A DNA stretch of 64,000 bases from Blastocystis sp. Blastoise (taxonomy: Eukaryota; Sar; Bigyra; Opalinata; Blastocystidae), in NCBI GenBank assembly GCA_039096225.1, contig JBBPEB010000013.1:585501-649500 (forward strand). Reading direction: 5' to 3'. A program made the position numbers and the translations under genes. Under the pieces are notes generated by a model that worked only from the letters and a program-made list of their open reading frames with translations, made no database searches and was not told the origin of the DNA. Below, piece by piece: positions 1 to 64,000 of the stretch (the first letter of the stretch is position 1; the number at the start of each line of letters is the position of its first letter).

Positions 1-1201
1 CCAATTTGATCATCTAGGATAAATATATTTATTATATTTATAAGAATTATATACATAATATATAATTGTATACAGAAAATGAATATATATATACTCGAAT
101 TGACGATTATATTACAAATATTTTATTTTATTATTATAATTAATATATATATATATATATATATATACCATAAGGAATACCACTAAATGAAGGAAAACAT
201 CCGATAGTTTCGCTATCATATTTAAATCCCCATTTTCCAAATAATGTTTCTATACCAGCAAATATATAATTAAGAAATGGTGATGAAAACCCTCCACAAT
301 GAGCTATTCTTAAAGAATCATATACGAAATGAACGTCAATTTCTATTACACGTATTCCTAGAGAAAAAGAAGGAAATAATTGATTGAAATATATGAAGAT
401 ATTATTGTTGATTAGTGAAGAATAGTGGTTGAAGAATAATAGAAAGTTTAATAAAGAAAAATAATATATATATATATAGAAATCAATATATACCTAGATT
501 AAGTTGATCTGTAATGGATAAGTATTGATTTAATGTATGAACTTTAAATAACTGAACATCAGATACATATAATAATAAAGATAAAAAACCATCTTCTGTT
601 CCATATCTAGAATATATATATTATCATATAATTATAATAGCTATATATATCATACTATTATTATTAGTATATAAAGAAAGATATAAATATAACTATATAT
701 ACCCATATGCTGCAGATATTGCACTGTTATGTGTTCCAAGAAATTGAGATTCACATAGATTTACTTGAAGACTTAATTGATTTTGAGTTTTCAAAGAATA
801 CCTATAGATAATTGAAAACTAAACTATTTCAATATATATAAATTAAAATACGATAATGTGTCGTTTATAACAACTGTTCCTGGTTTACACGTTAGTGCAG
901 ATAAGTGGTTATGAGTAAACACAATCGTCTGATTGCATTGAACATCCTGTGGAGTATAATGAGACATATAACTATAAATATTTCAAAAATTATTTTACAT
1001 ATTATGACTATCATAGATAACTCATAGAAGAAGCATTTCATATATAGACAATACATACAGCTGACTATATAGAGACTTATAGACGTCATCGTGAATTGTC
1101 TCACCAAAAAACAATAATATGAGTTCAATAATATTTCCATTGATCGATAATGTTGTTGCTACATGCACAAATATCAGAAACAACAATAAATATGGAGTCA
1201 T
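1..1201 (-). CDS. secreted PLC-like phosphodiesterase, 3' part outside window
   Basis: The gene starts at the ATG ending at 1201 and runs off the left edge. Residues 1-19 (MTPYLLLFLIFVHVATTLS) are a clear signal peptide. Exons joined by eye are about 1201-1066, 977-856, 800-703, 608-493, 360-170 and 13-1, separated by GTAT...AG introns. The joined protein carries the PLC-like phosphodiesterase core: LCESQFLGTHNSAISAAYG holds the first catalytic His, LSITDQLNLGIRVIEIDVHF holds the metal-binding Glu and Asp, and LRIAHCGG holds the second catalytic His. By family knowledge, such proteins cleave phosphodiester headgroups of phosphoinositides or GPI-like substrates; the real substrate is unknown. 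The signal peptide points to secretion or the cell surface. The C-terminus is not in the window. Confidence 0.75.
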
Positions 1202-1435
1202 GAGACACAAATCAGAAGAACTTATATTTTATAATTAGTGAGAATCGTCTTTCTTTAGTCTTAAAACATAGATATTATATTTGATTGCTATTCAATAGAT
1301 CCCATCCTTTAAAAAAATAAAATAACGATCAATAGAACTTCCAGAAAAAAACGAGGGAGAAAAGCATTTCTAACAGAAAAACAAACAAAGAACAGTAAAT
1401 TGAAGAATATCCTTTTTTAAGAGAATTTTTTCATT

Positions 1436-1756
1436 ATGTCATCAAAACAAATAACTATCATAGCTTTAGCTATTGCTGGAGGTTGTGCTGCTGCTTATAG
1501 AGTATACAACGTATGGCAATTCAATCATTGGAAGGGAAAGAAGCAAGTGACTAACAAGCAATCTATCGAAGAAGCACAATATCAATTATTCCTTAAGGAA
1601 AGAAGAGAGAAAAGAATTCGATATTTAAAGATTGGTTTTGGATATATTCTTGTCTATGGTTTTGGATACTTAATGGGATACGTTGATTCTGAATATGAAA
1701 AAGAAAGACCTGAAATTGCTGATCGTAATAGCGTTGAGACTCAAAGTATTTAAGGT
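1436..1756 (+). CDS. small membrane protein of unknown function
   Basis: This is a single-exon frame of 106 residues with an ATG start. It has a short hydrophobic N-terminal segment (IIALAIAGGCAAAYRVYNV), a basic and charged middle (KERREKRIRYLK) and a second hydrophobic segment (IGFGYILVYGFGYLMGYV) before an acidic tail. This looks like a small protein with two membrane segments. Base composition is clearly less AT-rich than the flanks, and codon use matches the neighbouring genes, so I believe it is real. I do not recognise a family. It is divergent from the PLC-like gene, sharing a roughly 235-bp spacer, and convergent with BUD32. Confidence 0.6.
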
Positions 1757-1985
1757 ATTTATTGAAAAAAATAATGATTTGTAATATGGTATTCTTCTAA
1801 TACATTATATATATATATATATATTCGCTTAGTTTATTTTGTTTACAATACACAACATATGATACACATATAATTTATATATATACTACTATTTTTTCAA
1901 ATTTTTAGATGAACAAAAGAAATACATTTTAATAAAATAAAAGATAATAATGATTCTTATTTGTTATATGAGAATACACAACAAA

Positions 1986-3330
<1,345 letters not shown>

Positions 3331-4323
3331 TTCCTAAATTGTAGAGAAGAAACTCATAAAAATATATTATTACAAAAAATATAAAATTTCTGTGAAAATA
3401 GTTTGTTTTGTAGAGACGAAAACACAAATTTTTATGAAAACCAAAAGAAACTTTTCGTCCTTTTTTTTCACTTTTTATTTAAATTCATTACATTTTAATT
3501 GCAATAGAAAGACAATAACTGAGTACAGAGACATTTTGTTGAAAGAGTAGTACTCACAAGCTATGATGAGATGTATGAGTCGTTTTTTCTAATTACAACT
3601 CAATAAGAATTATTCTTTATTTAGATATACGCCTATTCATGTATTTACAATTTATATATTTATGCCAATGTGAATAGTATTGACAGATGATATGTTTTAA
3701 AAACACTTTTTTTTAAATATTTTTGAATTGTAACACATTCTAGTCGATATTGAAGATGAATCTTTACTATTATTTAATCAAATTACTATTTTGTTTCATG
3801 AAATTCCACTTTCGTTGACAATAAAAAGAGTAATGAAATATATGAAGTTACTCAATATTTTGTGAACTATATATATATGTAGATAATCAATCATTTCTGT
3901 TAAACGATTATGAATCAAAATGAACTTTTATAATAATTCATCGATATATCATATACATAATAGAATACATATAAAATACGATAGAAAAAAATCAGTTATC
4001 TTTGATAACAATTTCGAAATATAGAACAAAGAAATTGTGATTCATAAAGAAAGAAAACAAAAATGAAACTGTCTATTTTTAGTCGAATTGAAAAACAGGA
4101 AAATGCTGTTTAAGATTCAAAAGAATCGTGAATATTCAAATTGATGAAAGATCGAAAAACCTGGAAAACCAACCGTTTATGAATAGTTGACGTATAAGAG
4201 TGCTATGACGACCCTTCTATTGTCATTTTAGGTTAATCACGAATATGGTTAGTAATTGCTTAGACCATATTTAGGTATTTTTTGTCTATTCATAGCATAT
4301 TATATATACTATTGAAATTATCT
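3331..4323. other. intergenic spacer, divergent promoter region
   Basis: About 1 kb between the start codons of BUD32 (minus) and the phosphatase gene (plus). It holds no coherent reading frame and no recognisable RNA gene. It probably contains both promoters; no TATA or initiator element can be told apart from the AT-rich background. Confidence 0.5.
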
Positions 4324-5946
4324 ATGGAAGAGAATTTGATAGGCCAACATAATCGTGGTAGAAGTTTATTGATTAAAAAGATTTTATCAAATAACAAAGT
4401 ATCCCAAGTTGAATATGAAGCGAATGAAAGCCAAGGTATGCATGAACATCATCTATTATATTTAATTGATATATTTGTTTTATTATCTACTTAACCTATA
4501 GATCAAGTTAAGAGTGATCCTATCTTATTTGCCAGAACAGAGACGATTCACGTACCTGTTCAATTGAAAAAACTTCAAAGAACTCGATACTCTCATAAAT
4601 CTGTTATTTATCAAACAGATAAAGATGGAAAAGTCATTCAAGCTGAACAACCTATGATTGCTGTATCTCAATCTCAAGAGAAAGGATTCGTATGTAATAT
4701 TTAATTTATTTTTATATCATATTATTTACTAAATAAAAAAAAAAATATACAAAATGACATTTTTTAATTTTTTTTTAATAGAAAAAATGGTTGAGATCTT
4801 TGTTTAGATGTTGTATTAGTAAATCAGATATTGAAGAACCACATAATGAAATTACAAATTATGTAGATGATATTCCTGTAGCTCCATTTTTAAAAGAAAA
4901 ATCAAAAACATATCAAAATAAAAAGACTTTAGTATTAGATTTAGATGAAACATTAGTCCATAGTTCTTTTAAACCTGTTCCAGATGCAGATCATATCGTA
5001 GATGTTGAAATCGAAAAGAATATTTATCATGTGTTTGTGTATCGACGACCTGGTGCTATAGAATTTATTAAGAAAATGTCTCAATATTTTGAAGTAGTTA
5101 TTTATACAGCTAGTTTAAAAAAGGTATAGTATTTATTATTATAGTATATACTATTATTGATTATTAAATTTTTATTTCTTTATTTTTTAATATTGAATAT
5201 GTATTTATTATGTTATAAATATGTTTTAGAATTATATTTAGTATTATATATATATATTATATATATATGTATATTTATATAGTATGCTTATCCTTTATTA
5301 AATCAGATGGATACAGATCATATATTATGTGGTCGTTTATTCCGAGATCATTGTGTTCAAGCAGGAGGAATATTTGTTAAAGATTTAGGATTATTAGGAA
5401 GAGATTTAACATCTACTATTATTGTAGATAACTCTGCTGCGTCATTCCAATTTCATCCAATGAATGGAATTGAATGTACATCTTTTATTGATGATAAATC
5501 AGATAAAGAATTAAATTATTTAGAACCATTCCTTATTTATCTTTCTGGAACACAAGTATATGCTATTATTATTATTATTATTTATTTTTTAAATATTATT
5601 TTAAATATTATTATTATTTATTATTATTATTTTATTTATTATTACTATTTATTTATTATTTTATTTATTATTATTATGATTTTTTATTTTTTTATTGTTT
5701 TATTTATTATTATTATTATTATTTATTTTTTTTATTATTATTTATTATTATTATCATTATTATTATTATTATTCATATTCATATTACTATATTATTCTCT
5801 TATTTATTCAATATATATATCTTTGAATTACTTACATATAGGGTGATATCCGTAATTATACTCATGAATGGCCTGCTTGGAGGCAAAAAGCTATTAATAG
5901 AGAATATAATTTAGCTCCAATTCAAGAGGAATTAGAGATATTATAA
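4324..5946 (+). CDS. FCP1/SCP-family (HAD) protein phosphatase, CTDSP-like
   Basis: This five-exon gene starts at the ATG of MEENLIGQHNRG. The catalytic domain begins with KTLVLDLDETLVHSSF, the DxDxT active-site motif in which the first Asp forms the phospho-aspartate. It continues with VYRRPGAIEFIKKM and FEVVIYTASLKK, then LCGRLFRDHC, and ends with TIIVDNSAASFQFHP and the acidic DDKSDKELNYLEPFL. This is the full SCP/CTDSP/Nem1-type domain. By family knowledge these enzymes dephosphorylate phospho-serine in the RNA polymerase II CTD or, for Nem1/Dullard, lipin. The sequence does not separate the two possibilities. The N-terminal 120 residues carry no visible membrane segment, which argues mildly for an SCP-type protein. 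One intron (about 5554-5840) is T-rich low complexity. Confidence 0.88.
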
Positions 5947-6858
5947 AAGGCTTCAACTTATCTTTAAAGAATTTTATGTAAATTATTATATTCTTCATTC
6001 ATGTATAATTATCATTATATTCACTTTTGCTCTTTTATTTAAAGCTATTTTTTATTTGTTTTTTTTTTTACTTTCTTAGATCAGTATCATCTTTGAACAC
6101 TCTTTCTTTTCATTCTTTATTCTCTACTTTTTCATTTTTCTAATTTATTACGATACTTTATCAAGTTTTGACTATTATTGTAATACAGTTCTGTCTATTC
6201 TTTTTTTTAATACTCTTTTTCTCATTATCTTTTGTCTATGTCTGTAATCATTTCTGTTTTATGTACTCTTTTTGTTTTACTGTTGTAATTCTATTTGACT
6301 TATAACACTCTTTTTATTTATTCATAATTCGTTAAAAATGTATTGATTTCAAGAAAATAGATAGTTTCTACTCATTTATATATAGAATATTAATAAAATT
6401 ATTATATCTTAGTGACAATATGTAAGTAGTATACGAAATAAATATATAAAAGTGGTCATTTAAACTCAATGTCAAATAATACTATCATTGATTGATTTTT
6501 AAAATGATATTTAAGCTATAGATATATCACATTTTTCTTCTATTCTATATTCTGTATCACAATTCTACAATATATAGTGTTTAAAATGTCTTAAAAAACA
6601 ATAATTTCTTTTTTTATATTCTCAATTAATTCTACAGTTAAAAACAAAAAATATTTCCTTTTAACAACTCTTCATATTCATTTATTTCGAAGAAAAGCAA
6701 AAACAAAAAAAATAATTTTAAAATCACGGTTCTTTCAACAATAATCTGTAATAAATGAGAATTTCTATAATTATAAACAAGTTTATAAAACCAAAACTTA
6801 CCACCAATAATTTGGTGCTAAAATATTGAATTCAAAAATATTTTTCTGCCTTTCAATC
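5947..6858. other. intergenic spacer
   Basis: AT-rich spacer with T-rich sequence downstream of the phosphatase gene and no coding frame. A small inverted repeat, CACCAA-TAAT-TTGGTG, lies near 6801-6816, about 45 bases before the next start codon; a role is not established. Confidence 0.4.
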
Positions 6859-7469
6859 ATGGATTCTCCTATTCAACAAGAAAAAACATCTAAATTTGAG
6901 TCTTCAACTACTTTTGAAGAAATACGAAATAAAATAGAAAACTTTGCTACTGAACGAGATTGGAATCAAGTATGTTATCTCATTAGTTCTATGTAATTAG
7001 TTTAGTTTCACTCCCCTAGGAATCTTGCACTTGCATTAGTATATTTTGAATTTGATTGTAGCATTCTATTGTATCATTTTTTATTATTATTAGACTGGAG
7101 AAGTAGGAGAAGTATGTGAAATATTCCAATGGAAAGATAAAGTTTCTGATGGTGTTCCTGAATTATCAGACAAGGAGAAAACACATTTAGCACAAGAAAT
7201 TAGTGATGTTTTGATTTATACGATTCGTTTAGCAGGTATTCTTCTCTATATAATTATACCTATTGTTTCAACATATGTTTCTAGATAAATGTGGTATTGA
7301 TTTACCTATTGAAGTGATGAAGAAAATTGAATTGAATGCAAAGAAATATCCAGTTGAACGAGTATTTGTCATTATATATATTAGTTTTTATCTATTAAAA
7401 TAGGTCAAAGGTTGTAATAAGAAATATAATGAGTATGAAGAATATGACTCCTCAAAAACTGATTATTAA
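6859..7469 (+). CDS. DCTPP1: MazG-type dCTP/dNTP pyrophosphatase
   Basis: A short MazG-fold house-cleaning enzyme that hydrolyses dCTP and modified dNTPs to the monophosphate. The start is MDSPIQQEKTSKFES. The second exon is tiny: 33 bases encoding FHSPRNLALAL, bounded by a 36-base intron and a 55-base intron. It restores the conserved FHxPRNLxLAL segment that runs into GEVGEVCEIFQWK. The metal-binding ExxE(12)ExxD pattern is seen as GEVGEVCEIFQW followed by LAQEISDVLIYTIRLA, then DKCGIDLPIEVMKKIELNAKKYP. The tail is short and acidic and ends with TAA. The length is close to that of human DCTPP1 minus its C-terminal extension. The family assignment is firm. Confidence 0.9.
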
Positions 7470-7936
7470 TTTAAAATAGTACATATTATTAAGGTATCAA
7501 AAAATGTGAATGAGTATATTGAATGATGTTTCTTTTTGTTATTAATGAAAAATTTTTTAACATGGACATAATAATAAATTTTTATTGATATATTATAATA
7601 AATGAATCTGTTTTATTTGAAGAAAACCATAAGCTATTCATAAATGGATTTAAAAAAAGATTACAAAGAAGAAGAAGAAGAAGAAGATAGAATATAGACT
7701 AATATAAGATAGACAACAGAATATCAAAAGAGAATATATATATATAATTATAAGTTAAATGATACTTTATTTCACTTTAAAAATATACAATAAAAGAAAA
7801 AAATATTTAAGAAAAATAGTGATCACGACAAATCAGATAATAATAAAAATTCAAATAAATGTATATATAGATATACATAAATTTTAAACTTGAAGTATGA
7901 ATAAGAAAACATAGTTTTTTTTTGATTAATAAAAAA
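7470..7936. other. spacer between convergent genes
   Basis: A-rich spacer between two convergent genes, with a (GAA)n run near 7669-7685. No coding signal. Confidence 0.4.
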
Positions 7937-8601
7937 TTATGCAAAGTTTCTAAAAATAGAAACATCATTACAGGAACATATACAATTTATTGTATCATCG
8001 TAACATTCGCAAAGAGAATTTTCAAAGCCAGAAATAATATAATTAATATCACAGGATGAGAACGATGTTTTAAAAAATAAATCAACAGGATCTTGCAATG
8101 ATTTATGATCTTCAGAAATAATGAAGTCAGAATCAAGAGTTAAATGATACAACTGGTGACTTGTCAATGGATTAAGTAAACTACAAGAACAGATCTATGA
8201 TAAATTAATATTTCATATAAATATATAAAGTAACAAAATGAATTCAACATAGAATAAAGTAAATTATATAAAAATAATATACATTTTCCAAACATGAACA
8301 AGTAGAAGTAATATCTAGATGAAATCCATCCTCATCTTCTAATATTACTCTTCCTTCTCCTTTCGAGACATTTTCAGAAAACTTAAAAGAAAAAGGTATT
8401 GACGGAGAAACACTCATATCGAAATTACTTGGAGAAGTCTCAATAAGCATGACATTTTTTATATGTTGGACATCTGTGGTAAAGACTTCTGATGCTTCAT
8501 GTGAATAGCAAGTTTTATAAAACAAAAGCCAAAAGACAAACTATTAATAGTATATTAAAGCAAATAAAACGTCAACTTACAAATAGCCTGCTTATAATCA
8601 T
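7937..8601 (-). CDS. secreted protein with SbsA/Big_5-like Ig domain
   Basis: Three exons. The start is the ATG ending at 8601; splicing gives MIISRLFFVFWLLFYKTCYS, a good signal peptide. Next comes a segment resembling the SbsA/Big_5 bacterial-type Ig-like fold: ETSPSNFDMSVSPSIPFSF followed by KFSENVSKGEGRVILEDEDG, the usual P-x-N...F-S-E-x-V-x-K-G-x-G pattern. After this the protein is rich in cysteine (CSCLENICSC, then CECYDDTINCICSC), suggesting disulphide-stabilised extracellular structure. The domain call is by motif memory and moderately sure. The role is unknown; adhesion or a surface coat would fit. Confidence 0.6.
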
Positions 8602-9630
8602 TGTAAAAGAGTAATACTATAAAAATTACAATTTATTGTTTTTAAAATGTAATGACATTTCCCCATGGAAATTAAAATACGCAAAAGTTATTTTTCATTT
8701 TTTCAAATTCACTCGAATAATCTATAAATTTCTTATTTCTATCATATTTACAATAGTTTTTGTTCTAAAGTTTATTCTATTAATTTAGGAATCAAGATGA
8801 TTTACATATAAATCAACAAAACTAAAGTACTTACAAATCAAATAATGAAAATGAGGTAACTTATATTTATTTAAAGTGTAATTCTTTTATAAATGTATAT
8901 ATTAAAGTTATAAAAGTTTATCTATGAATTGAATATGTATATATCTGAATGCTAAAAACAGTAAATTATAAAATGTGTATGAAAGCTAACGTAATGTTTG
9001 TATGGCATACATTTATCTAGATCCGCTCATAGTTATTAGAATCTAGATATAATAATGAAGTTATAAGATCATTATTATTATAATAAATCAAGTGTATTTG
9101 ACATTCTAGTTGAATATTGTGATAATTAAATCATTGATTTATATTATTCTATTATACAATATCTTCAAATAATGAAAGCATATGATATTTACTAATATTA
9201 GCAACTGCTACAAAACATTTTTTGCAAAGAATGTATTTACAAGTAATATATTTCATTTTTTATTGCATATAAGTCAACTATTTATAGAATATTTTATTAT
9301 AGTCTTTATCAACTATTTCTTTGATAATAAAAATCAATAAACAATACATAAGTCTTATAATAAAACAGTATTCAATAGTCCACAAGAAATGAAATAAATT
9401 GGTGTTGATATAAATTTGAAATTTAAAAAAAAAAGAATGAAAAAAAAATAATAAGATAAAAGAATTAATTTATTCAATACATGAATATATAATATATAAA
9501 GAACAAGTAAGAACATTAATAAAAAAATACATATATATACTATAGAATTACAGATAAATAAACAAAAAAAGAAAGAATAAAAATGATTCAAAGAAAACGA
9601 TAACAGTTATAACGATAATAATAAATATTA
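8602..9630. other. intergenic spacer
   Basis: About 1 kb without a credible gene. An apparent 78-codon minus frame at 9355-9591 is A/T-rich low complexity and is not believed. Confidence 0.45.
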
Positions 9631-10008
9631 TTATACTCTTGTATATATTTCTAATTCATCTACTTTAAAGAAATTGTCTTTTTGATCTTGAGCTGTATCT
9701 ACAAATATAGATACACCATATTCAGGATGTTGTTCATAGGTCATATCTAATTTATCACATTCAATAAAACTGAAATTATCTTGATTACATTCATCTAATA
9801 TATAAATACCTCCATGAAAACAGGGTCCAGCAAAACGATCATATTTTAAGGGCTTATCAAATCGACCATGATATTTAAATTGAGTTGGCGGGACATCATG
9901 TGGATTATTTAACGTAAAGAGAAACGCTTGAGGATCTCGAATAAAATAAAAATCTATATAAAATTATAATAATAATAATATTAATATATAATAATATAAT
10001 AATAATAA

Positions 10009-10096
<88 letters not shown>

Positions 10097-11673
10097 TATA
10101 ATAATAAAAATAAATATGTAAAAATAAAAATAAATATGTAAAAATAAAAATAAATATATAAAAATAAAAATAAATATATAATAAAAATAAATATATAATA
10201 AAAAATAACACATATATACCTTTAGATTCTTGGTTAATCCATCCAACAGAAGAATACCCTCCAAAAATACAATCAATATAATTATTTTCACTCTTAATAA
10301 GAACAATAGTTTCTCCTTTATTATCACAAAGACGATGAAAGTCAGAAGCTCGAAAATTATACTCAGAACCTCTATATATATATAGAAGTTAAATTATTTG
10401 TTTAATAAAATGATTATACATACAAAAATATATATATATATACTATAATTTAAAAAAATCTATAAAAATATAAATATATATTAAATTAATGAAAAATATT
10501 AAAAACTAAATTCTATATTAAATAATAATACTAATCAAGATACCTATAAGATAATTTCCATTGTTTTCCTTCTCCTGTCCATTGAGTTAAGTATTGAATA
10601 TAATTACTAGTTAACATAGAAGATTCATAAAATGATCCTGTAAATGTTTGTAATGACAAACTTAAAGGAATATGTAATTGTTCTAATTCCCTTTTAAAAG
10701 CTAATCGATCCATAGAATTCTTTAAAGAATTACGTTTTCCAATAGTATTTGTTTCTAAATATTCATCTATAAATTTAGCATATTGAAGTTTCATATTTAA
10801 ATAATATAATTCTTTTTTCTTATTATATTCATAAGCTTCAGGAGTCGTTTCTTTAAAGATTAAATCAATTACATTATTCTTATAAAGATAATTATTTAAT
10901 ATATCATCTCTTCTTCCATTAACAATAATAACTTTAGAATTCCAAGCCATAGTTTTCTTATGATCATTTACCATTTCACGTAAATCAAGTAAACATTCAC
11001 GAAAAGGTAATTTAAAATATTCAAATTGTTCAATTAATTTCATTTTTTCTTCTTCATTATATCGAGAAAAATCAATTGATTTACCATTCATATAATCAAA
11101 AAGAATATCAAAATAATCATCATCATGATTTAGAAATATATCTCCATGAATATTTCTAGAAGATTCATCATAATATAACTCAGTAAACAATGAACCACGA
11201 TTTTTCTTCAAAAGATCTTCTTTTATAGAATATTTCTTATCAATATCATTTGGAATAAATACAGGACGCTTATTTGACTCTAACGAATTTAATGTCCTTC
11301 GAACAGAAGAACGATTCTTTGAAAAAGGCTCCAAATAATGAGTAATTTGTGAATAAATAGATTCTACAACTGATACCGAAGAACTTGATCCACAATTTAT
11401 AGAAGAAGCAAGTTTTTCTGTTAATTGAAGAATGTTTTCCTCAAAAGAACTCAACTGATCTTCTATAAACTTCAAATGCTTGTATTCAGATGATGTATAT
11501 TCTTCAACCTTCTGTGATATTCCACCCAATGGTGAACCTTCAGAATATTCACAGGATGATAATGGAGCCAAAATGTAAGAATTAAGATCTTTCATACTTT
11601 GTTGGATTGTTTCTAGCTTTTCTTGAAGTGAGCTCACATCGTGTGGACTCAATGTATTGATGTTACAAAACAT
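9631..11673 (-). CDS. coiled-coil BTB-TLDc domain protein
   Basis: The long first exon (11673 down to about 10535) encodes an N-terminal helical region (residues about 1-95, SLQEKLETIQQSMKDL and later heptads). A BTB/T1-type tetramerisation domain follows (RPVFIPNDIDKKYSIKEDLL ... GDIFLNHDDDYFDILFDYMNGK ... FEYFKLP), then a further alpha-helical stretch. The downstream exons carry a TLDc domain: EYNFRASDFHRLCDNKGETI, IFGGYSSVGW, AFLFTLNNPHDVPPTQFKY, then a C-terminal ELEIYTRV. TLDc domains occur in oxidation-resistance and V-ATPase-interacting proteins, and BTB-TLDc fusions are known from protists. The function here is not known. The intron at about 9957-10220 is almost entirely (TAA)n. Confidence 0.8.
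9966..10100. repeat. (TAA)n microsatellite in BTB-TLDc intron
   Basis: Long uninterrupted trinucleotide run inside an intron of the BTB-TLDc gene, followed by AAAATAAATAT-type repeats. It produces false poly-Tyr/poly-Ile frames. Confidence 0.9.
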
Positions 11674-12055
11674 TGTATTTAAATTATATACAATATTTGC
11701 AAAAAATAAATATTTTTTTCAGAATAATTCAGTCAATTTTGTTTTTTATTTCATTTCTTATTTATTTAAGTTTTAGTCGATTTAGTTATTTTGAAATATT
11801 TCAAGAGAATAGAAGACCTGGGATAAAGTGATTAACAGATACTAATGAATACTTATTTCATAAATGATTGCTATAATTTTGTGTTTTTGAGGTTTAATAA
11901 TTATATGGACTTAACATGATAAATATAAGAGGACATGTATTTCAATAATAAAAATTATGGATTCTAAAGAGAAAAACAAAAAACAAATTAAAAGATTCTC
12001 AAAATGTAGAATACAAATAATTTTTATGAATAATAATATATATAATTTGTTTATA

Positions 12056-12900
12056 TTATCTTGCATTTTCTTTTGTTTTTTCTTGATCTAACTGCTTTAT
12101 TTTATTATTTATTGTATGTAAAGATTTTGAAAGTACTATAAAGAGATAAAGTATATCATAGAATTATATATATATAATATGAGATATACATAAATGAATT
12201 TGCAATAATTGAGGTAATGAAAATGTCTCAATAGAAGAAACCAAATGATTATATTCACTCGCACCTAAAATATATAGTATTCATTATAATTAATATATAT
12301 AGTGAATTATTATGATGAATATTAATATATATATATTATATACATAATAAATGAATAATAATATAGAATTAATATATATATATATATATACTCAAATCTT
12401 CAATTTCAATTTTTCCAGCAATTTTGAATACAGTTTCAGTATTATAATCTTCAGACGCGAGTGGAGTAGGAATAGAAGATTTGGATCTTTCAAGCAGACT
12501 TCTACACTTTTCACAATAAAATAATCGATCTATGTTTGCAATATCACTATTATGTTCTTTGTTTTGTGCATCTATTTTCTCTATTTGCTGATTAGACTCA
12601 GTTTTATGATTTTCCTGAGGGAGAGGAGAGAAAGAAGAAGAAGAAAATAAAGAAGATTGATTATTATTAGTAGACATAGAAGATATTGGTGTGACTGTAG
12701 GCATTTGATTGGCTAATGGAGACATAAAATCATTTCCTATCGGTCGAGATATAGACGTTGACAATAATACATCTATAGTGATCAATCATATAGTTTCCAT
12801 AAGAAATAGTATAATAATTTGTATTATAGTAAAATAATTATAAGTATAATAAGTATAATAATAAGTATAATAATAATAATAATAATAAGTATAATAATAC

Positions 12901-12950
<50 letters not shown>

Positions 12951-13374
12951 TACCTGGATTCATTGTATTTTGTTCAATTTCTTGTTTAACTACTTCAACT
13001 TCAGGTTCAATACAAACAGGAATAAAGGGAGAAATAGAGGGAGTAGAAGCATATGGATTAAAGAGGGACGAACATCGCTTGCACGTGACCAATGGGGGCT
13101 CAACAGGAGTGATAATTTTCTATAAATAGAAATAAATATTATAGAATAATAATATTATTATAATATATACTGTTGGATGCTTCATTATACGATTCACTAT
13201 ATATATAATTAATTAGATATATAAAATAAAAATATGTATATAAACTACAACTAAATGTCTTCAAATGTTAACAATAGATACCTTTGGAAAAATTTCTATA
13301 TATATAAATATATAAATAAAAATTATAAAGAAATATTATATAAATACCTTGAATCTAGTGACATATCTAATCCC

Positions 13375-13419
<45 letters not shown>

Positions 13420-15212
13420 CATAATAATAATAAACATAATAATAATACATACATCATTCAAATAAGGTTCTTTTTTAATATTATCATCAATTAATGTAGA
13501 ATGTTGTTCAGTTTCTGATTTCTTTTCAGTATATAAATCTTGTCCTTCTAAAGATTTTTCAAAGCTATTATTCTTATATCGAATATCATTATTAAAAATA
13601 TCATTTATATAACCATCTGTATATAAAGAATCATTATATAAGCTATTACTATTTCTATGATTACTTTCATATCCTCTATCTATATCTATTGTATCATACA
13701 TATCAATATCTATTCCTCCACCTACATTCATTCCTATATCTTTATATCCATCCATTATATTCATAGATCCAGGATATAATCCTAATTCTAAACTATTCCG
13801 ACGGGAATTTGGTCTAGATGAGGGAGTATCTAAGAAATAACCAGAAGTACCAGTAGGAAGTGAAGAATTAGTTGTTGAAGAAGGTAATAAAGATGGAGAT
13901 AAAGATGAATGTAACAAAGGTATATGTAAATCAGTTGATTGAAGAGGTTCAGAAATAGGAATTAAAGAAGTAGTAGAAGAAGATGATAATGATGATGTAT
14001 ATATACTTGTATCTATAGTAGTAGATGTATTAGTTGTATGTATATTTATATTTTTAAGACTTCCTTTGGCTATTTCAGATCTTAATGAATTATTTTTTGA
14101 TACTATGTTCTTTGCATTAATACTATTATTATTATTATTATTCATTGAAGTAACTTCTGGCTCTGATTTTATAGAAACTTCTTTTACAGAATTATTTATA
14201 GAATTTTCATAAATATCATTATTCGGACCATCTAATACTTTTAATTTATTATTATTTCCAATAATATCTATATTATTCTCCATATCTTCTTCTTCTTCTT
14301 TGAGTTGATCTATTGGACTTATATGATATTTTTTTGATCGTTCTTTTATTCCACGAGAATAATGACTAGACTCAGATATCGATTTCTCCATATTCCCGTG
14401 GGATTTCTTATGAGATCGTTTAGATGTACGACTGGTAATGTCATAATCACTATCATCTTCAGATAAAGAATAAGATGTATCTATATATATAATATATTTA
14501 TTGTTTATTCTAATTATATAATATATATGTTGTTCATAATAAGGTATTTATGTTTATATTTATATATTAACAAAATAGAATTCTACATTGTAATTTGATT
14601 ATATAAATATATATAATAACAAAAAAGAATTCTACATTGTAATTTGATTATATATAAATATACAATAACAAAAAAGAATTCTACATCATAATTTGATTAT
14701 ATATAAATATATAAATACCTAGTGGTGAACCATCTTCTGGATCTTCTGTATTTGATTGGCTTATACCATCTATAGAATGAAGAATAGATAAAGAAATGAA
14801 ATGTAGAATAATAATTATTTAAAACAGAAAGTGATATATTTAGAAATAATTAGAGTAAGAAACTAAATTTTATATGAATATATGTTATTATGTAAATATA
14901 TACGAGAAATAGTATCAAGATATTGATTATTTGAATGATTATGTTCAATTATATCTATTTGTAAAGGATCTATAGAATTCTTAGAAGTCCAATTATCTTT
15001 CTCTAATGAATTCTTGATACTTATATTCTTATCCTCTTCTTTCTTTCCTAAAGAAGTATTCTTTGATTCTATATTCATAGCTGTTTCCATTTTAACAGTT
15101 ATATCCTTAACGATAGTATTATTTTGTTTTGATTTATTAGATCTTGCAATAGAAGGCATGACATAAGGAGGCAAACATCGCTTCCTTTTCTTCTTATTAC
15201 TACCATTCTATG

Positions 15213-15255
<43 letters not shown>

Positions 15256-17954
15256 CATAATAATAATAATATGTAATATTATGTATATAGACATATATTA
15301 AAATATAATATATACTCGAATACATTCTTTACATATAAATGTTTCTTTTCCTTCTTCTAAGCATTCTTGATGTATATATTCTATACCACATTGTTTACAT
15401 GAATATACATTGGTAGATGTCATATGTATAAGACCACGACATTTCTGACAAAATGTACATCCCAAAGGAAGATGAAATGATTTCTAAGATATATATGTAT
15501 ATATATTAATAGAAAACTAACATATATAGAGAGATTATGAAAAAAATGAAATGTTTTATTATTCTTTAGAATAGATATTCAATAATGAAATAATTACTTT
15601 AATTATATTAATTCTTTTAATAACAATTATATTGAATAAAAATCAGCATAATAGATTATATTATATTATATTATATTATATTATATTATATTATATTATA
15701 TTATATACATAGAGAAAGTCTCTCCAAGTTCCTTCAGGAATAGCTTTACAATGAGAACGTAGATGAGTAGTTAAACCGGACTGACCATTAAACCCGCGTC
15801 GACCACAACCCGCGCATACCATGTCACCTGTTATGGGCAATGCATCCTCCTATTCATATATATATAGTATAAATAAATATTGAAATAAAGAACTTAAAAA
15901 TTAAATTTAAAAAAAAATATTATCAAAACAATAATAAACAGATAAAAAAAATATATAAAGAAGTAGAATATAAATTTAAATACACAGAAATAAGAATTGA
16001 TTTTTGCATCATCCGCAGCTGAGAATAAATCTTTGTTACGTCGAATAGATGACGACGACACACTATTGTAATCACTATCACTATCTTTTCCTTCTTCCTC
16101 TTCTTCCTCATTCTCTTCTTCCTCTTTTCCAGGTTTCTCTTCTTTCGTTTTCAATTGGTCTTTCTCTTTTTCTTCTTTTTCTTTCTTTTCTTTTTCTTCT
16201 TTTTCCTTCATTTCTTTTTCTTCTTTTTCTTTCTTTTCTTTCTCTTCTTTTTCTTTCTTTTCTTTTTCTTCTTTTTCTTTCTTTTCTTTCTCTTCTTTCT
16301 CTTTCTTTTCTTTTATTTCTTTCTCCATCTTTTCTTTCTCTATTCTTTTCTCTTCTTTAAAATCTTTCTTCTTCTTTGTCTTCTCTTTAAACTCTTCATC
16401 TTCTTCATCTTCTTCATCTTCCTTTTCTTCTTCTTCACTACCATATTCATCATCATCATCATCATTATCATCATTATCATCTACTTCATCATCTTCATCA
16501 TTATCAGAAAGAATAATCTCTTTTTTATGTACCCATTGATTCTCATGAGATCTACTACCACGAATCTTCTTGTCTTTATCATCATCTTTATCTTTCTCTT
16601 TCTCTATTTTGATACTTCTTCTTCTTTTATCTTTCTCAGTTACAGTATTCTTATTCTTTATAGATATCTCTTTCTCATTCTTCTGAGAACCAGTAGTATC
16701 TTCATTATGCTTAATTTCTTTTTCTTTTTCTTTCTTTACATCACTAAATATCTCTTTATTTTCCTTATTATGATGACTTGGTCTACCTCTTCTATTTACT
16801 TCTATATGCTCCTTCTTATCATTATGTATATGACTATCATTAGACACTTCGATCACATGCTTAGAGTCTATGATTTCATTCTTATGAATATTTTTCATTT
16901 CATTATGCTTTTCTTGAGTATCTACAGTTTTTGAAGAATGCATTCCTTTTGAATCATTATCTTTCTCTATATTCATACTACGTAAAGGATATCGTCGAAT
17001 ACGTTTTGCTTCAAGAATAGGTTCTTTCTTATCTATAGAAACTTTACTATCTTCAGGAAGAGGAATCTTTCGTTTTCGACCACGTTTTTTGGGTTCTGGT
17101 TTCTTCATTGAGTCATCTACATTCTCTTTTTTATTGTCTTCTACTTCATGTGATGAAGAAAGAGAGAGATTTGTTTGAGTATTTGTAGTAAAAGAATCAG
17201 ATAAAGAAACATCTTGTGGAGTAGAATCTTTATTTATATTAATATTCTTTGTATTAACATCATTTATATTAATATCATTTCTATCATTATCATTTCTATC
17301 ATTATTATATATATTTTCATCATCATTATTATCCTTAATATTTATATTTTCTTTAACATTTACATCACTTTTCATTTCTTGATCTTTAGGATCATTTACA
17401 GAGTTTTTCTTTTCAAAAGATATCATTATTTCTGAAGAATTCTGTTTATTTGCTACAACTATTTCTTTTTCTTTTTCTCTTTCTCCTTCAATCGTATTTT
17501 TTGAATTATTTTCATTTATTTCTTTTTCATCATCAATATTATCAGCAACAGAAGTACTTGAAGATTCAATATCAAATATAGATGAATCAATAGAAGACAC
17601 AGACGGTGAAGGAATATCGGTTGGAGAGACTGTGATAGATAGAGAAGGTGATAAAGAAGGAGATAGATTTCTTGTTGTTGCAACTGTATCAGATATATCT
17701 TTTATTTTTGAGTTATTCTTAATAGAATGCAACGATTCTAAAGAAGAAATAGGTGATAACTCCTTTTTAAGAGATATTTTATTTTTAGATTCCTTTTTTG
17801 TTTCCTCAGAACCATTATTATTTTGAATCTCTTCGTTCAGTGGAGAATCACGAAACTTATGTAGCACCTTCCTTGGTGGGCTAGTGACATTTTGGCGTTT
17901 ATGTGCTACAGATGGCGAGGAACCAACATTAGACTTCTTTATTGCTGTTGGCAT
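12056..17954 (-). CDS. large nuclear protein with AT-hooks, acidic/KE repeats and PHD-like zinc finger
   Basis: I join this as one long gene from MPTAIKKSNVGSSPSVAHKR (start at 17954) to KENAR-TAA at 12056. The first exon (about 640 codons) holds serine-rich and Asn-rich sequence, an AT-hook-like KKRGRKRKIPLP, a second AT-hook-like NRRGRPSHH, an acidic Asp/Glu tract, and a long Lys-Glu repeat (16150-16330) likely to form a single charged helix. The following exons have a C2HC finger (VCAGCGRRGFNGQSGLTTHL, then RSHC). A C4HC3 PHD-like finger follows: CTFCQKC, YSCKQC, YIHQEC, FICKEC. After that the protein is Ser/Asn-rich with two CxxC pairs (CKRCSSLF; FYCEKCRSLLE) that could form another zinc site, and ends in a short helix. 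DNA- or chromatin-binding is inferred from AT-hooks plus PHD. No single known orthologue was recognised, and the join across 12800-15900 is by inference. Confidence 0.65.
14571..14716. repeat. three tandem copies of a ~50-60-bp intronic unit
   Basis: An intron of the PHD/AT-hook gene contains three near-identical units built around GAATTCTACATTGTAATTTG, each followed by an AT-rich spacer. The third copy reads CATCAT in place of CATTGT. Confidence 0.8.
15655..15706. repeat. (TTATA)n pentanucleotide repeat
   Basis: About ten copies of a five-base unit in an intron of the PHD/AT-hook gene, next to the acceptor side of the C2HC exon. Confidence 0.85.
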
Positions 17955-18545
17955 TAGAAACACAACTGACGGAACGTTTTTTCTGCTTTTTTACTAACTT
18001 AATATATAGAAAAAGCAATATAATGCGTTTTATACTATACAGAATATATATCTACTATAACAGTATCGATATAACGAGTATAGAAAGACAATAATTAATT
18101 TCTAGAAAAACCGTGACTTTTCTTAATTATCAACATATATATATTGAAAAAAACAAGATTATCGAGTTGAACCACTTTATTTTTTAAATATATTTTTTTT
18201 TGTACAAGAAAGAGTATTGCATCCCAAAACATAATTCTATATATTACATCTATGTTATAGAAATCTCTGGGATGTGATATATCATAGTATAAAAGGACTT
18301 CTTCCATTTTATTATTAAGAAATCGTGAACATGATTCGATTTTTTGATAATGTATTATGCTATTCTATTTTTTGTTATGTTCTGTAATACATTCTCTTGT
18401 TTTATAATAAAGTCGATTCTTAATCATACATATAATTGAAATCGTTTTTGAATTATTTTTTTATGGATATTTGTTTATAAAGAGCCAGTTTTCTAAGAAA
18501 ATCAAGACTATTTTTTTTAATACTTTTTTATACAATTAAGCTCTA
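17955..18545. other. divergent promoter region
   Basis: About 590 bases between two divergent start codons. No gene or RNA recognised. Confidence 0.4.
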
Positions 18546-20130
18546 ATGAACTCTGTTGATCCTGCATTCATAGGTATTATAACTGATATGATCAATGACG
18601 CTACGTCAAATAATTCATTGAGCATCCATCTACAAGAATCAAAGGCTAAAAACATTATGGTATCGATAATAGGGTTGTATTTCCTTTTTTTAATTATTTT
18701 AGTATCAAATAAAAACAACCAAAACCTCATTGTACTTTTACAGAGAAATTGTACACAAATTGGAAAGTAATAACAGTAAAGTATGTTTCTTTAATATTAT
18801 GTTTATGTGTTGGATTATTATATAATAATTATTATTATAGACACGAAGCCTAGGATTTCAATTATTAGATCTTTTAATAAGTCATTCGCAACTAGCACGA
18901 AAGGAATGTTCTAAAGAATTAAAAGTAAGTTTTAGATATGTTTGTATTCATATTATCTTGGTCTGTTACATTTCATTGAATGCTAATACGATTATTTTAG
19001 TTAATTATCAATTGGATATGTGGAATTCGAGAGCCTCTTCCTCCTCCAGCATTTGCAATTGTATATATAGTCTTATTATTATGTAATAGATAATGTTTTT
19101 ATAAAGAAAGATTTACAAATTCGATCTAAACATATTTTTCAAAAATGGTATATAGCATACAAGTTTTGTTTTTTAGTAAATACATATATATATAGGTCAG
19201 AAAAATATACAGATTATCCAGAATTTGAAATTGGATATAAATATTTATGTAAAGTGTTAAAAGCACAAATTAATTTACCGTATATATATGTATTTTTTAA
19301 TTTTTATTTGGTTACTATATATACATGTATATAGATTAGATCAATATGAAGAAGATCGAAATGAGGTAAATAATTATATTTTTATCATTATCATCATGAA
19401 TAGAAGATAATTAATGAGTATATGCAATTATATGAAAAGATAAAGCAATTAATTAATATTATACACCCAGAAATGACTGTAATTATTGAAAGTATATTTA
19501 TATTTATGTTTTATTTATATTTTTATTTTTATTTTTATTTTTATTTATATTTATATTTATATTTATATTTATATTTATATTTATATTTATATTTATATAA
19601 TATATACTTATATGACTTTTTATAATTCTATATTGTTGAAAGTATTTATCATTATAATTATTTCGAATTATTTATATTATTAGTACATATAATAATAACT
19701 ATAAGATATATAGATCCTCCAGAAATTGAACCAATTAGACTTGAACCAATAAATGAAAATGATTTTTTTATTCAAAATATGATAAAGAATCCTAATGAAG
19801 TGAATACATATAGTGATTCATATATAAATACACAAGATAATATATCAAAACGTGAATTGAAATATATACATTCTTCTTCTACTTCTAATGATATATTTTC
19901 TATGTCTTTACCTCCTTTAATTCCTCCTTGGTTAATATATACAGATAATGGTATTGAATTGAATCCAAATTATGTATCAACAACAACATGTAGTGATAAA
20001 CATGAAATAGATATAGACAATAATCAAAATCTTAATTCAACTATGGATAAAATTAATATTGATATTGATATTGATAATAATAAAAATGATAATAAATATG
20101 ATAATAAAGATAATAATAATAATAAAGATG

Positions 20131-20162
<32 letters not shown>

Positions 20163-20586
20163 GATGATAATAAAGATGATAATAAAGATAATAATAATTC
20201 TATATATCATACAAAACAGAATACTTTGAAAAATGTTCTAGAAAAAGAAAATGATAGTTTTTTGTTTTCTTCTTCCACCACAACTTCTATATTCGTATAT
20301 ATTTCATATTACAACTTATATAATTATATAGACTCTATATGATAACAAAAAAAAACAATTTGATGAATTATTCAAATTATATGATCATTTAAATAATGAT
20401 GTGTTACCCTATATATTCTCAATAAAGAAACAATATTATGATAAACAACAACCCAAATATGAGAAAATAGCAAAACAACTTGAAGATACAATCACACAAG
20501 TACTTATTATGAATGAACAAATAGTCAGTATTCAATGGAAATTAGGAATAAAAGATCGTCAGCAAACAATTAATCAAATAAACTAA
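18546..20586 (+). CDS. UVSSA-like VHS-domain protein (short form)
   Basis: Many short introns. Joined exons read MNSVDPAFIGIITDMINDAT, then EIVHKLESNNSK/TRSLGFQLLDLLISHSQLARKE, then IINWICGIREPLPPPAFAI, LQIRSKHIFQKWYIAYKS, YPEFEIGYKYLCKVLK, and LDQYEEDRNEKIINEYMQLY. This order matches the N-terminal VHS-like domain of UV-stimulated scaffold protein A (UVSSA): the SH-Q-R helix, the PLPPP turn, the W...Y...GY.YL helix and the following charged coiled coil. By family knowledge, UVSSA helps TFIIH and USP7 act at stalled RNA polymerase II in transcription-coupled repair. The second half is Asp/Asn-rich low complexity ending in a helix (IKKQYYDKQQPKYEKIAKQL). I do not see the C-terminal zinc domain typical of UVSSA. 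The family call is moderately sure. Confidence 0.65.
19503..19602. repeat. (TTTATA)n repeat in UVSSA-like intron
   Basis: A hexanucleotide run in an intron; it creates false Leu/Tyr frames on the plus strand. Confidence 0.85.
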
Positions 20587-20851
20587 TTTATGATACTATT
20601 AATCGGCTATAATCCATTACTTTAATCTCAATATATATAGTTTTGTTTTAATCTTTTTACTTGTTTTTCTTTTAAACTTTTACATTTTAATAGAAAGTCT
20701 TAAACATAATTGAAATAAAATAGTTAGAAACAAAAATATACACATATTACAACACAATATCTATTTATATTACATTATTAAATACAAAAATATATTCTAA
20801 CAACAAATAGAGGTTATTTGTGTACCTACTGAAACAGGAAAGTAACAGATA

Positions 20852-20923
20852 GCCTTGCTAGCTCAGTGGTAGAGCGTTTGTCTTGTAAACAAAAGGTCCT
20901 TGGTTCAATCCCGAGACAGGGCA
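20852..20923 (+). tRNA. tRNA-Thr (TGT anticodon)
   Basis: Complete cloverleaf of 72 bases with no intron. Acceptor 5' GCCTTGC pairs with ACAGGGC except for one C-A mismatch at the base of the stem. The D-arm is GCTC/GAGC. The anticodon stem TTTGT/ACAAA closes the loop CTTGTAA, giving anticodon TGT (Thr, ACA codons). The T-arm is CTTGG/CCGAG with loop TTCAATC. The discriminator is A. A downstream T-rich run (ATTTTTCATTTTT) is a plausible RNA polymerase III terminator. An identical copy lies on the other strand at 28104-28175. Confidence 0.95.
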
Positions 20924-21519
20924 TTTAATTTTTCATTTTTAGAATTTTATTATTTATGAAAAACAAGTCATAAATACACTAAATGCGATAAATATATATT
21001 TTCAATTTGATAGAATATAACATTCTTATAAAAGATCATGTTGATTTATCCAAAGCAAATAAAAATCAATGTCAAGAAAGAGTTCAATTTTCATATAAAA
21101 CCATCTTTTTAAGATTGTTTTTACTTGTTAAGTTTATAAATATTATTTTAATAGCAAAAGAATGCTTCATCAATTGAGGTATACCAATCCAAACATGATT
21201 GTGGAGCTTTTATAATAAGCGAAACATCTAGATAATGTGTTTTACGCGTCAGTCAAATAAAAGAAAATTAAATCAATTTACGAAAAGAAAGATATACAAT
21301 CATAATGAAAACGACTTAAATACATAAAAAATACTGCCAGAATATGTAAACAACCGCGATTCTTCGAAAAATACCGACATAGAATGATCCCATGAATATA
21401 ACGAGAGACTCGCGGTAAATTGAAATATCTCTCTAATTAAAGAAGTATATTTTTTTTCTGGTTTTCTGGAATTATATAGTCTCAACATTCCTAGACTTTT
21501 AACCTTATATTTAATTAAA
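20924..21519. other. spacer between tRNA-Thr and eIF4E gene
   Basis: About 600 bases, no coding signal seen. Probably contains the promoter of the eIF4E-like gene. Confidence 0.4.
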
Positions 21520-22389
21520 ATGAGTGACAATCAAGTAATAACTGAGGATAATATTCCTAACAAACACGAATTACAACATAGTTGGACTATCTACGAGCAA
21601 GTTCAATTTTCTGATAAGAAGGATACCAATCAAGCATATTTTGATTCTTATGAAAATATTTGTACATTCAAAACTGCTGAGCTCTTCTGGCTTAATTGGA
21701 CTAAACTTCCTACAGTCAGTGAGATGTTCTATGAAGGTGTAGAAAAGGAAATTGTTCGTATTGATCTTACTGGTGATAACAGTGTTGAAAAACGTTATAA
21801 AATTCTTGGTCAATCTATTTTTAAAGATAATATTCTTCCTCAATATGAAGATGTTAATAATAAAGATGGTGGTCATGTACAAGTCACTTTTAAGAGTATT
21901 ATTTTATTTTTATTTTAATTTATATAATTCTTTTGGTATAATACTTTATTTTTTATCATATTTATTATATAGATGATGCTCACAAACTTCTTGGTAGTTT
22001 TTGGGAATATGTCGTTCTGTCTATGATAGGTGAAACTCTTGAAGATGGAAATGAAATCACTGGAGCTCGTATTCTTGATAAAGTATAAAATATTATTTTA
22101 TTATTTTTATTATTTATTATTTAATTAATTTATTTTTTTATTATATTATAATTATTATTATTTTTAAATATATTTATCTAATTATCCAACTCTTAAACAT
22201 ATATATATATAGTCAAATCCTGAAAAGAAATTTGTATCTTATCGTTTAGAAGTATGGTTTAGAGATTATTCGAATCAAACGATTAAGGATACTTTAAAGA
22301 ATAGACTTCAATTAATTTGTCAAAAACTTAAAATTCATCAAGATGATATTAAAATTAAAGATCATAATATGGATTTTTCCAGAAAGTAA
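21520..22389 (+). CDS. divergent eIF4E-family cap-binding protein
   Basis: Three exons. MSDNQVITEDNIPNKHELQH leads into HSWTIYEQVQF (equivalent to the HPL..RW..W strand). Next are ICTFKTAELFWLNWTKLPT (the FDTVEDFWALYNHI helix), ILPQYEDVNNKDGGHVQVTF (the PMWEDEKNKRGGRW strand), LGSFWEYVVLSMIGETLEDG (the L.CLIGE helix), ITGARI, and YRLEVWFRDYSN. The fold is clearly eIF4E. Against human eIF4E, my hand alignment puts Tyr at both Trp positions that sandwich the cap base (W56 and W102). The Glu after W102 and the C-terminal Trp are kept. Class II (4EHP-like) proteins show a similar change at the first position. It could be a regulatory cap-binding protein rather than the main initiation factor. Confidence 0.85.
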
Positions 22390-23262
22390 TATAAATACAA
22401 AAAACAATTAAAAAAAGTATTTTTTTTAACTGTAATCCAAGTCGGTCTCTCAGATTACACTTTTGTTTGTAACTTCATTTTAATTTATTTGTCATCTTAT
22501 ATATTTCTCTTTACACTCTCTTTATCATCTTCTTTTCTTTATTTATCTATCTATTTGATTTTATTTTTTTTTATAATTAAACACTATATACACCATACAT
22601 ATATAATATATACATATTCTGGGTTAAAGAATTATCACATGATATTAGTCTCTTTTTCTATTTTTGTTTATCTCTGTGATTATTTTTTTGTTATTTATAT
22701 GTTCTCTATGTATTTACTATTATTATGTATACATATCATATATAACACAACTTTCGTTAAGTTTTTAAAGCAACAACACATTTTTGTAGTTTTTTTTTAT
22801 AACTTATTCTAAAAAACTATTCATATCGTCATTTTATACAAATTATATTAGTTTTGACTAAATGGTAGTTTAGGTTTAAATTGATACCATAATTCATTGA
22901 TAATAATTGTTAATCAGTTCATTACATATTTTTTAAGATAACACATAGTGTTTATAAATACCAAAAAAAAAAAATATTTAATAATAACATATTTTGAAAT
23001 TAAATAAATACAGTTATCATTTAAAGTAAAAAATATATTATTAAAAAATGCACTCTCATTTAAAATACTTAAAAATATGAATATATATATATATAAAGCA
23101 AATGAATGATAAAAGAAGTATGAAATAATAATGAAATAAGAAATTAAAATTAAAAATAGACATCATTGGAGTTAATATAACATACAAAAAAAAAATGGAA
23201 AATAGTAAAAAAAAAATGTTTAAAAAAAATAGAAAAAAGATATATGCATATTTTAAATAAAA
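22390..23262. other. spacer between convergent genes
   Basis: T-rich then A-rich sequence between the 3' ends of the eIF4E-like and zinc-finger genes. A 107-codon frame at 22489-22812 is Phe/Tyr/Leu-rich, lacks support and is probably a 3' untranslated region. Confidence 0.45.
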
Positions 23263-26200
23263 CTAATGACAATGATTATGATCCATAACAGATTTATGAA
23301 AAGGAGAAGGTAAAGGAATACACAGATGGTCTGGTACTTGAGCAATAGGGATATGTTTTGATTGTTGAGATGTAATAGAATCAGTTGCATATGTAGCAAT
23401 AGGTAAAGAAGATACAAGATCTTGAATTGTATTTGGATCGAAATGAATATTTTCTGCACAAAGATGTGTTGGGACAGAACATATAGGATGATGATGTGAA
23501 GAGGATACTAATGATGGTGATGATGGTGATGGTGATGATGGTGATGGTGATGATGGTGATGAGGATGAATGAGATAACAGAGTAGATTCTTTATAATCAT
23601 ATGATAAAGTAAGAGGAGGAAGAGTAGTTGCGTTTTTTGTATTATTAATACTATTAATAGTATCAATAGTATCTATATTATTTATATTATTTATATTATT
23701 AATAGAATCAATGTTATTTATATTATTTATATCATTTATATTATTAATATTATTAATATTATTTATATCATTAATATTATTAATATTATTAATATTATTT
23801 ATATCATTAATATTATCAATATTATTTATATTATTTATATTATTTATATTATTTATATTATCAATATTATTATTAGTATATAGAGATTTGGGAAATTGAG
23901 TCGAATTTGATAATATATTTGTTGAAGATCCATAAGAGATATTATTATCTTTAGTAGATATATCATATGACGTAATAGGTATAGATGAAGAAGAAGATAA
24001 ATCAGAAAAGAAAAGAGAATTATTATTTATAACTTGTGGAGAATAAACAGAATTAGAATAATTTGATACTATAGAATTAGATTGAATAGGTATATTATTA
24101 TGTAATTCATTTTCTACAGAATTCATTACAGGTGAAGATATATAATTAGATATATATGACTTGGATTTTAATGAATACTTTGTAGTTTTGTGATTTATAC
24201 TGATGGATCTATTCTTTTTAGAGTCCTTATTTGTATTTATATTAATCGTATTACTCATAGTATTCTCTATATTATTATATTTTTCAGAATAACTTGTTTG
24301 AATATTTCTATTTAATTCTAGTGAATCATAATAATTTGATTTATTTGATATAGTAGAAAGAGTAGAATATGGTTTTATAGATATATGTGATTGTATATTA
24401 TCTTGTAATTGTAGATTTATACTTGATTGTTCTTGAGAAATAGAAGGAGTATATATAGATTTGGATTGAATAGAAATTGAAGAGGAAATGGGAGGGAATG
24501 AAGATCTAGATATAGATTTCGATAAGGGAACTGGTTGAATAGATGTTGAAAGAAGAGAAGAAGATGATGAAGAAACAGTAGGTTTAGAAATGACAATACT
24601 TGTATTTTCATTATCTATGATAGTATTATTATTGGTGGTATTATCAATTATAGTTTTATTCATAGTGTTATTATCAACTATAGTATTATTAATTATTCTA
24701 TTATCAACTATAGTATTATTAATTATATTATTATCAACTATAGTATTATTAATACTGGTACTATTCACATTAAGATCAATGATATTATCATTATTTGATA
24801 ATGATCCTGATTGAATGGGCTTAAAAGAAGATGAAGATTCATTATATAGTTTAGGTAGAACACCCGCATCACGTGACATTTGTACGGATGGAGTAAATGA
24901 TTGAATTGGAGATCCAATAGATTTATTATCTTCATTTATGGGTGTAATAATAATAGAAGATACAGAAGAAGGTAAAGAAGTACTTGTATGAATAGGAATA
25001 GGAATAGAAGCTAAAGTATTATCATCCTTAGAAACAATATCTATAGTTGAACTATTAGTAATAGTATTGGAATGATTATTATGAATATCTTTAGAATCTT
25101 TTGTTTTATTCAGATAATCATTATTATCAATATCAATTGAATTATTATTATCTTTTAAAGTATTTTCTAGATGTTTTTCTTCTATAATAGTATTATGATT
25201 AGTATTGTTAGTATCTATTAGAGCAATACCATTTGATATATCATTAGAGTTATGATTTGAAATATTATTAGAATTATCATTAGAATTATTATTAGAATTA
25301 TTATTCGATTTACTATTACATATACCATTAGAATTATTATTCGATTTACTATTACATATATCACTAGAATTATCATTAGAATTATCATTAGATATATCAT
25401 TAGAATTGTCATTAGAATTATCATTAGAATTATCATTAGAATTATCATTCGATTCAATTGTATTGGGTACCATACTATTTATATTATTACTCATAATACG
25501 TTGTTGTCTTTGAGAATAATTTTGATAAGCGTTTGATGTTTCATTAGAATATATAGATTTATCTGTTTGTATATAGGGTGTATTCATATATGTTGTGAAT
25601 GGATAGTATTTATCAATATTCATAGAAGAAGAAGAAGAAGAAGAAGGTATATTTATAGTATTATTTAAAGAAGGATAAGGTAAATAAGGAGTAGATAAAA
25701 GAGATGAACTAATTATACAATCTTTAGAATAAGGAATATAATCATTTGAAGAATCCTGATTGATTGAATTATATATCATTCGTTTATTATACATAGATGA
25801 TGTATACACATATGGATAAGAAGGTACAAAAGAAGTAGATGAAGAAGAGGATTGTATATAATTATTTGAAGTAGATAGAGTTGTTTGTATATTTGATATA
25901 TTTGTAGTATGTGCTTCATTTAATGTGTCATGAATAGGAAGAGAAGAAGAAGGAGAAAGAGGAGCATGATTAATAGGAAGTTTTATTTCATTAGTTATTC
26001 CATTTGTCTCTTGAATAATACTATTCTTATATTGATCGTTATTCATAGATGTATTCATAGAAATATTTGTGTTATAATAAGGAATTGAAGAATTATCTGT
26101 AGTACCTGTATTTATATCTTTATTTAAATATACCGAAGATTGATTTGGATAAGATGATTGATGAATAGTAGATATATTACTTTTATCTATATTATTATTG

Positions 26201-27234
26201 GAATCAACTGGATATATATTAGAATCACTTATTTTAGAATCTTCATCTATATCTGTAGACATATAATCATTACCAGAAGTAGTAGTAGATTGTATTATTT
26301 TCTTATGTAATGTTAAATGTCTCTTTAAATTTTCTTTTCGTTTTCCAGAATAATCACATCCCTCTTCCGTACAATGAAAAGGACGAATAGGATTATGTGT
26401 TTGTAAATGACGCTTCAAATAGGTTACTTGATTTCCTACATAATGGCAATGATCTACAGGACATTCAAAATGATTCTTTTCATGTATTTTTTCATGCTTT
26501 TTTAAAGAATTCTCTGAAACTCCTGAAAAATCACAATTTTCATGATCACATTTATAAGGTTTCACAGAAGAATGTTGAAGTTCATGAACTTTTAAATAAC
26601 TTTCATTACATGTAGAAAATGTACAATGTTCAACTTGACATTTATAAGGATGAACAACCATATGTCTAGACATATGACGTTTTAAATCTTTACTTTCATA
26701 AGCAGCAAATCCACAATTCTTCACAGGACAAGAATATGGACGAATACCAAGATGTCTTCGTTGATGAATTAGTAACGAACCAGGAGTTGTTGCAGAATAA
26801 TGACATCCTTCTTCCAAACATTTATAAGGTCGTTCACCAGTGTGTCTACGTATATGCTCACGTAAACTTTTAAGATCTTTAGCAGAATATGTACATCCTT
26901 CTTCAGTACATGGATACGGACGATCATTCTGATGTTTTCTCATATGAACCCTTAGATCTTTGGACTCAATAGTAGCATAATCACACCCTGGTTCAGTACA
27001 ATGAAAACTCTTCATTGCCGTATGTCGCTTCATATGGCTCTTTAAACTCTTTTTGGTTTTTGCAGCATAATCACAATCGGCATAGGTGCATTTGAAGTGC
27101 CTTTCAGGATCATGAATACGAACATGATACTCAACACCACGAGTAGTTCTTGCTGTAAAGTGACAATTCAAATATGGGCAGTGAAACCCATCTTTTCCTT
27201 GTATAATAATACTTGGATTCGATTCTAAATCCAT
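23263..27234 (-). CDS. ten-finger C2H2 zinc-finger protein with long low-complexity tail
   Basis: Single uninterrupted exon of 1323 codons from MDLESNPSIIIQGKDG (true ATG at 27234) to a TAG stop. Residues about 20-320 hold ten consecutive C2H2 fingers of one spacing, C-x4-C-x12-H-x3-H: for example FHCPYLNC, FKCTYADC, YPCTEEGC, YKCLEEGC, YSCPVKNC, FHCTEEGC. Linkers are variable and short; only one is the classical TGERPYKC. The rest (about 1000 residues) is disordered: Ser/Asn/Thr-rich, with repeats of SND (near 25390-25450), NNTIVDN (near 24620-24760), INN/NINDI (23645-23870) and SPSS (23520-23575). The finger block suggests sequence-specific DNA binding; the role is unknown. The lack of introns is unusual for this window. 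Confidence 0.85.
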   Translation of the reverse strand: MDLESNPSIIIQGKDGFHCPYLNCHFTARTTRGVEYHVRIHDPERHFKCTYADCDYAAKTKKSLKSHMKRHTAMKSFHCTEPGCDYATIESKDLRVHMRKHQNDRPYPCTEEGCTYSAKDLKSLREHIRRHTGERPYKCLEEGCHYSATTPGSLLIHQRRHLGIRPYSCPVKNCGFAAYESKDLKRHMSRHMVVHPYKCQVEHCTFSTCNESYLKVHELQHSSVKPYKCDHENCDFSGVSENSLKKHEKIHEKNHFECPVDHCHYVGNQVTYLKRHLQTHNPIRPFHCTEEGCDYSGKRKENLKRHLTLHKKIIQSTTTSGNDYMSTDIDEDSKISDSNIYPVDSNNNIDKSNISTIHQSSYPNQSSVYLNKDINTGTTDNSSIPYYNTNISMNTSMNNDQYKNSIIQETNGITNEIKLPINHAPLSPSSSLPIHDTLNEAHTTNISNIQTTLSTSNNYIQSSSSSTSFVPSYPYVYTSSMYNKRMIYNSINQDSSNDYIPYSKDCIISSSLLSTPYLPYPSLNNTINIPSSSSSSSMNIDKYYPFTTYMNTPYIQTDKSIYSNETSNAYQNYSQRQQRIMSNNINSMVPNTIESNDNSNDNSNDNSNDNSNDISNDNSNDNSSDICNSKSNNNSNGICNSKSNNNSNNNSNDNSNNISNHNSNDISNGIALIDTNNTNHNTIIEEKHLENTLKDNNNSIDIDNNDYLNKTKDSKDIHNNHSNTITNSSTIDIVSKDDNTLASIPIPIHTSTSLPSSVSSIIITPINEDNKSIGSPIQSFTPSVQMSRDAGVLPKLYNESSSSFKPIQSGSLSNNDNIIDLNVNSTSINNTIVDNNIINNTIVDNRIINNTIVDNNTMNKTIIDNTTNNNTIIDNENTSIVISKPTVSSSSSSLLSTSIQPVPLSKSISRSSFPPISSSISIQSKSIYTPSISQEQSSINLQLQDNIQSHISIKPYSTLSTISNKSNYYDSLELNRNIQTSYSEKYNNIENTMSNTININTNKDSKKNRSISINHKTTKYSLKSKSYISNYISSPVMNSVENELHNNIPIQSNSIVSNYSNSVYSPQVINNNSLFFSDLSSSSSIPITSYDISTKDNNISYGSSTNILSNSTQFPKSLYTNNNIDNINNINNINNINNIDNINDINNINNINNINDINNINNINNINDINNINNIDSINNINNINNIDTIDTINSINNTKNATTLPPLTLSYDYKESTLLSHSSSSPSSPSPSSPSPSSPSLVSSSHHHPICSVPTHLCAENIHFDPNTIQDLVSSLPIATYATDSITSQQSKHIPIAQVPDHLCIPLPSPFHKSVMDHNHCH

Positions 27235-27820
27235 AAAAAACCAGATAGTAAAGGAAAAACAATTGATCAATTATGAAAAATTGAAAGCAACGAATTTCCA
27301 ATAAAAATCGAGATGAAACGCAATTATCCTTGTTGGTTTATGTGACTAAAGCCCTATATGTTTTATAAAAAAAGACATTATATTATAATTTTATAAGACG
27401 TATAGTAAATCAATATAACTTGAATAAACACCCAAATCATGTATTCTGTGATTTTAATTCTTTTAAATATAGTGACAACCATTATGTATTAATTATTATA
27501 TATTTTGAATAGAAACTTTTGGATTATCGTTTGTTTCATATTTAATTACATTGGATTTATAAAATCAACGCACCTAAATGACTTTTAAATGACATAATAA
27601 TAATTGCATGATAATTCATCTTTTAGATCCGTGTGTAAATCACTTGGCTATATTCTAAATTATTGTAATTCTTATTTACAGTATAGTTTATGCTTATAAT
27701 TCAATAAAGTTGGAAGAACAAGAAAATGGATTTGTTAGTCAAAGAAGATATTTGTTTAGTATACTCCAAAACAATACATAGTGAAGAAATATAAGTTTGA
27801 TTTAAAAAGAAAAAGATAAA
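27235..27820. other. intergenic spacer
   Basis: About 590 bases upstream of the zinc-finger gene; no coding or RNA signal recognised. Confidence 0.4.
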
Positions 27821-27954
27821 ATGGAGAGTATCAATTTCTTAACAGTGAATTATTCATCATATTTTATGTGTTTATTAGTACGGCAGTATTTTTATTAGGA
27901 GCAATAACATATTTCATTAATAATTTCACATTTGAAGATAATTCAAAAAGGTAA
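27821..27954 (+). CDS. possible 24-residue membrane microprotein (spliced)
   Basis: A 7-base first exon (ATG GAG A) followed by a 59-base GTATCA...GGCAG intron gives a joined frame MEIFLLGAITYFINNFTFED then NSKR and TAA. The peptide has one hydrophobic segment and a charged tail, the shape of very small ER or mitochondrial subunits such as Ost4 or Tom-type proteins, but no family residues prove it. Without splicing the same ATG gives a 25-codon frame ending in TAG. Weak call. Confidence 0.25.
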
Positions 27955-28103
27955 ACGTTGAGAAGATACAATGAATTTCTTATAAATATTCATTTTCATT
28001 CAAATTACTCAGAAAATGAATAATGACGTTTCAGTAATAAATAGGTGACAAAGATAATGTCAACAATTTGACAAAAAAAAATCTTGAAAAGTGAAAAATT
28101 AAA

Positions 28104-28175
28104 TGCCCTGTCTCGGGATTGAACCAAGGACCTTTTGTTTACAAGACAAACGCTCTACCACTGAGCTAGCAAGGC
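28104..28175 (-). tRNA. tRNA-Thr (TGT anticodon), second identical copy
   Basis: By eye, all 72 bases are identical to the tRNA-Thr at 20852-20923, but on the opposite strand. Identity continues for about ten bases past the 3' end (TTTAATTTTTCA) and one or two bases before the 5' end, then stops. The T-run after the gene is again a plausible polymerase III terminator. Confidence 0.95.
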
Positions 28176-28618
28176 TACAGTAGTATTTTTCCTACTACAC
28201 AATTGAGACTAGCAACAACATATCATACAACAAAGAATGTTGTTTTCAATGAATTCCAAATAGATACGCTGCATATACCCATGCACATAGGTTTTTAATA
28301 AAGTAGGCATATCAAATATATCTAAGTATATTAAATATTTTACACGATTATCATAAAGTAGTTAACAAATTGTGTTAGAGAGTTATAAGAATTGTGCTAA
28401 TAAATCCATATACTTCAAATATGTAATTATTTCTGTATAAACTAACTTAGCATTCATTTCAATGAAAAAGAATAGTTTTCGATTAGAAGAGAACTCAACA
28501 ATTCTGTAGGAATTAGGATATGATTGTTGTAGAGAAAATAAAGAAATTAAGATGATCTATAAACATGGAAAAACAATGACAAAACAAAAAAAAAACTATA
28601 GACAGAAGAAAAGAAATC
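28176..28618. other. spacer
   Basis: About 440 bases of AT-rich DNA; nothing recognised. Confidence 0.4.
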
Positions 28619-29770
28619 TTATGGTGAAGGCACTTTCTTGGTTGGCTTATTGCAGTATTTGTTATTTGTGATATAAACACATATTTCATAGTCTCTTGTA
28701 TCTAAGGCTTGTTTAAATGAATTAAATAGAGTATCATTAACATCGACTCCTATATATAGATATATTATGTTTATTATACTTATTATAATAATTATTATTA
28801 TTATATTTATTATCTATTAAATATTATATATAAATATACTTTCTAAGAATAGTGTATTAAGTTTTGGAAGAGATTTATTAGTAATCATTTGAGATAATAA
28901 TTGAAGAGAATCTTCACTTAAGGAATCTCCTAGAATGATTATTATTATAGAATTGAATTAGTTTATAGTAATGAATAGAGATATAACTAATTTCATTATT
29001 ATTATTATTATTATTATGTATTTTACCTGATAAACTTAATGTTTCTAAAGAAGGATACAGAGAATATATAGAAGTTTGATTAAAGAAAGAGATAAATGAT
29101 GAATTAGACAATGGAATGTCTATATATGTATAATAATAGGTTACGAAGAATAACAATAAATATATATAAATAGTATAGAATCATACCATTTAGAAAGAAA
29201 TTCTTCAAATAATACTGATTTTCAACATTATTAAGTATGTCTAAAACATACTGAAAACTCTCATCGCTAATTTTTGTATCTAGGCAAGACATAGAGAATT
29301 TATTTTATTATATAAGCAACCAAATTGCAATAAAAAATATATATAATATATACATATTACAATAATTTTAATAATATATACTAAATAATAGTGTTAACAT
29401 AAATACAATAACTATATACTTGAGAAATTGATTTCTTCAATATATTTCATATAATTATTCTTTAAAGCTATAGACATGCCATTCATAGCACCTGTTCCAA
29501 GAGTATTTGCTATAAATATATATATAAGTGATCATTATTATTGTTGAAGATATATTTTATTCATGACAAGATAATAACAGAATAAAATAAATCATAATAA
29601 AAGCAAAAGAGAAAGAAGAACTGCTATAATAAGAATGCATAACTTACAGGCAAGATGTAATGTATGAAGAGAAGGTATCATTCCTTGATTAATAATCGCA
29701 AATAAAGCACTTGTCGAATAATCAGTCAATAAATTATCTATACAATTAATATATATAATATATTTATAGT

Positions 29771-29813
<43 letters not shown>

Positions 29814-30475
29814 AAAAATTATACATATATATAACCATATATATAATATATAAAAAATTATATACATATATAACTATATATATATATAATACTTGTTAAA
29901 TATAATTCTTTCAAATTATGTATACGATCTTCTCTAAGTAGATTAGCTAAACAAAGAAATCCTAAATCTTTCATTTCACAATCTAATAGATATATATGTT
30001 TATATCATAAATAAATGCATTATTTTATAAAAGTATTAAAATTATCATATTTGAGAAAAAATATATATATATATATACTTGATGCATCTAAGACTTCTAA
30101 ATTAGGATAATAACCAGATTCAACCTCTTTACAGAACTTATTCATTGCTTGAGGTCCTTTTTCTTCAATAATGACTGATGTTTTTCTGGATCGTTCACTT
30201 ATCTGAGCAAAATAACTAGCTATAACAGGAACACATATCAAGAAACATAAAATAATAATGGTAATAATCCAAGTAGATGGTCTTTTGAAGACATTAGGAC
30301 GAATTAGTTTAGTATCTTCATCTTGTTTAACACTATGAGTAGAACTGGAAGAGTACATTCGATGTAACTCACGATCTCTATCTGTATAACTAACTTGAAC
30401 TTCCATCGATGGTATTTGAAGTCTTTCTGTATTATCAGAATGATTTGGTATATTCAACTTTGGATTCTTTCCCAT
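28619..30475 (-). CDS. single-pass membrane protein with leucine-rich repeats
   Basis: Start MGKNPKLNIPNHSDNTERLQ at 30475. A cytosolic-looking polar N-terminus (about 70 residues) precedes one membrane segment, WIITIIILCFLICVPVIASY. The following exons carry ribonuclease-inhibitor-type LRR units: YPNLEVLDAS, IHNLKELYLTS, MIPSLHTLHLAC, and later YPSLETLSLSG and LPKLNTLFLES. The end is NNKYCNKPTKKVPSP and TAA. About seven short introns, several falling between repeat units. Type II topology with LRRs outside or in the lumen is an inference. Function unknown; protein-protein recognition is likely. It is divergent from CCT8. Confidence 0.75.
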
Positions 30476-31175
30476 ATATCTTTTAAATACAAATAATTAA
30501 AACACTTATTAAAGAATATAACACAATAATAACAAAGAAATAGAATCTATGATGAGATAATCATAAATAGTATTTGATGTTCAGTGAATAAAAGAACATT
30601 CCCAAAGATGGTAAAAAAGAATACGAATCGAATCAATAGATCGTTTCATTTTCAATGAAAGAATTCGAAAGAATGTTTTACAAGTCTCTTTTTCAAACTT
30701 CTGATTGTCATGTGTATTATAAATACTCTTTAAATATATATTTCAATCTATTTGTTATGCATTTTAGCATAGAATAAAAGATAGAATAGTATATATCAAG
30801 CATATTGGATTATAGCATTGACAGAATTCTAACCTCTTTTATGAATGAATTACAACTCAACGATCTATACATCAAATATAACATATATTTCATGTATAGT
30901 TTAGAATTTCCATTATTCATATACAAAAGAAAAATTTGCTGAAAAAATATTAAGATGAAGGTGATTTTGTGTTCAATATATTTTTAATTGTGTTTATTCT
31001 CAAGTCATCAGTTGAATTATGAATATATCCATGATTATTTCTTTTCTCAAGAAACATCGAGACTTGACCAAAAATGTTCTTTTTCTTTTTTGATAATTTC
31101 ATATATAATATTAAAAAAGGAACTCATTGTTTTTCTTTTTAACGAAATACATTTATTTAGATAATTTCACTAAAA
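30476..31175. other. divergent promoter region
   Basis: About 700 bases between the LRR gene and CCT8 start codons. No gene recognised. Confidence 0.4.
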
Positions 31176-32209
31176 ATGCAATATAATGCTGGTTCTGGTA
31201 TCTCAGGTCTTCTTAAGGATGGCTATCGTCATCTCTCTGGATTAGAAGAAGCTGTTTTAAAAAATATTGATGCTTGCTGCGAACTTGCTGCTATTCACAG
31301 AACATCTTTAGGACCTAATGGTATGTTAAAACTTGTGATCAATAACGTTGATAAATTATTTGTCACCAGTGATACTGCTACTATTGTTCAAGAAATGGAA
31401 GTCATGCATCCTGCTGCTAATATGGTCGTTCAAGCTGCTCAAATGCAAGAAAAAGAAGTAAGTGGATATGTTAAATAATATATTTTTTTTTATTTTTATT
31501 TTTTTTTATTTTTTTTTTATTTATTTTTATATTTATTTTATTAATTTTTTATTTATTTTATATTAGATTGGTGATGGTACTAATTTTGTTGTTACTTTCG
31601 CTGGAGAATTATTAAAGAAAGCTGCTGATCTTATTGATATGGGTGTTCATGTCAGTGATATTATTGCTGGTTATGAAAAATCTATTCAAAAGACTCTTGA
31701 TTATTTAGATAGTATGTTTTAAATTTTATTATGTTTATTATTATAAATTTTTTTCTATTATTTATTATTATTAATATTTTTATAGTTATTATATATATAA
31801 TTAATATATATATATATATATAGCTTTGATAGTAGATAAAGTAGAAGATGTTCGTGATAAGGATCGTATAAAGTCCATATTAAATTCTATTATTGCTTCT
31901 AAACAATATGGTCATGAATCTGTTTTATCTTCTGTTATTAGTGAAGCTTGTGTAAATGCCCTCCCTAAATCTCCCGCCAAAGCTGATTTAGATGTAGATA
32001 ATGTTCGTGTTGTAAAGTTAAATGGTAGTAGTGTTGATAATACAAGTTGTATACAGGGAATGATCCTTAGAAATGGAGTTGTAGGCAGTGTTAGACATAT
32101 TAAACAAGCTAAAGTATATTATTTATTTATTTTTTTATTTTTTTATTTATATATTATTGAATTTATTCTATTTATTTATTTATTTCATGTTTTTACTAAT
32201 ATGGAAATG

Positions 32210-32250
<41 letters not shown>

Positions 32251-33638
32251 TGTGTTATATCTAGATCTGTGTATTAGCTTGTGGATTAGAAGCTTCTTCT
32301 TCCGAAACAAAGGGAACTGTATTAATTCATAATGCTGATGAACTCGTAAACTTTAGTAAAAATGAAGAACAAGATTTTGGTGATGAAATTGAATCTATTG
32401 CTAAACAAGGTATTAATGTTATTATTGCTGGTGGACAAATCAGGTATATATATTATATTATACATATATATTGTATATATTATTTATATATTATAATTAA
32501 TATATTGTAAATATTACTTATATATTACTTACATATATATATATAGTGAGATGGCTCGTCACTTCTTAAATAAATATGGTATATTAGGTATTAGTTTAGG
32601 AAGTAAATTTGATCTTCGTCGTTTATGTCGTTCTATTGGCGCTGTTGCTTTAGTACGTGTTGGTCCTCCTGTACCTGAAGAAATAGGTACATGTGCTGCT
32701 GTAGATTGTATAGAAATTGGTGGAAAGACAGTTGTTCAATTTAAACAAGATCAAGAACAAGGAGTTATCAGTACTATTATTGTTAGAGGATCCACAGATA
32801 ATATCTTAGATGATGTAGAACGATGTATCAGTATGCTTTTATATACTATTATTATGTTTATTATTATCATTATTATACTTTTTATTATTATGTTACGAAT
32901 ACTATCTCATCTCTCTACATATATATATTAATATATATATATATATATTTCAATATATATAGATAATTCTGTGAATACTATGAAGACATTATGTAAGGAT
33001 GGTCGTTTATTAGCGGGTGCTGGTGCTTCAGATATGAATCTGGCTGTATATTTAAGTCAATTTGGCGAAGAATGTCCTGGATTAGATCAATATGCTGTTA
33101 AGAAGGTATTCTATTATTATTATGTTTATTATTATTATGTTTATTATGTTTATTATGTTTATTATGATTATTATTATTATTATTATACATATATATATTT
33201 CTAAGAGTCTATTTCATAATAATAATGTTATTATATAGTTTGCTGAAGCTCTTGAAGTTGTTCCTAGAATCTTAGCTGAAAATAGTGGAAAGGATGCTAC
33301 AAATATCATTACTTTATTATATAAAGAACATACAAAGAATCCTAAAAGTACTATTGGTGTTGATATTGAAGTATATATATCATTCTAATTCTTCTTTTTT
33401 TTATCCAAATATATATATTTTTTTAATTTAAAATATTTTTTAGGGTGAAGATATATGTGATGCTCTTACTGGAGGTGAATATCCTATATATGATTTATAT
33501 GCTACAAAGAAGAATGCTCTTCGTTTAGCTGCTGATGTTGCTATTACCATCTTAAGAGTTGATCAAATTATTATGGCTAAAGAAGCTGGTGGTCCTAAAT
33601 TCAGAGGTCCTCAAGGTGATGTTGATCCAGATATGTAA
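31176..33638 (+). CDS. CCT8: T-complex protein 1 subunit theta (CCT8)
   Basis: Subunit of the cytosolic TRiC/CCT chaperonin that folds actin, tubulin and WD40 proteins using ATP. The first exon reads LKDGYRHLSGLEEAVLKNID, RTSLGPNGMLKLVIN and DTATIVQEMEVMHPAA, which marks the theta subunit (SGLEEAV, GPNGM). The next exon starts with GDGTNFVVTFAGELL, the ATP-hydrolysis GDGTN motif. Later exons have IIVRGSTDNILDDVERCI and LLAGAGASDMNLAV, then ALEVVPRILAENSGKD. The C-terminus is EAGGPKFRGPQGDVDPDM. About eight introns, including (TA)n introns near 31790-31820 and 32213-32248. The full family length is covered, with no break seen. Confidence 0.95.
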
Positions 33639-34001
33639 ACGAAACAATTTTAAGTACTTCTCTATTCACATGTCTACCTTTCATTTCCTTTTTTATTTGT
33701 TCATCTACTTCATACTTTTTTTATATCATTAAGAGTTGTTCTAGTTAGTTAAATATAAATATATTATACACATATATTTTCTTGCTCTAATTCTTTATTC
33801 AATTAGTAATTAAATGGGTTTTAATATATTATTTTGTTGTCTTTCTATATATATATTTTGATTATAGAGTAACAAGAATTCAACCACTATTTTTTTAAAT
33901 ATTTTAGAATCATCATTTCATCATAACATTCAAAATAAATTATTTACATAAATTTATTTTATTTTTGAAAAGAAATACTTTCTTGTGTAGTATCCGAAAA
34001 T
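33639..34001. other. intergenic spacer
   Basis: About 360 bases between two genes on the same strand; T-rich 3' region of CCT8, nothing else recognised. Confidence 0.4.
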
Positions 34002-34867
34002 ATGTCTTCTTTTGAGCAACAAATATTATTTGAACTCTCTACATTGAAAGGATCATTGAAATTATTGCAAAAAGAAAACGATACATTGAAGGTTGATATT
34101 TCACATGTCAAAGAAAATAATGAGAAACTTATAGAACGAATTGAAACACTTGAAAAAGTGAATAAAGCGCTTTTAGAACAGATAACTCAAACAAAAAATT
34201 GTTCATCTCAAATTAATGATGTTACAGAAACTACAATTCAACAAGAAAATAACAAGTTAGAGTCTCAAGAAGTATGTCACATATTTATTTATCCTTGAAA
34301 TATATCATTTCTTAGAATGACCAGTTAATGTCTTCAGTATTTTTAGATTCATGCTATTTAAATAATAAAGTATATTATGAATTATTGAATTCATGGGTAA
34401 AAGAAGAGAAAAACAATGCATCTCAATTTCAATTACTCTATAAAGGTTCACAGGACACATATACAAAAGAATCTTTTGGTACTAAATGTATAGGTAAAGG
34501 TTCATTACTTATAATTATTGAAAGTACTGATGGATCTATATTTGGAGGCTTTACACTTGTAGGTCTCTCTGGTCATTCAGGATGGACAAAAGACAAAAAT
34601 GCCTTTCTATTTACATTAAATAATACTCATAAGGTTCCTCCTACAAAATTTCATTGTCGTGCTGGTAAAACTGCTGTATATGAATTTACTAAAGATTATT
34701 TGTTTTCTTTTGGAAGCAATGAAGTTTTAATTAGTGAGCATTGTGATCAAAATCAACTTTCTAGAACAAAAGAATTATGGAGTTATGATTGCCTATATGA
34801 TAGTGAGCATTTACTCACACCTACTGAATTCTTTACAGTGAAAGATATCGAAGTTTATAGTTGTTAA
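34002..34867 (+). CDS. coiled-coil TLDc domain protein
   Basis: Two exons split by a 43-base intron (about 34273-34315). Residues 1-90 form a coiled coil (LKLLQKENDTLKVDI, ENNEKLIERIETLEKVNKAL). The second exon is a TLDc domain: FQLLYKGSQDTYTKESFGTK, GSLLIIIESTDGSIFGGFTL, AFLFTLNNTHKVPPTKF, and the C-terminal FTVKDIEVYSC. AFLFTLNN-x-H-x-VPPT is shared with the BTB-TLDc protein at 9631-11673, so the two belong to one expanded family in this genome. Function unknown. Confidence 0.82.
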
Positions 34868-35164
34868 ATTACTATTTTATAATTGTTATATATGATCTTT
34901 TTTGTTTATTTAAAGTCATTAATTCAGAAAACTAAACTCTACACATATTAAATACATTAAAATAACTTTAAGAAAGACTATACTATTATAGAAAAGAGAA
35001 CAAAAGAAATAGTATAAATAACATATTATATATATAATTGGGTTAAATAATATACTGAATATAAAATGTATTTATGGATATATATATATAGAGAAAACAA
35101 AGGAATAGTTTGCGTAGCAAAAATAAATATAATTTGAAATATATAACTCTATTCATTGCGATTT

Positions 35165-45864
<10,700 letters not shown>

Positions 45865-47265
45865 TTTGTTTCAATAATTAACTATATATTCTTGTTTTAA
45901 TAATTATGTATATCAAGAATCAGCTATTGAAATGAAATAAATCAATAAAATCAATGAAATATTTAATAACTTTTTTATTTTTTTAAAGATTAATTATCTT
46001 CTGCTAGATTTGGGACACTATCCGATCTTTCTTGATTCTTTTAAAAAAGTCTCTTTAAATGAATGAGAATTCATGTTTATCCTGTTTTAGTAGCGGGAAC
46101 CGAGTATAGTTTCTCCTAGAACACTATCGCAATTTATTAGACTTCCCCATGAATATTTATATCGAACAAAAAAGAAGACAAGAAAACAACAAAAAGAAAC
46201 CATTATTTTAATTAATGGTTTTTGTGGTCGAAATCCTTTCTTCGCTTTATTATGAAATCGTTGTTCATAAAGAAAGAAGATGTATTTCGTATACGATACC
46301 TAATTCTCATTAAAGGAGTGATTATTCAGAATGCATTTTCTTTGAAGATGATCATATCTTTTAGTGAATACCTATTTTTGTAGGAATCATGTATTCGAAT
46401 GTTATATGGTCACTAGGATATATGCGTAATTCTAATAATATCTTGATACCACTACGAAAAACATCGTTTTATTGATTCATACTTTTTCACTTTGACTTCA
46501 TGAAACCAACTATTTTTACGATTTACTACACAACTACATCATTTCATTTTTAATTTTTTTTCGACAACTAAACACCATGACTGACCATGTGACTATATGA
46601 AAAATGAGACTTGTGTTATGCATGCGAGTATATATTGTAGTGATCACCTTGAAAACATCATATAAGGATTCCAGCACTCAACAATGACTGGTGCTCAGGA
46701 AAATGTGCACGTAACAGGATGAACTTCCACTTAATCTGAGTTTAAATGCACTATTTTAGTTGTAAATACGATTCTCTTTCATATTAATGAAGAAAAACCG
46801 AGAGATGATGCCTTCTTCATCAAGAAAAGGACATTGTTTGAATCATGCCTTTCTCTTTACAATTGAAGTTTAATATCTTAAATATGTTGTTTACAAAGCG
46901 TATGCTCCTTGAAATATGATTTTAATGAAAATTGGGGTCAATTGAAAATGTAGACAAAATGAATTGAATCTATCTCAAAGTGGTGTTATTAGGATAGTAT
47001 AATGTCTAAATAATTATATTTATAAGGAAAAACGAGGTTTTAAGCATGATTTCAAACTTTATTTTAAAGTTTAAATGTTTAAATCAGATATTTTTATTTA
47101 TTACTGTATTTATAATAAATAGCATAATAAGTTTTAATACTCTTCAAAATATATGAAAGAATAATTAACAAGATACATTTAGAAAAGGAGAAAAGATATA
47201 GAAAGAAGTTAAAATGGAAGAAATAAATATTTAAAATGGAGATGAGACACATTCTTCAGATTTAA
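45865..47265. other. 1.4-kb gene-free region with less AT-rich patches
   Basis: No protein-coding frame. Two patches stand out for higher GC and possible folding: 46080-46150, and 46640-46740, which contains an AGCAC...GTGCT inverted repeat near 46672-46693. Either could be a small RNA gene, but no known snRNA or snoRNA signature was recognised. It must also contain the BEACH gene promoter. Confidence 0.4.
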
Positions 47266-47628
47266 TCAAAAAATGGCTACTTTGCCGCTTAAACCACATT
47301 TTTTTAGAAAAACTGAAATAATTGGTTGATTATTACTGTCAAAATAATCAAAACAATAAAAATAAGGATACATAAATAAATCAGGTCTCGAGATCTCGTC
47401 TAAAAATTGAATAATTCTCAGGCCTCCTTGAAGTTCTGTCATAGTTCTATCAAAAAATGTCCTAATTCTATACACAAATTATATTGTATATATTTTGGTG
47501 GGAATGTGTTGGGCAGTCCAGGATATTCGTTCATTCAATAAAATAATGCGAAAATATTTCCACTTCTTGTCAATAATCTTGATGAAAACCTTTTGTGGTA
47601 TAGTCATTTTTTTTGAAAGCTTGCTCAT
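47266..47628 (-). CDS. hypothetical short gene
   Basis: Two plausible coding pieces on the minus strand. The upstream piece starts MSKLSKKMTIPQKVFIKIID and continues to RISWTAQHIPTKIYTI. The downstream piece includes IRTFFDRTMTELQGGLRIIQ, FLDEISRPDLFMYPYFYCFD and ends KKCGLSGKVAIF with TAA. A splice should link them, but no good GT donor in the right phase is clear, so the model is uncertain. Both pieces have more varied residue content than the surrounding low-complexity DNA. No family recognised. The start lies only about 60 bases from the divergent cyclin gene, suggesting a shared promoter. Confidence 0.35.
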
Positions 47629-47686
47629 AGCTTATTTGACATTTAGATCTTATTAATCATTTCCTATCTTGAGTTAGAAGAACACC

Positions 47687-48941
47687 ATGTCAGATTTATT
47701 CTATTGTCAAGAGTTAATTGATGATCAATTCATTGAAGAAACTAAGACTTTTGATGATTCAGAGCATCGAGCAGCTATCGCATATGCTGCAAGCATGGAT
47801 ATAAGTGACGAAACTATGGGGATTTCCTACATTCCTGATTCGTCTTATGCTTCCTCTGTACAATATGATAATGATTTTATCAGTTATAGAGAGCAAGTCT
47901 ATGTGTGGCTTACAGATGTATGTTTCTAATTTATCTTGTACTCGCGACTTTACATTTTTTAATTTTTAAATATTTTAATTATCTTTTACTGTTTTGTCTT
48001 TAGTTTGCTGATGATCGTAAGACTTCACCATCTGTTGTCTATATGGCAATGAATTACTTTGACCGCGTATTATCGTGTAAAAAGATTTTGAAAGATCAAC
48101 TTGAAATTGTTGGACTCTTATGTTTCTATTTAGCTTCTGAATTGATTGAACGTATTCGTGATCACTTCTCATATGTATTTATTTATATTTATATATTTTT
48201 TATGTGTCTTTTATTTGTACGTTAGTGTAAATTTTTTTTTTTTAAGTTTTTAATAAAATTATATAGTATACAATCATGTATATATCTTTAGGATAAGGTT
48301 TTACAATTCTTTACGAATCGTGTGTCTTCTGAGGACATACGTCAATTATTAAATGAAATATTAAGTATATTAGGCTTCCGTTTAAATTGTTCTTCTCCTT
48401 TTTATTATTTACATGAAATTATTCTTGAAAATCATATTGAAGAACTTGAACCTTATGCTGAACAAGTACTTAAATTCATTTGTAAAAGTATATATAAATT
48501 GCTATTATTCATTTATTTTTTTATTATTTATTTATTAACTATTTTAATTGTTCATTTATTTTTTATTATTTATTTATTAACTATTTTAATTATTCATTTT
48601 TTATTATTAATTATAATATTCTATATAATTATTTTCTAGGTTATTCATCCATTGGTATTTTACCTACATATTTAGCGTATAGTGCTTATTATATATCTTA
48701 CTATAAAGCAACAGATAAACAATTTCCTTCTTTGAAGACTATTAATATAATCGTTCCCTTACATACGTTTTATCAAATAGTTACTATTTGTCGATTAAAT
48801 CAACTTATTAACTTTATAGAAGCAAATGATCTTTGTTCTAAAGCAGAATTGAATATTTCTCTCTTTAAGTCACAAACATATAATGATATTGATCAACTAA
48901 AAGACTCACCCATTTCTGTTCTTTGCCGTGAAATTCTATAA
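47687..48941 (+). CDS. cyclin
   Basis: Four exons. After an acidic N-terminus (MSDLFYCQELIDDQFIEETK) the cyclin box starts with ISYREQVYVWLTDFADDRKT, PSVVYMAMNYFDRVLS, and LEIVGLLCFYLASELIERI, the MR..L..WL...... and YLD..L..... pattern. The second cyclin fold is SEDIRQLLNEILSILGFRLN, PYAEQVLKFICK, and LPTYLAYSAYYISYYKA. The family partner is a cyclin-dependent kinase. Assignment to a D, E, A or B type is not possible by eye. The end is VLCREIL and TAA. Confidence 0.82.
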
Positions 48942-51454
48942 ATTATTTTACTTATCTATTCTTTATAGGCTTATATTTTTATTTTATTAATTAGCTTTAT
49001 AGAAGATATTTTTCATATTGATTATATATATTATACGAAATTTATCTTCTTTACTTTTATAAAAAGAATTTCTCAATTTTTTTCTCAATTTTTCTTTTTC
49101 GTTGTTTCTAGATATATATTATTTAGTTATTTCATTTCTATATTGTAAGTTTATTAATTGTTTGTACTATTCTTTTGTCTAATTACTGATGAAGTCTATT
49201 TACACAATATTTTCTATTTTTTGTTTTACTTATTATATTTATATATTTATCTTTTTACTTTATTTTTTTCTCTCTTTTTCTTTTTTCTGTTATTTGGTTA
49301 TATTATGTGTAGCATACGTAAAATATATTTTTGTGTTTTGTTCATCTTAATTATATTAAAATATTTAATGATCATCTTCATTATATTAAACTATTTCATG
49401 TTTTTTTTTAAATAATAAATCAGTAAATTCTAAAAGGGGTCTTTCTAGTAAAAGACTTTTTTCTACTAAAAAATATTTTCTTACTCCTTTGATTTACTGA
49501 AAACTTTAATATTCGTTGATACTATAAACAGGTATATTGTTTATCTTTTAAAAATGAAGTTTAACACAAAAGAAAAAGAAAAATTGGCCAGAAGAAAAGA
49601 AATTAGTTTTCTAGCCAAAGAACTTTAAATAATATATTTTCATATGTTCATTGCAATCTACTGCATACATTCATGAATATATTGTTGTTATTAGAATTCT
49701 AATAAGGTCCATGAGAGTAATTGTGAAGCAGCCAAAATTAGATATGTATAGAATCTCCTATCCAAGCAATGCGTGGCCACTTAGAAGCAGATACTACTAA
49801 TTAAAAACATCTAGAACAAAAAAAAACTAATACATGAAGAAAACGAATGCTTTTTTATTAATTAAAAAAACCATAAAAATGATCTTATAAAATAATCATA
49901 AAACAATGACTTGCATTAATAAAATGTTTCCAGTTTCAAAGATTCCACATTGTCATTGTTTTCGCATGTTCTTCATCCAATTAAAATATGGGGCCTAAAT
50001 AGGAACCAAAAAAATGAATTTGAAAAAATAACGAAAAAGTGGGTTTTTCTAGAGATTTTCACGGGAATTATTTTGAACAAGTTTTAATGGAGTTTCTCCA
50101 AAAAATTATATTTCCTTATTTCTTTTTCACATAAATAGTTCATCTTCACACAAAAGATTCATATAAATATATGTATATTTGTCTTTTACATTCATTTTCA
50201 GAGATGATCTTCGCATCTTTGTACTGAATATCTGTGTTACAAAATGGTAATTGAGAAGAAATGGCTAAAACCTTTGTTGGTTTTCTTAAATTTTGTTTAG
50301 AAATATTCATATATATAGTCATTGTCAGTATTTATATGTATTATTTTATGTCTTAACATGAAAAATCACGAAAAACTATTTGAAATGAATAGAATCAAAA
50401 TGAGAAACACGTTCTTTCCTTTACTAAAAAAATAACAGAGAAAAGGTAATAATGATAATAGACGTTTCATTTTCTATTTATAGTTATTCATACTCTCTTT
50501 AATACTCAAGAAGCTCTTAAGATAAACATTATACAATGTTTCACTTGTATCCACTTGAGTTGTTTGAAAAATGTCATGTTCACTATGTTTCACGATAAAA
50601 CAAGATAATGTTGTAATGGATAAGCATGGCATAATATTTCAATAATGAAACAGTTAAAAAGTAATATATTTGAAATGATTATGATCAACAAGTGGAGAGA
50701 ACATGTTTTTTAATGAAAGATAAGATGTGTTTTCAATATGAGTTACATTTAAGAATACAAAGTACGGTATTTTTATTAATAATACTTTACATTTTTATTT
50801 GAAAAATCTTGAGTAGTGAGTAAGAATACCATTTGAAGCATGCTATAGTCATTTGTAGTTATTTTATGTTATAACCTGAATAGATTTAGGAATGTCATTG
50901 TCGTTTTTCCTTGAAATGAATTATTCTTTTAACTTTATTCGTTCTGTTTTATTAAAAGACTATAAAAATTTTTTTTTTACAATAAGGTAAGTGTTGTATT
51001 CATAAGTTAAGATTGTGATACTTTCTCAAAAAGAAAATATATAAGTTTATTAATGTATAAATAATCTTATGAGAATAATTAGTTATGTAGATTCCTAAAT
51101 TATTTCATATATATATATGAATATATTTTATTAGAATAATTAAATTATATTAATAAAAACAATAAGACTTGAGAATTACTATTTCTAGTAATAAAACTAC
51201 AAGAAAAAAAGTTCAATCAACGAAATAAAGAATACTAAAGTAAATAAGAAAATAAAAGAATAAAAATAAATGATGTTTATCAAAGATTCAAAAACTTTAG
51301 AATCGCAACATGTATTAAGTTTTAATATATATAAACTTAATTAACCCATTAATAAATACGAAAACTATACATTATAAATATATATAATAAATTGTAAATA
51401 GTATATAATAAATGTAATCTTAATAAAAAAAAAGATATATATATATATATATAC
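48942..51454. other. 2.5-kb gene-free region between convergent genes
   Basis: The 3' side of the cyclin gene is T-rich. No coding frame is credible. The patch 49690-49800 is less AT-rich and contains GTGGCCAC within GCGTGGCCACTTAGAAGCAG; it could be a small RNA, but nothing diagnostic is seen. A TCACGGGAATT element at 50069-50079 resembles the GC palindrome found in exons elsewhere. Confidence 0.4.
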
Positions 51455-51714
51455 TTAATAGTTGAAAGGGAGATGTTCTACTTCGTCAATAATAAGACCA
51501 TAACCTGATATACTTGGGAATTGTTGATTCTTAACAGATAATAATTTAATATGTTTAATACCAATACTATTTAATATTTGGCATCCAATTCCAAGAAGAT
51601 GAGGATCATTAACCATATGAGGATGATTATCATTATCAGTTGATCTTGATTCAATATCTTTTTCATAATTCTATATATAATAATAAGTATAATAATAAGT
51701 ATAATAATAAGTAT

Positions 51715-51748
<34 letters not shown>

Positions 51749-51788
51749 GAATAGAATAGAATAGAATAGAATAGAATAGAATAATAAG

Positions 51789-51881
<93 letters not shown>

Positions 51882-51889
51882 TATAATAC

Positions 51890-51968
<79 letters not shown>

Positions 51969-53589
51969 TATAATAATGATAATAATATAATAATATAATA
52001 ATAATATAATATAATAATAATCTACATACAAAGTTATTATTTCTAAGAATAACAACACAGCCACTTCCTTCTTTCTGAATACGTTGAAGAACATAGTTAT
52101 AAACTTCGAAGCAGTTACATCCTGATTGAGGGAGATAAAGACCTAAAGGACATCCATTCATAACTCGAACTAAATAGGGAGAAGAAGAAGAAGGAGTACC
52201 CAGTTGTATAATAAGATGCTAAAGAATTAGGAAGGAATAAATAAATAATAGTCACAAGATATGTATATATGGATCTTATATTGATATATAAATATATATG
52301 TATATTTTAAAAAATGATAGAATAAAGAATGTATTTTATTATATTAAGAATACTAATATATGAATATATAGATAATAACTTAATATACATACAGTATTAC
52401 TATTAATTAAATCTTTAAATAATTTCACTGTAAAAGAACCATATTGAGTAGCAACATTCGAAGTTGTTTGAATACATGAAACAAGAGTTTCCTGCTGATA
52501 ACGGTATTTAATAAGATCTGCAATCGTAATCATCTTTATATTATGTTCACGACTAAATACCTATATATATATATAAATAATTATATAATATAATAATAAT
52601 AATAAAACTTTTGACTATACTAACAGAAGAAATAAACAAATAATAAGTATAATAATAATAATATAGTATATACTTCAAGTTGAGGTCTTCTCATCATAGT
52701 ACCATCATCACTGACGATCTCACTGAGTGCTCCCGCGGGATAAAGGCCAGCAAGACGAGCAAGATCTACAGTAGCTTCTGTATGACCATTACGAGTAAGA
52801 ACCTATATATATAAGCTAGAATTTCAAAAATAAAAAAAAAATAAAAAGAATTTTAAAAATAGAAAAGAATTTTAAAAAATATAAAAAAATTTAAATAAAA
52901 GAATATAAATAAAAAATAAAAAAAAATAAAAAATAAAAGAATATAAAAAAAAGAATAAAAAAAATATATATATAAAAAATAAAAGAATAAAAATAAAACA
53001 AAAAATAAAACAAAAAAAGTACATATATCTATAGATACACCTCCATTTCGATAACGAAGAGGGAATACGTGTCCAGGACGTTGAAAATCGCTAGCTTGAC
53101 ACTTGGGGTTACCCACCGCGTTTATTGTAAGACAACGATCATGAGCAGAAATACCTGTAGTTGTACCATGTCTACAATATAACATTTTATATTCAAATAA
53201 AAATTATATACATATAATTCATAGTATTATAAGAATAATAATAATCAATAGAAATACTTATAATCGATAGTAATAGTAAATGCCGTTTTCTTAGGATCTT
53301 GACTATGTTCAACCATTTGAGGAAGCCTATAGGAATATGTTAATTATAAATATATATCACAAAGTATCAAAAATAGTTACTCTAATTCCATTAATCTGTT
53401 TTCTGTTGTTGCTACACAAATAACGCCACCAGTATAACGAACAATAAATGCCATTTGTTCTACTGTAACCTTTTCAGCAGCTATAATGAGATCTCCTTCA
53501 TTCTCTCTATCTTCATCATCAACAACAATAAGCATCTCACCATTTCTAAATGCTTCAATAGCTTCTTCTATAGGAGTAAATACAGGCAT
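51455..53589 (-). CDS. RibBA-type DHBP synthase with degenerate GTP cyclohydrolase II domain
   Basis: Start [20 protein letters not shown] (true ATG at 53589). The N-terminal DHBP synthase domain makes 3,4-dihydroxy-2-butanone 4-phosphate from ribulose 5-phosphate for riboflavin. It looks intact: [66 protein letters not shown] and [10 protein letters not shown]. The C-terminal GTP cyclohydrolase II domain is recognisable ([60 protein letters not shown]). It keeps the zinc pattern C-x10-C-x-C ([15 protein letters not shown]) but reads VILRNNNF where the catalytic YHRQEGRGIGL segment belongs. It therefore probably performs only the first reaction, and a separate cyclohydrolase would be needed. 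One intron (about 51674-52022) is mostly (TAA)n. Confidence 0.88.
51710..52015. repeat. (TAA)n and (GAATA)n microsatellites in RibBA intron
   Basis: Several hundred bases of trinucleotide repeat with a short AGAAT pentanucleotide run at 51748-51782, all inside one intron. Confidence 0.9.
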
Positions 53590-54186
53590 TTTAAACAAAA
53601 ATATAAATTTGTGAATTTTTAGGGGACATTATTTTGTGAACAAAAAACATTCAGGAATATTCTCATAACAAATGTTTCTATTCCATTTTTCGATTTATTA
53701 AAAGTTTAAATAATTTAATGAAAACGTTAGTTTCTTTTATTCATTATTATATTGTTAAGTTTTATTTTTATTGCAAATTTTATATCTTCCTAATTGTCAA
53801 ACAATATATCAATATAAAACGGCAATCATTAATTATGTTCTTTAATTGAATATATATATATAAATTCATATCTGGACTTTCCTTGTATTAATTAATAATG
53901 AAGAATTATATATATATGTAATATTTCAATTTAATAAAAACGATAGACTTTTTAAAAATGAAAATGATTCTGAACACAACAGAGAGAATTTCAAAACACC
54001 TAAAGAATATTGCACAAATAAAAAAGGAGAGTATTGCCGAGAAAACAGAATTCTTAATAATACCAAGAACAAAACGATATAAATAAAAATAATTTTGAAG
54101 ATAATACAGCTTAAGAATTATGTATTGCAACGAGCATTACTAATAATATAAAAATTAATGTGACCCCTATTATATTGACATATTAT
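53590..54186. other. intergenic spacer
   Basis: About 600 bases, no credible coding frame. Promoter of RibBA and 3' region of the Sec61 beta gene. Confidence 0.4.
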
Positions 54187-54372
54187 TTAATGGAAGAATT
54201 TTCCAATAATGTGGAGAACAATAACAACACCAATGAAAGCAACGCTAGCTACGAGGACATTCATAGGTTCTACAGCAAATCCTTTAGAATCAGAAGAATA
54301 AAAACTCATCATAGATGAACCAGAAGTACCCTTAGATTTATTAGAAGCAGCTCTATTCTTTAAACCAGACAT
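54187..54372 (-). CDS. SEC61B: Sec61 translocon beta subunit
   Basis: Single exon of 61 codons. The N-terminal cytosolic part is Ser/Lys-rich (MSGLKNRAASNKSKGTSGSS), followed by MMSFYSSDSKGFAVEPMNVL, which matches the conserved ...YTDDSPGLKVGPVPVLV... region. A single C-terminal membrane anchor, VASVAFIGVVIVLHIIGKFF, ends the protein with TAA. This is the tail-anchored small subunit of the ER protein-conducting channel. The length matches the family (fungal and animal members are 80-100 residues), slightly short. It is divergent from the UFM1-like gene with only about 70 bases between starts, so they may share a promoter. Confidence 0.92.
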   Translation of the reverse strand: MSGLKNRAASNKSKGTSGSSMMSFYSSDSKGFAVEPMNVLVASVAFIGVVIVLHIIGKFFH

Positions 54373-54439
54373 TATAACAGTATGAACGAAAAAACAACAA
54401 AAAGAACGATAATGAAATTACTTCAGTATTAATTTTGAC

Positions 54440-55085
54440 ATGCAAAATGAATTATTTAGGTCCATCTCAAATATATGGCCCATTAGATCTGGGCTTCCAG
54501 TAGACGAACCGTCCACTTTTAGTGACCCTATTTCTGGAGTTTTGTTAGTTATATTCACGGTTATTTCTCATTTCTTTTTTTTTGAAAAACAGAATTCTTC
54601 AATTAATTTGTGCTTTTTTTGGCGTCATGTATTTTTATAAGTGATTATTATCCTTTATAATGATTCTCATAGGCATGATAATATCACCTTTAAAATTTAT
54701 TTCACATCTGAACCTGAATTACCATTTAGAACTATTTCGGTTCCTGATAACACACCTATCATAGCCATAAATAAATTTTGCGCAGAACAAGTATTCTTAA
54801 TACAATAATCAACATTTTTTATATGTATAGTTTAAACTAAACTACGAGAAATATGAATTAAGGTCTATGGGTATATAAATACATATATTTGGTTTATGTG
54901 TAAATGGAAGAGAATTATTACATAAATTTTTGTGTTCTTAATGTGTTTACTTGTTTATATAACTTTTCTAAAACGTATATATCTTATTCTTGATTTCTTT
55001 AGATAATATATCAATATCAAATGATCAAATTTCAAGTACAGTGTTCTTAAAATATGGATATGAACTAAAATATACTCCTCTCTAA
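54440..55085 (+). CDS. UFM1: UFM1 homologue lacking the C-terminal glycine tail
   Basis: Four exons by eye. The core exon (54673-54790) reads HDNITFKIYFTSEPELPFRT then ISVPDNTPIIAINKFCAEQ; the next (54831-54870) FKLNYEKYELRSM; the last (55003-55085) DNISISNDQISSTVFLKYGY then ELKYTPL and TAA. Against human UFM1 this aligns without gaps over the ubiquitin-like fold (KI..TS.P.LP...SVP..TP..A..KF.AE.FK...VFLK.G.EL). It stops at the Pro before Arg-Asp-Arg-Val-Gly, so the Gly needed for E1 activation and conjugation is absent. No GT donor lies between VFLK and the stop, so an extra exon is unlikely. The N-terminal exon starts at MQNELF; the donor may be AG|GTCCAT (short) or a later one. Confidence 0.75.
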
Positions 55086-55320
55086 ATGTGTCTAGTCATG
55101 TTTTTTTATATTTTTTTTCATATTTGTTTTGTAGATCTCTTTTGTATAATAATTTGTTATCAATTCTTTAAATGAAATAACAAACGACATACAGCATATT
55201 ATTTATAAATTTTATTGATTATTGTAGATGATAATTATATGAATTATACGTTATAATAGAAAAATAGAGAAGTGTTTTGTATTTTCAAGAATAAAAAGAG
55301 TATAGAAATAGTAAATTGAT

Positions 55321-55595
55321 TTACCACATGCCTTCATATACTTTTCTAGGAACATTCCAAACACGCATCTTACCAGGTACAGGAGGTAAATTCTTAGATT
55401 CATATTCAGACATAATTTCATCAGCATGAGCAGTCCAATACTATATAAATTATTAGTATTATTGTTATTATATATATATGTAATTATAAATTATAGAAAT
55501 TAAATTTACAAACAATGATTTTCAAGTAGTTGAATATATAATAAACAAGATAAGAATAAACATAATATATATCATAATACATTATAGAGTAAATA

Positions 55596-55634
<39 letters not shown>

Positions 55635-56614
55635 CAGAAGGTAAGTGAGTAGGTAATTGTTGAGTTACATATAATTCCCAATCTTCTGTTTTAATTGTTC
55701 TATAATCACGTAAAGCTTCTCCATTGACTTTCTTATCTTCCTATTTATATATAGTATTTAATATAGAATTCAAGAAATATGCATATATAATATATATCTA
55801 AAAAAAAAAAACTAAAAAAAAATTTAAAGAATACTATAAACTATTGTAAATAAATATAATTCTTGTTTAAATAAAATTAACACAAATATTATAAAAGCAA
55901 AATAATAGCTAATAATTAAAATAATAACTAATAAAAAAATAATATCTAATTAAATAATAACTAATAATTAAAATAATAGCTAATAAATTAAATAATAGTT
56001 AATAAATAAAATAATATCTAATTAAATAATAACTAAAATTAAAATAATAACTATACGCAAAATAATATCTAATAAAATAATAACTAATAAACAAAAAAAT
56101 ATCTAATAAACAAAAAAATAATATTGAATAGAATAATAATAAAAAGAAAACATATATATATATACAGGAATGAAATTGACTTTGAATTCATCTGAAAGTT
56201 TAGTTACAGAAGTAAGAGTTTCTTTGATATTAGCAGGAGCTTTAAGATTATCAGAAAGAACTACATGATATTCACGAGGGAATCTAGTAACGTCACGCTT
56301 GAAATGGTTGATATCATAAAGTCCATCTGTACTTTCAGTAGTAGGGATAACAGCTAAAGGTTGGGAACCAGGAGCAGGATAACGAAATCCTTCAGCTGTA
56401 ACACCTTCAGGAACAACACGAGTTCTCATAATAGGATTGGGATGGAAGATCATCCATTTATATACCTAATATATATTAGTACAAATAAAGAAATAGGATT
56501 CATACTTTTTGAATAAGACCAGTATTTTTAAACTATATGAATTACATAGATAATGTAGACTAAAAAGAAACTTACAGTATACCAAGCTTTATCGAGTCCG
56601 TTTCTGTAAGACAT
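55321..56614 (-). CDS. conserved-looking small protein, possibly mitochondrial
   Basis: Four exons give about 190 residues: MSYRNGLDKAWYTVYKWMIF, HPNPIMRTRVVPEGVTAEGF, RYPAPGSQPLAVIP, then FKRDVTRFPREYHVVLS. The C-terminal exons carry DYRTIKTEDWELYVTQQLPT, LPSAYWTAHADEIMSEYESK, PPVPGKMRVWNVPRKVYEGMW and TAA. Composition and gene structure leave little doubt that it is expressed. The short basic N-terminus and overall style recall accessory subunits of mitochondrial respiratory complexes, but I could not fix the family and do not claim it. The intron at about 55740-56165 is an A-rich run of ATAATAACTAA-type repeats. Confidence 0.7.
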
Positions 56615-56882
56615 CTTCTATCTTTCTTTTTATCTATAAAGAAGATTTTAGAAACATATCGGTATTCTGTACACATACAACTAGAAATAAGAAGAAATTA
56701 ATAGGAATAACAGTTATGAAACCGATTAATATAAAGATTATTTCTCTTCTAAGAAAAAAAGACGAAAAGTGGTACGCTATGAAAAGAGAACTCTTATCCT
56801 TATCATGAATTTTCTAATACCTAAACCATTCAAACTGTTTACGGATTATTGGAAATAAAAAGCTTATTTTTTTAATATATTC

Positions 56883-57095
56883 ATGATTCGTTTAAGAGAA
56901 CCTTTCTTTCTTTTTTCTTATTATTTTTATAAAGTTAGAAGTAAAATGGATATTCAACATCATTCTACACATGTAAAAAGACCTAAAACTCGAATTCATA
57001 TTTCTAATATTAATAATATTTGTGTTCCATTAACCACAATTCTTTATTTTAAAGGTTTATTGATGGTTATCATTATTCATGATAAGTTTTATTGA
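56883..57095 (+). CDS. hypothetical 70-codon reading frame
   Basis: An ATG frame reading MIRLREPFFLFSYYFYKVRS, MDIQHHSTHVKRPKTRIHIS, then a hydrophobic end. The middle part has mixed composition, unlike the background. It could be a small protein, or a first exon of something spliced. No family recognised. Confidence 0.3.
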   Translation: MIRLREPFFLFSYYFYKVRSKMDIQHHSTHVKRPKTRIHISNINNICVPLTTILYFKGLLMVIIIHDKFY

Positions 57096-57543
57096 TATGA
57101 TTTTATGTATAATCAGTATTAAGCACTTTTTTTAACATACTGATAACTTCTTATGTTGATATTATAGAATTTATTAATGCTATTTTCACAGAGTATTTAT
57201 CATTATACTGTAATATTATAGAACTCGATGAATAACAGAATCATATATTTTGACATTGTCTTTCTATTCAGAATATTATTTTAAAAATTAGTTCGTTATA
57301 TATTAATACATATATTTCATTTTAAATAGGAAGACAAATATAAAAAAATAAAGAGATATTTTGAAAATAGACTTGAAAAAAGAAATAAAAAAGAAAGTCT
57401 TCATAATATTCTTTAGAAGTAGTTTCATGAGTATTTTTCGTCAAGCAACGTATAGAGTCATTATATAAACATGCCAGAGCAATATTGATTATGTATTCTC
57501 TAGTCATTTATTCAAGAGTGATTACTTGAACGAAGTTTCATCT

Positions 57544-58075
57544 ATGTTCGTTAAAAATCGCCTTCCTTGTTTTCAGGTGAATGCAAATAATATAAAAGTA
57601 AATTTTGAATATCACTTAATACCATAGAATCTAGGTCATTCACAAGCCAGATGGTTTTTACAATACACTTCTCGTAAATACTGTTTTGTTATAAATTATC
57701 AAATGATATATATACAATAGAAAGAAACACAAACAGCTAAAACTCGAATATATTGTTCTTCTTTATATCTTGGAAATGAAACTCAAGAAAAGAGTTTTGT
57801 TTCTACATTAAAAGAAGCTTTATATAATACTCCTTCTATTAAAATGAACTGGATTCTTGATGGAGTATATAATTAAATTATACAATTTATTGTTATAATT
57901 ATTTTATTTATTTATTTATTAGCTTGTTTTATATATAATAATTGTTATTCTTATGTTTCTATTTATTTTCCCTATTATCTATATTATTATAATGATATAG
58001 TGTCGAGGCACTAGGGGTCATGGCGACTCGTCACTCGATCTTCTTCTTCCCTTACAACAAACATTTCCAAATCAG

Positions 58076-58113
<38 letters not shown>

Positions 58114-58721
58114 CTCGATGTTATACTGTTTATTTTTATTTTATATTCTAATTATTATTATATATAAACTTTATATATAGATTTACGATGAAATATTTTT
58201 ATTTTCCTTTTTATTTCTCGAAAACTTGTTCATTTCTAAAAAAGATCCTTCCTCAGAAAGTACTTGAAATATTCAGTATATATATAATGTTATTAAAGAT
58301 ACATAATATTAATAATAATCATTCATGATAATATAAACCTATTATTATTTATTAATATATGCCTTCTAGATGTCTATCACATAAAGATATATATATTTGA
58401 TAATAAAGTCATTCTTTCAGGAGCAAATCTCTCAAAAACCTATTTCACAGATAGAATCGATCGATATATAATGATTGAATCACAACAATTAGTTGAATAT
58501 TATATAAAAGTATTAAACTGTATTTCTAATGCCTCATCTTCAGTGGATTCCCATGGAAAAGTCACATTGAATAAGCCTTCAACAACATTTATTTCTTTAT
58601 TCAAACAAGCATGTCTTTTAAATAGTTCAAATAACCACGGGAATATGAATAGTACAGAAGCAACAGTAGACGTTACGTCTATAAATAATTGTATAATATA
58701 TTCTAATAGCGATAGTTTACG

Positions 58722-58766
<45 letters not shown>

Positions 58767-59155
58767 CTTCTTACAAACTGTCTTCTCTAGCATCCACTCA
58801 GGTTCCCGCCACAGAAATACCGCCTTTTGTGTACTTATATCCTACCTTTCAGTTACACCCAAAACCGTACAACATTGATACTGACAAGCACGTGCTTCTC
58901 TCTTTACTGTCCCTCACTAATACATATAATAATAAACAAACATTCATCTCTTCAGGTATCTATTAAATAAAATAACTTTTATCAACTATATTTAGGTTAT
59001 TTGAATATTCCTAAATATTTAACAAATTGTTTTACTCCGAAAACACAATCTGAAACACAAGTATCCTTTATTACATCCTCTCCTCAAGCCAATTCTTTCT
59101 TTCAAGATCCCTCTTATCCCTCTCATATTCCCCTACTTTATTCACATGTATATCC

Positions 59156-59211
<56 letters not shown>

Positions 59212-59335
59212 TATAGGAAGAAGAAGTATTATTCAAACGATTAACAAAACAAAAGATTAATTTTAAAATGTATATTATATATATTATTTATATAATGTAT
59301 ATAATGTATTTTTTTTTTATATAATGTACATAGTG

Positions 59336-59368
<33 letters not shown>

Positions 59369-59647
59369 GGTATGAATATAATCATGCTACTTGGTCATTC
59401 CATGCGAAGGGGCTCTGGATTCAAGATATTTTAGGTATATACATATATCATTATTATTACTATATATATTATTATATTTTGTTTATAGTTATTGTTGTTT
59501 TTTTTTTAATTGTATATTATATAATACTAATCAATAAAAATCCATTCATATACATATATATTTCTCTATAAATATTACATATTCCTTTCTATACAATAAA
59601 TATATAAAGATAAATCAAAAGAAATGATAGCTACAATAGGTATATCC

Positions 59648-59678
<31 letters not shown>

Positions 59679-60056
59679 TTAGGAAGTCCTAATTTTGGAC
59701 AACGAAGTATGACTTCAGATTTCGAAACACAATTATATATGATCTCTGAAAACCGTGATTATATCCTTTTTCATTTATTCAATATTTTATTACTATAATT
59801 AATATTCAAATATATATCCTTAACAATGTACTTATATCAATGATGAATAATGAGATTGATGATATTTTCTTTTCAAAAGATGTATTCTTTATTATATATA
59901 TATATATAATATATATTATTTATTCTATTTATATTATAGAATCAAACCTTACAATCCAATACGTTTCAAGATCCCTCACGAATCCCTCCTGCGTCAACAA
60001 TTCATCATCCATTAGCAATTCGATTCTTAGCATATCTTGGGAAATATACTTTATAA
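57544..60056 (+). CDS. PGS1: phosphatidylglycerophosphate synthase (PGS1-type, PLD superfamily)
   Basis: Mitochondrial enzyme of cardiolipin synthesis: CDP-diacylglycerol plus glycerol 3-phosphate gives phosphatidylglycerophosphate. The start is MFVKNRLPCFQVNANNIK; after a 37-base intron comes VIHKPDGFYNTLL, then TRIYCSSLYLGNETQEKSF, MNWILDGCRGTRGHGDSSLD (the LLD.TRG.RG site) and LLLPLQQTFPNQ. The first HKD is VYHIKIYIFDNKVILSGANL then SKTYFTDRIDRY. The second follows FITSSPQANSFFQDP and reads YNHATWSFHAKGLW, with SPNFGQRSMTSDFETQ. The C-terminus is HHPLAIRFLAYLGKYTL and TAA. About ten introns, three of them (TA)n. Both catalytic His and Lys pairs are present. No strong mitochondrial presequence is visible in the first 15 residues, so an upstream exon is possible. 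Confidence 0.9.
58722..58762. repeat. (TA)n microsatellite in PGS1
   Basis: Dinucleotide run within the intron before the exon encoding VYLYPTFQLHPKPYNID. Confidence 0.8.
59157..59212. repeat. (TA)n microsatellite in PGS1 intron
   Basis: About 27 TA units between donor and acceptor of one PGS1 intron. Confidence 0.85.
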
Positions 60057-61013
60057 ACAAACAAAATAAATTTATAATCTATGTATTGTTATGTTGTTTT
60101 AACATTTATATACTAAAGATAACAATTCTTCTTCTAAATAAACAAAACACAATAAATATCAATTCAATGTATTTAATGATAAGAATACATCAAGTACTTT
60201 TGTAATAAGACATGAAATAGATATATATTTCTTTTGAGTTTTACACTTTCAATCTTTTGTATTCTTACAATATTAAAAATAATAATTCTTCTTAAATATA
60301 TAAAGAATCTATTTAGTATCAGAGGACCCGAAGAAGCAACACATAGAAGTTATGACTTAAATATTTATATCTATACATTTCTTCTCAAGAATGTAGATAT
60401 CTTTATAGAACTGTCCATACCAAATAAAACAGTAATCTATGTATATATAAGTATATAACTATCTTTTCAATCTTCAGGTGTCCCTCATCATTTACTACTA
60501 TAGTAATATATAGAGATACATAAAAATATAAATAAATATATAGATAGAAACCCTACAATTCACACAATAAGCCATCCAAATAAATAAAAGATTTAAAAAT
60601 ATAAATATATATATATATAAAATCTAATAATTATAAGTAAGACAATAGAAAATGAAAAAAAGAAAATTGAATATATAAAAGAAAATGCAAAATATAAAAA
60701 GAAACACAAAGAGCAGTAAGTATTCACTTATGTTCTTAAATAGAGACATTTTATTCATACATATTCCTTCATATTCAACATATCTATAATCAATTATTGT
60801 GAAAGTCACATATAACGTATTATATATATATATGAATGAATAGTTTGTAAGCTAACCATTAATATATTATATACATATTAAACACAACCTTCGTATATAA
60901 TGATAATAATAAGTATTTCATGTAATATATTGACTTCACAGAAAGAATATATTGTTAAATATAAATATATTTCTTCTGTTTAATGTAAGGCGAACAATAT
61001 TATATATATATAA
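60057..61013. other. gene-free AT-rich DNA
   Basis: Almost 1 kb downstream of PGS1 with no credible gene. Confidence 0.45.
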
Positions 61014-61438
61014 GGAATGAGGTGTAAGCATTCCAGGAATAAAATAACTAATGATGAATAATATATATATGTAGTTTATAAAGAATGATATAAGCCTTTC
61101 ATATCCTGTCTATCATAACTTTAAAACATATATATATAAACGATACATTTCACAAATATATTCAATCAATAGTTATATTGTTTCTTATTCACAACATATA
61201 TATATAATCATAAAGAATGAGGTGTAAGCATTCTTTAGTATATATACTTATAGATAATAATAGAGAATGAGGTGTAAGCATTCTTTAGTATATATACTCA
61301 TTGATATAATATAGATAAATATATAGAATGAGGTGTAAGCATTCTTATATGTATATTATCCCTAACTATATTCCTAACCTGTCCACTTAGGAATCCAAAT
61401 ACGAAACAAACCATAAGAATGAGGTGTAAGCATTCTTA
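61014..61438 (+). repeat. five dispersed copies of a hairpin with loop AGGTGTAAG
   Basis: The 19-base core GAATGAGGTGTAAGCATTC occurs five times: about 61015, 61215, 61265, 61326 and 61417. Arms GAATG and CATTC pair; the loop AGGTGTAAG is invariant. The closing pair is G-C in the first copy and A-T in the other four. Copies 2 and 5 extend to eight base pairs with different outer pairs (AAAGAATG/CATTCTTT and TAAGAATG/CATTCTTA). The flanks between copies differ, apart from a short TTTAGTATATATACT shared after copies 2 and 3. See the findings. Confidence 0.9.
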
Positions 61439-61642
61439 TATATACAATATTATACTTTCTATATGCCTGTCTTATACAGAAAGATATAATAATTCGACAA
61501 CTAATTATATACATATATATATATATAATATATATACTTTCTATATGCCTGTCTTATAAAGAAAGATATAATAATTCGACAACTAATTATATACATATAT
61601 ATATAATATTATACTTTCTATATACCTGTCTTATATAGAAAG
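61370..61642 (+). repeat. hairpins with CCTGTC loops in ~80-bp tandem repeats
   Basis: Three tandem units start near 61455, 61537 and 61614. Each has arms CTTTCTATAT(G/A) and TATA(C/A/T)AGAAAG around loop CCTGTCT, followed by AATAATTCGACA. The third copy forms a perfect 11-bp stem. A related hairpin at 61370-61394 has an unrelated 8-bp stem, ATTCCTAA/TTAGGAAT, and loop CCTGTCCAC. A further CCTGTC at 61105-61110 may sit in an ATGATA/TATCAT stem. Confidence 0.85.
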
Positions 61643-61708
61643 AAATAATAATTCGACACCAATCAGTATATATATATAATATATATACAAATCAACCATC
61701 ATCATAGA

Positions 61709-61726
61709 GCTGAAGGCGTTTTCAGC
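61709..61726 (+). other. isolated hairpin GCTGAA/TTCAGC
   Basis: A 6-bp stem around loop GGCGTT in unusually GC-rich local sequence, just after the CCTGTC repeats. It may belong to the same structured element. Confidence 0.6.
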
Positions 61727-62373
61727 AAAATTCAGGATATCACTGGATAATAGATAATCATAAACATATCTGTTTCATATCGAATCCAATAAACAAAAAT
61801 AATAATAATAATATACATATATATATAAACATCATCAAAAAAAAAGAATATTCAGACCATGCAACACAGAATCCATAAGAAGTAATCATCTTAAAAGTAA
61901 TTCCAAAGAGAATCAATAGTAAATATATCATAGTAGTAAAGAAGAGAGGAAGACTTAACCATAATAATTAAAAGGAATAAAATACCAAAAAAGAAAGACA
62001 TTCACAAATATATAATAATATGTATTACAAAAACAGAAGACCAATAAATAATCATAGTACATAAATAAAAGATAGAAGAATAGAACCATAAGTTTCATTT
62101 CAAAGTCTATATAAATATAGAAATAGATTGGAAATAGAAATATTTCTTTTCTTTTTAAAATTTTATCGTGTCAAAGAATAAACATATATACATATAATAA
62201 AAATAATAATCAAAAACAAAACAACAATAGTAAAGTAGAGATATACTCCAGATTTTAATAGCAAAGTTATCGATATGTTGTCCATCAAGCCAAAAAGAAA
62301 GTATAGCTAGCATACACTATTCTAATCAACCCATGTTATCCATCATATTTCGAACACTTTTGAATATTTGAAT

Positions 62374-62540
62374 TTTTTGTATTGCAGTTTTTTGCAATTT
62401 ATTTTTTTGTATTGCTTTTTTTGCAATTTTCTTTTCTTTTCTTTGTTTTTTGTATTGCAGTTTTTTGCAATTTTCTTTTTTTTTTGTATTGCAGTTTTTT
62501 GCAATTTTCTTTTCTTTTTGTATTGCAGTTTTTTGCAACT
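62374..62540. repeat. minisatellite with ATTGCA-G-TTTTT-TGCAAT hairpin
   Basis: Five copies of a 30-45-bp unit built on TTTTTTGTATTGCAG and TTTTTTGCAATTTTC. Each includes an ATTGCA/TGCAAT inverted repeat; the second copy is slightly reduced. On the minus strand this reads as Lys/Gln/Thr repeats (LQKTAIQK), but I do not think it is coding. Confidence 0.85.
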
Positions 62541-62779
62541 TATTTCTTTCTTTTTTTTTATTTTGTACCATGGAATCAGACCAATATACGCATAAGTAAA
62601 GGCATCATCTATAGACAAACAGCTACGACACAAATATACTTCATTATAATTTTCCATTTTGATAATAGTATTTGTTAATATCCATTTATAGAAGTATTAA
62701 ATATATATTTAATATACTAGATATAAAAGATTACCAAATTCAAAAATAATAATATAAATAATAGGAGTAAGGTATATCA

Positions 62780-63031
62780 TCAATATAATATCATTAATAG
62801 AGGAGGAAGAAGTAAATAATATATATGAAGTATTAAAATAATAAAAAGTGAAGTAGTAAGAAGTATGAATAAAAGAAGAGAAGTATAGAGTAACCATACA
62901 GAAAATAAATCATAAAATAGGACATACAAAATAAGTATAAATACCATATTGAATATAATACTATAAAAAATAGTTATTCGATAAATAATACCCATTGTTT
63001 CTGAATGAATAAAATCAAGCATAGTACCCAT
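62780..63031 (-). CDS. possible polytopic membrane protein exon
   Basis: ATG frame starting MGTMLDFIHSETMGIIYRIT, followed by several hydrophobic stretches (FNMVFILILYVLFYDLF; LLLFILLTTSLFIILIL). A nearby minus frame at 62530-62657 starts MENYNEVYLCRSCLSIDDAF and might be another exon. The T-rich strand favours false hydrophobic frames, so this is weak; no family recognised. Confidence 0.25.
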   Translation of the reverse strand: MGTMLDFIHSETMGIIYRITIFYSIIFNMVFILILYVLFYDLFSVWLLYTSLLLFILLTTSLFIILILHIYYLLLPPLLMILY

Positions 63032-64000
63032 ATCATCAATAAATTTTCAAATATTATTACATCATATATACAACTCAATTATAATTCGATCCTTCTATAG
63101 AAACACAAATGACCATATAAACATACAATGTTCCACAATAAAGTTCATCATAGCACACCATCAAGAACCATAGTCACAATGAAGAGAATAAGATGATCAG
63201 CAGATAATATAATATCAAACAATATAATATACAAGAAGAATAACGTAAAAGGAAGTAGATAAATATACGATAGAAGGTAAGAAGAATAAATATAGAAATC
63301 ATATTAAAGTATAATACAAGAGCAGAAATCAATATTATTTAATTCATAAACCAGACACATAAGAAAATTGAAAAACATCTAATAAAATTAGAATACATTA
63401 TAGTATACAGAGGTGTAGATTTGCAAAAAAAAATAACCAAGGAATTTCGACACATTAAAACACTCTAATCATAGGAACAAAGAGGAATCAATCCAATAGA
63501 GCCTTTAATGACTCACTATAGATATTTTTAAAAAACTCCAAAATACCATTTATCATCATCCACAGAATTGAAATAGAGACCAATCTACCAATATAGTACC
63601 ACCACGAACCACGAACCGAATTGAACCACCACACCAGATCCACAACTGCCTTAGGCCTCATAGAAGTCAGTCACCAGAACCAAGAAGTGATTATAGTTTT
63701 ATTATAAATAATTTAAAAAAAAGAAAGTAAGAAAAAAAAGTAAAAACAATTATATAAAACAATATATATAAAACAATATATATATATATAATAACCATGA
63801 CAAAATCATACAACAAATAATTCATCACAGCACGAAACAAGGAACAACAAGGAACAAGGAACAAGGAACAAAATGAAAATAAAACTTGTCTTCATGTTAC
63901 AGAAGTTGCGTAATTAATTGTAAAAATAATAAAAAATATATATATAAATAAATAGTTACTAAATCGCTTCTACGTCAATGAAATGAACTTCTACAATGAA
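63032..64000. other. gene-poor right edge
   Basis: A-rich plus strand with a less AT-rich patch at 63575-63690 and a tandem GGAACAA heptamer run at 63839-63872. No confident gene. Confidence 0.4.

Follow-up and report, generated by a model that had tools for sequence, protein, structure and literature searches.

The genome of Blastocystis sp. Blastoise (Stramenopiles, Bigyra, Blastocystidae; 33.3 Mb in 34 contigs) contains, at one locus, an array in which two stem-loop families are interleaved, one presenting the loop AGGTGTAAG (family A) and the other the loop CCTGTC (family B), with AT-rich linkers between the hairpins. The array spans positions 61014–61642 of the window, by which we mean the whole stretch of 64,000 nucleotides that was analysed (C16:585501–649500), and it lies mid-contig, at ~646.5–647.1 kb of 2,164 kb. 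The individual features are collected in Table 1, and all positions are given in window coordinates unless a contig is named.

Table 1. Hairpins of the array and the spacer that holds them (window coordinates).
Feature	Position	Strand	Description
Spacer	60057–64000	.	no detectable genes; holds the array; extends beyond the window as far as RPL7 (C16:651622)
Family A copy 1	61014–61034	+	GGAATG-AGGTGTAAG-CATTCC, 6 bp
Possible decayed family A copy	61083–61100	+	GAATGATATAAGCCTTTC; loop and 3′ arm changed
CCTGTC lacking a real stem	61105–61110	+	longest perfect stem 3 bp
Family A copy 2	61211–61237	+	9 bp
Family A copy 3	61261–61287	+	9 bp including one G-U; tandem duplicate of copy 2
Family A copy 4	61325–61345	+	6 bp, longer if a bulge is allowed
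Family B hairpin 1	61370–61394	+	ATTCCTAA-CCTGTCCAC-TTAGGAAT, 8 bp
Family A copy 5	61413–61439	+	9 bp
Family B hairpin 2	61455–61483	+	CTTTCTATATG-CCTGTCT-TATACAGAAAG
Family B hairpin 3	61537–61565	+	as hairpin 2, with an A/A mismatch
Family B hairpin 4	61614–61642	+	CTTTCTATATA-CCTGTCT-TATATAGAAAG, 11 bp perfect

Results

Family A: an exact core within variable flanks

Family A is defined by five exact copies of GAATGAGGTGTAAGCATTC within 421 bp (at 61015, 61215, 61265, 61326 and 61417), all on the + strand and unevenly spaced (200, 50, 61 and 91 bp). The existence of a five-copy hairpin family, first proposed in a sequence-only reading of this DNA, is confirmed: every copy folds alone into a stem with a 9-nt loop, at −6.2 to −7.7 kcal/mol (z −2.2 to −2.8). 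In 100 dinucleotide shuffles, with up to three mismatches allowed, matches to GAATGAGGTGTAAGCATTC averaged 0.04 and never exceeded one. A further candidate at 61083–61100, whose loop carries a 2-nt deletion and a substitution, aligns with a score of 19, a value that positions 1–60000 of the window reach once on the + strand (22 at ~15331). It was not reported by the covariance model and is only suggestive of a decayed sixth copy.

All five copies have the same 19-nt core. The proposal that the family is not the product of simple duplication fits copies 1 and 5, whose flanks have diverged (agreement of 0.45 on the left and 0.30 on the right, against 0.32 on average, and 0.55 at the 95th percentile, for random local 20-mers), but it does not fit copies 2 and 3, which are tandem duplicates (94% over 50 nt). 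The left flank of copy 1 agrees with those of copy 2 (0.60) and copy 4 (0.55) at or above the 95th percentile. The array as a whole departs from a minisatellite, that is, from head-to-tail units with copied flanks throughout, in that family A copies 1, 4 and 5 have diverged flanks and the spacing is uneven; the minisatellite pattern does fit family A copies 2–3 and three of the family B copies.

Changes in the family A stems

The loop of family A had been described as invariant, and it is identical in five of five copies; however, it is no more conserved than the inner stem, and because the two are equally invariant the constancy of the loop provides no separate evidence. Nine stem pairs were counted, among which the five inner pairs show no variation, three show two-sided change and one changes on one side only. 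The first outer pair is G-C in copy 1 and A-T in copies 2–5, and this is the only compensatory change that leaves all copies paired. Hence, the earlier suggestion that the outer pairs change together is correct for the first of them but only in part further out, where two of five copies lack pairing at the second outer position, two of five at the third and one of five at the fourth. Compared with the three pairs that show two-sided change, column shuffles average 1.4, and 56 of 500 shuffles reach three.

Perfect pairing extends beyond the core by 1, 4, 1, 1 and 4 pairs in copies 1 to 5, and by 1, 4, 4, 1 and 4 when G-U is allowed. Of 20,000 draws of random local flanks, 0.75% and 0.36% pair as far, and with copy 3 omitted the values are 0.68% and 1.7%; flank pairing thus exceeds local chance in all four versions of the test. 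When the right flanks were permuted among the copies, 8 of 120 permutations reached the observed pairing by Watson-Crick rules and 16 of 120 did so with G-U, the identity being counted in both cases; among the 44 rearrangements that give every copy another's right flank, none reached the observed 11 Watson-Crick pairs (maximum 9) and three reached the observed pairing with G-U allowed. Within family A, then, covariation is suggested but falls short of proof.

Family B: one loop on unrelated stems

The second family, of which the sequence-only reading makes no mention, is interleaved with the first. CCTGTC occurs ten times on the + strand and once on the − strand in 78.5 kb, and five of the ten + strand sites fall within the array (61105, 61378, 61466, 61548 and 61625), with perfect stems of 3, 8, 4, 4 and 11 bp; the 4-bp stems counted for hairpins 2 and 3 are in a register that differs from that of the 11-bp stem. 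Placed in the register of hairpin 4, hairpin 2 has six outer pairs, an A/C mismatch, three further pairs and a closing G-U. The five + strand sites outside the array have perfect stems of only 1–3 bp. Three of the family B copies are units 77–82 bp apart, and a whole-genome search for the 29-nt form with up to three mismatches returned three sites, all within the array.

No sequence relationship links the 8-bp stem ATTCCTAA to the 11-bp stem CTTTCTATATA, and therefore one loop is held by different paired arms. We regard this as the best evidence that a stem-loop, beyond mere sequence, may have been kept, and it is mostly through family B that the sequences support selection on a fold. The original argument, from a conserved loop and a covarying stem to selection on a fold, is thus supported as to the fold, but the covariation is weaker than was claimed. 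Counter-evidence exists within family B as well: the mismatches in hairpins 2 and 3 each break a pair without compensation, and the site at 61105 is stemless.

Stem clustering and predicted folding

To count stems, we required them to be perfect, at least 8 bp long with at least two G/C and varied letters, and to enclose loops of 3–10 nt. Seven such stems occur in 78.5 kb, four of them within 432 bp of the array (61211–61642) and three elsewhere; for comparison, seven were counted in 70 kb of background made up of seven other stretches. None of 500 dinucleotide shuffles of 61000–61699 reached the four observed there, which are not independent because two of the four have the family A core. Under looser rules, the observed four stems (7 bp, one G/C) are matched by 4 of 500 shuffles and the observed seven (6 bp, one G/C) by 12 of 500, and under the 6-bp rule a 700-nt window at 73501, which contains the end of a hAT-like element, equals or exceeds the array windows. 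These tests were chosen after the region had been seen, so the small fractions overstate the case. The sequence in question, at about C16:659.5–660.3 kb, looks like a hAT-type transposon end by its terminal motif AGAGATGGGCAAAA; it has a long fold-back (GTAGCTACAAG...CTTGTAGCTAC), next to which lies a frame resembling a BED zinc finger.

Clusters of at least four identical complex 19-mers per 1 kb are found at three places in 78.5 kb, namely the array, a T-rich tract at 62374–62538 and, at 68.5 kb, repeated sequence that looks like a protein repeat. By the same criterion, the seven 10-kb background stretches yielded one tandem repeat, and six stretches picked as matches to the array query yielded three clusters (two exon-like arrays and one more). 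The T-rich tract lies in the same spacer as the array (62373–62538), and its four exact copies of a 19-mer are within TTTTTGTATTGCAGTTTTTTGCAA, itself a short TTGCA/TGCAA fold-back.

The global folding energy of the array is unexceptional. Over 700 nt it gives z −3.7 on the + strand and −2.8 on the − strand, and two 450-nt array windows have z ~−3.2, a level equalled or passed by 4 of 87 grid windows (extreme −5.18) in a grid that itself includes one array window, at z −2.10.

When folding was predicted in context (60950–61700) with unlimited span, the pair probabilities of family A copies 1 to 5 were 0.96, 0.97, 0.98, 0.21 and 0.87 on the + strand (four of five at least 0.87) and 0.99, 0.98, 0.92, 0.00 and 0.00 on the − strand (three of five). 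Restricting pairs to 100 nt changed these to 0.97, 0.50, 0.66, 0.23 and 0.97 (two of five) and to 0.99, 0.69, 0.69, 0.11 and 0.22 (one of five), respectively; copy 4 never exceeded 0.23. For family B hairpins 1 to 4, taking the best pair near the expected one, unlimited span gave 0.97, 0.13, 0.60 and 0.63 on the + strand and 1.00, 0.12, 0.73 and 0.99 on the − strand, and the 100-nt limit gave 0.77–1.00 on both. Family A leans toward the + strand, and the G-U of copy 3 would be A-C on the other; family B without a span limit leans toward the − strand, where the A/C of hairpin 2 would be G-U.

A spacer without detectable genes

The spacer measures ~6.07 kb in all, from about 60057 to 66121, and separates a PLD/PGS1-like gene from the gene for ribosomal protein L7 (RPL7). 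The upstream gene, on the + strand, contains the PLD active-site motif (PF00614, E 7.8e-5), presumably encodes phosphatidylglycerophosphate synthase, to judge by its motifs, and has its stop codon at ~60054–60056 (by eye). RPL7 starts at C16:651622 (window coordinate 66122; PF08079 E 1e-16, PF00327 E 2e-16), ~4.5 kb downstream of the array. Downstream of RPL7, at C16:654.0–654.3 kb, a gene carries a PTEKPTEEPTE-type tandem repeat; its product is perhaps a surface or secreted protein.

The region had been described as gene-free over 4 kb; it indeed has no detectable genes, but it is longer than that. All stop-to-stop frames in the 6.07 kb are at most 117 aa, a Pfam search with three spacer frames gave no match, and the best codon scores in six 1-kb spacer bins (7.9–15.2 bits) are at shuffle level (maximum 14.8 in 50 shuffles, with a median of 30.3 in 60 other bins). 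A coding gene in the spacer is unsupported by these three measures, of which the codon score, trained on exons partly from the same window, also fell below 15.3 in 11 of the 60 other bins, including both bins with PGS1-like exons; short exons could therefore still lie in the spacer. Next to the mean spacers of 615–1,687 bp reported for three other Blastocystis subtypes (PMC5608401), the spacer looks long for the genus.

The Blastocystis poly(A) motif TGTTTGTT is present at 10 sites in 78.5 kb, both strands counted, which is too few for it to serve as a marker of transcript ends. The same motif is reported once per 2.8–3.1 kb in ST1, ST4 and ST7 (PMC5608401). Polyadenylation may create stop codons less often in Blastoise, or another motif may be used.

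Searches of the genome, databases and literature

With up to two mismatches, GAATGAGGTGTAAGCATTC was not found elsewhere in the 33.3-Mb genome, which places it on one of 34 contigs (C16). Three mismatches add two single sites elsewhere, one a loop without a stem and one a stem with a changed loop. A genome-wide search for other GAATG-loop-CATTC members, which the sequence-only reading had called for, found none by plain patterns: the loop patterns VNNNNAGGTGTAAGNNNNB and TNNNNAGGTGTAAGNNNNA matched 40 and 6 sites, and of these 46 AGGTGTAAG sites only the five array copies have a 5-bp stem, the best of the other 41 having three contiguous pairs and four in all. Read backwards, the patterns matched 78 and 16 sites, more than in the forward direction, and the loop is therefore not enriched in the genome. 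With five copies at one locus at up to two mismatches, the family lacks the many loci of a dispersed mobile hairpin, and with the 19-mer on C16 only it lacks the distribution of a DNA site present on all chromosomes, such as a centromere or origin; a sequence that differs per chromosome may still allow such a site.

A DNA search with 60900–61800 as the query returned at least 146 genome matches, and 40 of 69 first-look candidates were scored. Leaving the array aside, family A accounts for one of the matches (on C32), and almost every other match involves the AT-rich end of the query, where family B also lies. A wider family was considered and rejected: the matches on C10 and C28 consist of exon-like units in tandem, joined by AT-rich linkers, that on C32 is AT-rich, and no copy of family A or B was found, on the basis of parts of C10, C28 and C32 that were read as sequence and of the match table for the remainder. 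The stretches at C10:140.85–142.95 kb and C28:391.1–393.2 kb (minus strand) resemble each other closely. Both are tandem arrays with a unit of ~83 bp, made up of alternating exon-like pieces (TCCTCTAACAATCCTATTCCTTCTATTAG) and AT-rich linkers in the manner of an amplified mini-exon with its intron; one 16-mer occurs 23 times in the C10 stretch and another 17 times in the C28 stretch.

At gathering score, Rfam identified only two tRNAs in the window and no family for the array, and in the spacer and its edges at E ≤5 it gave four matches of 15.6–22.2 bits, all under their gathering scores of 37.6–50. Two tRNA-Thr(TGT) genes, at 20852–20923 (+) and 28104–28175 (−), are 7 kb apart and have equal covariance scores of 60.7 bits. 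Viral contigs contained no exact match to GAATGAGGTGTAAGCATTC, and prokaryote genome contigs contained one, inside a Methanocorpusculum ORF that we take to be PPX/GppA phosphatase-like; we treat this single match as chance, and a viral or prokaryotic origin was set aside. Neither the sequence nor its reverse complement is printed in any paper of the collection searched. Judged by title and the start of the abstract, the matches listed for Blastocystis non-coding RNA, hairpins or lncRNA included no such RNA, and those listed for Blastocystis and centromere included nothing relevant.

Discussion

It is worth considering what such an array might do. Our tentative reading, held with somewhat less than even confidence, is that the 6-kb spacer gives rise to a structured non-coding RNA in which the hairpins would be repeated docking sites for RNA-binding proteins. 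The array would then be part of the transcript, its stems would hold up two kinds of loop, and several weak sites would sum to firm binding, as in other repeat-hairpin RNAs. The copies, their stems and their clustering are shown, and pattern searches of the genome turned up neither family at a second locus; transcription of the stretch, from one strand or the other, binding of proteins and any effect on the cell are inferred. There is also a slight chance that A and B hairpins kiss and so build the repeated scaffold of a lineage-specific structured RNA. By eye, the AGGU of loop A complements ACCU in B hairpins 1 and 4 (closing pair plus loop), the corresponding bases in hairpins 2 and 3 being GCCU; this four-base complementarity may well be chance.

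A rival reading is a neutral local repeat, in which pieces would have been copied in the spacer by slippage or unequal exchange, with AT-rich flanks that pair easily and a palindromic seed that arose by chance. Copies 2 and 3 of family A and the three regularly spaced B copies fit it, hairpins come easily in this spacer (248 of 3226 19-mers elsewhere in its in-window part hold one of at least 5 bp, or 22 of 986 among those with at least six G/C), and the observed changes and pairing are also reached by 56 of 500 column shuffles and by 8 and 16 of 120 right-flank permutations. Yet the same 19 bases stand amid near-background flanks in copies 1 and 5, and 1.7% of 20,000 shuffles of the family A 19-mer hold a hairpin of at least 5 bp. 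Two palindromic families, one with two unrelated stems, and a count of ≥8-bp stems that none of 500 shuffles reaches also weigh against neutral copying, both tests having been chosen post hoc, and we consider it somewhat unlikely, though a serious rival. An exact core with diverged flanks, in five same-strand copies unevenly spaced over 421 bp, would also suit an array that works as DNA, with GAATG-N9-CATTC as the inverted-repeat site of a dimeric DNA-binding protein that controls a neighbour such as RPL7 or marks a site of replication or segregation. A spacer longer than the three subtype means of 615–1,687 bp (PMC5608401) is in keeping with this. However, a simple half-site dimer needs no constancy of the nine inner bases to match that of the arms, the kept loop and changed stem sequence of family B are left unexplained, and a 19-mer on 1 of 34 contigs is not common to all chromosomes; a DNA array, too, seems to us somewhat unlikely, though again a serious rival.

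A further explanation draws on analogy. Some mitochondrial genomes contain hairpin elements that seem to insert without their flanks, and a short mobile unit that did so here would leave an identical core amid diverged flanks, as is clearest in copies 1 and 5. Such a unit would, at up to two mismatches, have to be restricted to 421 bp out of 33.3 Mb and to have inserted five times on the same strand, and we consider it very unlikely.

The structured non-coding RNA that we tentatively favour would, if transcribed, be a repeat-hairpin RNA in Blastocystis, a very common gut protist. The array is known from one locus in one lineage, and it supplies short exact probes, so that transcription and protein binding are cheap to test.

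It is informative to set the array beside known systems. Iteron and transcription-factor site arrays consist of ~20-bp same-strand repeats with uneven spacing and inverted half-sites, all of which the Blastocystis array shares, but here a second hairpin family is interleaved and no adjacent replication gene was identified. The double-hairpin or palindromic elements of fungal mitochondria are short hairpins with constant loops, varying stems and AT-rich spacers, and the likeness extends to each of these; in contrast, those elements are dispersed through organelle genomes and the Blastocystis array was found at one nuclear locus. In layout, the array, known here from DNA alone, resembles the XIST A-repeat (PMC10870365), and we claim by this analogy neither sequence similarity nor membership. 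The A-repeat comprises short conserved repeats, of which humans have eight and a half, that can form hairpins (PMC10870365), and both arrays combine short repeats that can form hairpins with less conserved linkers. They differ in that the A-repeat is mammalian with U-rich linkers, whereas the Blastocystis array joins two loop families by linkers that are AT-rich.
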